From the NCBI GenBank assembly GCA_907165275.2, contig OU015662.1, positions 1,619,501-1,683,500 of the forward strand: DNA of 64,000 bases. Reading direction: 5' to 3'. Position 1 is the first letter of the stretch; every line of letters begins with the position of its first letter. Origin of the DNA: Zygaena filipendulae. Lineage: Eukaryota > Arthropoda > Insecta > Lepidoptera > Zygaenidae. The notes under the pieces were generated by a model. The model was not told the origin of the DNA. It saw only the letters and a program-made list of their open reading frames with translations, and made no database searches. Below, piece by piece: positions 1 to 64,000 of the stretch. The position numbers and the translations under genes were made by a program.

Positions 1-247
1 GGGCCACGGCTTCGGTCTTCGAAAATCGAGTTGGCCGCGCCCGCTGAGAACACATTCTGTTTAGCGAAATGAGACGTTATGGACATAGCAATAAGAATTA
101 TGAAAGTGAAAATCACATTATTGACCAGCGGGTTATAATGAAATTCAATAGAACATTATAACCCGGCTAAAGCCAAGAGATATAATGTCTTGCTTTCGGT
201 AAGGTTTACATGACATATAATTCGGCATTGTCGAGCATGTGGTGTGA

Positions 248-334
248 AAAATATATTTTAATCATATTATTGTGTATTATTTTTAAATGGGGTGTATCAG
301 GTTTTCAGTTAATTCATTAACACGCTGTATATAG
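248..334 (-). mobile_element. MITE fragment, family D (TTAATGAATTAACTG ends)
   Basis: Only one end of the element is present. It ends in an inverted form of the terminal sequence TTAATGAATTAACTG. The adjoining block 'aaatggggtgtatcagg' also occurs, reversed, next to the same end in the copies at 29043-29374 and 61921-62150. Confidence 0.6.
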
Positions 335-1445
335 TATATCTAGAGGTTTTCTTTTATAATAATTTAGAGAAGCGGTTTTTGAAATGGAAAAGGCGGAACG
401 GACGAAAACGAAGTTGTTCTGAGACAAAAATTACCCTAAATGTAGGTAGGTACATAGACTTGGGAGATAACTTACAGCCGTGCTAAGTTTTATTCCTCAA
501 ATCAGTTGTATTTGGGTGATGCGCGTTAAAACGTTCACATATCTACCTCCACAATACAAACAGATTTCAAAAGTGTATATTGTATTCGGTTAGAAAATAT
601 TGATAGTAAAAGATAAATAAATGAATGTTTTTTTTTTTGGAAAATCTGGTAACACCAAAGCCAGACGTGTTGGGTTACACTAAAATTAACGTCAGCCCAA
701 CGAGGCTGGCTGACGCGAACAGTGTCGGGTGACGCCGCGCGCCGGGCCGGGCCGGGCCGGTTGAGACGAGCATTAATTATACCGGTATCATGTTGAACAA
801 CCGACTGGCAACACAGCACGTACTATCAGAATTCAAATATTAAATTGGGCTGAAAGAGCTAGATAGATTTAAGAGAAATATTAAAAAAATATACATCGGT
901 ACCTTCAAACCGCACGGATTCTAGCGGTGACCAGAGAGAAGGTAATCACTACGTGACTATTTGAGCGGGAAGTGGAAAGAGGAGGGGGAAGGAGCGGATG
1001 AAAAATCCTTTATCCACTCTAGAAATAATTATTCTAAACCAGAGAGTGCAGGATAAAGTGCATTATTATACAATTTTTAACAATAATTATTTAAACTGGC
1101 GACTTAGTACCTATGTACCTATGCATGCATTAATTAATAGGTATCTCGAGCTACTCCTTCGGTTCCGGTGGAGGCAGGCGGCAGGAGTTTCAAGAAAGAT
1201 TTTACAGTCAAATGTCAATAATTGCAGTTTTACACCGTACAAATGAGACTACTAAAAAAACGTTTATGACGTAACAATTGACACTGGCTAAATGTGCGTA
1301 AATAAATCATTGTAAAAATAAGAAAAAAAAAACCAGCGTATAAGCAAGAGTTTCGCCGGGAATCTATTAGCGGTTGTTTGTCATCCTAATTCCTAACTAC
1401 ATACTATTTTATTACAAATTGCATTAGGTATATACGTACGTTGTC
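335..1445. other. Gene-less AT-rich stretch
   Basis: No coding signal is seen. A short GC-rich run with repeated GGGCC lies near 738-761. Short open frames here show no family resemblance and no splice context. Confidence 0.5.
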
Positions 1446-1541
1446 AGGGGTACAGAAAAGGACATAGGGTACTTTTTATTCCTGAATTCCCACGGGAACT
1501 TAAAAATTAACGCGGATGAATCCGCATAGAACAACTGCTAG
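1446..1541 (+). mobile_element. Helitron-type relic, 3' end
   Basis: Carries the family block 'acagaaaaggacatagggtac' in shortened form, then a degenerate hairpin and a terminal CTAG at 1538-1541. It is a diverged 5'-truncated copy of the family best seen at 6515-6821. Confidence 0.55.
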
Positions 1542-1777
1542 TCTATACACATGAAAATGAATCCCTAATTCCCTTGGTCACGACTAGTCACGAGTCATGC
1601 CATAACTTGACCGATCACCATTAAAATTTTCATTACGTTTTCAGTGGTATAGAGAAGGACATAGGGTAAAACCGCTGGGAACAGCCAGTAAGATATAAAT
1701 GAACTGCCTACCTGACTATAATATATGACTATATGAAATGCTTCATTGTGTTGTTTTTCCTGAATAAATATTTTCTG

Positions 1778-2035
1778 CTAGAAATTTCACTTGCTTTTAT
1801 TTCTGAGTTCGCACGGGAATTCCGAGATAAAAAGTACCCTATATCTTTTTCTGAACTCTTGGGAACGTATATGCAAAATTTCGAGCGGTTTCATTCCGGA
1901 TTTTCCACGTGGATTTCGGGATGAAAAGTACCCTATGTGAGTACTGAGTACCCTTTCGTACTCCTGACAACGTGTACGCGAAATTTCATGATGATCAGTT
2001 GGGTAGTTAAGGTCACTGAGCAAATAATCACTACG
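1778..2035 (-). mobile_element. Helitron-type relic, reverse orientation
   Basis: Begins at CTAG (1778-1781) and runs through two tandem copies of the 'gataaaaagtaccctat' block (about 1829 and 1921). It ends in the 'aaatttcatgatgatcag' block. The duplication inside suggests two insertions or a local tandem duplication. Confidence 0.5.
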
Positions 2036-2938
2036 TTTTAAAAGTAGGCATTTCCATACTTATCGCTGATCCGATCTATGAAAGCATTTTGTGCCAACCG
2101 TACCAATGCAATGTATGACGCGGTCATAGAAATTTGGTTAAGTAGGTATTCCAAAGTTGGTAAAAAAGTTCACGCATAAATCCATAGTAACTTTAGGTTC
2201 AAGGGAGTGTCGCTGGCCTGGTTAAGGTGTTAAAAGGTACTTTCGCGCATAATATAAGTAGTATGGATGTCTAATTAATTATCTATGACTAAATTAGGGA
2301 AATATTTTTTAAATTTGGAATTTCATTATCACATGAAAACAGTAGAGCCGTGGAGTGCGGAGTGAGCGGAGCGGAGTAGCGAACGGTGGGTGTCGGTTTA
2401 CACTAAAATTAACAGCGGCGTCGGGTGTCGACGACTTACAATAATTAAAACGAGCAATTGAAACCGTCTCGCACATCCACCCGAGCCCGGCACGGGAAAA
2501 AAATTGTAATTAAAAATGGAAATTACTTTTATCTGAAACTAATTACATTTTTTAATGTCTCCGTGGAGCCATCTGTCAATAACATGTCTTAAAAGAAAAC
2601 TAGAGAAGAAGAAAATTAAAGCACAAGATATTTTTTTAAAATGATAGGACTTAATAAAATAAGTCTAAAGTATTTTGTGTATAATTTTACTATACGAAGA
2701 ATTTTTTTATCTCTTGTCCTTATTCCGAATCACTTTTATTGCTATGAGGCTCAAAACTTTATGTGATTAAATGCAATTTAATGTCAAAAACATTAAATTA
2801 TTGAAAAGTTTTGGAAATTTTAATGGCCACGTTCAATCGAATACAATTCTTAATTATTGTAAGTAATAAAAACCTAAAAAATAATTCTGGACATGAAAAA
2901 GCATATGGTCGGATCTCAAAATCCGACCAAACAGGCTA
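2036..2938. other. Gene-less stretch, nothing recognised
   Basis: AT-rich sequence with short open frames only. A GC-richer patch at 2340-2510 (sequence around 'ggagtgcggagtgagcgg') has no coding signal that I can support. Confidence 0.4.
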
Positions 2939-3253
2939 TTGGACTAATTTTTTTTGTCCGTCTTGTAGATTAATAAAAAATATTGGACACGTATTTTTTC
3001 TTTTTTTACATAATCAAAAAATAACAGAGATACATTGAGTTGAAATTTTCCCGTGACGTCACTAACTAGTGCAGTTTGTATGGCGGCTTGTTGCGGTAAG
3101 TGACGTCACGATCCCGCACCCTAAACTTTAATGCGCTTTATCTCTGTGTATTTTCATTTATTTGAAAAATAAAAAATACGTGTCTAATGATTTTTAATTT
3201 TCTAAAAGACGAACTAATTAAAATTTTGATTTTCAAAAGTTGTCAACATCCCA
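2939..3253 (-). mobile_element. MITE family A, diverged copy (reverse)
   Basis: Inverted relative to the copy at 49305-49633. It contains the 'tattggacacgtatttttt' block, two GTGACGTCAC palindromes (about 3052 and 3100), and the terminal 'gtcaacatccc' at its right end. The left end is not sharply defined. Confidence 0.65.
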
Positions 3254-4018
3254 AACTCCTTTTTAAAAATAAAATACCTACCTACTAAAATATTTAGGAA
3301 TTATTTTTCGTTAATCTGAGTCAATGATAAATAACATTTAAATTGCATATTTTACATTTTGATGCATGCACTTTATTTTTAAGAAATTCTGTGATGCCAA
3401 AAAAGTTATGTCTATGTCTGTCAACAATTTACTCGTAAATCATTTGGGGTACCTACCTTGTACCTACTTAACATTTTTTGTTTTCAAAGAAACACGCTGT
3501 ATAACCCACAAAAGTAAGTACCATTCAGGTACTACCTATAGTATGTACCTGAAGTCAAATAAATCTATACAGCTATTAATTAACAATTAGGCTCTCAAAA
3601 ATTATAAGGATCAAACCATTCTGACTCCTACGGCCTTGGAAATACGAAACTGAACGTGTGTTGTGTCCAGACATGCTGGTGCGTTCAGTGGACTCTAGTC
3701 ATATGACACGCCCGCCGCTAGGTTTTGTTTGTTCAACCCCCAAGTGGCAAAGAATAAGCTTTCACCAGTCACCACATAGAGACATAGATAATACAAGTGG
3801 ATACTTCTGATGCCGCCCCTTACGATCTCAGACAAATATCAAAACCATAGAGAAAGGAATCAATGACGGGGCATCCTTGCGAGGTCATTCTAAAGTTGTT
3901 TTTAACAATATAATGAAAACAAAAATCATAAATCAAATTACGAACTCTACATATTATTATTAGAAAAAAGTTGAAAGTAAGCGTTCCGAAAGTGTCACAA
4001 GTTCTGAAGCCCGCAGGA

Positions 4019-4055
4019 ATGCCTTTAGAAGATGAGAAGAAAAAATGTACTATTG
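4019..4055 (+). CDS. Possible small coding exon, unrecognised
   Basis: An open frame starting at ATG 4019 runs MPLEDEKKKCTI and meets a strong donor (g|gtaagtat) at 4056. The frame is also open for about 20 codons upstream of the ATG. No downstream exon in the same gene was found and the product is not recognised. It may be a chance frame. Confidence 0.15.
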
Positions 4056-4138
4056 GTAAGTATACACTTTAAAAATAAAATGTATTAGGTAGTTTAAAAT
4101 TCAGATACATAATACATAATTATAATATACCTATAATA

Positions 4139-4345
4139 CTAGCTGTCCCCCGCGGATTTACCCGCGGTGATTGCGGAGTTTCCGTGGGAGTTTCGGGATA
4201 AAAAGTACTCTATGTCACTCACTACCGTAGAACCTACTCTATGTCACTCAGGACTACCGTAGATTCATATAAGTAAGTGAAAGAATTTTCAAAATCGGTT
4301 CAGTAGATCCAGAGATTACCCCTACAACGTCACAAACTAGGTAGG
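4139..4345 (-). mobile_element. Helitron-type relic, reverse orientation
   Basis: Starts at CTAG (4139-4142), followed by the GC hairpin arms 'cccgcggatttacccgcgg' and then 'gataaaaagtactctatgtc'. Its inner part ('aaaatcggttcagtaga') matches the copy at 59453-59658, so these two form a subfamily. Confidence 0.65.
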
Positions 4346-4487
4346 TACCTATGCATATCTCTGGTTTGTGGTCTGAACATATAATAATACACTATAATAA
4401 GTAAAAATTGTAATGACCACAATCTGTTTTGTGTACTTAAATAAATAAATAAATAAACTCACAAACTCACAATTCACAAATTTTACC

Positions 4488-4613
4488 TTTGTTACTCTTT
4501 CACGCAAAAACTACTGAATGGATTTTAATGAAACTTTACAATAATATAGCTTATACATCTGAATAACATATAGGGTACTTTTTATCCCGGAATTCCGGCG
4601 GGATTCTGGCTAG
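4488..4613 (+). mobile_element. Helitron-type relic
   Basis: Has 'gttactctttcacgc', 'aaaactactgaatgg' and 'tagggtactttttatcc' in the usual order and ends at CTAG 4610-4613. The terminal hairpin is mostly lost. Confidence 0.6.
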
Positions 4614-5047
4614 TGGTAAATAATGTTAGAAAATCTTTGGACGAACTTGAACGAGTCCCAGGAACAAAAACAAAACCAAAACTTAAAATCAAAAAGGATA
4701 ATAATTATGTGACGTTTTGTTTTGGTAATATCGATATCGTTCGAAAATAGCGCGACCGGACTCATAGACTAGGTATCTCTTGAAAAACATCCGATATTTA
4801 GTATATGGCAAGAAGATGTACATTGTACAATGCGGAGGCATCGGCTGTCCGGATCGCTTACAGCAGGATATCGAGTGACGCTCCCATAGCTTGGCTCACT
4901 TTCCATGTTATTCAAGTTACATTATTAGCTTGTACTATAATAATAATGCATAATAATTAATGGCAATATCGATGACATTCAACACCAGTCGAAAACTTAA
5001 TACTAACAAATCTAACAACATCAAAGTTTTTGGGAACTCTACAGACG

Positions 5048-5193
5048 AATATGAGTTTGTGAGTTTGTTTATTTGTTACGCTATCATAGTTGAATTTTGC
5101 ATACACGTTGTAAGGGGATACAGACAAAGGACATAAGGTAGTTTATTATAAAACTCCGAAATTAACGCGTGTGAAACCGCGGGGAACAGCTAG
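5048..5193 (+). mobile_element. Helitron-type relic
   Basis: The 3' end is intact: 'gtgaaaccgcggggaacag' then CTAG at 5190-5193. The 5' part is short and diverged. Confidence 0.65.
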
Positions 5194-6194
5194 TAGCTAG
5201 TATAACAAAATATAATAAAATCTTAACTTCTGTTTTAAATGCTCTAAGCCCTAAGGCAAATGCGCAAAGCTCAAGTGACGAAGTAGCAGTAGGCAGATAG
5301 AGCACATCATAATATTTCGTAGACAGTATCGATATCGTTGGGAATTGGAGTAAAAAAAACCTTTCGAATGGCAGACATGGTGCGGGTAAACACAATCTGG
5401 TGATGTTTCAAATCACAGTCCACAAATTGAAAAATAATTTTAGTCATCAACAATAACACTTTGCGACGCTTCCTTGACCGTGTAACCGAAGCTGCGTTAC
5501 GAATCGACCTTCCAACCGCGAATGCCTATCTGCGTCTAAATTAAATGACCCACTAATACTATACAGCGTACAGCTGCACTAATAAATTACACGTTCTCAC
5601 TTGACCGAAGCGACACTGTCAGCACACGATGATTCGTCGCGACAGTGTAATCTGAGTCTTATCCCCACGGAGAAAGGCGCAGCGGACTGTTAGTGGTGAA
5701 TTCGTCTGACAGTGATGCGACCTTGCCCCAATATTGGAGCGCGAGCATCGCACAGTCAACAAAAAAAGATAGACATACATAAAATAGAATGGGTTCAATA
5801 CAGTAATAAAAGTATTTTTCATTACTCATACTCGGAAAGTAGGTCTGAAGTTGCCTGAGAAGCGGGTTGAAAGTAACACTTTTCAGCCCTAGGGAGAATC
5901 GCTTTCAACTGACAGCTGGATACTGCAGAAACTCAAGTTTTTTTTTTATGTCATAGGGGGCATACTTACTGGCCAGTAGCACACCTAGGTAATGGTTGAT
6001 TTGTGTAAAATAAAATTCACTCATTTTTTTCTTTAGCTAATTCCTATTTTTATTTTGACTTTCCTTGCATTCGTAATGAAAAGCACAGTGTTATCCTCGG
6101 GAGAAAGACTTATTTAGTCCCTCGATCTATTGAACCCCGTCTCGGGACTAAATAAGTTACTTTCACCTCTAGGATAACAATGTACTATTATTTG
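5194..6194. other. Gene-less stretch
   Basis: No gene is supported. A short piece at about 5948-5990 ('tatgtcatagggggcat') matches the start of the interspersed repeat at 9545-9675. Frames at 5162-5395 and 5619-5822 on the minus strand show no family resemblance. Confidence 0.4.
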
Positions 6195-6505
6195 CTAGTC
6201 GATCTCCCACGGTTTCTCGCTCGCTTTAATTTCGGAGTTCCCGTTGGAATTCCGGGGTGAAAGTACCCTATGTCACTCCGAAACACTGTAGCTTCATATA
6301 AGTGAAAGAGTTTTTCAAATCGGTTATGTAGTTTTCGAGTTTGTATGTATGGGTGTTTGTTACTCTTTCACCCAAAAACTACTGAATGGATTTTAATGAA
6401 ACTTTACAATAATATAGCTTATACATGTGAATAACACATTGAGTACTTTTTATCCCGGAATTCCGCGGAAATCTCCGAAATGAACGCGAGTAAAACCTCG
6501 GGGAA
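6195..6505. mobile_element. Two abutting Helitron-type relics, opposite orientation
   Basis: A reverse piece starts at CTAG 6195-6198. A forward piece begins near 6355 with 'tgttactctttcaccc' and ends near 6505 with a decayed 'cctcggggaatagca'. Confidence 0.55.
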
Positions 6506-6514
6506 TAGCATACA

Positions 6515-6821
6515 TCTATACTACATAATAAAAGAGTAGAATCCGCGATTCTGTACATTGAATATTTTTAACAAAAACTGACAGAGGACGATAAACGAAG
6601 AGTAACCAACCACAAAAAAGGGTTTTTAAAAATCTTTTGTCTGTCTGTCTGTCTGTTCGCGATAATCTCCGAATCTACTGAACGGATTGTCATGCGGTTT
6701 TCACAGGTAGATTAAGCTTAGCCTGGAGCTACATGTAGGCTTTGTTTCATTGAAACCGGAAGTCGGGATAAAAAGTTGTATAAAAACCTTTCGCGCGGGT
6801 GAAACCGCGAGGCACAGCTAG
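6515..6821 (+). mobile_element. Complete short non-autonomous Helitron-type element
   Basis: Starts with TCTATACTAC just after an A and ends with a GC-rich hairpin (cgcgggtgaaaccgcg) and CTAG just before a T. This fits Helitron rules: 5' TC, 3' hairpin plus CTRR, insertion between A and T. It is 307 bp long, encodes nothing, and contains a (GTCT)n run near 6637-6655. It serves as the reference copy for this family in the window. Confidence 0.8.
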
Positions 6822-7376
6822 TTTATTAATAATCAATTAAAATCGCGGACGCAATTAACTAACTTTACAAAACCTCTTATATCTCGGAAACTAAATGCCG
6901 AGAACTTTTAGCTTGAACGCCCACATATTATGTAGGTATAATCTTTTAAATCTTTCTGTGTTGGACCTCAGACCAAATAAAAACTAAAGACGGAACGTCT
7001 CGAACAAAGAAGCGGAGCCGGTTGCGTTTGCATGTGGTGATTAGGAAAGTGTATGGATTTGCAAAGTTTACTTAGGATTTATGGTGTCTTTTTCTATAAG
7101 TGTGTGCGTGTTTCTGTGTACGTGCACGGCGATGGTGTCTTTTTCCTGGCTTCACTTGTTTGTTCTACGCGTTCCGTCTTGAAAACATTGAAAACAAAAA
7201 GGCTTTAGACTTAGAGCATTTTTCGTGAGTCGTTTGCTTTTTTTTGAACGCAATGCACGTCCCAAATTGTGTAATTTGTCCATTTACAAATTAAAAATTC
7301 TCTGCTTTCGGCATCGTATAAAATACAGACCATTTTATACGATGCAGAGGGAAGCGAATTACCTAAATATGTAGTA

Positions 7377-7660
7377 CTAGTTGTGCCCCGCGGTTTCACC
7401 CGCGCGAAAGGTTTTTATACAACAACTTTTTATCCCGACATCCGATTTCAATGAAACAAAGCCTAATATAGGTATGTAGTTCCAGGCTAAGCTTAATCTA
7501 CCTTTGAAAACCTCATGACTGTCGCGAACAGACAGACAGAAAAGATTTTTAAAAACTTTTTTATGGTTCGTTATACTCTTCTTTTATCACCCCTCTCAAT
7601 TTTAGGTAAAAATATTCAATGTACAGAATCGCGGATTCTACTCTTTTATTATAGTATAGA
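7377..7660 (-). mobile_element. Complete short non-autonomous Helitron-type element, reverse
   Basis: Inverted sister of the 6515-6821 copy. CTAG lies at 7377-7380 (followed by T when read on the minus strand) and the 5' TCTATACTAT at 7651-7660 is preceded by A. The two copies form an inverted pair about 550 bp apart. Confidence 0.8.
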
Positions 7661-8283
7661 TAGATTGAACTAAGATTTTCGAGTAGCCCCCACAACGCAT
7701 TTTCTGCCCTCGGAATTTTGCAAAATACCGATCGTTTTGAAACTGATGAATCGCAACAATACGCCGACGACAAAATGCACTGTCGCTGTTATCGTTTGCA
7801 TGGTATGCAATTTCCCTCAAATTACCTCTTTCAAATCACCATTTGCACGGAATATCGGTAGCGGCCATGTAGCAGCAGTTTATGGATGCACACGAAATTG
7901 ACGATTTGAGTTACATAGATACTTTCTATTTTGCATTTAGAACGAATATAGTAGTTATTTGATAAGGTATCTACTATTGACGGAACATGGTTTTATTGTA
8001 AGAGCAGCCAACTTACATAACTACTCCATTAATTTTTATGGTGTCGATATTGTTTCGAAAGTTGATGTGGGTGTTTGTTTTGTTTACTTTGAGTTGATAC
8101 TAGCTGTGCATGCGGTTTCACCTTATCTACCCAAAATATTACCTAAACGCCTAAACGATATTATCTACCGGTATTTACCCGAAATATTAAACGACAGGTA
8201 TCACCAAAAAAACCCGTAAAATGTCACATACATGCCAAATGGTCGTTCAAGTTCGGTCGAAGGTTAATCAATATTATTATCTA
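7661..8283. other. Gene-less stretch
   Basis: Open frames at 7638-7820 (-) and 7959-8219 (+) have no recognisable product or splice context. Nothing else is seen. Confidence 0.4.
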
Positions 8284-8543
8284 CTAGTTGTGCCCCGCGG
8301 TTTCACCCGCGTTAATTTCAGAGTTTCCCAGGGAATTCCGGGATAAAAAGTACCCTATGTGTTAATCTGATGCAAGTATAAGCTATATTATTGTAAAGTT
8401 TCATTTAAATCCATCCAGTAGTTTTGCGTGAAAGAGTAACAAACATCCATCCATCCATCCATCCATCTATCCATCCATACACACCACAGATAATATAATA
8501 CTGATACATACTTACAAACTTTCGCGTTTATAATATTAGTAGA
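8284..8543 (-). mobile_element. Helitron-type element, reverse, with CATC microsatellite
   Basis: Starts at CTAG (8284-8287) with a perfect hairpin (ccgcggtttcacccgcg) and ends at 'tataatattagtaga'. A (CATC)n tract of roughly nine units sits inside at about 8446-8480. Confidence 0.75.
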
Positions 8544-9544
8544 ATGTTTGACATTGCGACGGTTTTATTTAATAAAGACATTACCAAAACAAAAATGTAG
8601 AATAGATAGACCACATAATAGATAGTATTCAATTTTGGTTTCTTTCTTGGTCCAGGGGGCCGATCGCGCTTTTGATATTACCAAAACAGAATAGGCTATT
8701 TCACTGTTGTTGGAATGTTGATATCCAATAATTACACTCGAAAATAGCATGGATAAGCATAACATAAGCGACAAAATCAATAGATTTGATTAAAAAATAA
8801 AATAGTTATAAACTGTTTAATTTTGACTATATGTCTGTCTCTTTCTAAAACGGAATTATGTATGGCGGTTGTAGGGCGTTACAAGCCGAGTGACGTCACT
8901 ACAGGATTAGCGCTTTCCTTGTCTAACTTGAACTTAGGAGTCATATATCTGTAAGTACAAAAGATACCTATTTGTAAAAGAATAATGCTATTATACTACA
9001 AATACACAAAGGTTTATAAAATAATAATAAAAAATAAGCACTAAAATTCCCTATTGTGAAATGTCAAATATAATATGTTTTTAGATTTCTGTAGATCCTG
9101 ATGCTCGTTCAAGTTCGGGCGAAGGTTAGACAATATTATTTTCTAAATAAGAGTTGAAACGTCACCTTTAAAATAATCAGCGCGATATTTTAAAATTTGC
9201 CGTTAGACGTTTGGTTTTGTTTTGGTAACGCGCGTCGTTATAAAATAGCGCAATCGTCGTTAAAGATTGGTAAAACGTCAACTAACTAACATAGCACTAG
9301 CACAGCACTAACGGCCGCCCTCAGTCGTTTTAATGATTAGGTACTTAATAATTTTTGTGTCGTAGTTTTGTTTGGATTAATATTTCCGAAAGACTCCTAT
9401 AATGACACTGCCCTGTTAAAAGTTTAGTTTCAGTAGTTACTGCGTGATATACCTACGCAGACAGGCACACGAACCGGTTGAGTACATTTTTATTATTAAT
9501 AAGGCTATAATATTATGATATGATGATGTTGGATAATTACATTA

Positions 9545-9675
9545 TATTTTTTTTATGTCATAGGGGGCAAACGAGCAAGTGGTACACCTGATGGTAAGTG
9601 ATTACCGCCGCCCATGGACATCTGCAAAGGCGTGCAGGTGCGTTGCCGACCTGGAATGGGGATGGGGATTTTACA
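9545..9675 (+). repeat. Interspersed repeat ('gtcatagggggcaaacgagc' type)
   Basis: I recognise 'gggggcaaacgagcaagtgg' and 'ccgccgcccatggacatctg' as sequence common in lepidopteran genomes. A shorter relic lies at 5948-5990. I cannot assign it to a class from sequence alone. Confidence 0.55.
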
Positions 9676-10430
9676 AACAAATAAGGATACCTAATGAGAT
9701 CCGGAAACTATGATTGGTGCTGAACAGTGAAATGAACAGTGGAAATCTATTAAAACTTTTTACTTTTTTTAATATAAGTACCTATATGTTTCTGTGAGAT
9801 TCTAAAAGGATTTTGTTGAGCCTTAATGAATAACTTTTTGAACATATTAATAATATTATTATTATTAGGCATTTAAAGATGTATTCAAAACATACGCTGT
9901 ATTTATAATAGTTTCACTGTCCTCAGCCAAAAACTAAAAATTTAAATTTCAATATCTGCTGAGAGGATCAAGTAGTTACCTACCTACAATTATTTTGTCG
10001 AACGATTCTACACTTTTTTTTTTAAATAAATAATGAGTCTCATAAAAATCTGGGCTGGCAGAAATAAAACTCGAAAATACAATACGCGTAGGTACCTATT
10101 TAATTTTTTTTTTTCTAATAGTTTGTATCGGCATACTAAAGTGGAGAATTGCCGTCATATATCAACCGGCGAAGACAAGCGAGTATCCGACTATTATTTG
10201 GGTTACAGACGATCGTTCGGAGGTGCAATAAATTTGATCGACCTCATACTTTCTATGAAATCGTCGCATACGTCTCGTGACGTCATCACCGCCCCGCGTG
10301 GACTCACCGCTGATGGGGTTATTGACATTATTATTAGTATCAACTATTTTTGTGGCGCCAAAGTACTTAAATAAAAAAAATAACTGCGCGAGCGGCTTTG
10401 ACACCGCCTGCATCCGATGCGAACTTCTTT
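9676..10430. other. Gene-less stretch
   Basis: The overlapping frames at 10033-10374 (+) and 10162-10413 (-) are the longest here. They show no domain, no splice signals at their edges and no family resemblance, so I do not call them genes. A TGACGTCA site lies at about 10279. Confidence 0.4.
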
Positions 10431-10612
10431 ACCTATTATAAAACAAAGTCCTGTCTGTCTGTTTGCGATAAACTTAAAAACTACTGAACGGATTTTCATG
10501 CGGTTTGCAACAATCTAGAGTGATTCAAGAAGGTTTGTATGTACTTAGAGTTTATCCTGGAATTCCCGCGGGAGCTGCGAAATGACCGCGGGTGCAATAT
10601 ACATACTTCTAG
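10431..10612 (+). mobile_element. Helitron-type relic
   Basis: Contains 'ctgtctgtctgtttgcgata', 'actgaacggattttcatgc' and 'ggaattcccgcgggagc', ending at CTAG 10609-10612. It is closest to the copy at 60440-60729. Confidence 0.6.
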
Positions 10613-11280
10613 TTGCGTTTAGTGACGATTACAGACCAGCTGAAAACATTGATATAACAACCATAGATTACAAATTGACAACGTAATTTTTTTTTTTTAG
10701 ATCAATGGCTGAAAACAATAAATTGTATCGTCGGCTAGCGGCGGGCTGACTGGGACGGTCTCGGGTTACGTTTTGAGCAAAGGAACGTCTAAAATTACCC
10801 CCGCGCGCGCACACACGCCTCCCGTGGCTCATGCGCGCACACGCACACAGCCGCGCCGCCTATATCTATTATCAAAACATCCAACGGCTCCGGTTACAGC
10901 GATCCGAGCGTGCTTCGGATATCGCGTTACACACTTTAATGGCTGGAAAAGGCCTCGAAAACGTGATATTACACGCGTTTTATTGTGTATAGCGAAATGT
11001 AATTAATATTGAAACCGTACACCGAATAATTTATTCGTTGTAAACACGGAGTAGTGGGTAGGTAGGTACGTGGGACTGGGACCTGGGCACATAGCGCGGA
11101 GTCGGGCCTCCCCTCGCGAATCTGCACGGTATCAAATTTATAAATACGATTCCGCATCTCCTGTTACCTCGACAGATGAAACAGGCTGGCTGCCAAGCAA
11201 AACCGAGATGTAACGCGGCGATACGTTTACAGCGGAAATTCACGTCAATGTCGGGAAAATTACACGAAACTAAATATTAC
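10613..11280. other. CpG-rich stretch next to a putative first exon
   Basis: From about 10735 to 10940 the sequence is rich in CG and in alternating purine/pyrimidine (CGCG/CACA) runs, unlike its AT-rich surroundings. It lies downstream of the minus-strand exon at 11281-11358, so it would be in that gene's first intron. No coding frame is supported. Confidence 0.35.
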
Positions 11281-11358
11281 CTTGATCTCTTCCTCGTTCT
11301 CCTTTTTCACGTGCGCCCTTGGCGGTGACGCTGTCTTCGGTGGTGTTTTGCTGCTCAT
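11281..11358 (-). CDS. Probable first coding exon of an unidentified gene
   Basis: On the minus strand an ATG in good context (aaccATGagc) at 11358 opens 26 codons: MSSKTPPKTASPPR, then a charged run ending KKENEEEIK. They end exactly at an intron donor (aag|gtaatatt) in phase 0. The peptide is basic and Pro/Ser/Thr-rich, then Lys/Glu-rich, as in the disordered N-termini of many regulatory or cytoskeletal proteins. The next exon would lie below 11279, but I found none in the remaining 11 kb; long introns or exons beyond the window edge could explain this. The CpG-rich, GC-box-bearing sequence just upstream (11359-11690) supports a real transcription start. I do not recognise the product. Confidence 0.4.
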
Positions 11359-11690
11359 GGTTAAATTTAAACTTCACTTTTTTCACGCGTGTAACTCTCA
11401 TAAAAAATATTTTTCTAGTTGGCGAAAGTTTTTTTTTTCTGAAATTTATTTTTTACTCAACGAAATTTTACGCGTAAACATTTGAGAAGTGCGTCCGTAC
11501 ACACCTCTCGATCCGTACGTGTTACCCGCGCAACGTTTGGTGCGCGAGTCGCGACTGATGTGGAGCGCTCATTGGCGTAGCGCTGTTCGGCTTTCAGCAT
11601 GGTGAAAAGCTCAACTGTATTTTTCCCCTCGTCTGCGAAATGGGCGGGCCTAAAAGCTCGCACAAGCACTTAGCGCCAAAGGCGATTCAA
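11359..11690 (-). promoter_or_regulatory. CpG-rich putative promoter / 5' UTR
   Basis: This block is clearly richer in CG dinucleotides than its flanks and contains a GC-box-like 'gggcgggcc' at about 11642. It lies directly upstream of the ATG at 11358. No TATA box is obvious. The call is an inference from composition and position. Confidence 0.35.
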
Positions 11691-11827
11691 AAGTTTTCTT
11701 TTGTTTTTTAATTTTAATGAAGATTAGATACCTACCTACCTACTTACAAAGTAATTTTGTTATTTTATAATTTTTATTGTCAACTAGCTAGTTAGCTGTG
11801 CCCGGCGGTTTTTTTTTAAAATAGTGT

Positions 11828-12022
11828 AATTAATAATAGTGTAAATAAAAAAATGTATTTTATTTTAAAAAAAGCGTGGGGTGCATGGTATCAATAGTTA
11901 TAAATATTTTATTGACAGATATGAATGAGTAGAAGGATTATCATTTCGATAATATCTTAAAAAGCACCCCACGCTTTTTTTGAATAAAATACATGTTTTT
12001 TTTATTTACACTTATTAATTTA
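11828..12022. repeat. Palindromic MITE with 'agcgtggggtgc' arms
   Basis: Left arm 'taaaaaaagcgtggggtgc' at about 11866-11885 pairs with the right arm 'gcaccccacgctttttttg' at about 11965-11983. The outer flanks (gtaaataaaaaaatgtatt / aatacatgttttttttattt) also pair. Arms are about 50 bp around an 80-bp loop. Confidence 0.7.
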
Positions 12023-12529
12023 TATTTATTAAAAATTTTATAAGTAAACTATTCTTAATTCAAATTTATTAAAATTTATTTTCTACTTTTTAGTTTGGTT
12101 TTATATAAAAAGCGTGTTTTTTAATTTTTTTTAACTATTATTTATTGTTATTATAGTATAGGTATACAGCAGGACATTTTTCCAAATCTTCTCCCATATG
12201 ATTCACCTTATCTCTACCCTCCATAGTTCTGTGATGGTCGCATAAACTACATGTTAAACACGGACATTATCCGACAAATTTGTAGATAGAGTCAGACAAT
12301 CAAGTTTTGTTGATTGTTGATAGCTTTGAGCGCACACTCGGTTGTCGGTGAGACCTCTCTACTCTACCCGACAAGAACTAGGTGTTGTCTAAAGTAGAGT
12401 CTATTCAGTCTTTCAGAGGCTACTATACCTACTCTTTGGCGGTGCTGACTCCCGGCATTCATCTTTATAAAATAAAAAAATGAATCGCCGAAATGTATAC
12501 ACCAAATTGGATATTTTTTTTATTGTGCA
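12023..12529. other. Gene-less stretch
   Basis: AT-rich sequence with no supported feature. Confidence 0.35.
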
Positions 12530-12775
12530 GGACAAGTTTGTATAAAAGAAATTCGGAGTTCCTGCGCGAATTCCAAAACACACGTAGGTGGATCTCCGAA
12601 ACGGTTCGATCGATTTTAACGGGTTTTTAACTGCTTATTACTTATGCTAGGTACAAGGAGTAAATTAGGCTACTTTGGAGTTCCTGCGGGAATTACGAAA
12701 CTCACGCGGATGAATCTCCTACATGGTTGGGCCAATTTTATGGAGTATACGTTACTTTGGAGTTCCGGCGGGAAT
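12530..12775 (+). mobile_element. Decayed Helitron-type relics, tandem
   Basis: Three diverged copies of the 'ggagttcctgcgggaatt' block lie at about 12552, 12678 and 12758, without an intact hairpin or end. Confidence 0.45.
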
Positions 12776-12931
12776 AGGGTACTTGCATGATTTTTTTTTT
12801 CAGTCTTAAACAAAGCAAAAAAAAAGAAAAAAGAAATATACATAAATTAATTAAATAGAGCGTTTCAAAGTTCCTACCACTTCCACATTTTGAACTTACT
12901 GCCAAAACGCAGAAAGAGGTCAATAGGTAAA

Positions 12932-13211
12932 AATAGGGATGTTGACTACAATAGACACGTATTTTTTGCTTTTTTAAATAAATTAAAATATACAGAGATA
13001 AAGCGCATTAAAGTTTAGGATGAGGAGGTCGTGACGTCACTAACCGCAAAACCGCCATACAAACTGTCAGAATAGTGACGTCACGCGAAATTTCAACTCA
13101 ATATATCGCCGTTATTTTTTGATTACGTAAAAAAAGAAAAAATACGTGTCCAATATTTTTTAATAATCTACAAGACGGACTAAAAAATAAAAATTAGTCA
13201 ACATGCCCATT
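12932..13211 (+). mobile_element. MITE family A, copy 1
   Basis: Left end 'aatagggatgttgacta' and right end 'tagtcaacatgcccatt' are terminal inverted repeats. Inside are two GTGACGTCAC palindromes (about 13032 and 13075) and the block 'atatatcgccgttatttt'. Compared with the 49305-49633 copy, about 45 bp are missing just inside the left end. Confidence 0.8.
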
Positions 13212-13283
13212 CTGTGATAGAGATGTCTCTATCGTTTTTACAGAGTCATGAGACAGATAAGTAACTTTAATATCCAAGAGCGA

Positions 13284-13589
13284 AATGGGCATGTCTTGCA
13301 GATTATTAAAAAATATTGGACACGTATATTTTTCTTTTTTTACGTAATCAAAAAATAACGGCGATATATTGAGTTGAAATTTCGCGTGACGTCACTATTC
13401 TGACAGTTTGTATGTCGGTTTTAGTGGTTAGTGACGTCACCTACCCCTTACCCTAAACTTTAATGCACTTTATCTCTGTATATTTTAATTTATTTAAAAA
13501 AGCAAAAAATATGTGTCTATTGTTTTTTTATTTTCTAATTGACGGACTAATTAGAATTTTGATTATCAAAAGTAGTCCACATCCCCATT
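13284..13589 (-). mobile_element. MITE family A, copy 2 (reverse)
   Basis: Starts with 'aaatgggcatgt' and ends with 'agtccacatcccca', the inverted order of copy 1, and shares its two CRE palindromes (about 13385 and 13429). With copy 1 it forms a head-to-head pair around about 70 bp of unique sequence, so a transcript through both could fold on itself for about 250 bp. Confidence 0.8.
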
Positions 13590-13596
13590 AACTGTG

Positions 13597-13752
13597 TCGA
13601 TTTACTTTCAAAAGTTCCAGACGTAAAGAATCGAAATGCATCTTACCAATGCATTTTAAAGTAAAAAAATTCAGAAAAATTAAAATATGTGTTGACTGAA
13701 TATGCACTTAGTTTCTTTCGCCTTCCCTGAAAGGGGTAAATTTTTCCTAAAA
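13597..13752 (+). mobile_element. MITE family F fragment
   Basis: Shares 'gtaaagaatcgaaatgcatc' and the right end 'cgccttccctgaaaggggta' with the fuller copy at 18056-18379. Confidence 0.5.
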
Positions 13753-14128
13753 AAATTTATGTGACGTAACATGTTGAGCGTGGCTGTGATTGGTGTTTCG
13801 TTGCAAGTTGCAACGTTCCGTTTCACAAAAATTAAAAGTTGAAAATTTTGGAAACTATTGATAATTTTTTAGTAAATCGTTCACGATTAAACTTTTTTTG
13901 GGCCCTCCTAATACACGAGTAAGTAAATAGTAATATTTTATTATAATAAAGTACAAAAAAAAAACTTTTCTTTTGTACTTTATAATACGAGTACTAAGAT
14001 AATATTTTTGTACATTTTGTTAGCTAGTTGTCGATAAAAAATTGTTAAAACGCTTTTATTTTACCTGAAACTGGTTAAATGTATAAAATGCGTAAGTCCA
14101 TAAAAATATCAAATGTCAGAATCACCAG

Positions 14129-14255
14129 GTGTGCGTTCCGTGGATTCGCACAAATGCACTCGAACGCGCTCGAGCGCGCTCTGAACCCGTTCTGTGGCTT
14201 GGTGAAATTTTACTCTGACAGCTGTCAGAGCGTAGTTTGACCCGTTCCTGCATAC
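14129..14255 (+). mobile_element. MITE family C, partial copy
   Basis: Begins 'ggtgtgcgttccgtgg' and runs through 'gcactcgaacgcgctcgagc' and 'ctctgacagctgtcagag'. It is cut off where the complete reverse copy (14260-14774) starts. The two copies together make an apparent long palindrome. Confidence 0.7.
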
Positions 14256-14259
14256 TTAC

Positions 14260-14774
14260 TGTGCGTTCCGTGGGTTTGGGCAAAGTTGTTCGGTTAAAAT
14301 TTCACTCATTTGAGTTGCAACCAAGCCACAGAACGATCGAGTTGTTTCTTAACCAAAAAATATTTGAAATTACAGGCGCCATTTGTTTTCTCTCAACTCA
14401 CATTGCAAATAAGAATGTTTTTCATCCAATTATAAATATTTTGTGACTACGACACCTCCCCTTTGTTTGTAAGAACTCCGATTGATTTCTTTTTTGATGA
14501 ATCCGGTTTTTGGCGCAAACTTTGACACTTCTTAGACAATACATAGCTGTCAGAGTGAAAATGAAGTGAAAAAAAGAGATAACCTGCTTCGGAGATGGTT
14601 GTTTGGTTGCTGCACTCTGAGCCACGAAACGGGTGAAACTACGCTCTGACAGATGTCAGAGTAAAATTTCACCAAGCCACAGAACGGGTACAGAGCGTGT
14701 TCAGTATGTTCTCTTATTCGTCTGTGGTGTTCGAGCGCGTTCGAGTGCACTCGTGTGAATCCACGGAACGCGCC
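14260..14774 (-). mobile_element. MITE family C, near-complete copy (reverse)
   Basis: Ends in 'gtgcgttccgtgg' (left) and 'ccacggaacgcgcc' (right), which are terminal inverted repeats. The interior ('ggagttcttacaaac' when reversed, 'ctccgaagcag' etc.) matches 46235-46678 in the opposite orientation. Confidence 0.75.
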
Positions 14775-14952
14775 TACTATTCAGCTGTTTGGTGCTTGCC
14801 TTTGTCTTTTAGTATTATTTACTTTTTATTTGAATTTTAGTTTTTCTAATAAAATTATAAATGTGAGGTTTCGTATATAATGTAACAAAACTACATTATA
14901 TACGTATAATGAAGTGAGTAAAAAGTTAAACCGGTTATGTAAAAAATATAAA

Positions 14953-15344
14953 ATGTCTAAGTTACCGAAAGCCACACTGAGCTTGAAACAGGTTAGTTTA
15001 ACATCTAAAACTTAAGTTAGGCAAAGGCTTTGTAAAAATCTACTCATGAAAGTAGATTTTAAAGGTACAGCTGTACTTTGACATTCACGTTGTTAAAAAG
15101 TAATTTTAATAACAATAATTTACAGTTTCTTTTGCGCCAAGAAGTTATCAAACTATACAGAGATATATTGCGGACTGTGAAACGAGTGCCAGATGAGAAG
15201 ACTCGGTTAGAGCTCAAGGAATGGGCAAGGGGGGATTTTAAAACGAACAAAAATCAGAGCGACGAAAGTGCTATCAAAGCGCTACTACATTATGGAAGAA
15301 AGTCATTACAAGATCTTGAAAATTCCATTATCCTGAGTAAATGA
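14953..15344 (+). CDS. LYRM2: LYR motif-containing protein 2 (LYRM2)
   Basis: Two exons. Exon 1, 14953-14991, encodes MSKLPKATLSLKQ and ends at donor g|gttag. Exon 2, 15126-15344, follows acceptor ttacag and begins FLLRQEVIKLYRDILR. The phase is 0 at the junction and the protein is 85 residues, close to the roughly 88 of vertebrate LYRM2. The LYR tripeptide, downstream conserved Phe-type position and the 'LKEWARGDF' segment are what I recognise. LYR proteins are small helical mitochondrial factors that bind the acyl carrier protein; LYRM2 has been linked to respiratory complex I. The N-terminus is short and basic, as expected for matrix import. AATAAA signals lie at 15459 and 15524. The single-exon reading that starts upstream of the acceptor is not the real start. 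It converges with S2P. Confidence 0.92.
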
Positions 15345-16312
15345 ATATTTGCGATAAAAGATTATCAGAGATCCCTAGTTTTTGGATTTTGCCACTGAGC
15401 TTGGTGGATGGCTTGATCCCTAAAACCATTGAGTATATGTTTAAGACAACTTCGTTCTAATAAAAGTGTAGTCACTTGACTTTGCAGTGTGTAAAATGAA
15501 GTAAATGTGTATTTATTGTTAAGAATAAAGATATTTTTCCCTTAGGTTTGTCATTTGTATATTAATCGGTACTTAAGTTATTCAGTACATAGGTACTTAA
15601 AGTTGTTTACTTAATTCAGAAAACAGCTTACAGCAAAAATAATTTATTAATTTAAAACATAACGTCTCAGAGCTTATAATTACTGTTCATATCTACTTCA
15701 TGGTAGGTATGGTCATCACTTGTTTTATGTAAGATCTTATAAAAGGAAATGATTAATATATAAAATCACAGTCATGTCAGTGTTTATTATTGAACTCCTC
15801 CAATGCGCCTTGATTGATTTCTATGAAATTTTTGGGTATATGTCGTAGGCTATTTTTTATACCCCTAGGTGAAAAGGGTAGCACTCTCCAGAAATTTTTA
15901 TTTATTGAACAAAATTCTACTTGGGAGTTCCAGCGGGAATTCCGAAACTCATGCGGGTGAGACCACAGGACACAGCTAGTAAGATATATAATAAACACTG
16001 TATTTATATGATAATTCTGTAGAATTACAAAAGAACAAAAAAATAATTGCATACATTTTTATGCTCCTATTTACATGATTGTCATAGAAGTTAATTTGAC
16101 TACTGTATATTGTACTGTATATTTATTTTCTGTTCCCAACTATGAAATTAGTGTTTCAGAAACATATTTACTAGGTATTTACTTCTTAGTAGTTTCAAAC
16201 TTTTTGTTCCTAGCTTCACTTAATTATTTGTCCATGATTTTGTTAACAATGCATAAAACACCTATTGACTATAACAATTATATTATAACTTAAATAGAAA
16301 GATATTTATAAT
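15345..16312. other. LYRM2/S2P convergent intergenic region
   Basis: Holds the LYRM2 3' UTR with two AATAAA signals and, on the minus strand, a possible S2P polyadenylation signal (TTTATT on the plus strand at 16122-16127). A Helitron-type relic lies at 15905-15979. Frames at 15777-16052 (-) and 16075-16293 (+) have no support. Confidence 0.5.
15905..15979 (+). mobile_element. Helitron-type relic, 3' end
   Basis: Short 5'-truncated copy: 'gagttccagcgggaattcc' followed by a decayed hairpin and CTAG at 15976-15979. Confidence 0.55.
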
Positions 16313-17897
16313 TTAGGCATAATTATCATAAACAATTGCTCTATAAAAAAGATAAACTAGAGTAGGCACTATGATTCCAGTTCCTATGGCAACAATAAAA
16401 ACAGTTAAGAATGTGACGAAATCTTCGTCTTGATTCAGATACTGTGCCAACATTTGAATAAGATTCCTCGCTATATGATGTCCATCTGTACCATAACATG
16501 GCATAACATTTAGAAATGCTATGCCCATTGAAAACATAAACACATACCGTAGGAACTTCTCAAACTGGACAGGGGAGAAATGTGAAAGTAAAGATATTCT
16601 TGGGAAATATTGGTCTATGAATACTGTTTGATGTAAATCATATGGCAGTCCCAAGTAAAGGACAGGATTATTTGTTTCTCGTTCTATAATTATGAGATAT
16701 GTGTGGTTGGATAGAGATGGCTTTAAACAGTGTTGATTTCTTGGGCATGTGTATCCCCCTGCTTCATTACATTTGATAAATTCCTCCTTTACCATATCTC
16801 TGGGCCGTAGACATGAATACTGATTTGGTAATGCTGAATCAGGAGCTACTTTGGGTTCCATGTATTCAAAGCAAAAACTAAATATATCATCCTTCCTACA
16901 ACATTCCACTGTTTCAGATCCTATTGTTTCCATGGCCATTTCATCATTTTCCGCAACATATTCAGAACTAGTACATATTCCAAAACGATCATAGGCCTTG
17001 TGTAGACAGAACAGCCAATCATTGAGATTTTTTATTTGACAACCATTGACAGCAGTAACAACATCGTTCTCTTTGAGGCCTCTTACATGTTTTAATGGTG
17101 AAGTATCAGTAAAACCTGTTATTCTCACTCCTAATTCAGTTTCATAAGCTACACTAAATAAAATAGGTGTAGAGAAATATAATAGCAATGCAACAAAAGC
17201 AGTTGCAATATTGTGCCACACACCAGCACAGTAAATTTTCAGCCTTTTCATCCTAGATAAGCTATTTAAATGCTCTGTATTAAGATGTACAAATGCCACA
17301 GGTATTATAGTAAACACATACAATCCTATGACAATTAACTGAACATCATCCTGAGCAGCTGCCATTGCATGACCTAACTCATGAATCACACTACTAAGCC
17401 CAATTGAGAGGAAGTACATCCAAAACTCTGACGTTGGTATATTGACTCCAGGTAACATTGCTTTCACTTCTGGAACATTAACAAATTCAATTGGTTGATA
17501 GAAATATTTGAATATGAACGAAACTAAAGTCCACATAGCGAATGGTAAGAAGATTAACACAGTGAAATAGTAGCCGACTGAGAACCATCTCCAAAGAAAA
17601 CGAGTGCAGTTTTTACTCCATCTATAAATGCATCTGTTGAACACTGTTGTCTTCCAGGAAAAGTTCAGTATTCCCACTTTCAATCCCGTGCCTTCTAGGA
17701 ATGCGAAGTAAGGGTAATGCATACAACTCTGAAAAAAACATAAAAACTAGGTAATACCAATTTAGAAAATGTAATAAATACATTTCCAGTATCTACTGGA
17801 AATGTGAAAATGGTATAGGTACCTTAAAGAAGGAATCAAAAAACCATATTGCAATATAAAATGTTAAAACGAAGTAACACAGTACAACGAACGACAT
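16313..17897 (-). CDS. S2P: Site-2 protease (membrane-bound transcription factor peptidase S2P)
   Basis: Two exons: 17823-17897 (25 codons, MSFVVLCYFVLTFYIAIWFF...) and 16313-17728, phase 0, with donor aag|gtacc and acceptor tttttttcag. The product is 496 residues. The zinc metalloprotease motif HELGH is at residues 141-145 in a hydrophobic segment. The third metal ligand lies in NVMPCYGTDGHH (Asp about 440), matching the LDG motif of the family. Between them are a PDZ-like segment (about 225-265) and a Cys-rich luminal stretch (about 277-358). The opening 'FFDSFFKSC' and 'TTVFNRCIYRW' match the N-terminal region of animal MBTPS2. The enzyme sits in the Golgi/ER membrane and makes the second, intramembrane cut that frees SREBP and ATF6/CREB3-type factors. 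Start chosen because exon 1 supplies the first membrane helix. The long Ser-rich loop of the human protein is absent. Confidence 0.97.
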
Positions 17898-18544
17898 TTT
17901 TGTAATTCAGCTACAGTATTATTTTCCAGGACTCGCATTGTTTGTTGTCGCTTTTTAATTGTTTTTAATGCTAACTGGCAAAGGCCAAAGGCCAAAGCCG
18001 GCTGCGATTTTGACATTTGTTCATTGTTGCGATTTTGACACATACTTTTTTTTGGTAAATTTACCCCAAGGGGAAGGCAAAGGAAAAGTCCATACAGCCA
18101 ATTCAGTATTTTTCTTCTGAAGTTACTTACTTACTTATTTACATCAATTAGCATCAATGGTGAGATGCATTCGATGCTTTATCGTTTTACTGTATATAAC
18201 TTCTACAGAGCATTCAATTAAGGTCCAATTGTGAATAATTGCTTCCACAAGTCCTGGTAAAGCGTCGAAATGCATCTCACCGATGTATTTCAATGTAAGT
18301 AAATAACTTAAATGAAAAGAAAAACATATGAACTGGCTGTGTAGACTTAGATTCTTTTGCCTTCCCCATAAAGGGTAAAAACAAAAAAAAATACAAAAAC
18401 CAAAATATTATTTCTTGACGTTTTCGGTTCTAGCTAGTCTAGTTCTTCATTCTTGTTGGTTTTCTAATAATTTCTTCCGTGTTTCGTGTTGAATCGAAGA
18501 ATAAATCTTGTGTATACATTAAAAAACATTTTAACATGTGAGTG
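17898..18544. promoter_or_regulatory. Shared upstream region of S2P and TMEM39 with a MITE inside
   Basis: The divergent S2P (-) and TMEM39 (+) genes must both start transcription in or near this 650-bp gap. About half of it is the family F MITE at 18056-18379, leaving roughly 160 bp on each side. No TATA box or initiator can be picked out with confidence. Confidence 0.4.
18056..18379. mobile_element. MITE family F
   Basis: Left end 'tttaccccaaggggaaggca' and right end 'tgccttccccataaagggta' are inverted copies. The inner pairs 'ccatacagccaattc' / 'gaactggctgtgtag' and 'atgcattcgatgc' / 'cgaaatgcatctcac' also pair. Relatives lie at 13597-13752 and 35299-35400. Confidence 0.75.
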
Positions 18545-18823
18545 ATGAGTTGTACAGAAAATGATAATGGACCTTTTGTGGTATTCTTCTTGCCGGCTCT
18601 CGTTGGCTGCTTGACGATACTCCTGGCGCGGCGCTGGGCGAACTCTCAAGTCAGCAGTACATCGTCCACTGCCGTCTCACGGAGACGAAAAATCATCAAA
18701 GACCCCTTGGTGAAGCGACCTTTACCACCGATAGCTTGTAAAATGACGCCGCTTGGATCAAAAAAGCCGACTGGGATCGCCAAAAAAGTACAAAACCTTC
18801 CACGAACGATCGTGTATCGGTAG
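18545..18823 (+). CDS. Unrecognised 92-codon reading frame with one membrane helix, upstream of TMEM39
   Basis: ATG 18545 opens MSCTENDNG, then a hydrophobic stretch (FVVFFLPALVGCLTILLA) followed by RR, a Ser-rich part and a basic tail ending RTIVYR at TAG 18821. It is in the same frame as the first recognisable TMEM39 exon, and an acceptor (ttcttctag|ggc) lies at 18856. It could therefore be the true 5' exon of TMEM39 if spliced from an internal phase-0 donor such as ttg|gtgaag at 18710. It could also be an upstream or independent small protein. TMEM39 proteins I remember lack a membrane helix at this place. Confidence 0.35.
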   Translation: MSCTENDNGPFVVFFLPALVGCLTILLARRWANSQVSSTSSTAVSRRRKIIKDPLVKRPLPPIACKMTPLGSKKPTGIAKKVQNLPRTIVYR

Positions 18824-18952
18824 TTTACACCATATTTATTTCGAAATTTCTTCTAGGGCACTCTCCAAATCACGGATGAAGACGCGCCCGGCGGTGGGAA
18901 GCGTGTGGGTCGACCGATACGCCTCTCACCGCCTACAAGTAACGGAATAGCC

Positions 18953-21900
18953 ATGACAGCTGATGTTAAAATAACAGATGGGCCTATGCCTCCAAAGCAT
19001 ATCCCATTTCCGTACATCCCACAAGACGGTGAACTGTTGTTTGAAGTGATGACATTTGTATTCACAATAGTTGCCACTGGCCTGCAGTTTCTGAATCTGT
19101 ATAGGACTGCATGGTGGTTGCCACAGTCATACACAAATCAAGCTATGGTAACTATAATTTTAATTTGTATTTTAGTTACCAAGTAGATCCATGATACAAA
19201 TAGTAAAGTAAGGCAAACTATGTATCTAAAAAGAGAACTATGGACAGTTATTACTGTTGTAGCTATTATTATACAAGCTATCCCCTCACGGTTTCACCCG
19301 CGGTAATTTCAGAGTTCCCAATGGGGATTCCATGATAAAATATAGATATAAACCTTCCTCATGAATTTCTCTATCTATTGGTGAAAACTGCATGAATCTG
19401 TTGTGTAGTTTTAAAGATCTAAGCATACATAAGGACACACAGACTTTGTTTTATACTATGTAGTGATTATTCATTGTCTTAACATGTCAATGACCTTATG
19501 ATTGTAAATGGTAGTAGTATAATAGATACATTGATACATTGTGGCATTTCCCTTCAGGATGATAATAAATTGAAACAATTAAATAATTTATTTGGTAAAC
19601 ATATTATGTATGTAGAATTTGAAGCTGTGCACTTCACACTTGGTGATTGTTCAGACTCCAGTTATACATACCATTGTGTGTGTATGTTTGTATGTGCGTG
19701 TTTATGTGTGTTACTAGGTGAGTTTATTTTTTTTAATAGGTATTAAACTAGATAGTTCTGTTGAATAATAATCCATAAAGTATGTCACACTAAGTTTGTG
19801 ATTTTTTGACCCCTCCTCCATTCTTGTCCCAGTTGGTTACAATTGTGAGACCCCCTCCATAGAGTGACGTCACATATTTTGCAATTTTACATCTAGATAT
19901 TATTAAATCAGAATAGCAGTTCCCACAAAACAATTTGAACCTTAGTTCACCAACAAAACAATTTAAACCTTATTTTTATATAAAATAGACTTGGAAATAT
20001 TTTTAAGGTTTTCATTAATAGTTCAAATTTCGCATTTACACTTGGATGTAAAAAAATTTAAAATGCGATCCCTTCTCACACAATATCACACTTCGTCGAT
20101 CCCCTCCCTTCCCCTTAATGTGTGATATACTTAACGCATGGTCCCTATCTAATAGGAATGGAAATCTATGAACTCTGCCAACCCTAGTGAGAGTTGGTTG
20201 TGAGCTTATAGAAATGTATGTACATTCCTATAAGCTAATTTAGTTTTATAAATAAATACATGTTGTGCTTTGCAATTCCAATAAGTATTAAAGTATTTGA
20301 TAAACACTACTAAAAACACTACTAAAACGTAGTGCTTAATTATTTAATATAAAGATCTCATTTTAAAAATAACAAAAATTAATTAATTACGTACCTACCT
20401 ATCTACTGAAATTTTGAAAAAAATATTCACTCGATTTTTTTTTATCTTTTCAGAATTTCTATCTAATAGACCCACACTTAGTAGCTTTCATAGTGACCAT
20501 ATTATCGCGGAGACTGTTGCTTTCTCTAAGCTTGATGGTGCTCAGATGTGTTGTGGCACCTAAGTTGATGCCTCATGCGACAGCTGCTGCAAGGTGATAA
20601 AATTATAATTTGGTTTTTGCTGACATCAAAACTAATATTACTGAATGCTATTCCTTTTTTAAGAAAAGTCCGCCAAAAAAGACGAAAAAACGGACGAGGT
20701 TCTCAATTCGACGCGTTACATATGTATATTTTATTTACTAATATTTTTTTCAATATTATATCTTTGCAGAATGTTCATATTTGGTGTGGTTCTGGGTTCG
20801 CTGGCGTGGTGCACCTATTTCATAATGCTCAAATATCCACTCACCAAGATGTTCTATCTGTGTTATCCGTGAGTACAGTGAATTAGTGCAGTTCATAGCA
20901 TAGAAAAATACTGACGTCACGTCGTCACGCGAAATTTCGACACAAATCACAATGTATCGCCGTTATTTCGGCTGCTCTACGGAAAAACAAAGCAGCTGTA
21001 ACTTTTTGCTCCACCTGTATTTATTCAGCTGCAATAGGGTATTTTATGATAGATTTCGAAAAAAGTAAACGAGAAACGTCACTAATTAATTATTTAATTA
21101 TTTTTTAAATTTATACATAAAAATGCAATGTAAATTTTATAATTCAGTTTCTAAAACCCTGCTGTTTAATCTGTTTTAAAACGCCATTCGCCACTGGTGA
21201 CGTCACTCCGTTAGTAAACAATCTAGGGTGTGTTCTGATATAACGGTATAACGGCAATTTAGTATACTGCATACTGCGAAGTCGTTCGTTGAACAGTGCT
21301 TGCGATGTATATTGAAACACATTCTTCGCAGTCTCTTTCGCATCTCTTTCATTTCAGTCGTATTGTTAACTAACGGAGTGATGTCACGAGCTGAAAGCAT
21401 GGCAGCTAGCGTTTCCGCACGAAAATTCAAAATAAAAAATTAAAAAAACATTCAAGGCAGTTTTCAGTTTTATAAAATTGAAATAAAAATTCCATTGGTT
21501 CATTACGATCTCAGGATTAATTTTAAATAGTTTTCAAAAAAGGTGTAATACCCTATTACTTAGTTTTACCACTGGGCAGCCAAATTGCCATTCCAAAGCC
21601 CTCTCGGCAGAGCATACAAGAGATATCATATGTCTACACATTTATATTAGTCACTCACTGTTTATGTTTGTTTCTTTTTCTTGTGTGTTGTGCTGAAATA
21701 AAAGTATTTCCTTTCTTTCTTTCTTTAAATTCTTTTTGATTACATATTATTGTTTCTGATGCTGAATAATATGTAATGGGGATGTGGACTACTTTTGAAA
21801 ATCTAAATTGTAATTATTCCATCAGTTAGAAAATAAAAAAAGTGTTTTTGCTTTTTCAAATAAATTTAAATAAACAGAGATAAAGCGTATTAAAGTCGTC

Positions 21901-24900
21901 GATAAAGGGTCGTGACGTCACTAACCGTTAAAACCGCCATACAAACTGTCAGAATAGTGACGTCACGCGAAATTTCAACTCAATATATCGCCGTTATTTT
22001 TTGATTACGTAAAAACAGAAAAAATACGTGTCCAATATGTTGTTAAATACGGACTGAGATATAAAAATGAGTCAACATGCCCATTGTGCACTGTGTGTTG
22101 TGCGTGTGCAGCGCGCTGGTGTACCTGGCGCTGTTCGGCGCGCGCCTGGCGCCGCTGCTGGGCGCGGGCGCGGGTGCGGGCGGGGGCGCGGGCGAGGCGC
22201 GGCCGCCGCTGCACTGCTGCGCGCCCGAGCCGCGCCACGCGCGCGCCGAGGTGGACGCGCTGCGGGACGACTTCAACGCGCGCCTCAAGCGCATCATATT
22301 CGACTCGGTGGTCGGCGCCTACTACTCCAGTCTGGTGCCGTGCTGTTTCGCACAGGTCGGTGCCACTGTACCTATAACATGATAACTTGTGCTTGTGTAT
22401 TTGTATGTGTACATGTATGGGTGTGAGTATGTATGTATGTATGTATGAATGTGTGTGTATGTATGTATACGTATGTATGTATTCGTGTATGTATTTCAAT
22501 GACAGTGAAGCCATTTTGTGACGCGACTGTATTGCGGCCCTGTCGGAAGACCAGCGCCTCATTAAGTTCTGCCCCACAGACATAATGAAGCATTTATGCT
22601 GAGACAATGACCGATTGGCATACAGCACACCCTTCTATTTCCTTCACAATATTTTTTAAAATATCTATTTTTACTGTTTCTTATTTTGTACCTTTTATGT
22701 GGGGACCAATAAACTCATTTCGTCTTCTTTCTTCTTCTTCTAATTCTGATACTAGCTGTAGGAGGAGCACGAATTTTTTCGCACTCATCCTTTCGATATC
22801 GAGCGTTTTTTTTTGTATGGAAAATGAACAGCGCCATCTATCCAGTGTCGTTCATTTTCCATACAAAAAAACGCTTTGACATTACGACGGTATCGACTGA
22901 CGAGAGCGAAAAAATTCGTGCTCCGGTACTGTTCCCTCTTTACGTTTACACCTTCGGGAATCTAGGGATGAATTATGTACCCTGTTTCCTTTTCTGTACC
23001 ACGGTGTGTATGTTAAATTTCATGATGATCGATTGATTTAGAATTTCGCTAATGTTTGTTTGTTTTGACGTATAAAATCGATTGCTTATATTTATATACA
23101 TTTGAGAATAGGGTATTTTACACCTTTTTTTGAGAACTTTATAATTAATCCTGAGATCGTATTGACCCAGTGGAATTTTTATTTATATTTTATAAAACCG
23201 AAGAATGCTTTTAAAAACGATTTGTTTATTTATGGTTTTGAATTTTCGCGCGGTAACGCTAGCCGCCATGCTTTCAGTTCGTGACGTCAATCCTTTGGTA
23301 AACAATACGACTGCGAAAGAATCGTGTGTTCCGATATACACAGCGAGCACTGTTCAGATGGTATAGCTGTTCTATAAATAAACGATTTTGATGTTATACC
23401 TTACCTTCGCAGTGCATATCGAAACACACCCTAGATTGTTTACTAACGGAGTGACGTCACCAATATGGCGTTTTAGACATTGGAAAAACAGATTAAAAAG
23501 ATGATTTTAAAAATTTAATTATAAAATTAACACTTTATTTTTATGAATACATATAGACGTTTCTCGTTTATTTTTTTCGAAATCTATCTTATACATGCAT
23601 ATGTATATTTATTTATTGATGCATTATGTATATTTTCTTGCATGGTGTAAAACACCCTATTTAACTTGAGTCTTGAATTACCTTAGGTACTCTAAAAATC
23701 TAAATTATAAGATTTTTTTTCTTGTGCATCTGTAACTGACTTCATTGCTGCCAATCATTTCCGCCGTTTCGGGTGGTCCGGTTTGATCCGTTCGTGTGCC
23801 GCAAGTCAGTGTGACAGTGGGTTCCCCGCGCGTGTTGTGCCCCGCAGTCGTACCTGTACTACGACGTGTACGGCGCGTCGCAGCAGGTGGCGTTCGTGTG
23901 CGGCGGGCTGTGCGGCCGGTACGCGAGCCAGCTGCTGTCCGCCGCGCACTGCGACGTGCCGCACCGCGCCGCGCGCCACCTGGGCCGCTGGCGCCGCGAG
24001 CCCGGCGGGGCGCCGCCCGGGGCCGACCCGCCGCCGCCCTGGGCGGACGGGCGCGCGTGGCCGCGGGGCGCGCGCGTGCAGCACGCGGGCGCGGTGTACG
24101 TGTGCGCCGCGGCCGGGGTCGCGGTGCCGGGCGACCACCGGCACGACAGGTTCTATGTGAGTGGGGGGCCGGGGGGGACACGGCGCGGGGCGCGCGCGTG
24201 CAGCACGCGGGCGCGGTGTACGTGTGCGCCGCGGCCGGGGTCGCGGTGCCGGGCGACCACCGGCACGACAGGTTCTATGTGAGTGGGGGCCGGGGGGGAC
24301 ACGGCGCGGGGCGCGCGCGTGCAGCACGCGGGCGCGGTGTACGTGTGCGCCGCGGCCGGGGTCGCGGTGCCGGGCGACCACCGGCACGACAGGTTCTATG
24401 TGAGTGGGGGCCGGGGGGGACACGGCGCGGGGCGCGCGCGTGCAGCACGCGGGCGCGGTGTACGTGTGCGCCGCGGTCGGGGTCGCGGGGCCGGGCGACC
24501 ACCGGCACGACAGGTTCTATGTGAGTGGGGGGCCGGGGGGGACACGGCGCGGGGCGCGCGCGTGCAGCACGCGGGCGCGGTGTACGTGTGCGCCGCGGCC
24601 GGGGTCGCGGTGCCGGGCGACCACCGGCACGACAGGTTCTATGTGAGTGGGGGCCGGGGGGGACACGGCGCGGGGCGCGCGCGTGCAGCACGCGGGCGCG
24701 GTGTACGTGTGCGCCGCGGCCGGGGTCGCGGTGCCGGGCGACCACCGGCACGACAGGTTCTATGTGAGTGGGGGGCCGGGGGGGACACGGCGCGGGGCGC
24801 GCGCGTGCAGCACGCGGGCGCGGTGTACGTGTGCGCCGCGGCCGGGGTCGCGGTGCCGGGCGACCACCGGCACGACAGGTTCTATGTGAGTGGGGGGCCG

Positions 24901-26709
24901 GGGGGGACACGGCGCGGGGGGCGCGCGTGCAGCACGCGGGCGCGGTGTACGTGTGCGCCGCGGCCGGGGTCGCGGTGCCGGGCGACCACCGGCACGACAG
25001 GTTCTATGTGAGTGGGGGGCCGGGGGGGACACGGCGCGGGGGGCGCGCGTGCAGCACGCGGGCGCGGTGTACGTGTGCGCCGCGGCCGGGGTCGCGGTGC
25101 CGGGCGACCACCGGCACGACAGGTTCTATGTGAGTGGGGGGCCGGGGGGGACACGGCGCGGGGCGCGCGCGTGCAGCACGCGGGCGCGGTGTACGTGTGC
25201 GCCGCGGCCGGGGTCGCGGTGCCGGGCGACCACCGGCACGACAGGTTCTATGTGAGTGGGGGCCGGGGGGGACACGGCGCGGGGCGCGCGCGTGCAGCAC
25301 GCGGGCGCAGTGTACGTGTGCGCCGCGGCCGGGGTCGCGGTGCCGGGCGACCACCGGCACGACAGGTTCTATGTGAGTGGGGGGCCGGGGGGGACACGGC
25401 GCGGGGCGCGCGCGTGCAGCACGCGGGCGCGGTGTACGTGTGCGCCGCGGCCGGGGTCGCGGTGCCGGGCGACCACCGGCACGACAGGTTCTATGTGAGT
25501 GGGGGGCCGGGGGGGACACGGCGCGGGGCGCGCGCGTGCAGCACGCGGGCGCGGTGTACGTGTGCGCCGCGGCCGGGGTCGCGGTGCCGGGCGACCACCG
25601 GCACGACAGGTTCTATGTGAGTGGGGGGCCGGGGGGGACACGGCGCGGGGGGCGCGCGTGCAGCACGCGGGCGCGGTGTACGTGTGCGCCGGGGTCGCGG
25701 TGCCGGGCGACCACCGGCACGACAGGTTCTATGTGAGTGGGGGGCCGGGGGGGACACGGCGCGGGGCGCGCGCGTGCAGCACGCGGGCGCGGTGTACGTG
25801 TGCGCCGCGGCCGGGGTCGCGGTGCCGGGCGACCACCGGCACGACAGGTTCTATGTGAGTGGGGGCCGGGGGGGACACGGCGCGGGGCGCGCGCGTGCAG
25901 CACGCGGGCGCGGTGTACGTGTGCGCCGCGGCCGGGGTCGCGGTGCCGGGCGACCACCGGCACGACAGGTTCTATGTGAGTGGGGGGCCGGGGGAGACAC
26001 GGCGCGGGGCGCGCGCGTGCAGCACGCGGGCGCGGTGTACGTGTGCGCCGCGGCCGGGGTCGCGGTGCCGGGCGACCACCGGCACGACAGGTTCTATGTG
26101 AGTGGGGGGCCGGGGGGGACACGGCGCGGGGCGCGCGCGTGCAGCACGCGGGCGCGGTGTACGTGTGCGCCGCGGCCGGGGTCGCGGTGCCGGGCGACCA
26201 CCGGCACGACAGGTTCTATGTGAGTGGGGGGCCGGGGGGGCGCTGCGCGGGGGGCTTGTGCGTACTCTCCATAAACTACCTATCTGCCAAAATTCAGCTT
26301 TACAGATCGCATAATTTTTTTTATTGTTGCTTTTATTTGTACTTATTTGAGATGAGAATCGAATACTGAACCGCGCTCCTCCAACACATCCATCAATTGG
26401 ACCCCTTGTATAATACCATAGATATTAATCTCTGCTCTCTGTCCACAGGCGGTGTTCGCGGACCCGTCGTCGCTGCTGTGCGCGCAGGTGTGCCTCCAGC
26501 TGGCGCTGGTGGTGGTCCAGCTCTGCGTGCTGTTCAGCTCGATGCCGTGGCACAACTTCCTGTCGACCCTCATACTCCTGTTCGTGAACTACTACACGCT
26601 GTTCAAGATGGTGCGCGACTACCTCGTCGCGTGGAAGGTGTACCGCGCCGAGCAGATGATAAACGAGCGGAACAACGCCGCAGCGGCCGCGCCCGTCGGC
26701 TGCAACTGA
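18953..26709 (+). CDS. TMEM39: Transmembrane protein 39 (TMEM39A/B family), six exons
   Basis: Exons: 18953-19147, 20454-20593, 20770-20868, 22112-22355, 23848-24156, 26449-26709; all junctions GT-AG and phase-consistent; 415 residues from Met 18953. Family matches: IPQDGELLFEV with LNLYRTAWWLP, NFYLIDPHLVAFIVTIL, EVDALRDDFNARLKRIIF, AARHLGRW, WPRGARVQH, VPGDHRHDRFY, and a last exon with two membrane helices ending NYYTLFKMVRDY. This is a multi-pass ER protein; in mammals it supports COPII export of the phosphatase SAC1 and restrains autophagy, and in worms collagen secretion. Oddities: the 3' end of exon 5 with its donor is repeated in tandem 18 times; exons 4-6 are extremely GC-rich while exons 1-3 are AT-rich; the cytoplasmic loop before EVDAL is short and Gly/Ala-rich. 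The start is uncertain: frame is open back to an acceptor at 18856. AATAAA at 26964. Confidence 0.9.
19148..20453 (+). other. TMEM39 intron 1
   Basis: 1,306 bp. Holds a reverse Helitron-type relic (about 19265-19450) and a TGACGTCA site at about 19865. The acceptor is preceded by a good pyrimidine tract (tttttttatcttttcag). No other gene is seen; the frames at 19498-19746 and 20575-20886 are chance or exon shadows. Confidence 0.6.
19265..19450 (-). mobile_element. Helitron-type relic, reverse
   Basis: Diverged copy: 'cacggtttcacccgcggtaa' hairpin arms, then 'tttcagagttccca'. It is related to 59453-59658 by its inner sequence. Confidence 0.5.
20898..20965. mobile_element. MITE family A fragment
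   Basis: Only the middle is left: 'ctgacgtcacg', 'cacgcgaaatttcgac' and 'tatcgccgttattt'. It lies in TMEM39 intron 3. Confidence 0.5.
21032..21558 (-). mobile_element. MITE family B, copy 1
   Basis: Ends 'aatagggtattttat' and 'gtaataccctatt' are terminal inverted repeats. Inside, 'gacgtcactccgttagtaaa' and 'gttaactaacggagtgatg' form a second inverted pair, so the element is palindromic at two levels. It lies in TMEM39 intron 3, upstream of exon 4. It is inverted relative to copy 2 (23107-23661). Confidence 0.8.
21776..22085 (+). mobile_element. MITE family A, copy 3, abutting the TMEM39 exon 4 acceptor
   Basis: Begins 'aatggggatgtggacta' and ends 'gagtcaacatgcccatt'. It has two CRE palindromes (about 21912 and 21957). 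Its right end is only 26 bp before exon 4 (22112), so the usual branch-point zone of that acceptor lies inside or at the edge of the MITE. Confidence 0.8.
22402..22500 (+). repeat. (TATG)n / (TGTA)n microsatellite
   Basis: Imperfect tetranucleotide run in TMEM39 intron 4, densest at 22428-22480. The minus-strand open frame across it encodes only a His/Thr/Ile repeat and is not a gene. Confidence 0.85.
22764..22924. mobile_element. Hairpin MITE, family H
   Basis: Left 'ggagcacgaattttttcgc' and right 'gcgaaaaaattcgtgctcc' are perfect 19-bp inverted repeats. The inner 'gtatggaaaatgaa' / 'ttcattttccatac' also pair. The total is about 161 bp, a near-complete hairpin, within TMEM39 intron 4. Confidence 0.8.
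23107..23661 (+). mobile_element. MITE family B, copy 2
   Basis: Ends 'aatagggtattttacacc' and 'gtaaaacaccctatt'. The interior is an inverted match to 21032-21558 (for example 'attgtttactaacggagtg'). It lies in TMEM39 intron 4, downstream of exon 4, so exon 4 is flanked by inverted copies. Confidence 0.8.
24067..26240 (+). repeat. 18-copy tandem array of the TMEM39 exon 5 end plus splice donor
   Basis: The junction 'aggttctat|gtgagtgggg' occurs 18 times: at 24156/24157, then 17 more times at steps of 122, 121, 121, 122, 121, 122, 122, 122, 122, 121, 122, 122, 116, 122, 121, 122 and 122 bp. Each unit holds the last 75-90 nt of exon 5 (coding AVYVCAAAGVAVPGDHRHD), the donor GTGAGT, and about 45 bp of G-rich intron start. 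Units are almost identical; differences are the length of one G run, a few point changes, and one 6-bp loss (unit ending 25736). The first copy belongs to the real exon and the others are in intron 5. Each unit also has 'gcgtgcag', a poor acceptor-like site, 75 nt (25 codons) before its donor. Confidence 0.95.
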
Positions 26710-26985
26710 CGCGCGAATCGGAACGCACCCCGATGTATACAGATCGTTATTTCCGTTTGAATGCTGTAAGTGGATTTTTTTGTGATAGTAGGTACAATAT
26801 TATTGTTTGTGGTATTTTTTTCTTAATTACTTTTTTTTAAATGATTTCGTTGAGGGTTTTGACTTTTGAGTACAGCTTGGGTACAGTCAAGTTGACAATC
26901 TATGGTCGTTAGAGCTACAGAAAACTAAGCGTGTAGTTATGTCGTGGCCTCGTAAAATCGTCAAATAAACAATACATTTTATTTT
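26710..26985 (+). other. TMEM39 3' UTR
   Basis: Runs from the TGA at 26707-26709 to shortly after the AATAAA at 26964. It is AT-rich, in contrast to the GC-rich last exon. Confidence 0.6.
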
Positions 26986-28909
26986 ATACGAAGTTAGTTG
27001 AAAAGGGGGTCTCAAGCCGAAAGGGTATAAATATTAAATATACCAAAATATGGATTTTAATGAACTGATAATTCTGATCCTCACATTCCCAATATTTCTT
27101 TTTCTTTTCTGTCAGGCAGTGATGAAAAAAATAAAACACATAAGAACCTACCCATTGTCGCGCTAGAACCAAACTGAAGTTTAATATCTTTAGTTAATGT
27201 TATCTAGAAATAGTTTTAGTCACGACTAAAACGCGCTAATTTTATAACGGCATTTTATAATGTCGTTTGATTAACGATGTTAAACCTCAGAGTGGTGTTA
27301 GTTTTAGTGTTTTGTTACTTATATACCATACATATCGGTGTGACAACATTCCGTTGTGACCGTTGTTGTCAACTTGCCAATATAAAAATATGTTCTTATA
27401 GCATTTAAATGGAAATCTTAATCTAGTGCAATAGTAATGTGACAAGGAGGGATTGTGTTACAATATGGGACAAGTTCACAAACATAGATCAAAACTGTGA
27501 ACTAACGATATGGTGAAGATATTTATAAAAAGCTAGCTGTGAAAAAAATGAGAACGAAAAACCAAATTGTACCTGTGTCAGGACTTGGGCATGCAGTGTT
27601 ACTAGAATTGTAAATATCTACATAATTGTGAATACATTGAAAACGTAAAGACATTTTGATGTGTTCGTTTGTGGACTTGTCACTTGTAATATGTATGTAA
27701 TCATTCATAAATTGATGAAATGTGATTCCAATAAAATTTACCCCTACAAATCCAAAAATACTAAAACATATAATAGGAGGTAAAAATGTTTCTCAACGTC
27801 TCAAGCCTTAGACAAATCTTTATGCCAATATTGCACAATATTTTGTAGGTACTCTACAAATAAGTACAGTCGTGATCAGAGAATGTTTATAAGTTTTTAA
27901 TTTCGATTTTTAAAATTAGATTAAGTTTTAAAATATCAAATTATTTTTTTACAGAAAAGACAGAAATATGCAAGCAATTATGAACCTTAAAGTGTGAGAT
28001 GGCGGTAAAAGTGTTTGATTATTTTCTGATCCTGCGACTGTCCATAAACTTGTAGTTGTAACGCAAAACAAAAACAAGGCTTGGGACTTATTTTGTTGAC
28101 TATTATTTATTTTCGTTATTATTGAAAATTCGTTTCTGTACTTAAAATGTTTTTGGCAAAAAAAAAGATCGAAATGGTTGAAGAATATCATAAAGGTAGA
28201 TGTTTTGTGTTGAATGAGTTAAATCATTGAATAAAAAACTTTATAAGACTGACATTTGAGTAAGTTTACTTTTGTTTATATTCTTCTTATTACTTGTATT
28301 CTTAAATGTAAATTCATAACAATTTAAACATTGTAATCAATTTTATTTTTAACGACCTTTAAAAAGCAAGGTTCTGTTTGAACAGTAAAATTTAACTACG
28401 TATCACATTTAATTGAAGTTTATATTAAATAAGTTGTAATCATATGTATTAATTTAACAAAAAGTAATGTAAAAAAAGAATTATAACAGAACATGATCTG
28501 GAAAAATTATTCAGCCATTTATAAGTCAACGATTGAACAAATATAATCTTGAATTTGCCATACACAATTATTTTATTTATTAAGCAGGATCATACCAGTT
28601 AACAGTTGCAGTATGGACATTGTCTAAAATTAAAAAAAAACAAAATAGGTAGACATTTTAAAGAAAATCGTGTACCTACCTACTGAAACTGATAGAATTT
28701 TTTGGTTGACATATTACGTCTGTACGTCCTATAGCATCTCCTTGGTTAAATACTCTTCAGATATTCTATGCACGCATCACGCTAAAACAACGGATTTATT
28801 AAACTTTGCATAAAGAATGTAGATACCTTAGATTCCTAGGTCAACGTAAAAGAATCTCAAATTCATGTACTTAACTATATTTACAAATAAAAAAATTGAC
28901 CTAGGTCCT
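26986..28909. other. Gene-less AT-rich stretch
   Basis: No coding signal or clear repeat was found in this 1.9 kb. The short frames at 26984-27172, 27523-27708 and 27949-28191 (all minus) are unsupported. Confidence 0.45.
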
Positions 28910-29815
28910 CCACAGCTAGTAGCGTGGCCAAAAGGCTGGCGGCATTGCTCCCCTGGATAGCGAGGCTTGCTCGCTGGGCGACGTAAACACCAGCCTTCTG
29001 GTCACGCGACGCCTCGACCAGTCGCACCGCCAGTTCTTTATACAAAGTTTTAATGAATTAATTGAAAACCTGATGCACCCCATTTAAAAAAATAAACAAT
29101 AATATGATTCAAATATATTTTATGTAAAAAAAAAATAATATTTTAAGTTATTCATCATTAGTTTGGAGGTGACTTATCTACGAAATTCCAAGCGCTACGC
29201 CCGCACCTACTGGTCGAATTTTTATACTGCGGGCGGCGTACGCGCCAAATATTGTATTATAAACAATTTAGACATGGTGAAAAAATATAACCAATCTTAA
29301 AACATAGTGCGATCGATTCGCTAGTTGATTCTGAACAAACTACTTTGTGGTTTTCAGTTAATTCATTAACACGATTTATAGTTGGCGGACGCTTGGACCC
29401 CAAAGCCCAAGGGTTTCGACCCCAAATGGGTCAAACATAAAGTACCCACTAAGGGACCCCTATTTGCGCCGCTTGAGGGACTCCGCAGAAGCTGCCGCGG
29501 AACCAGCTTTCACTATCGAAGCTGGAGGATGAGACGGCGCAATGGTATCTACGCGAGTCGCGTCCCACACCAAAGACCGGCCCATCTTCCACGGTACCAA
29601 TGTCATCCCGTCGGGCCGAAGGCATCGTCGCGCACCAGCCCATTGGGTTCAAGCACAGCTGGCGCACCGGCTGTGACGAGAGCCCGGCGGATGACATCAT
29701 TTAATTCGGCGTGTCTTGGAATCCTTCCGGCGCTTCTGCAGCAAGATAGGCCATGGTGCCCGAACTCGATACTTCCGCCGCAGCGCCAGTGATGACGTTA
29801 TACAAGGGGTACCTT
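28910..29815 (-). pseudogene. Relic of a transposon-encoded gene, interrupted by a MITE
   Basis: Read on the minus strand, 29815-29381 encodes a decayed but recognisable segment: [20 protein letters not shown], then [39 protein letters not shown], and FGVETLGLWGPS. The continuation LVEASRDQKAGVYVAQRASL and IQGSNAASL lies beyond the inserted MITE at 29036-28910. These motifs are common in transposon-derived proteins of invertebrates. I remember them from reverse-transcriptase-bearing elements but cannot fix the class. The start, catalytic part and 3' end are missing, and the frame is off by one across the MITE junction. The plus-strand frame at 29382-29792 is its antisense shadow. Confidence 0.7.
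29043..29374. mobile_element. MITE family D, complete copy with 6-bp target duplication
   Basis: Ends 'ttaatgaattaattgaaaac' and 'gttttcagttaattcattaa' are inverted repeats. The element is flanked on both sides by TTTATA (29037-29042 and 29375-29380). It sits inside the transposon-gene relic 28910-29815. The interior ('gtttggaggtgac', 'ggcggcgtacgcgccaaat') matches 61921-62150. Confidence 0.85.
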
Positions 29816-30117
29816 ACCGAAGGCAATCCGGAATAGTTCTAAAAGCAATTTAAATTAGAAAATTAGGTAAACTAAAGGCACACTGACGGCATAGCACGGC
29901 ACGGCATGCCTTGTCACGTCGTGGCGTCCCGCAGCAAGCAGGGGCGGATCCAGGATTTGGTTGAGGGGGGGGCAATTTGGTTGCACCATGAAATTTTTTG
30001 AATTAACAGGATAGACAAAAAAGTCCATTAATAAAATTTAAGTGCTTCATATTGAGAGCATCTGAATTGAGCTTATGTATGTATTATATTATCTATGTGT
30101 ATGTTTCGCGATTTTTT

Positions 30118-31165
30118 AACCGACTTCCAAAAAGGAGGAGGTTACGCATTCGGCTGTATGTTTTTTTTTTTATATTACTCGAAGCTAGGGTTGGAACGAG
30201 GTTCATTTTTTGTTTGAAAGCGTATACTCCCAATTAGGTCCTATTGCCACCAAGTGGGATCTGATGATGGGATCTTATGGTTTAAGAATCTTTATTATCC
30301 TCAAAAGATCTTGGGAAAATCGTGGGAACTCTTCAAAAATAATAGGCGATTTGGGTATTTTTTATAGTAAATCGTTCGTTTGCTTTCGGAAAGCAAAATT
30401 TGAAGAAGTGGAACTGATCATGAAGACCACAAGTGTTCATCGGAACTACTCAACAATAATACGTATTTCACGGGTTTCGATTGGACCGATTTAGAAAATT
30501 GATTTTGTTGTTTGAAAGGGTATACTCCCAAGTTGGTCCCATTGTCACCAAATCGAGAACCTGATGATGGAATCATGGAGAAATCAAGAGAACTCTTCAA
30601 AAATTACAGACACACCTATAGCGATTTTTGTATTTTTTATAGTAAATCGTTTATTTGCTTTTGGAAAGCAAAATTTGAAGAAGTGAAACTGATGATGAAG
30701 ACCACAGATGGTCATCGGAACTACTCAATAAAAGGTATTTCACGAGTTCCGATTCGTTAACTTTAATATGGTTCCTAAATAATTTATGCTCGTCACAATG
30801 TATATGGTAAAGTGGAACTGATGATGACGTACCAGGAGAACTCCTCAACAATCAACGTCCCTGTCATCCCGTCGGTAAAAGCAATATTTTGTAAAAGGCG
30901 ATGAGCAATTGACATTAGGCTATTGTAACTTAGATAAATTACAAACGGACTCACTTGAAAGCAAGAAATAAACAAAATTTTAACAAAAAAATTAAAACTG
31001 ACTTCCAACAACACAAAACTAAAAAGCTAAAAATAACAAAATATCGATTTTATCCAACAGACAAAATACACGTAAGTTTATTTTTGGTAGTTATTACCAG
31101 TAGTTATTATACCAGTACTAGTAGTTATTATTGGTTTATTCTACCACTTGACTACTATTATTATT
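30118..31165. repeat. Repeat with 'accgacttcc' ends and two internal ~300-bp direct copies, nested in the hAT element
   Basis: Left edge 'aaccgacttccaaaaaggag' and right edge 'tgaagtcggt' form a short inverted repeat. Inside, 30213-30480 and 30512-30755 are direct copies: both run 'gtatactccca', 'tattttttatagtaaatcgt', 'gaaagcaaaatttgaagaag', 'catcggaactactcaa'. A partial third begins near 30812. The left-edge motif recurs reversed at 62180-62206. Confidence 0.6.
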
Positions 31166-31984
31166 TGAAGTCGGTGACAAGCCAAATATGGCGTAGGTAC
31201 ATGGGCTAAGTCCAGTCCCGCCACGAGTTCGTTGTGAGCTGAACAACCCAAGTGGGTAGACGTAAGCGGGCTTGGCACCGAATTTAAATCAAAAAGTGGT
31301 AGCACAAACCAACAATAGTATTACATGTGTTTTTGTCTGATGGATTAAGTCGGTATTTTGTTATTTTTAGCTTTTTAGTTTTATGTTTTTCATATTTAAA
31401 AAAAATGTGGTGTCGAAAACGATAGAGCTTAGGTAGGTATAGCGGTTTTTGAGTACGATTCTCTGTAAAATCAAAGTTTTTTTAGTATTTCATTATTTTC
31501 AACTTGTACTTTCATGCATAAAATAATCTACATGGAAGCTACAACAGATAAAAGTAAAAAATTAAAAATTTACGTTCCAGCGAATCTGAACTGAATTAAC
31601 AACTTTAAATTAAAATTTTGTAGGTTTGTATCTATAAAGTGATAGGAAAATAATGGGAAGTGTTATGGTTAATAGCGATTTTTTTACTAAACTGAGGAAA
31701 AATACCATCAGAGGTGCACATGTGATGTGATAAAAACGTGTTTCGTGATCAGAAGAACAAAGAACTACCTAACTACCTGACGTAGCTTCACGACCGACAT
31801 AAAGCAATCTGAAACTTTCTTTGAAGTAAGTCGGTGATTTGGGATCCCTCAGCACTTTAAAGATGGTACAAAGAATATGTGTAGTGCCCCTGGCGAATAT
31901 GTAAACCACACACATTTTGCAGCCGCTCCAACTTATCGCGTTACTATGTCTAGTTGTTGTATACGTATGCTATAAATCTTTGTG

Positions 31985-32030
31985 TTGTGTCAAATAAAGT
32001 TTTTTCAATTTCAATTTTCAATTTCAATTA
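31985..32030 (+). repeat. CAATTT-rich tail, possible retroelement 3' end
   Basis: 'gtcaaataaag' is followed by repeated 'tttcaattttcaatttcaat'. It looks like the simple-repeat tail of a non-LTR element but no coding part is recognised upstream. Confidence 0.35.
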
Positions 32031-33088
32031 CTCTTCTGTCAGATTCATACAGCACACATCGGCGTAAACAAAAAGAAGGTTACTCCTTGGATTAGTAAAA
32101 TGAGGAGAAAATTTGGGAAATAACGCAGAAAACTCAGAGAAGTGAATAATTTTCGTCCATATGACGAGATACGGAAAAATAGGTACTATTGAAACAAAAA
32201 GATGTTTTTGACCGTAGAAGATTTTAAAATTTACAGTCAACAGAAGAAAAATTTGATAAATTTTGGAAATTTTCCCAAAATTTTTTCCAAATCCGAATTC
32301 ATCGCGCACCGCACGTGATAAAAGTCGTCGACTATTTTTTGAGCACAGAGGTACAATATGACGGGGAATAAAAATCGAAATTCTATTAATTCCATTTAGT
32401 TCGTCAGTTACATATAACATAATATAAATAAATAATATGGATAGATTTGCTTTGAACGTGGAAAAAAGTAGAAGAGTTAGGTACCAACTAGTTTTGGGAA
32501 GTGAAATCACAATAGCTTACTTCCAAGTCTCAAGGATGTTGGATGAAGTTAAAGAAAAGGGATAGAGAAACTACATATATAAGGATAATTGTAAAAACAT
32601 ATATACAGCCAAACGCAGAAACTTCTCCTTTTAAATGAGAAATATACCATACGGCACGTAGTTTCAAACCAGAAAATTTGTTTTAACGAGAAAGAATTGA
32701 CAGATTTTGTGTTTGTTTTACAATAATAGATACAAACTTCCATAGGGGTTCGTTACGAACTAATAATTTATAGAGTTTTAAAAATGAATATTTGTTCGTT
32801 CATTCAGGTTCATTCGTATATTTCTATTCAAATTACGATGAAACTTTGGTGAAAAGCCACAACCTTGCGAAGATTTTTCTAAGGTCTAATTAAAGTAGGT
32901 ACCTATTTAGGTCTTCAGGGGGGGCAATTGCCCCCAGTGCCCCCCCCTGGATCCGCCCCTGGCAGCAAGTCCAGTCACTCACTATTCAATGAGTATTGCT
33001 CTCTCTCTCTCTCAAGCTACGCTCTTTCCATGCTTCATGAACGAATCTTTTGCTCTAAGCAATAATAAACCATTACAATAGTTGTACA

Positions 33089-34621
33089 TTACTTAGTGAA
33101 AACCCAGGATGGTGTCTTATTGCTATCATTTATCTGAACTTTAAGTGACTTCATTTTGTCTCTCACAATATCACATGCAGTCAAAATATCCTTATCTTTT
33201 CGGCTTAAAGCATTGAGCCTCACTTCGTGTCTGAACTCCACTAATGTGTCTATCACTGTGTTTGATATGTTATCCTGTAAAGTATCTTCAAGTTTTAAAC
33301 CAAACTTCTTTAAGACACTCATGATGTATTCAGTTATAAGCAATACAGGTACAGGATAATAGCTTCCTTCAAATTTTATTACTTTATGTGTATTACTTAT
33401 TAAATTTAGCAAAGTATTTACACACGAGGATGTATCGAAATCAGATTTTAATGCATCATTTATTGACTCTTCAACTTTTTGCAAATTATCCAACAGACTA
33501 ACTTTGTAATCACCAACATATTCGTCAGAGTTATTATTGACATATGCAAGGGCATCTTTTATAAAATATTTGAATTTACTCAACACATCTTCAGCTGTTT
33601 TCATCATCTTACTGTCATATTCCATAGGATATCTGTAGTTGGACATGAGACATGCCATTCTGAATGTGTCTGCACTGTAAGATTCTAATAGGTATGGTAT
33701 TGAAATGGTATTTTGCAGTGATTTAGACATTTTTGTATCTCCCTTAGTAAGTAAATGGCCAACGTGAATCCAATAGTTGGCCCATTGTATTGTGTCATGG
33801 AAGGCACAGGATTGTGCCTCTTCATTCTCATGGTGCGGAAACTGTAGGTCAATGCCACCAGCATGGAAGTCTAACTGGGAACCAAATATTTTGCTCACCA
33901 TTGCTGAACACTCAATATGCCACCCTGGTCTGCCTTTACCCCAAGTCGCTTCCCAATAAGGCTCTCCCGGCTTATGTCCCTTCCATAGAGCAAAGTCCAT
34001 TTTATTTTTCTTATCTGATCTAGAAGGCTCACCAGTATCTTGCATTTTCTGTAATTTCCCATAGTTTGGAAACATGCTTGTGTCAAAATATACAGAACCA
34101 TCATGGGTGATATAAGCCATGTGAGAATCAATTAGTTTTTTGATAAAATTCTGAATGGAATTCACATGTTCAGATACACGGCAGATGATTAATGGTTTCT
34201 CAATGTTCAAACTGGACATGTCCTGCCAGAACTCATGTTCATACTGCTTAGCTATTGTTTTGTAATCTGTTTTCGTTTCGTTGGCTCTTTTGATTATCTT
34301 ATCATCAATGTCTGTTACACCCATGGCGGTAATGAGTTTTATATTGAAGAAGTTTTTTAGGATCCTTTGGATGATGTCTAGCTTTACATAGCAGCTGGCG
34401 TGGCCTATGTGTGCGGAGTCGTAGACGGTGGGACCGCAGGAGTACCAAGTGGCGACATGGGGGTCATTAAGTATCACCGGCACTCTCTGGTCGGCGACGC
34501 AGTTATATATATAAATCGCAGTCGGATTCCCATTTGGCATCAGCCATTTGGTTTCTTTATAAGGTTTTAGACTACATACGTGTGAGAGTCTTCGAGCGAG
34601 CACTGGTAAAGTAACGCGCAT
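33089..34621 (-). CDS. CARS2: Cysteinyl-tRNA synthetase, mitochondrial (CARS2)
   Basis: One uninterrupted exon of 510 codons. It is a class I synthetase that charges mitochondrial tRNA-Cys. CGPTVYDSAHIGHAS at 62-76 holds the first zinc cysteine (62) and the HIGH motif (71-74); WHIECSAM gives the next cysteine (238), FPHHENE (261-267) the remaining zinc ligands, and TKMSKSLQN the KMSKS loop (297-301). GVTDIDDKI and FHAGGIDLQ are also typical. The first roughly 25 residues are Arg/Lys-rich with no acidic residue until residue 23, fitting a matrix-targeting peptide. Length and the lack of the long eukaryotic cytosolic insertions point to the organellar enzyme. No frame damage is seen. The absence of introns is noteworthy among spliced neighbours but the ORF is intact, so it need not be a retrocopy. 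Confidence 0.97.
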   Translation of the reverse strand: MRVTLPVLARRLSHVCSLKPYKETKWLMPNGNPTAIYIYNCVADQRVPVILNDPHVATWYSCGPTVYDSAHIGHASCYVKLDIIQRILKNFFNIKLITAMGVTDIDDKIIKRANETKTDYKTIAKQYEHEFWQDMSSLNIEKPLIICRVSEHVNSIQNFIKKLIDSHMAYITHDGSVYFDTSMFPNYGKLQKMQDTGEPSRSDKKNKMDFALWKGHKPGEPYWEATWGKGRPGWHIECSAMVSKIFGSQLDFHAGGIDLQFPHHENEEAQSCAFHDTIQWANYWIHVGHLLTKGDTKMSKSLQNTISIPYLLESYSADTFRMACLMSNYRYPMEYDSKMMKTAEDVLSKFKYFIKDALAYVNNNSDEYVGDYKVSLLDNLQKVEESINDALKSDFDTSSCVNTLLNLISNTHKVIKFEGSYYPVPVLLITEYIMSVLKKFGLKLEDTLQDNISNTVIDTLVEFRHEVRLNALSRKDKDILTACDIVRDKMKSLKVQINDSNKTPSWVFTK

Positions 34622-35412
34622 TTTTAATATATTAATACACGGGAAAATGCTTCTTGCTTTAGTTTTTTATAGCTCTCTGCTCTGTAGCCTGTAGTCCAAT
34701 TACTATTTACTAATCTACCTTGGACAGAAAGACTTCCGGTCTCTCTTATAATGACAGATGAGCTGTTTCACAAATCTCGAGATTATATTCTATATTTAGG
34801 GCGTCTATCAATATTATTCTGTCAATGATATAATCAGCAATAAAATATCTTGTACTTCTAACGATACAATGGCCCACTTTTGTAAATTAAATTCTAGTTT
34901 AAATTGTTAAGGTTTGAGAAAAGTCAACATCCTCCAGTTCCAACAGCTGATCAATGTCATGATCAGAGGTCATGATGTCATCAGTCATGTCATTTGTCAA
35001 AATGTCAATTTTTTCATCAAATTGTTGTCAAATGTCAATTGTAATCGATCATTTAATTTTTCTTTTTTGGACTTTCGCATTTAATGCATTCAGTTAGTTT
35101 CAAGCGGTTTAGTTTAGTTTCTAAGCGGTTGTCCCAAATTTCACATACTTATTTAGATGTAATTCCTGCTATAGTAGGTACTTGTTACTGTATGACTTTT
35201 TTATTTTTTTATCACTTGATGAAATATTATTTCATTAAAGTCATAAAAAATACCAATACCCGTAATAAAGTACTTACTAGAGTTGAGACGCCCGCGCATT
35301 TGCTTTCCTTCCTTCCCTTTAAGTGGTAAAAACAAAGAAAGATATTTGAACTGGCTGTATGGACTTAGATTACTTTGCCTTCTCCAAAAAGGAGTATAAA
35401 AATATAAAATTA
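34622..35412. other. Region upstream of CARS2
   Basis: Must contain the CARS2 promoter on the minus strand, but no core element is clear. At 34920-35060 there are repeated 'atcagaggtcatgatgtcat' / 'aaatgtcaatt' words. A family F MITE fragment lies at 35299-35400. Confidence 0.4.
35299..35400 (+). mobile_element. MITE family F fragment
   Basis: 'tgaactggctgtatggactt' and 'ctttgccttctccaaaaagg' match the right end of the 18056-18379 copy. Confidence 0.5.
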
Positions 35413-35476
35413 CTAGCTGTGCCCCGCGGTTTCACCCGCGGTAATTTCGGAGTTCCCGCGGGAATTCCGAGATTTA
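35413..35476 (-). mobile_element. Helitron-type relic, reverse, 3' end only
   Basis: CTAG at 35413-35416 followed by a perfect hairpin 'ccgcggtttcacccgcgg' and 'gcgggaattccgagat', then unrelated sequence. Confidence 0.65.
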
Positions 35477-35561
35477 AATAAAATACATATTTAAGATTAA
35501 ACGAGGGTCGAATTGAAGACCTCGATACAAAATTCATGCCTAATAAAAATATATAGGTAAA

Positions 35562-35733
35562 CTAGTTGTGGCCCGCGGTTTCACCCGCGTTAATTTCAGA
35601 GTTCCCGCGGGAATTTCGAGATAAAAAGTACCCTATGTCCTTCTCTGTACCCCTGACAACGTGTATGCCAAATTCCATCCAAACATCCAAACATCCACAC
35701 TTTCACATTTATAATATTACTTACTTAGTAGGA
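35562..35733 (-). mobile_element. Helitron-type element, reverse
   Basis: CTAG at 35562-35565, hairpin, 'gataaaaagtaccctatgtc', 'cccctgacaacgtgtatgcc', ending with 'cacatttataatatta'. It lies 85 bp from the truncated copy at 35413-35476 in the same orientation. Confidence 0.7.
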
Positions 35734-36316
35734 TTACGAATAACATTCTGAAACATGTTATGTTATATAGTCTGTACACACCAGGCTGTCGCAACTTCCA
35801 TACTTCAGAAAAAATGTATGGATTGTGTCCAAGTTGAAATGGTGGCATTCGGTCTTCTCGCTCTATAGACTATGGCAATGTCAGTCAGTACTCAGTCGCT
35901 GTCTTAGCGGTAAAAATTTTGGCGCCTGGTTCAATTGAAAGAAAAATTTATTGTTATTGTGTTATTATTTGTTAATTTAATAGTATTTCAGTGTTTTTTT
36001 TAGTTTAGTACGTTTGTTTTGTCTTGTAAGTGAACCATCGAATAAGATGTCTTATAAAACGTGTGAATTTGCGGAGTAAAATCGAAGAATGAAAATGGTG
36101 TAAAAAGAACTTTTCTTTCAAGATTTCCTCTTGATCCAGTCCGGTACGTAAATTTTATTCAATTTATAGTTGTTTTTATTCTTATTCAGTGCTTAAAATA
36201 ACAAAAATAGTGTTTTGTAAATTTATTATGTGATTTGAAAGAATACCATGTAAATAGTGCGGAAAATACATATACAGATTTTTAACACAACACAGGCTTG
36301 CACTTAACGGCTACTC
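35734..36316. other. Gene-less stretch
   Basis: No supported gene. Very short frames follow several ATGs near 36047-36110 and stop at once. Confidence 0.35.
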
Positions 36317-36904
36317 TTATACTACTACACAGTACACAGGCCCTACGGGGTTCGCGGTCGCTACGGTCGGACGGGCGGTCGGGAATCGGGGCAGGAAGGC
36401 GGTAGCGGAAGGGGCTGTGTGCTTGAGGTCGGTCGGTGAGTAGGCGTGGGTGAGTATCGTCCCGGGGGCGGCGGGCAGATGCGGCGCAGGGCGTCGGGGC
36501 GCCCTGGCGCAGACTGTCCGTCGTCCGCGGGGCCGGCGTGGCTGTCTGGGTTCGCCCCGGGGCGGCGGGCAGGTGCAGCGTAGGGCGTCGAGGCGCCCTG
36601 GCGCAAACTGTCCGTCACCGTCGGAGCTGGTGCGAGTAGCTGAATACCCCTCGGGGCGCGTGTAGGTGAGTGGTATCCCCCCGGGGTGGCGGCCGGGCGC
36701 AGCGTAGGGTGCCGGGGCTCCCTGGCGCAAACCGTCCGTCGCCGTCGGGGCGTGTGTAGGTGAGATAATTCCCGCGGGGCGGCGGCCGGGTGCAGCGTAG
36801 GGTGCCGGGGCCCCCTGGCGCAAACCGTCCGTCACCGTCGGGGCGTGTGTGGGTGTTGTTTTGGACGGGTCTGTGGGGTCTGGACGGAAGGAAGTTGTCG
36901 CCAT
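36317..36904 (-). CDS. GC-rich repeat-coded Pro/Thr/Ala-rich reading frame, doubtful gene
   Basis: ATG 36904 opens MATTSFRPDPTDPSK followed by imperfect repeats of a unit containing TDGLRQGAPAPYAAPGR, then Arg/Pro-rich sequence to a stop at 36317 (195 codons). The DNA is a minisatellite: the word 'ctggcgca(a/g)actgtccgtc' recurs at about 36504, 36598, 36722 and 36815. Low-complexity GC-rich DNA often keeps long frames open by chance, and other frames are open here too. No domain or splice context is seen. It may be a repeat-derived frame from a transposon. Confidence 0.2.
   Translation of the reverse strand: MATTSFRPDPTDPSKTTPTHAPTVTDGLRQGAPAPYAAPGRRPAGIISPTHAPTATDGLRQGAPAPYAAPGRHPGGIPLTYTRPEGYSATRTSSDGDGQFAPGRLDALRCTCPPPRGEPRQPRRPRGRRTVCARAPRRPAPHLPAAPGTILTHAYSPTDLKHTAPSATAFLPRFPTARPTVATANPVGPVYCVVV
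36440..36850. repeat. GC-rich minisatellite, about four units
   Basis: Units of roughly 94, 124 and 93 bp share 'ggcgggcaggtgcagcgtag' and 'gcaaaccgtccgtc' words. GC content is far above the flanks. Confidence 0.75.
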
Positions 36905-36960
36905 TCTATATAATATATAATTAGTTAAGAGGTAGCGAAAATTCCCTGACGAATAGTACA

Positions 36961-37700
36961 ATTACTTTTGATTTACTTGCATATGGGAATGTAAGCGAAG
37001 GATTGTGACTCATACCTGATTGATTATGTTAAGCTCGATGTGTGACATCCAGGGTGCAGTCCAGAGGTCCTGCTTCTCAACATCTGCTTTGCCGCCGCCA
37101 TCACTACCATCTGTTGAGTTATATATAGTATGACTCCTACTGCTTGGAGCTACATGAGTACCCTAGGCCTAACTTGATCATTATATCATTATCATTATCA
37201 TGCGTTAGTTGACCTTTTATCATGAGCATCATTATGTCCTTTGTTGGACAATACCTAGTGCTATGGCACCACGATAAGCTTCCTTATCCCATCGTGCTTG
37301 TTGTACAGTACCTAGTGCTATGGCACCACGATAGGCATCCTTATCCCATCGTGCTCGCCCTTGTATCTGTTCGATACAGGCCTGAGTTGGTGTTCATACC
37401 CCGGGGTGCATAGTATGCTAGCAAGGCTCATTATTAAGGCTAAGCGTTCATCGCCTTCTGGTTCACCCTTCTAACCAGATAGCCAGTAAACTTCCTATGC
37501 CGTAACAAGAATTAGAGCAACATTCATTTAGTAACATGGCCAACGTCTCTAGTTCGAGACTACCTACATCATTACATACATTTACTTAACATAATTTATA
37601 CATGCATTAAACCTAAGGTACTCAGCTTTGGTTACATCGCTGCACGATATGACTGCTATTCCAACTGCACTATTGCTTGAAGTGACACTGATTCTAATAT
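36961..37700. other. Gene-less stretch with a 59-bp direct duplication
   Basis: At about 37250-37308 and 37309-37367 the words 'cctagtgctatggcaccacg' and 'cttatcccatcgtgct' occur twice in tandem. Nothing else is recognised. Confidence 0.5.
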
Positions 37701-37849
37701 GAATAATACTGTCTGTAATTACAAAGTGAACTTAAACGAGTTAGAAGTCATACCCGCATTGGCGCGACGATGTTCCATTCAAACTATGACAGATAGGCAG
37801 AAATGGCGGCAAACTTACCAAAGTGTCTTAGTGTTGCTATGTACAATAT

Positions 37850-38290
37850 TTACAATTCGCGAATGTCGCGACAGAAGTCGGGAGTTCGCCACACTAGTGA
37901 GTCCGCTAAGCGTGGGGCGTCGCCAGACGGCGCGTGAGCGGCGTCTGGGTAGGCCGACAGAATGCGGGCACACTAGCGAGCGAGGATAGGTGTCGGACGA
38001 GGTATGTGCGGAGGCGGAAGCGGATGGTCACTATACCGCTGAGTTCAGGCGCCGCTGTACACGTACGCTCTGTGGAGAGGCGCAGGGCGCACGTGCATGC
38101 AGCGCGGGAACCCGTCGGCAAGTGTCCTTTGTCGGGCCGGCTGGCACGGCTTATATAATCGCGGTAGCGGGGCGCGGGCGGCGCGGCGTACGCAGCGCAT
38201 GTAACGGGGCTGTTGCCATGCGCTTGGCGTATGCGTGTGCGCCTTAGGCGCGGGATGAGGGAGCGGGCACGCGGGAGTGTGTCCGCTTCC
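37850..38290. other. CpG-rich block of unknown nature
   Basis: Strongly enriched in CG compared with the AT-rich flanks. It contains a TATAAT-like 'gcttatataatcgcgg' at about 38149 and an inverted word pair 'cgccagacg' / 'cgtctggg' at 37921-37948. Several frames are open but none is supported. It could be a CpG-rich promoter, for example for COA5 1 kb downstream, or part of a transposon with the 36.3-36.9 kb block. Confidence 0.3.
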
Positions 38291-39245
38291 TTACAATAGT
38301 TTTAAACTATGGGCAAAGTTGTATGTTTAAGTGTTCTCCCTGAGCTGGACACTTGATTTTTTGCAAGAATCAGTTGCTTACTCAGGAGTCAGGGTAGGTA
38401 CATAAAATTGCAGCTAGCCGATACTGGTAATCAACCTAACGATTTGTTTATGCTACATTGTCATTCGATTTTATTTTCTTGAATTTAGAATTTTTTGATT
38501 TATTCCAGTAATCGAGTGACCGGTTGACAAAAAGAAACCTTGGAAAACACCCACGCGCAGGAAGAAAAACCGTGACCCGTATTAGTCAAATAGTCAACTT
38601 GACCATGTTCCACAAGACGGTGTTTCAATAAATACAAAAAAATACCTTTTTCAAATAAATGTTGTGTCTATATTTGTGTAAATGTGTGTCCCAACCAGCT
38701 ACTTTCTTTATTTGAGGCAGCTGAAAAAGGCACCAATGATGGCTTACATTAAGTTCAATATTAACCGACAGCAATTAAACCGTCACTGGTGCTTTTTTCT
38801 GTAGCTATAAAATAATAAAAAAACTATGAAGAACCGTAGTAGTCCTGATTTTTTATCGATATCGATATGACGACCATTCGCTATAAGCAGAACAGCACTA
38901 TTTGTGTGGGAATCGGCCATGATTGCTAGGGCAAAAATTTTGACAATTCGCGTCATTCCATTTCACAGTATGGGAGTCCCATATCTTAAAACGTAGTGAT
39001 TATATGATCTTTGGTACACACCTATTTTCTTATTCGTCTGTGGTAATCTGCTGTTTAGTGTTTGGAATTTTGGATTTTGGAAGTTACGTCTTACGAGCTA
39101 CGATTTATTGGATTTGGTTAATTATTTTGGTTTGTGTTCGGGAATCGGACAGATTCTCTATCTTGTCTGACTTTAAAATATTTCACTTTGTTTTGTCGTT
39201 CATTACTAATTTTTAATAAATAAAATTTGAACTTCAACTAGTACA

Positions 39246-40668
39246 ATGGTTACATTTGGGCCGGATGAAGTGGGTTTGGCTGATCAATCACCGTGCGCCG
39301 GTATCAGAGCTGATCTTAAAATGTGTTTATTGAAGAGTGATTGTTGTAGAAAGGTGGGTTAAACTATAGATAAAATATGAGACCTCTTACCGCCGCACTC
39401 AGAGTCGACTTTAATGATTACTTAGTTAGGTAAAGATTTTTAAAACGAAAATGCCGCAATCAGACAAGTTAAATAAATTAATGTTAGTTGGCATTTAACT
39501 AATTAAGTTACATCTCATTAAATGCCAATTAACATTAATTTACTGAACGTCTCTGATTGCGGCAGTTCGGTTTTAAAAACCTATACTTAACTAAGTAATC
39601 ATTAAAGTCGACTCTGAGTGCGGCCGTTAAATTCATTTTATTCGATTACCATCTTAAAACTTGTTGCCTAATTATTGTAAACCTAAAACTAAAATGCTTT
39701 GACTTTTATCTGCATATGATGTATGATAAATGGATCAAATTTGATGTGGTTAATCTTCGACCAAAATAAATACTTTTTATTCTGGTTGAAGTGGTTAATA
39801 ATTAAATTTATGTGACATAACAATTCAGCATAGTGGTTAAAATATTCTCTTTGAACTCTATTCAATACATTGTAAAACTTTTACCTGGCAGGATAAAAAG
39901 ACTCCGAAGGAATGTCTCAAAGACGGTCTTGTATCTGATGAATGCCTACAGTTGCGGCAAATTTTCTTTGAATGTAAGAGATCATTGGTAAGTAATATTT
40001 GAACTACAGATGACAATGCTTATTGAATTTTATAATTATAACTACATTCTAATCAACTAGTTTAGTTACTTAATTGCACTTCAGGACCAGTGTGTTCAGA
40101 TTTAGCAGAATTATGTTGTTATGGCAGGCTTTTATCACATTTAAACCCAAACACCGGGTGGATATAGACTAACCACAATTGCAACAAATCACAGCGACAA
40201 ATTGCCAACCAGATTGCACTGTGAGTAGGCCCTATTATTGCTGCTATAATCACATAACTCTGCCAAGTCTGTTCAGGACAGCAGTTTTTGTCTCAAGATG
40301 AACAATGATGGATAGATAGATATAATATGTGTAGTATATACCACATTTGCTTGGTTTCCACGACACAAGCTTATAGCTTAGTGTGGGATCAAGTAGATCT
40401 GTGTGTTGTGAAGTGAATTATTATTATTTATTATAATATTATATGAGATAAAAAATTCTTTACCACTTACCAAAAATAGCTATGAAAAATAAATATACAG
40501 GAATGACTTAGATTAAAACCAAAAAGGAAGGATTAGATTAGGTTAGCTAATAAGCTTGTCAATATTGGCCCTCATAAAATATCACCTCCACCATTAATTT
40601 CATATTATCCTACATTTATTTTGCAGCTCGACAATAGGAGACGATTTCGTGGGCATAAAGGCTATTGA
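39246..40668 (+). CDS. COA5: Cytochrome c oxidase assembly factor 5 (COA5/PET191)
   Basis: Three small exons: 39246-39353 (36 codons), 39892-39987 (32), 40627-40668 (13 plus stop). All are GT-AG and phase 0, 81 residues in total. Family hallmarks: CAGIRADLKMC (Cys 17 and 27, CX9C) with Cys 33/34, then CLQLRQIFFECKRS (Cys 54 and 64, CX9C), and the C-terminus LDNRRRFRGHKGY, almost identical to animal COA5. Twin CX9C proteins of this kind are oxidised and retained in the mitochondrial intermembrane space by the MIA40 route, where COA5 helps assemble complex IV. The exons are too short to show up as ordinary open frames. Intron 1 holds a 244-bp palindromic MITE. The N-terminus (MVTFGPDEVGLADQ) is diverged from vertebrates, as usual. 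Confidence 0.96.
39387..39630. mobile_element. Hairpin MITE in COA5 intron 1
   Basis: A near full-length palindrome. Outer arms are 'gcactcagagtcgactttaa' / 'ttaaagtcgactctgagtgc', middle arms 'tgccgcaatcagac' / 'ctgattgcggca', inner arms 'aattaatgttagttggca' / 'tgccaattaacattaatt'. The whole 244 bp can fold into one stem. Confidence 0.85.
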
Positions 40669-40699
40669 TACAAGATTGTGAAATTCGTTTTAGAAGACC

Positions 40700-42500
40700 A
40701 ATTGTAAATTGTAAGTTAAAACACCAAAAACAACTATATAAAGTATTGTGCACAATTTTAGCTAAAGGACATGTTATGTAATAATTTTAATAACAAATAA
40801 TAATAAGCATAGTATTTGTTATAAAAACTCTGTTGTTATTACCTAGATGATAGGATTAAAAGAAAAACATACTTTGATTTAATTGTTTTATTATAAAAAT
40901 ATGTAATTGAAATTCAATTTAATTCTATTTAATTAGATACTAATAAATATTTGGAGCATCCTTTTTATGCTTACTAAGCTAAGCTTTGCAAATAAAGAAT
41001 ACTTTTTATTATTCAAATTTTAACAATTTTCACATATTTTAGTATCATTTTTAATTGCTATCATTAAAATTTTTTTAGTTTTTTTTTTAATTCTTATAAA
41101 TAAATGGCAGTACAAACTGTCCATAATAACTAGTAAGTAATATTTTATAACAAATACCTAGGTAAAATAATTATGTTAGATAACAATAAAATTATTGAAA
41201 TACAGGGATTTTGCAATTTAGTTTTATGAAACAAATACATAAGACCGTTTGGATACAGAGATAACACAAAATATGTACTAACAGACAAAAAAATTATACA
41301 TATTACATCAACATTGCCAGTCTCAATCTAAAATGAATTATAAATAAATAAATTAAAAAAAAGTAGGTAAATAAGTTTTGGAAGAAAATATACCTACATA
41401 AAACAACTGAAGTTTAGTTTTATAAATAATAGTAAGTAACAAACTGCCAAACTAGTAGGTACCTAAACAAAACACAAAATTTATTTTATTTTTATTGTTT
41501 TTAAAAAAAAGTTTTATTAAATTCTAATGTTTTAAGAGTATCTATCTACTAAGTACATACCAATTTGTGCATTTGCTGGCATTCAAGCAAGTAAAAGGGA
41601 GAATTAATCTACCTAATATTAACTTTAGATATTCACTTAAAGACATTTTGTCAAATATGTTACTTATTTTACCATCGACATTTTTTGATTCCATGAAAAT
41701 CCAGCTTTTAAATTACAAGTTTCTATACTCTATAATAATTTATACTAATGAAACTATTAACTAAGTCACAATTTGTGTAATTTTATAATTATATAATATT
41801 AAATAGTGCATGAGTAGAACTTTAAAAATAGTAATTTATTGTCTCATGCTAGAGATTTAGGGGTTGTCCCAGTGCATGCAGAGAACCATGGAAACCGCTT
41901 TTAACATAAACTACCTGCGTCATTTTGATCCAAAAACTTAAATAGCAAAACAGCACAGTTCAAAAAGGTCAAATTTAAGTTCAAAAAATTGTTTATTACT
42001 TTAGGATCGGTTGGTGCAATCACTTATTATCATCAGTAGGTTTTTGTCGAGTTCCCAATGTAGGTACGTACGATAATTTGACAATTAAAACTCAACCTTA
42101 TTTCATTGACTTTTGAGTTCGATGTATCTACTAAACTCGTTCGAGTGATTGGGTACATTTGTACGCTGGGTCAATTTCTAGTCCAAAATGCGTGTTCCAT
42201 GTTTCTTCGTTCACTGACCGCCTACGACCTAGATTTAAAGCCTACAAAATGGTATAATTTATATGTGAGAATAAAGGTATGGCTTCTATTAGGTACTTTA
42301 CTCTCATGATACACAATGGTTGAACACGTCACTATCTGTAGCTCGACAACAAGTAACTTCGACTATGGGCAAGTTCGTATAGACCCCTCCGTCTTGCGAT
42401 TTAAGATATTTAAGTATGCGATTCCTTCTTAGTCAAAAATCAGTATTTACTACCTATCGATTTCTTTTTAAATGAAATACAGATAAAATATAACATGATT
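40700..42500. other. Gene-less AT-rich stretch
   Basis: Contains the COA5 3' UTR (possible AATAAA at 40990) and otherwise nothing I can identify. Frames at 41567-41764 and 42106-42309 are unsupported. Confidence 0.45.
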
Positions 42501-42554
42501 TTTATAGCGGGTGGCAGTATTTTCACTCCTGTATACCTACAGCTTAATAATAAT

Positions 42555-42726
42555 CAGGCGCGGATCCAGGATTTGGTTTTCAATTTTGGTTGCAGTGAAA
42601 TTTTTCAAATTTACAGGGACAGAGATTTTTATAAGGTCAGACCTCAGGATCAGACTAAAGTACCAAAAGGCCTCAGGGGGGGCAAATGCACCCACTGCCC
42701 TCCCCTCCCCCATAAATCCACGCCTG
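42555..42726. mobile_element. Short deleted hAT derivative, 172 bp
   Basis: The left end CAGGCGCGGATCCAGGATTT and the right end ATAAATCCACGCCTG match the termini of the 29939-32961 element. The inner 'ggttgcagtgaaatttttc' and 'cctcaggggggg' match its subterminal parts, with almost everything between deleted. Flanks agree at 6 of 8 positions, so the target duplication has decayed. Confidence 0.75.
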
Positions 42727-42839
42727 TTAATAACAGTTATTAACTACTTAAATACTTTTTTGTAATTAAATATTCATAGGATAATAATACCAAACAACCA
42801 CATTCAGTGTAAAAAGAATGTTATCACATATTATATGTT

Positions 42840-42905
42840 TGCCTCGAACACGGGATCGAACCCGCAACACCTGAAGTAGTAGTCCGTGGTCCCTGGGACC
42901 ATCTC
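42840..42905 (-). repeat. tRNA-like fragment, possible SINE head
   Basis: On the minus strand 'gcgggttcgatcccgtg' is a good B-box stem-loop, as in a tRNA T-arm. No convincing A box, anticodon arm or acceptor stem is seen, so this is not a functional tRNA. A tRNA-derived SINE relic is the likeliest reading. Confidence 0.35.
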
Positions 42906-43765
42906 TTTGGCAGACATAGTGCGATGCAAGGTTCCATAAAAATTTCGTCCATTGAAATTTAAATGTTGAATTTTCGTTTCAAGTCCAAAATAAAATAAAC
43001 GTAACTTTAGAGTAAGCTCAAGAAGGTTTTGATAGGTATTAGAGATACCTCTATGATGAAGTACAATCAATACCTACTGCTCTTTGATAATTATAATTCA
43101 TCCGTAAATTGCTAATAATAGCCGAGCTTGCGTCCAACGTCACATTGAAAATATTAGTGTCTTTTGATTGTGTACATGAACATAATATACGTTTTATGTG
43201 GTGTAAATTTAACACGTACGACACTACGATATGTATCACAGGATATGTAGCTAGCTATAGGTACCTGCCTAATTAATCACCTTTGCAACCGAAACAATAA
43301 CAATCCCTTCCTATAAACTGTAAAGATTCCTGCATTTACTGTTGAGTTAGGAACTGTCATGCTAAATAAAGATTAGGTAGGTACATGGTAGGTATGTCCT
43401 CGTCTAAAAGTTATACCAGGGAATACTGAGTAGGTAAAACTGACTTCAAATATTCGTCAGATCATAACCAAATGGGGTATTTATTTGTTTATCAACCCAA
43501 GTAGGAAAAAAAAATTCGTTTGTCAAAGGCATTTAAAACGGGAATAGTCAAGAGCTCGTTTTAATATTTTTCAGATCGCTTTACCGCTGTAGATAGGATA
43601 ATTATTCTACACTTCCAGTTTTCCACCCACTGTATTATTGCGTGTATAGATGGGTAACCAACCGGGCTTAAACCCGGTGCTTGAGTTAAAGATCAAGTAG
43701 GTACCAATCTTCCGGGTGTTTATCGGGTTTTAATACCTGAGTGCTTGCACTGAGTTTTAACCAGG

Positions 43766-43895
43766 GCCCTTATTCAGTATGACCAATAACATTCCTCGCT
43801 CATAACGCGCGTCCCGAAAACACAATCCCAAACGCTCCAGGACGCCAAAATATTTCAAATGACAAGGTCGAAATTTAAATAGTAGAAGGGCCCAT
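43766..43895. mobile_element. Short element with GGGCCCTT ends
   Basis: Left 'gggcccttattcagtatgac' and right 'agaagggccc' are inverted. The left half matches 45786-45870 ('cacaatcccaaacgctccag'). Confidence 0.6.
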
Positions 43896-45403
43896 ATTTG
43901 TTTAATGTGACATAAAATGGTGGTTCCTATCTATTGGATTTTCCTAGAAATGTTGTTGTTTTAATATCCAAGAACATTTTTCTCTTGTCTGTAGGTACCT
44001 ACCTACGTACTTGTATGACCCTTGTACATGTTTACTTTTATACTTTCTTTCTTTTTATGTTGTCCTTGTGTGCATTAATTGTTAAATAAAATAAATAAAA
44101 TAAATACTTTGGTAAATGAACTCTATACAACTTTGAAATATCTATACTACCTATACTAAAATAATTGAAAATTATTTTTTAATAAAATTTCTTTAATTCA
44201 ATTGTAATTTGGAGAGACAAATGAAAGCCAAAGTAAGTGTATCTATATTAAGAATAAATATTATGAAGACGATTCCTCGCTAAGGGAGGAGGGCGGAAAC
44301 ATACTTTTGTGTGCGATAGTGTCCTAAGAATCAAATTCCGACCTGTATTTTCTCCTACAAACCATTAATTATTGCTTAAAAATACTTATGCTCACCTAAT
44401 TATAAAATTTTTCTTCGACCAATTTAAACCTGTTCATAATTAGGTAACTATTAGCTCTGTGCCCTTTAACCCTCAATTTTTAATCCAATTCAACATACCG
44501 ACGCCCCCATGCAATAAACCGGTAAAAGGCTATCACGGGGTTCTTCGTGTTATTCCAGATTCGGTATCTAGAGCTTGGAATACATTTTGTAAATTTTTTC
44601 TAGTTTTTCTATTGAAATTACGAAAGATACGAAATAATAAGATTTTTTTTTTTCTAAAACTATAAGTAGGTAATACTTTTATTTTTACAAATAATTTCAA
44701 TATCAAATAAGAACCATATATTATATTATTCGTTAGATTATTATATTGCTATAGTATTCATCTCCAAAACGGGGCTTAACCCCCTAAACTTTTTTGAGAA
44801 AAGTAATGAATGAAAAATGTTTTTTCTTTATTATTTTGCCAGTAAAATTGAATTTTGACATTACTGGTTTATTTCCTGGGGCCGTCAAGTCGATATAGTA
44901 CTAGTATACGTAGATATTTTTATAAAAAAGCCTGCTCTATCCAATATTCCGAACGCTAAAAATCTTAATTCCTAATAAGCCATCGCGCCCGCCCGTAAAG
45001 CGAAAAATTCCCGAATACACATTTGGTGTGTTTAATATTTAAATATTAATATTAACGGTCCGCTTCGTAATATTCAATTTATTTTTGTCTGATGAATAAA
45101 CTTGAGAGATACGAAAGTTTTGAAAACATACAAATCAATTCATGGGATGAAGTTTATTCGACCAATGACTCAGGACCTGTGAGAAACAGGTCCTGATAAA
45201 ATCCCAAGTCTAATTGACAACACATTTGAGGTCCAACCGTGACACTCGTCCTTGTAAAGTTAATAGGTACACGTGCGGTGAACATTGAACTTGATGTGGT
45301 CCGACACACGGTAGGAATAGCTTACAGATCAATCACGCTATTTCATAACGACATTAACACAACAAAACCTTTGAAACATCAGAATAAATATTAAAATAGT
45401 AGC
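43896..45403. other. Gene-less AT-rich stretch
   Basis: Contains a possible retroelement 3' tail near 44040-44106 ('ctttctttctttttatg' then 'aaataaaataaataaaataa'). No gene is seen. Confidence 0.4.
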
Positions 45404-45625
45404 CGTTCCCCGCGTTAATTTCGGAGATCCCGCGGGAATTCCAAGATAAAAGTACCGTATGTCTTATTCTGATTGAAGGTATAAGCCATAATTATTATTA
45501 TTAAATTTAAATTTAAAATTATTGTTAAATTTCATTAAAATCCATTCAGTAGTTTTTGCGTGAAAGTGTAACAAACATCCATACCTACATACCTACAAAC
45601 TTTAGTGTTAGGTAATAATATTATC
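45404..45625 (-). mobile_element. Helitron-type relic, reverse
   Basis: 'ttaatttcggagatcccgcg', 'ccattcagtagtttttgcgt' and 'aataatattatctagta' in family order. The terminal CTAG is mutated to 'gtag'. Confidence 0.6.
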
Positions 45626-45785
45626 TAGTAAGGAAAGGATTAAGAGCATTTAACTCTTATTTAGACGAAAATGTTAATCAACCTTGACCAAACTCGAACG
45701 AGTGTCAGGACCAAAAGAAAAAAAAGTGACATTTCAAGGTTTGGTTTTGATAATGTCGTTATGACATAGCGCGGTTGGCCTCCTG

Positions 45786-46722
45786 GGCCCTTATTCACTA
45801 TGACCAAACATTCCTTGCCCATAACACGCGTCCCAAAAACACAATCCCAAACGCTCCAGAGTCCAGATGCAAAAATATCAGTTTATAATATTCTTTATGA
45901 CAAAGGAAACATTGTAAATGTATTTTTTTAAGTGAAACTTCTTTGAACACGAGGCAAAAGCAATTTAAGTGACGCCTTATCTTAACGTGACCCGTTATCC
46001 CTTGGCCACAGACACGGCGGTGATAGCTGTGGCCCACTTCTTATGTTGTCTACCATTTGTTTTTGCGCCGCCCTTAGAGCCTATCCAGATGAGGCGTTTT
46101 ACGCGCGAGTCGAGAACGCGCGTGTTCCCGAAATACTAGAGCCACATACTCGTAGATCCCGTCCAGCTGCTCTCGCACGTAAAACGCTTGCAACGCGTCG
46201 GAGTCTCGACTCGCGTGTAAAACGCGTCATCAGGGGCGCGTTCCGTGGATTCGCACGAGTGCACTCGAACGCGCTCGAGCGCGCTCTGTACCCGTTCTGT
46301 GGCTTGGTGAAATTTTATTCTGACAGCTGTCAGTGCGTAGTTTCACCCGTTCCGTGGCTCAGAGTGCAACAACCAAACAACCGTCTCCGAAGCAGTTTTG
46401 TTTAAGAAGTGTCAAAGTTTGCGCCAAAAACCGGATTCGTCGAAAAAAAATCAATCGGAGTTCTTACAAACAAAGGGGAGGTGTCGTAGTCACAAAAAGT
46501 TTATAATTGGATGAAAAACAGTCTTATTTGCAATGTGAGTTGAGAGAAAACAAATGGCGCCTGAATTTTCAAATATTTTGAGGTTATAAAACAACTTTAT
46601 CGTTCTGTGGTTTGATTGCAACTCAAACGAGTGAAATTTTAACCGAACAACTGCACCCAAACCCACGGAACGCACACCTGGATAGGCTCTTACGGTCATA
46701 GAGCGTAGCGAATAAGGGCCCC
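45786..46722. mobile_element. Nested element set with GGGCCCTTATTC outer ends
   Basis: Outer ends 'gggcccttattcactatgac' and 'gtagcgaataagggccc' are inverted. Inside, 'agagcctatccag' (about 46077) and 'ctggataggctct' (about 46679) are the ends of a second element. Inside that, 46235-46678 is a family C MITE. Confidence 0.7.
46235..46678 (+). mobile_element. MITE family C, complete copy
   Basis: Starts 'ggcgcgttccgtggattcgc' and ends 'ccacggaacgcacacc'. The interior matches 14260-14774 in reverse orientation. Confidence 0.75.
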
Positions 46723-46773
46723 GCCCTACTATCACCTCGGAGTGGGCGCGAGGCGGGCGGCGGCGGGCGCGCA

Positions 46774-49700
46774 CTAGAAGGCCTGTATGGGCCGGTAGAG
46801 GCCGGTGTAGCCGCAGAGCCGCGCGCGCAGCGCCGTCACCAGCATGGCGGCGCCCGACAGCTGCTCCAGCAGCGCGGCGCACTCGCACACCAGCAGGTAC
46901 ATCTTGTCGCCGTGCGCCGCCACCGACTTGTGCAGCGCTATCTTGCGCATGCCCACCGAGTGCGGCAGGTGCCGGTACAGCATCCGCGCGCCGGTCCAGT
47001 ACAGCCAGTTCTTCTCGAAGCGTTCGCCGTCGTCGCCCTCGAACACCTACGTGAGGATATGTCGTGGCCATGAACATGATAGCTAAATTTTAATTTTCAG
47101 CCCGTCTTGTAGATTAATAAAAAATATTGAACACGTATTTTTCCTTTTTTTACGTACTTAATCAAAAAATAACAGCGATACCTACATTGAGTTGAAATTC
47201 CACGTGAAGTCACACCTAAGTAGGTACACTTTATACTTAGTTATGACATCGCGATCCTCCCACTCTAAAATTTTAACGCGTTTTATCTAAGTATATTTCA
47301 ATAGTTCGAAAAAGCAATAAATACTTTACTCAAGGATAATGTAGCTTTCTAATGGTGAAATATTTTTTTTAAATTCAGTCCAGTAGTTTTTGAGTTAAAT
47401 CATAACAAACAAAAAATCAAATCTTTCCTCTTTATAATATTAGTATTGATATCACCATATTTTGCATTCATAGTTCATGATGTGGCCAATCATTTCGGTC
47501 ACATCATGAATAGGCTTGTTTCCGGGGTATGAAAATCAAAATTCTATTTAGTCCGTCTTGTAGATTAATAAAAAATAATAGACCCGTATTTTTTGCTTTT
47601 TCAAATTATTGAAAAAATACTAAGATAAAACTCATTAAAGTTTAGGAGGTTAGGAGAGGAGGAGGGGGCTCTCGGACTAAAAATTAAAATTTGGTTGACT
47701 AACCCATTGGTCAATTTTATTAGATGTGGCCACAACAGAATACAGATATACTTACACACAAATTCGGTCAAAAGTTAACTAACATTATTCTTTTTCTCTT
47801 CTATAATATTATATTATGTAATAGGTTGAGTTGAATTAGCGCGATTCGTTATAAAGGTTTTGTTTTGATTATGTTACGAAAGTCCGATCGCCCTTCTGTA
47901 AGGTTTGGGAATATTTCGACAAATACATAACTTAAAGACATTTTATAGTTCTATGTCCATCGATATCCAGTCATTAGATTATAGAGGTACCTACCTATTT
48001 TAAAAAACCTTGTATAACATGACAATGTTTAATTATACCGAATTACCTATACTTTTATCAATTTTATCAAGGGTTGTTGACGAGTGAAAGCCGTACCGAA
48101 AACACACGTGTCACGTTTGTCTTCGTTATTTCAGTCACTTTTCAGCATCTATTTTGGACCCTGAGCAGGAAAATTATTTTCAAGAGAGCCATGTTTTAAC
48201 TTGGGGAACAATCTGACATTGTCATTGGCGTTTCGCCGTAATTGAAGAAGTAGATGAAGAGACTTTTGTTGATAAGAAACATTGTCATTGGCAAATTATT
48301 ATAGACGCCATTATTAAAGAAGAAGAAGCATTTTATCAAGGATCCAAATCGAAATACAACATTCGTGGTTCTTTTAGAAATATAAAGGCTGTAATGAAAG
48401 TTATGCAAACCTTGTAGACGCTTATGATGTATCCAGTCGTAGGTGTGTGCGACTTCTTGGGCCCACCGGCCAGATCCGTGAACGGGGGCCTGCATATCAT
48501 CGCGACTTCGCTGTACAAGTCCAGAGTGTGCGCCGCCGTATACCTTATCATCTTCGGATCGAACTTGGTCAGGGAAGCGCACCTCATGTTGTTGTAGAAG
48601 AGCACCGGGTCGGTTTGCGTCGTGTTTATCACATAGTACGATATGAATGGGAACTCCGCATTCTTCTCCATGTTGGCCAACAACATCCCACCGACCGCGG
48701 TGTTAGCTTGCGCGACTTCGTTTAACAGCTCGCCCGCCGCTGCTTTCTGTCTGAACAGCGGTTTGGCCAACGGTGATTCTAGGATTGGTTCTATCGCCTC
48801 CAGAGGGCTCATTAGATGCGCTAATATACAAAGTTTGGGATCAGCTATTTCGAGGATACTCAATGAGTTCTGGGCAGTCTTCGTTGTTAATGCTTTCTCT
48901 GGTGTCGGAGGCGGTACTGGGAGCTGGAATGAGGAGAGTACGAAAATTACAGTAAATTATTTTTCTGTGATATCTTATTCCTTGTACAAAAAAAGTAGGA
49001 AGAGGCACACTTATGAGTTGTGACCCTTCGTACAAGCAAACCGATTCGACTCCCCACTACTCTACATGCACAGGTGCAGTGTATAGGTACGTATTGTCGT
49101 AAGACTCGCGCCACGCCGATGTTCATCAAATGTGTCAGATTATTATGGAACCCGCGACACGTACCTGGAGTGGTGATATTAAGAGAAGCGACACTTAAGT
49201 CTTGACCAACGCATTTACGTAGTAATGCTAACATAAAAAATTTGAATATGAGTTTGTTTGTTTGTTTCTCTTTCACGCCTTAACCACTCAACCAGTCAAT
49301 ATGAAATAGGGATGTTGACTACTATTGAAAATCAAAATTCTAATTAGTCCGTCAGTTAGAAAATAAAAAACAATAGACACGTATTTTTTGCTTTTTTAAA
49401 TAAATTAAAATATACAGAGATAAAGCGCATTAAAGTTTAGGATGAGGAGGTCGTGACGTCACTAACCGCAAAACAGCCATACAAACTGTCAGAACAGTGA
49501 CGTCACGTGAAATTTCAACTCAATATATCGCCGTTATTTTTTGATTACGTAAAAAAAGAAAAAATACGTGTCCAATATTTTTTAATAATCTACAAGACGG
49601 ACTAAAAAATAAAAATTAGTCAACATGCCCATTGTCAGGGATTGTCAGGGTACAGAAGAGGATATAGGGTAATGCATCCCGAAATTCGAGCGTGAACCCC

Positions 49701-51626
49701 GAAATTAACGCAGGACATCTACTGATAAAAATACTGACCAATAAGGTACACATGGGACCTATTGCGAATTGGACGATAGTGGACAGTTGGCGAATCGGAC
49801 GTAGATAATGCGTCTAAATGCTAGTAGTTAATGTTTTTCAATGATGATGTCTCACCGGCACGCCATCGGGCAGGAACCTATCGAGCGCGTGCGCCGGTAT
49901 CACGAAGCAATCCCGCTCGAGGGTCGCCAGCGAGACGGGCTCGGTGCGGCGGCGCTCCGCGGCTGCGGCGGCGGCGGAGGCGGAGGCCGGGCGCTCCCAG
50001 CGCAGCAGCGACACCGACGGCTCGCGGTTGACGAGCGGCTGGGGCGGCTCCGGCTCCGACACCAGCCCGCTGCTGATTAACGGGCAACATCTCTCTGGAA
50101 ATAGATGTTAACAATTTTAATTAGTGGAAGTCAAGAAAATCCAGATACGTCTCCCAGATCGTCTTTGACAAAGGGAGAGAGGCCAAAACATCCAAATAAA
50201 TCTACCAGTGGATCATCTGCGCCTACTAATATTTATAAAGAGATAAAGTTTGTGAGGTTATAGGAAGTAATCTCCATGAAGAAAGCCATGTTATTTGTAA
50301 GTGGCATAGGTTTATCAATATTATAACCCGGAATTCCCGCGGGAACTCCGAAATTACCGCGGGTGGAACCGCGGGGAACAGCTAGTCTGATAAAGGGAAG
50401 TAAAAAAAATTGCTACTGCGTTATTAAAGATAATGAAATATATTATATTCCGACGAACAAAACACAAATTTGTCTTTGTAATTACTTAATTAATATAATT
50501 CTTTATACTAGGTAGTTAATTAATATAAATTATAAACTATAACAGTCCTTACAAAGTCCACTTTAACAAAATAACGTCGAAGTGTCCGTGTGTGTTCTTA
50601 CCTACTCTTCGTCTGGTCTAAGGTAAAAAGTTTTTTAAAGTTGTATTGTCCAACAAATTCCTTTGTATGCTGAGTCGAACTATTCGATTATAAATACAAC
50701 AGCAAAATCGATAGCGGAAACTAAAGACATTACGTAAATTTTCCAATGTTCGAATGTTTCTTCATCAATAATTTAAGAATATCAACATGTGGAGCGTTAG
50801 TTAAACTAACAGTGTGCGTCTGTTTGTTGTGCCCACAACATGGGTATTAATAGCCGGGTGACGGCCCGTCACGCATCTGGTGTGACTAATGACCGCCCAG
50901 ACCGGACTAATGGCAGCGACGTGCATCTTTAAGAAGGTGTTAATATATAGCACAAATCAACACTTTAAAAAGACAAAATATACATGAATAGAATTTTTCT
51001 TCCAAGTTACCCTACCAAAACAACCGTAAATATTATAAAAGACTTCCTATAGTTAGTTGATCAAAACGAAATTTGAAAAAATTCCAAATTTATAAATTGA
51101 TCTCGATAACAGTGAACATAATATCCGTTTGGAAAGTATAATAGTTTTCTCTAATGAATCGACTGGGGAGAAACCTGTTTAGGTTATCATGGGAAACATG
51201 TCTTTAAAAAAGTACAAGAACCAAGTTTATGGCAACAAAACAATCCGAGAGTGCAATAATATGCATTTTTGCATGTATGTTTTTAAATGCAGCCTTAAAT
51301 GTTCCGTTCGTTACGTTTGTTACCTGAGCCTTCGTTGTATTGCGTGCTAACCCTCGGCGGCGAGAAGAACAGATGTGTCTTCAGATGGTGTTCCTCCATG
51401 CACGAGTTCGAGTAGCGCTCCCGCTCGCGCCGCTTGGCGTTCCTGCCCGCCCCGAGCGCGCCCCGCGCCTTGCCACTCGTGCCGCTACTAGATATCGTCT
51501 TCTCCCCACTGAAGTTCTTTCGAAACATCAAATTCATCTTGGAATCTTGCCACAGACACTTCTGTCTCACTCGCACAACCAAATCCGCGATGTATGCGTC
51601 CCTATCTAATGTCACAGCAGCAATAG
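46774..51626 (-). CDS. Unrecognised conserved protein, C-terminal 441 residues over four exons
   Basis: Minus strand, in transcript order: 51324-51626 (5' edge uncertain; 51651 is an alternative acceptor), 49856-50094, 48411-48923, 46774-47046 with stop TAG. Phases fit exactly (1-nt overhang g joins ag; then two phase-0 joins). Features: VTLDRDAYIADLVVRVRQKC, a basic Ser/Arg-rich linker, EEHHLKTHLFFSPP, a Pro/Glu-rich and Ala-rich low-complexity segment, LERDCFVIPAHALDRFLPDG, then a dense well-ordered part (ADPKLCILAHLMSPLEAIEP, KMIRYTAAHTLDLYSEVAMI, YWTGARMLYRHLPHSVGMRK, GDKMYLLVCECAALLEQLS) and the end LYRPIQAF. No membrane helix or catalytic motif is apparent; it reads like a helical scaffold. 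The high complexity and consistent splicing argue for a real conserved gene, but I cannot name it. Exons alternate between AT-rich and very GC-rich. Confidence 0.75.
47096..47335 (-). mobile_element. MITE family A, decayed copy (reverse)
   Basis: Retains 'cgtcttgtagattaataaaa', 'cacgtatttttcctttttt' and 'ttgagttgaaattcc' in reverse-family order; the CRE palindromes are mutated. Confidence 0.6.
47548..47710 (-). mobile_element. MITE family A, truncated copy (reverse)
   Basis: 'gtccgtcttgtagattaata', 'cccgtattttttgctttttc', then 'taaaactcattaaagtttag' and the end 'gttgactaaccca'. The CRE-bearing centre is lost. Confidence 0.55.
49305..49633 (+). mobile_element. MITE family A, copy 4, fullest copy
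   Basis: Left 'aatagggatgttgacta', right 'tagtcaacatgcccatt', 329 bp, two CRE palindromes (about 49453 and 49498). It lies in the intron between exons 49856-50094 and 48411-48923 of the unnamed gene. It is inverted relative to the two decayed copies in the next intron. Confidence 0.85.
49638..49725 (+). mobile_element. Helitron-type relic abutting a MITE
   Basis: 'gtcagggtacagaagagg' and 'gaccccgaaattaacgcagg' of the family, directly after the MITE copy 4. No intact end. Confidence 0.45.
50325..50385 (+). mobile_element. Helitron-type relic, 3' end
   Basis: 'ggaattcccgcgggaactcc', then the hairpin 'accgcgggtggaaccgcgg' and CTAG at 50382-50385. It lies in an intron of the unnamed gene. Confidence 0.65.
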
Positions 51627-51659
51627 CTGTGTCCCACCGAAATGTGATCGACTATATTC

Positions 51660-52690
51660 AGATGTCGTTTATCTTTTTTGCACCTGGGGTTTTAGAATGC
51701 ATTTGTTTTGTTGCTGTTTCATGTTTTGGCCCAAAATTTGCTTATAATCTGATTGAGTTTAGCCGGATGTTGCAGCTGGTTTTTTAATTAACACAAGATG
51801 ATCATATGGACGTTGCAATTATTTCTTAAGTTAACATTAAAAGATAAATAGTTCATTTCAGAGACCTTTTGGGCTATTCTGCAATTTTTTTTAATACTTT
51901 ATATGTCTTCATTTTATTTTTATACCTTTAAAATAATTTAGAAATACAATGTTAAAAAATATCAGTCACAGTTAATGATAAGTATAGGTATCTACGTACC
52001 TTGATGCATCGATCAATCTTATTGAAAAATTCATTAAACCGTATACGACATCGATTCTGTTAGTGGAAATAAAGAGTATTGAAGAAAATTTTAGAATTAA
52101 GTTTCAAAGGATTATCTAGTTACGTATCAGAAAAGATCGTCCGAGGAGGATTCATACTGATCAATTATTAAGAGCATCCTCAGCAAGGCAAAAAAAGTAT
52201 GGAAACGGGCATGTAGGTATGTGAAGGATTAGAAATATACGTAGGTAATTATGAACGAGTGAAAGCAGCAAGTAGAGGTCCATAGTCTGCCTACTCTCTG
52301 GGGGACAGTGGTGAGCTTATTTATTTATTTATAGTTATGCGTAACGGTAAAACCAAAACCAATTGCAGTTGTTTAACATTGAGCCTGGTTTGTACTTCAT
52401 ACAGCACTTACGTATGTATATTATGTTATGTACCTACAATATCATCTTGTGTTGATCATGAGAAATAATTAGGTACAGGTACCGACTATGAAACGTGCAG
52501 ATTCCACCCTATTGCCTCAACTGATCCGTGTCAGGTCAGATAGGAAGACCCACTAATTAATTATTTATTGTTTAATTTTGTGGTATGACAAAGGATCAAA
52601 TACCTTTTATGAAAAATGTAATTTATGAGCATGTTTTATCTTGAAACTTATGCATAATGTTAAAACTATAAACAGCCATTAATGACTATA
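51660..52690. other. Probable intron or upstream part of the unnamed minus-strand gene
   Basis: No further exon was identified here, although the 51324-51626 exon implies more coding sequence upstream, possibly beyond the window's right half. No repeat stands out. Confidence 0.35.
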
Positions 52691-52699
52691 TTTTTATTT

Positions 52700-52908
52700 T
52701 TTATTGGTTTGTCCATATGTTGGAATGCTGCATGGATTCCAAAACTACTGCATGGATTTGAATGAAACCTGGCTTATCAGTGATCTCTGTCCGGGTTCAA
52801 CATTGGTAGTTTTTATACTGATATCTCATAGGTATAGGCAGGTACTCTACATAAGGAATTCAGCGGGAATCCCGAAAGACACACGGGTAAAACTGCGGAC
52901 AAAAGCTT
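52700..52908 (+). mobile_element. Helitron-type relic
   Basis: 'actgcatggatttgaatgaa' and 'aggaattcagcgggaatccc' then a decayed hairpin with 'aaaagcttgtc' in place of the CTAG end. Confidence 0.45.
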
Positions 52909-53106
52909 GTCATAAATAATAGTCACGGTCTCTGGTAATCACAGTAAAATAAGTTAGGTCATAAATAACAATAGACATTTCCTATGTCTTTGGTCGGACG
53001 TGATTTGACTCCTAATATAGGTTTCTTGCGCGGCAATGTAATGAAATTACCAGACAAAATATGGTAGGTATGTTATACCTATATATATATATATATATCT
53101 AAGCAC

Positions 53107-53349
53107 TAATATTATAAAGAGTAAATATTTGTATTTTTGTGTTTGTAACGAATAAACTCAAAACAACTGGAATAGATTACTTTTATCCGGAATTTCCGCG
53201 GGAACTCCGAAATTAACGCCGGTTAAATCTCATGAAATGCATACATGTTTTCAGATATACCTACAGAAAAGGACACAGGGTGCTTTTTATCTTAGAATTT
53301 CCGCGGGAACTCCAAAATTAACGCGGGTGAAACGGCGAGGTACAGCTAG
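53107..53349 (+). mobile_element. Helitron-type relic with internal duplication
   Basis: Two copies of 'ttccgcgggaactccgaaat' / 'ttccgcgggaactccaaaat' (about 53194 and 53299), ending with 'gggtgaaacggcgaggtaca' and CTAG at 53346-53349. Confidence 0.6.
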
Positions 53350-53359
53350 TTTACATGCC

Positions 53360-54892
53360 TATTAATCATTGTTATCATTATCAATTTATCATATTAACCA
53401 CTAGCTGATTCCATAACTATGAGTTTCGGGATTGCTTTGGGAACTCGTAGATCCGGGATAAAAGGTAACCTGGCTGCTGGTCGATCGATCTTGAGGCTGG
53501 TACCCATAGCCCACAACGCAGTCCCCATTCGACAGCTTTTCATCCCCAACGGCCGTCAGTTCAACGAGCAAAGCCCCATTCATTACCGCTACAGCGTTGC
53601 AGTTTGTTATGTCGGTTAATTTACTCGATATTAGAAGTTAGAACATTATTTCCAATATTCCACCGGTAATTATCTTCGCTTTTGATATACATCGTTAAAA
53701 TAACTGCTGTAATATGATACTTATGAACGTGCAATTATGCTTTTTTTGTAATAGTTTTTTAATGGTCTCCACTTTTCAGCTTGGCAGTGTAATAAAGTTA
53801 AGTAGACACATCGTCTTACAAACTTAATGAAGAAACATTTTCCTTCCAAATAATAGTAGTAGTAATGTGATGTTTTATTTAATTCATTGACATTTAATCC
53901 TTCCAAATTGTTTACTTGTGGCTTAGGTTGTAGTTCAAGTGCGGAGTGATTGTCTCAATGGATTATGATTTCGAACGTTCGAAGAGAATAATACCTAATA
54001 ATATTGGATGTGGAATTTCTGGAAAGCTTACTTTATTGTAGATTAGAGTACTCCTTGGAGTACTTCGGGGTTCCATGGGAAACTTGAGGCTGAGATTAAG
54101 AAAACTTGCCGTTCTCTCGTTAATACAGAGTCCCAAAACACAGAGTTCACTAGGGGATTCCTCGTGAACTCTGTATTTCGGGACAAAAAGCAGCGTTTTC
54201 TGTGCCAATTTGAATCCAAAATTAAACTGTTCCATAGGTAGGTAGGTATAAAGATTCTTTAATCTCGATCAAATTAACATTCTATGTCAAAACTAGTTTG
54301 TGCTCGCGGTTTCACCCGTAGGTACGTACCTAACGTAACTCATTTCCCAATATTTTTTTGTTGAAATTCACGTGTTGTTTCCGTGAATGTCGCGGAAATG
54401 CGGAATTATCATTCGGTAAGTGCTTCGTTTATTTCTATAACGTTGGCGAGTAGGTATTGTCAGGATGTGTCATTTCCTTGCGATAATTGGAGGACTGTTA
54501 GCGAGTTTACACGACAGGGCTTACATTGTGATGGCTGTGGAAGTGTAAATGCGAATATAATATTACTAACTGGTACCTGCGGTTTCAGCCGCACCTGCAT
54601 TAATTTAGGAGTTCCCGCGGGAACTCCGTGAAATCCGTTCTTAGCTGACCCATACCCTACCTATACTAGCTACCTGCCTTTCAGTTTCATTGGTCACGTA
54701 GTTTCCAAGATTTTGTGTTTAGTCAGTAAGTGACCTTTCGCTTTTATGTAAGTAGGTAGGTATATAGATTAGGTATTATTGATGTGTTGTTGAAATTCAG
54801 TATTAATATAGGTAATTAAATATCATCCAGTATGTCTATAGAGTTTATGTTACGTATATAGGTCACTGACTTAAGTGCACGTAGTCTTTTAT
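53360..54892. other. Gene-less stretch with decayed Helitron-type pieces
   Basis: Small pieces at about 54300-54320 ('gcggtttcaccc') and 54575-54635 ('gcggtttcagccgcacctgc', 'gagttcccgcgggaactcc'). An inverted word pair 'cacagagttcac' / 'gtgaactctgta' lies at about 54138-54175. No gene is supported. Confidence 0.4.
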
Positions 54893-55040
54893 ACAACGTG
54901 TTAATGAATTAACTGAAAACTAGAAAGTAGTTTGCTCAGAATCAACTAGCGAATCGATCGCACTATGTTTTAATATAGGTTATGTTTTTTCATTTTTACC
55001 ATCCCATGTCTAAATTATTTATTAAGTATTTTTAATAATT
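54893..55040 (+). mobile_element. MITE family D, partial copy
   Basis: Starts 'caacgtgttaatgaattaac' and follows with 'cagaatcaactagcgaatcg' as in the reverse of 29290-29374; the other end is missing. Confidence 0.65.
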
Positions 55041-55192
55041 GTATGTATTATTTGTGAAAGGCGACAAAACCTCTACGAAACCAACATTCGTGGATCGTTA
55101 TTCTTTTTTTCTATAAATAAAAATTAAATATAGTTCGGTTGCAACTTGTAATCACATCGCAGAACGGATATTACCTACTAGTATTTTTTTAA

Positions 55193-55468
55193 TACAGTTG
55201 CTCAAAAAGTGGCATATTGCAGGGACGTATAGCGTTCGGGAAGTGGGCTATTACATACTCGAGCTTTTTCTTTACCTTTTCCGAACTCGTGCGTTCTCTT
55301 TCCCAACTGTCAAAAATGGCGAAACGACTTTGACACACTTTTTGTATTGCGCAACGTAGGTTTCGTATTACTAATACGACTAGCGCCATCTCTTGATCAC
55401 AGTTGGAACTTAGTTGAGTTTGTGTTTTTATTATTTTACTAAATTTCTTCATTTTTTTCGCAACTGTA
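55193..55468. mobile_element. MITE with TACAGTTGC ends and TTAA target duplication, family I
   Basis: Left 'tacagttgc' and right 'gcaactgta' are inverted and flanked by TTAA on both sides (55189-55192 and 55469-55472). TTAA duplications are made by piggyBac and Kolobok elements; the ends here do not decide between them. Confidence 0.65.
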
Positions 55469-55507
55469 TTAAAAATAGTTGTTCAGTACACGTGCGGAAC
55501 CGTCATT

Positions 55508-55582
55508 GCAAAGAGTTCCGACTGTCAACCCTCACCTTCGGCTGCGCCTCGGCTCGGGTCGACATTTGTCGGAACTCTTTGC
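55508..55582. repeat. 15-bp perfect inverted repeat
   Basis: 'gcaaagagttccgac' and 'gtcggaactctttgc' face each other across 45 bp of GC-rich sequence. Confidence 0.7.
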
Positions 55583-56749
55583 TTTGATATCCCATTCCAT
55601 AGTAAAAAACGCACGCTTTCGTGGCTACAGCTAGTGGCCAGTGGCTGTACCCTGGGCAAGCGGGCAAGCATCTCGAACTGTCCACTGTTTTCTCTGACTG
55701 ATATTGGCATGATTAGTGCGCCTACATATCCAAGGCGTCTGTTGCCATATTGAAAAAAAAAAGAAGAAGAAGAGTAGTTGGAAGGTACGGCAACGAGAAA
55801 AAGAAGAAGTACTCGAACTTTGTTTACTTTTCGCTGAGTTTTTCAATAAATATGTCTCCTGCATAAATTGGCAGTGATTACATTGTATAGACTATAGATA
55901 GTGCAGGCAGTTATGAAGTTTACCCAAAAAAATTTTATTAAGCGATGAGCTTCATCACATATGTTCCTTGAGTAATTCTAAGCACTTCTAGCCCGGGAGG
56001 CAATAAGAAACGTGAGGCTGGTCGGGGGGAGAGGGGTTCAAAGGGGGCCGCTACCCGTCATCTTTAAAAAAAATCTATTTTCGTCCTGGTGGCTACTAGG
56101 GCAAGTTTGGTATCATTTTCGTATAAACCGAAGACGTAGAATTCATTGCTGATATTAGTTTTATTCGGTTTTATAGTAATTTTACAAGAAAAATGAAAAA
56201 AGGTGAAAGTCTTGGTTGGAGATTTTCGCTTTGAGAGCTAATAACTTTTGTACAGTGACAATAAATGTCATACAAAAAATACTATAATAAAGCGCAATTC
56301 ATGCAGATTCTAAAAATGTACACTTTTAATAATGTTTTAATACAACAAGATGGTGAAAAAAAATATTAAATGACTGCAGCGTGGGTAGCTGGACTGGCGC
56401 TACGGTAGTATCTCTAAGTAGTTTGTGGGCGCTAGGCGGCGTTTGTCTTACAAAATGGTCGAGTACGAGTATCTGCTTATACTTACTTTGTTAAATATTA
56501 TGTTATTAAATAAAATAATGAAATTAAATTAAATGAAATGAAGTTTATTTGTAAGACAATAAATTAAAATATAGTATGCATTAACAAAAAGTAGCACAGA
56601 CAGCATGTCGCAACAAAAAGGCTACCAGCTCAGCATAAGCCGGGAACCGTTATGGGCGCGATGCTGGTCTTCCACTGGTGCCGAGTGTGGCGTCACGGGT
56701 GTGACTTTCTATATATAAAAAAAAAAGACAATTTTATGTCCGTTACAGC

Positions 56750-57500
56750 CATAATTCTGTTTTTGCAACCTTTCTTGCACCTGCAACGAGTGAGTTCTAG
56801 GCACACACTTACGAGATCTGGTAAATCTGATCAAACAGGAGTCCATTTACTGTCTTCCATCCAGAAGAAGTACTTGCAAGCTTTTGGAGAGGCACTAAGG
56901 CTTGTCTCCAGACATGGACTTGATATATTGCTGGAAGTGTGTGCTGGCAAGCAGCGGCTTCCATTGGAGGGATGTTTTGTAACTGTCTGTCCCTTTTCGT
57001 AAATAGATATGAGCTGAAAAATAAAATCTTGCAGGCATTCTTACGCCATTCGCTACAAAATATACTGTAACTATTTTATATTAAAATAGGTATCCACGCA
57101 GAATTTGTAGTAAATTATCAAACTAGTATACTTGCCGATCGTACATTGTAATAATAAATTTCTGAATAAAAGTGTTCGCCTCTGCTAATTTTCCGTCCAA
57201 CAATCCCTTGAATCTGCAAAATGCTTCAGGGTAGGCATTCCAGGCCTCAAAGGCACCCTTTTTACCTCTCCCATTAAAAGAAGACACTGTGTTGTATCCT
57301 GAGGTTGCATCCTTTCAAGGCATGGAAAATTGGCAGTAGGTACTTTGACTCTTTCTGGCCCTGTAAGGGGTCGTTCATTAATCACCAGCCCCTCCCCTCA
57401 CGCCCAAAATCACGTGTGTCTTTTTTTTACAACGTTTTTAGAAACTTGTAATATGTTTTCACTTTTCATTACTAAGGGCATGACAAACACGTACCAAGTA
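56750..57500 (-). pseudogene. Left-arm remnant of a transposon gene
   Basis: The minus strand of the left arm carries the same gene tail as the right arm, more decayed: 'TGPERVKVP' at 57185-57385 corresponds to 'KGPERAEVL' of the other arm. The DNA for the C-terminal part is recognisable through its antisense frame at 56652-57002, but the reading frame is broken. Confidence 0.55.
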
Positions 57501-57699
57501 CATTGGCAATGATACTTCATGTTGCTGACGCTGTGGACCGAGGATATAAAAAAAATTATGATTTATAGGTACTGTAGATAATAATAATAATAATACGTGG
57601 TGATCGTTGCAGTCTCGTGTTTTCTAAAGCTGCCGGAATTAGATGAGTTGTGGATCCACATAAGTACAGGCGAAAACCCCACTTATATTCCATGCCACT

Positions 57700-58420
57700 C
57701 TATTGCCAATGCACTCGATACGTGTTTGTCATGCCCTTAGTAACGAAAAAGTAGAAAATTTTCGCAGTAAACGCATGCTAACAAATGTATTCCTACGTAA
57801 AGGACCAGAAAGAGCCGAAGTACTGTCAATTTTCCATGCCTTGACAGGATGCGACACGGTGTCTTCCTTTAATAGGAGAGGTAAAAGAGTGCATTTGAAA
57901 TTTGGACGGAAAATTAACGGAAGCAAACACTTTTTTTCTGAAATTTATTATTCAATGTACGACCGGTAAGTATAAACTAGTTCGATACAAATTCAGCGTA
58001 GGTACCTATTTTAATATAAAATAGTTACAGTATACTTTGTAGCGAATGACGTAAGAATGGCTGCAAGATTTTCTTTTTCAGTTCAAGCCCTTTAAATAAA
58101 TTAAAAAAAAAAGCCCTTGCACATCAGTTAATGAATGCAGAAAATATATATATATCTACGAAGAGGAACCTAGAAAACATCCCTCCAACGGAAGCCGCTC
58201 TTCGCCAGCGGGTAATATATCAAGGAATCCATGTCTGGGGACAAGCTTTAGTGCCTCTCCAAAAGCTTCCGAGTTCTTCTTCTGGATTAAAGACAGTGAA
58301 TGGACTTCTTTTTCGTCAGATTTACAAGTTGTCGCAAGTGTGTGTCTAGAACTCATTCGTTGCAGGTGTAAGAAAGGTTGCAAAAATTGTTGCAAAAAGA
58401 AAATTAACTTAAATTTTCTT
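57700..58420 (+). pseudogene. Right-arm remnant of a transposon gene (HALTGCDT ... CXC-type tail)
   Basis: The fragments in order are SIFHALTGCDTVSSFNRRGK (about 57828-57890), RNLENIPPTEAAL and IYQGIHVWGQALVPLQKLP (about 58160-58270), and ELIRCRCKKGCKNCCKK (about 58355-58402). I remember this order, ending in a short Cys-rich motif, from a gene family common in invertebrate genomes and thought to belong to mobile elements. The class is not certain. Here the frames are split and the N-terminal part is absent, so it is a relic. Confidence 0.65.
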
Positions 58421-59065
58421 TTAATGCAGTTGCAACAGAATCATGTCTGTGTGCCGGAAACTGCGGAGATTAAAGTGTTTTTTTTTTTAATATATAGAAA
58501 GTATTTTATTTGACAACATAAAATTTAACGAAGTAAGCATAAAGCATAAACTCGTACTCAACCGTTTTGTAAGACAAACGCCGCCTAGCGCGAGTCCAGC
58601 TACCCGCGCTGCGGTCATTTAATAATTTTTTTCACCATCTTGTTGTATTAAAACATTATTAAAAGTGTATATTTTTAGAATCTGCATGAATTACGCTTTA
58701 TTATAGTATTTTTTGTATGTAATTTTTTGTCACTATACAAAAGTTATTAGAACTCAAAGCAAAAATCTCCAACCACAAAATTCACCTTTTTACGTTTTTC
58801 TTGTAAAATTACTATAAAACTGAATAAAACTAATATCAGCAATGAATTCTACGTCTTCGGTTTATACGAAAATGATACCAAACTTGCCCTAGTAGCCACC
58901 AGGACGAAAATATATTTTTTTAAAGATGACGGGTAGCGGCCCCCTTTGAACCCCTCTCCCCCCGACCAGCCTCACGTTTCTTATTGCCTCCCGGGCTAGA
59001 AGTGCTTAGAATTACTCAAGGAACATATGTGATGAAGCTCATCGCTTAATAAAATTTTTTTGGGT

Positions 59066-59452
59066 TATGTATGGGAGCGATGCATAACTTCCTCTACTAA
59101 GAAGGGGATGGTTGTACAAGATCGCGCGTATCATAGCTCAGCCGCCGGGGCTGGCGCGCGTCCAGACGCGAGACCTAGTCAAGCCGATGTTTACGAGCCA
59201 TCCGGAAAACATATGATACTATATATACACTTACACTAATATGTATTATGAAGAGGAAAAAATATATATTTTATAGGGACTTGGGGAATCAAAAAGAAGT
59301 AATAAATAAATTTTTTAAATTCTTTCGCCTAAGTAGGTAACACAAAATAGTTTATATTCTGAAACTATGAATTATAATAATACTGCTCAAACAACCATAC
59401 AGCGTCACCTATTAAGTCTCCATCTAAGCAGAGCTTTTAATATAGGAACCTA
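59066..59452. other. Gene-less stretch
   Basis: A CG-rich patch near 59120-59180 lies in otherwise AT-rich sequence; no feature is supported. Confidence 0.35.
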
Positions 59453-59658
59453 CTAGCTGTTCCCCGCGATTTCACCCGCGGTCATTTCAGAGTTCCCGCG
59501 GGAATTCCGGGTTAAAATATGGCCTATGATACTCCCAAACAACGTGGCTCTCTATTGATAAATGAATTTTCAAAATCGGTTCAGTAGATTCAGAGATTAC
59601 CCCCTACAACATCTGCACTTACTCACAAACTTTACTTCTTTTTAATATTAGTAGGTAT
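59453..59658 (-). mobile_element. Helitron-type element, reverse
   Basis: CTAG 59453-59456, hairpin 'cgcgatttcacccgcgg', 'gcgggaattccgggttaaaa', 'aaaatcggttcagtagattc', ending 'ttaatattagtaggta'. Closest relative in the window is 4139-4345. Confidence 0.7.
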
Positions 59659-60439
59659 AGATTAAATAATGTATTAAATATATTATTGGATCCGTTATAT
59701 ACCCATTGGCGAAACTCTATACTTATTACTTATATAGTGCAATTTAGAATTATTCATTATTTCTATTGTTGTACTTATATCTTTAGCCTAAACAGGTATG
59801 TACTCTGCTGTTTCAATACTAATACCTATATGTACCTATATCTATCACGCGTATACTATATACCTATGCTTTTGCCATAAATCCCATTATTATATCGCAT
59901 AAGCTTAAAGTTTCCGCATGATGTGCTTTCGTACAGAAAGACAAATTATTTTATACTTGTACTGATAAAACAGACTCCATTTAAATTACGCACACTTAGA
60001 ATACACATTTCACAAGTAGATTAGAATCGTAAGCAAACCCGCGGGGTGGAAAAATATAGTTGATATTTGACGAGAACCTCATTAGCGAAATACATGGCCA
60101 TTAAAAAAAAAGCTCACACACGTTTTTATTTCGGTCACACCGTTTTAGTGCAATATTTTTAAACACATTTCTTGCTGATTTCAACTGAATTCCACTCGAC
60201 CTACTTACATAATATTATGCTTTGCTCGCTGTAATAAATTAATGCCCAGACAGTAGGTACTAGTCAACGCATGTTTCATAAATTGGGGGACTAAGAGCTA
60301 AATTTTGACAACCGGTTTTTTCCTATCGGCTAATTAAGAGATTCCGGGTTTGGGTCCCGATGGGGGTGAACTATGTGTGATGAACTATGTTGAAACCGTG
60401 GAACCCTTTCCACTCTAGGCGTGTTTATATAGGAAACTT

Positions 60440-60729
60440 GTTTGTTTGTTTGTTACGCTTTCACGCTTCAACGGATTATCATGAAATTTTGCATACACAT
60501 TACAGAAAAGGACATAGGGTAGTTTTTGTCCCGGAATTCCCGCGGGATCTCCGAAATAACCGCGGGTAAAACCACAGGGAACAGGGAATAAGCTATATGC
60601 AGCATAAATAGACAGACAGACAAACGCGTCTGTCTATTTGTTCGCGATAAACTCATAAACTACTGAACAGATTTTCATGCGGAAAGTACGAAAAGTAAAA
60701 ACCGGTGTAACCGCGTGTGGGTCAGCTAG
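60440..60729 (+). mobile_element. Helitron-type relics, two merged
   Basis: A first copy ends with 'gggtaaaaccacagggaaca' near 60585. A second begins 'cagacagacaaacgcg', has 'actgaacagattttcatgcgg' and ends with CTAG at 60726-60729. Confidence 0.55.
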
Positions 60730-61920
60730 AAGCTACAACATAAAACTCAGTGAACCTATGTCGGTCGTCGGTGTCAGCAATAAAAACTAATCGTGCGGAA
60801 AATAGAAACAGCGAGAATATTGTATTAGCAGAAAAAACTATACTTAGAAAATTCGCAGATTGCGCAAACATATTACGACGACCGGATTGGTATACCAATA
60901 AGTCACCTTCGAGTTCGTGGTAGTAATTATAGCCTTCGGCTAGCTCAAATAAAAATAATAAAAGATAAATTTAGTAAATAAGAACTTTTTTATTGTTAAA
61001 ATTTGTATCCAGTCTAGTTCCGTCAAAAAATAAGTGTTTTTAAATATAAAAAGAAGAGATTATAAAAAAAAGTATTAGAAATGAGGCGGGATATCATAAC
61101 GAGTGGTATATAGCCGCCTCGTTACAATCTTGCCTATCTACCCGCTAATCAAGGGGTTTCGGGTTCGATTCACGAGTTCGATCAACTTTATTCGTTACGA
61201 CAACTGAAAACAGGGAAAATTTAATAAAATGCAATAACAAAAATTAGCATACACAACGTATCGCAACAACAACGTATACCTACCTACCGACATAGTAACA
61301 TACTTTTTATTCCGGAATTTTCGCGGGAACTCCGCAAAATTTCATGATGATCGGCTGAGTAGGTACTTAAGGCGGGAAAGCGTAAAGAAATAAGAACGCA
61401 TTCATAAATAGAAAGGATTATAATATCTACTTGGCGCGTCAAGTTAATCGTCTGGTGTTTCAAGGTGCGTGAAATTCAGCCATCAAGGCAGAGGTGGCTG
61501 GCGCGGTCCGGCCAGATAGCCGATAATGGGTTGACAACGTCGGATTATATTCGTGAAATCGTGACATTCACGCTCCATATCGCTGATTTAGGTCCGCGCG
61601 ACGACGTTTGGAACAGGATTAGAAGGTGTGGCACGTCATAAATTGTTAATAGCACAATTTCACTTGCCATCGGGAGATTTAATCTAGGTATGTGCGGGGT
61701 TTATCGACCGACAAATCCGACTGATGAATTTCACCTAAAGTTGGACAGAGACTAATAGGAGTCTATAAGAGAGCTGGAAGCATTTTTTATGAATTGCGAA
61801 TTCCGAGATACCTTCAAGAACTCTCCTTGCATCCTCCTATTAATTTTGTTGCGTAATTATATACATAGGTATACATACGTGCTGAGAGACCTAGTACCTA
61901 AGTTGTGTCCCACACACTTA
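60730..61920. other. Gene-less stretch
   Basis: A tRNA T-arm-like 'cgggttcgattcacg' lies near 61160, without other tRNA parts. A Helitron-type scrap lies at 61300-61375. Nothing else is supported. Confidence 0.35.
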
Positions 61921-62206
61921 TACAACGTGTCAATGAATTAACTGAAAACCTGATACACCCCATTTAAAAAAATAAACAATAATATGATTAAAATATATTT
62001 TATGTCGTAAAAATTAATACTTTGAAAGTTATTCAACATTAGTTTGGAGGTGACCTATCTACGAAATTCCAAGCGCTACGCCCGCGCCTACCGCTTTGAA
62101 TGTTTTCGTTACGGGCGGCGTACGCGCCAAATATTGTATACAATATAAAAAAAAAAACATAGATACAATCGAATGCATAACCTCCTTCTTTTTGGAAGTC
62201 GGTTAA
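61921..62206. mobile_element. MITE family D copy followed by an 'accgacttcc' repeat end
   Basis: 61921-62150 starts 'acaacgtgtcaatgaattaa' and matches the interior of 29043-29374 closely ('ggaggtgacctatctacgaa'). It then runs directly into 'ataacctccttctttttgga' and 'agtcggttaa', the reverse of the repeat edge at 30118. Confidence 0.7.
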
Positions 62207-64000
62207 AAATTAGTACCAAACACGTCATGTCTGGGTGTTAAAAATATTATTTTTGTATTGAAAAAGTTTAATATGAAAAATTATTGCTATGGCTATTGTA
62301 ACTTTCACCCTCCTCCATCAATTTATGAACAACATCAAAGATGTTGTGCTTTTTAGTTTTGGCCAATTTCGTCTAGTAATAGGACCCTGTTCTACGTTGT
62401 GTTTATAATAACTTTAGTTCTTTTAGGTTGAGATTCGATTCCGTCTTACATCCTATCTACATTTTTATGGGTTGAGGCTAGGTTTAGGTTTTAGTTTGAA
62501 TAAAACAATCATCAATTATTTTGACACTATACTTTAAAAATCGTTATTGGCGTGAGCATGATATTTCTATAGGAAATATTTATATTTAGTACACCCAACT
62601 GCGTTTGAGTTGGGTGACACTCGTTCTATACATGAACGGTCATCATATTCTTTACATGAACTCGTTCTACACGAACGGTTCTTTTTTATGTGCTAGACTA
62701 CACTTTACGTTTATTCAACGTCTGTGCGTTAATAGTGTTGCTAGCCCGGAAGCAGAGAGACTCCAAAGATTGATAACCATGTTATGGTGGTTCACATAGT
62801 CACTAACTCCCGTCTATCGACGCTAGTAGTGTTCGGGATACTAAGATAGGAATATGATGCTCATAGAACACCTCCCATACGATGTTTAATTATATTCAAC
62901 TTGATATTCCAATAGGAATATTTACATTGGCTCTCACTACATAACAAGTTTATTATATAGCGAGAGGTGGAATAGCCCCGTCCTGCGCTACCCACGGTGA
63001 TGGTCATCCACCTGCTCATAAGCAGTTACCACCCCCCCCCACCTGTGTTGCACAAGGTAGAGAGTTCTCCAAATATGCATAACCGACATCCGTTAGAGGA
63101 TGAATCAGCTATATGAGACTGTACGTCCCGTATCAGCAGCAATCGTTGGAGGTCATAATTCGGCGGTGCCGAGACCCCAGGGTACGTGTCAGCCCGAAGA
63201 CCGAGGCCATAATGCGAATAGTACCGCGACCTCAACACCATCCCAATAATTCAAATATAAGTATATGAGACCAGTCTCGCCGGACATCATAACTTCAGTC
63301 GGTCATTTTGTGTTATAGTAGCTACACGTAGCTAAGGCCGAAGCCCAATTGATTGGATCACAACTCGTCCTCATACAACACCCACTTGGCACTCATTCGT
63401 TTTGATAAACAAGTCGTGTTGAAAAACACAACTGTTTACCGAGATCAAGCGTTAACGACTAGGTCGTCCACAGCCGATCCCATAGTCTCTGCACAACGTA
63501 ACAAAGTCACAAAGCGCATTGACTATAATTATTATGTTTGTAAAAAAAAGAAAGGTTTATCTGAAAGAAGAGCGTTCAACACTCCCTTGGTGTAGGAAGC
63601 GATCCCGCGTCTCCAGTCAGCCGCATATTCGATGATAGTTTTTGAATAACACGGAAGGCGTAGTTATTCAATTGACAAGATACAATACGTGCACAACGAA
63701 ACCCGTCACGGCGAAGACAACTCAAGGCGCGGATTTTTACCTCTCTACGTTATCTTACGCTCGCGACGCGCGACGTCTAACCGCTCAGGATTAGAGTTCA
63801 TCGTCGTTGTAAATTCCAATAAATTGAAAATACACGTTTGCATCGAGCCGATAAGATGCGATGAATTGTAATTTAATAACAATAAAATTACAATCCATAC
63901 ACACCGAAAACCTTCCTCATAATAATATATGTCTTCGCACAAGATATCCTAACGGACGTCGAGCGCGTTGACAAGGCTTTCGTACAGAGCGACGAAGTCA
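62207..64000. other. Gene-less right edge
   Basis: A small hairpin 'acccaactgcgtttgagttgggt' in shortened form (arms acccaact / agttgggt) lies at 62592-62614. A block richer in GC (62960-63250) has open frames on the minus strand without recognisable product. No gene is supported. Confidence 0.35.

What the first reader, a model, noticed from the sequence alone, without database searches (positions are those of the whole stretch)
24067..26240. An exon end and its 5' splice site amplified 18-fold inside TMEM39
The sequence shows 18 near-identical copies of the last coding part of TMEM39 exon 5 with GTGAGT and the first about 45 intron bases, spaced 121/122 bp. The splicing machinery meets 18 equivalent donors before the next acceptor at 26448. 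By my reading, only the first donor keeps frame with exon 6: reading on to the second shifts frame and meets TGA at 24280-24282. So donor choice could decide between functional protein and a decay-prone transcript. The near identity of units points to recent expansion or ongoing homogenisation.
Basis: partly seen in the sequence, partly recalled or inferred. Interest (0 to 1): 0.85.

Follow-up and report, generated by a model that had tools for sequence, protein, structure and literature searches.

The report
Exon end and donor repeated 18-fold
In a moth or butterfly gene for a membrane protein, the end of one exon together with the signal that starts the next intron is repeated 18 times head to tail; it is a minisatellite of a kind already known from two human genes, and a neat natural test of how cells choose among identical splice sites.

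Summary
Bases 24062-26252 hold 18.1 head-to-tail copies of a 121/122-bp unit (98% matches), with 18 identical TTCTAT|GTGAGT donors. The gene is TMEM39 of a lepidopteran. Donor 1 alone gives the conserved protein; donor 2 shifts frame and stops in the last exon; donors 3-18 carry the TGA. Likeliest reading: a young GC-rich minisatellite straddling an exon-intron boundary, donor 1 mostly used, the other 17 copies intronic passengers (inferred). Direct precedents exist: human CBS c.1444_1467+7, 31 bp, 16-21 copies, and the human ABCA7 VNTR, whose second donor accounts for about 2% of transcripts. So it is a new member of a known kind. No RNA, no reads, no second individual and no DNA of relatives could be examined; donor use and copy-number variation are untested.

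The parts
18545..18787 (+). TMEM39 coding exon 1 (by homology)
   Evidence: N-terminus matches relatives read
18857..19147 (+). TMEM39 coding exon 2
20454..20593 (+). TMEM39 coding exon 3
20770..20868 (+). TMEM39 coding exon 4
22112..22355 (+). TMEM39 coding exon 5
23848..24156 (+). TMEM39 coding exon 6 when donor 1 is used (309 nt); its last 95 nt belong to unit 1 of the array
24062..26252 (+). tandem array, 18.1 copies of a 121/122-bp unit (95 nt exon end + 26-27 nt intron start)
24157..24162 (+). donor 1 (GTGAGT), the only one of 18 that gives the conserved protein
24279..24284 (+). donor 2; +122 nt, frameshift, stop at 26585 in exon 7
24280..24282 (+). TGA met by donors 3-18 and by intron retention; overlaps donor 2
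25644..25732 (+). exonic part of unit 14, 89 nt: in-frame 6-nt deletion that makes the 116-nt spacing
26220..26225 (+). donor 18, nearest to the acceptor (intron of 229 nt)
26449..26709 (+). TMEM39 coding exon 7 (last), acceptor CCACAG|GCGGT, stop TGA 26707-26709

Best explanation
A GC-rich minisatellite that straddles the exon 6/intron 6 boundary of TMEM39. A tandem duplication copied the last 95 nt of the exon with the donor and about 27 nt of intron; unequal exchange or slippage then expanded it to 18 copies and may keep them alike (inferred). Each copy brings its own exon end and donor, so if the first donor is used any copy number leaves the protein unchanged, and expansion is close to neutral. 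Donor 1 is probably chosen because it defines a 309-nt exon with the acceptor before 23848 and is transcribed first (inferred). Donors 2-18 are then intronic passengers, with perhaps a few percent leak to donor 2 (by analogy with ABCA7).
For: Array anatomy and 18 identical donors. Donor 1-exon 7 joining gives a Tmp39 family protein (319 bits, E 6.6e-95; 321.5 bits for a shorter model), and the 40 relatives aligned (of 119 found) all run through that point without insertion. The donor-2 product, exon 6 onward, matches only profile positions 256-356 of 422. Unit 1 equals the unit consensus; exonic and intronic parts of the units vary alike (mean pairwise 0.0067 and 0.0054), as expected if most copies are not coding. 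Of 54 AGs in 24151-26240 the best pyrimidine fraction is 0.53, against 0.82 at the exon 7 acceptor. Predicted donor accessibility is much alike: 0.010-0.015 for donors 1-17, 0.006 for donor 18, so position is left to decide. Human CBS and ABCA7 are precedents.
Against: No RNA was seen. A paper on paired donors states that the intron-proximal one is favoured when two are comparable (passage in PMC6002489), which would predict donor 18 and a spoiled mRNA. [quoted passage not shown] the passage says donors, although such a junction holds an acceptor, my remark). The 2% of ABCA7 is measured after decay. The array may be too young for a damaged gene to have decayed, so an intact frame is weak proof that donor 1 works. 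Copy-number variation is not shown.
Confidence: 0.72

Rival explanations
1. The array is a splicing dial: later donors compete, so copy number sets the share of mRNA that makes full TMEM39, the rest being truncated or decayed.
For: 18 identical donors with similar predicted accessibility; donors 3-18 place a stop 117-1937 nt before the junction; intron-proximal donors are said to be favoured among comparable pairs (PMC6002489 passage). In ABCA7 longer arrays go with less expression and with more skipping of the next exon.
Against: In ABCA7 the share of the second donor did not change with VNTR length. Using donor 18 would need a 2372-nt exon (from coordinates). Donor 2 gives a stop in the last exon, so decay is not predicted for the most likely leak product. 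Skipping of the next exon, the ABCA7 effect, is not open here in the same way because exon 7 is the last coding exon.
Confidence: 0.13
2. Assembly artefact: the true copy number is lower, or one.
For: GC 0.79 and long G runs; the G5/G6 difference behind the 121/122 spacing is the sort of homopolymer change that sequencing errors make. No reads were available.
Against: Units 4, 11, 14 and 16 carry private changes and units 8, 9 and 14 share one; no N in the window; the contig is 12.3 Mb and the array 2.2 kb, which a long read could span.
Confidence: 0.08
3. The intronic copies are a reservoir of variant exon ends that unequal exchange can move into the coding position.
For: All 18 copies read in frame when placed at the exon end; 2 of 18 (units 4 and 14) would change the protein.
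Against: 16 of 18 encode the same 31 residues; exonic and intronic parts vary alike, as under drift.
Confidence: 0.04
4. New introns or mini-exons: each unit supplies acceptor and donor, as in intron gain by tandem duplication.
For: Units contain AGGT just before TTCTAT-GTGAGT (first at 24148-24151).
Against: No good pyrimidine tract in the array by a simple measure; the 40 aligned relatives show no extra residues at the joint.
Confidence: 0.03

Closest known systems
Human CBS 31-bp VNTR, c.1444_1467+7(16_21)
   Same: By its name the unit is 24 nt of coding exon end plus 7 nt of intron, so every copy repeats exon end and donor start; 16-21 copies, with 18 the commonest in the first column of the allele table (PMC2630376, passages only).
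   Different: 31-bp instead of 121/122-bp unit, in a human gene, with copy-number polymorphism shown. That the units all hold a usable donor is my reading of the name; the original description (Lievers 2001) is not held.
Human ABCA7 intron 18 VNTR
   Same: 25-bp unit whose first two bases correspond to the donor of exon 18; GC-rich; splicing to the next donor keeps one unit and shifts frame (PMC5954066, passages and sections 21-22).
   Different: Array starts at the donor, so the unit holds no coding exon; about 12-427 copies; the length effect seen is on skipping of the next exon and on expression.
Intron gain by tandem duplication (ATP2A1, fission yeast, potato RdRp)
   Same: Tandem copying across or beside a splice site (PMC4974935, abstract and introduction).
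   Different: There a new intron arises from the copies; here an existing donor is multiplied and no good acceptor is seen.
Competing pseudo-donor, ER-alpha exon 1
   Same: Comparable donors compete (PMC6002489, passages).
   Different: Two non-repeat sites 33 nt apart, not 18 identical ones.

Membership tests
Minisatellite / VNTR | Head-to-tail near-identical units | tested here: met
   18.1 copies, 98% matches. The unit, 121/122 bp, is a little longer than the 15-100 bp given for minisatellites in one abstract listed
Minisatellite / VNTR | Copy number varies between individuals | not testable with these tools
   one assembly only
Exon-boundary donor VNTR (CBS, ABCA7 type) | Repeat unit contains the splice donor | tested here: met
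   18 of 18 units carry TTCTATGTGAGT
Exon-boundary donor VNTR (CBS type) | Unit contains coding exon end | tested here: met
   95 nt of exon 6 per unit, 89 in unit 14
Exon-boundary donor VNTR (CBS, ABCA7 type) | First donor is the canonical one in mRNA | not testable with these tools
   supported only indirectly: donor 1 gives the conserved protein
Intron gain by tandem duplication | Unit supplies a usable acceptor | tested here: inconclusive
   AG is present in the units, but of 54 AGs in 24151-26240 the best pyrimidine fraction is 0.53 against 0.82 for the exon 7 acceptor; a simple measure, no RNA
TMEM39 (Pfam Tmp39, PF10271) | Matches the family profile above its cut-off | tested here: met
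   319 bits, cut-off 28

The most novel reading that the evidence does not exclude
Copy number of the donor array is a heritable dial on TMEM39 output: up to 18 U1 particles can sit on the pre-mRNA and the share of splicing to donors 3-18 sets how much mRNA is spoiled.
Probability: 0.12. Interest if true: 0.7.

Novelty: new member of a known kind. Interest (0 to 1): 0.42.

Why it matters
Eighteen identical donors of like sequence context competing for one acceptor in an intact conserved gene make donor position the main variable. Reading which one is used would tell whether exon definition or the intron-proximal preference wins in vivo, and whether arrays that carry their own exon end are tolerated because they are splice-neutral. 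It also warns gene predictors: models that place the exon end at a later copy would be wrong.

Tried and rejected
Rejected: that the TGA at 24280 marks the donor-2 product (it is spliced out). Rejected: that the 121 and 122 spacings alone decide frame; extensions to donors 3, 5, 7, 10, 12, 15 and 17 are multiples of 3 yet all carry the TGA. Looked for a difference in folding between donors: only a somewhat lower value for donor 18. Looked for a strict G-quadruplex pattern on the + strand (loops up to 7): none; 63 overlapping matches with loops up to 12. Looked for Rfam families in the window at the gathering threshold: none. Looked for solved structures of the 528-aa protein by sequence (E up to 0.001): none. 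Higher-order pattern: units 9-13 and 14-18 share the string g-d-0-0-0 of shared variants, reached by 5431 of 200000 shuffles; the clustering of like neighbours was not unusual (0.47 of 50000 shuffles). Both tests were chosen after seeing the data. Unit 1 is closer to the others (0.0036) than they are to each other (0.0068), which follows from its being the consensus. Paper searches: (20 and 37 and 41 gave nothing; one listed 15 of 63 and 49 listed 8 of 11). Among the titles and abstract starts listed I saw none on this array in a lepidopteran; 'TMEM39A' with 'Lepidoptera' gave no paper. PMC8724738 was opened for passages and gave only references.

Full report
What is there. Tandem Repeats Finder reports one array at 24062-26252, period 122, 18.1 copies, 98% matches. 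TTCTATGTGAGT occurs 18 times in it; the G of the donors lies at 24157, 24279, 24400 and so on to 26220, spaced 122 (11 times), 121 (5) and 116 (1). The unit is the last 95 nt of an exon plus the first 26 or 27 nt of the intron. A search of the whole 366-Mb assembly with window 24060-24310 gave 9 matches, 8 at this locus and one short stretch elsewhere (59 bp, 83%) (counts there are lower bounds).

The gene. Joined exons give a protein of 528 aa that matches Pfam Tmp39 (319 bits, cut-off 28). The protein search listed 119 relatives among the 7996 candidates scored; the best 40 were read. Of these 36 carry an organism name, all Lepidoptera as far as I know the names. Their N-terminus shows that the window's gene has a first coding exon at 18545-18787, so there are 7 coding exons and the array sits at the end of exon 6, before the last coding exon. 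The host is therefore a lepidopteran by inference; no species name is available. In an alignment of the window's protein with those 40, all 40 run through the exon 6/exon 7 joint with no inserted residue; three of them (P0029, P0037, P0040) lack parts of the segment before it. The copied exon part encodes RGARVQHAGAVYVCAAAGVAVPGDHRHDRFY, in the C-terminal part of the family.

What each donor would give. Donor 1: the full protein. Donor 2: +122 nt, frameshift; the TGA at 24280-24282 covers +2 to +4 of donor 2 and leaves with the intron; reading goes on into exon 7 and stops at 26585, a product that is by chance also 528 aa, with a foreign end. The exon-junction rule does not predict decay for a stop in the last exon. 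Donors 3-18 and intron retention: stop at 24280, a 483-aa product; for donors 3-18 the stop lies 117 to 1937 nt before the junction, so decay is plausible. Extensions to donors 3, 5, 7, 10, 12, 15 and 17 are multiples of three but all carry the stop. The acceptor side: of 54 AGs in 24151-26240 the best pyrimidine fraction is 0.53, against 0.82 at the exon 7 acceptor. So the array multiplies donors and, by this simple measure, not acceptors.

Are the donors equal? The 12 nt around each are identical; the G run after GTGAGT is five or six long, and unit 16 has one further change in the intron part. The predicted chance of the 9-mer being unpaired is 0.010-0.015 for donors 1-17 and 0.006 for donor 18. 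Predicted pairing of donor 1 with U1 is -6.6 kcal/mol against -5.0 to -9.6 for the donors of exons 2 to 5, so it is an ordinary donor. Position is the main thing that separates them.

Age and homogeneity. Unit 1 equals the consensus. Changes: unit 4 (two), units 8, 9 and 14 (one shared), unit 11, unit 16, and a 6-nt in-frame loss in unit 14; units 2, 3, 5, 10 and 15 have the shorter G run. Mean pairwise difference is 0.0064 over the compared columns; exon part 0.0067, intron part 0.0054. This fits a young or homogenised array without coding constraint on most copies; it does not tell young from homogenised. The G5/G6 difference could partly be sequencing error. A block of five units may have been doubled (units 9-13 and 14-18; 5431 of 200000 shuffles as good, post hoc).

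How unusual here. In 20 stretches of 10 kb from the same genome (200 kb, one position on each of 20 contigs), 75 repeat rows were found; of the 13 rows with period 30 or more and at least 2.5 copies, none had GC above 0.44. The array has GC 0.79. The sample is small and says nothing of exon boundaries.

Mechanism. Most likely donor 1 is used: it makes a 309-nt exon with the acceptor before 23848, is transcribed first, and is the only one of the 18 that yields the family protein. This step is inferred. In the best-measured relative I found, ABCA7, the 25-bp unit starts with a donor, yet the product of the second donor accounts for 2 +/- 1% of transcripts and did not change with length; transcripts with early stops rose when decay was blocked, so real use may be higher (section 21 of PMC5954066). 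Longer ABCA7 arrays did go with more skipping of the next exon and with less expression. Against donor 1 stands the remark that with two comparable donors the intron-proximal one is favoured, for reasons not known (PMC6002489 passage). The locus is a natural contest between these two rules.

Known kind. The human CBS VNTR c.1444_1467+7(16_21) is by its name the same thing on a smaller scale: 24 nt of exon end and 7 nt of intron repeated 16-21 times (passages of PMC2630376; the original paper is not held). I therefore file this as a new member of a known kind: an exon-boundary, donor-bearing minisatellite, with a longer unit and in an insect. Polymorphism and donor use, features of those human cases, could not be tested.

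Limits. No RNA, no reads, no second individual, no relatives' DNA. The own-genome protein search did not complete.

Noticed in passing
21194-21390 and 23278-23463: Two copies of a hairpin-like element (inverted ends of 29 nt) lie in opposite orientation in introns 4 and 5, flanking exon 5; stretches in and around them are complementary over 98 nt (84%) and 47 nt (96%) and could pair in the pre-mRNA and loop out exon 5.
   Followed up: partly
36461-36855: Degenerate GC-rich repeats of 93-94 bp (about two copies in each of two adjoining rows), with GTGAGT at 36666 inside and at 36436 and 36450 just before; no gene assigned.
   Followed up: no
16313-17746 (minus): A 477-aa reading frame without stops matching Pfam Peptidase_M50, perhaps a site-2 protease gene without introns over this stretch.
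   Followed up: partly
20454-26709: GC of TMEM39 exons jumps from 0.44 and 0.42 in exons 3-4 to 0.76 and 0.80 in exons 5-6 and 0.64 in exon 7.
   Followed up: no
G000:C26:4158796-4158854: A 59-bp stretch 83% like part of the array unit.
   Followed up: no
proteins P0029, P0037, P0040: TMEM39 proteins of three other Lepidoptera lack parts of the segment that is amplified here; may be gene-model errors in a GC-rich exon, or real differences.
   Followed up: no
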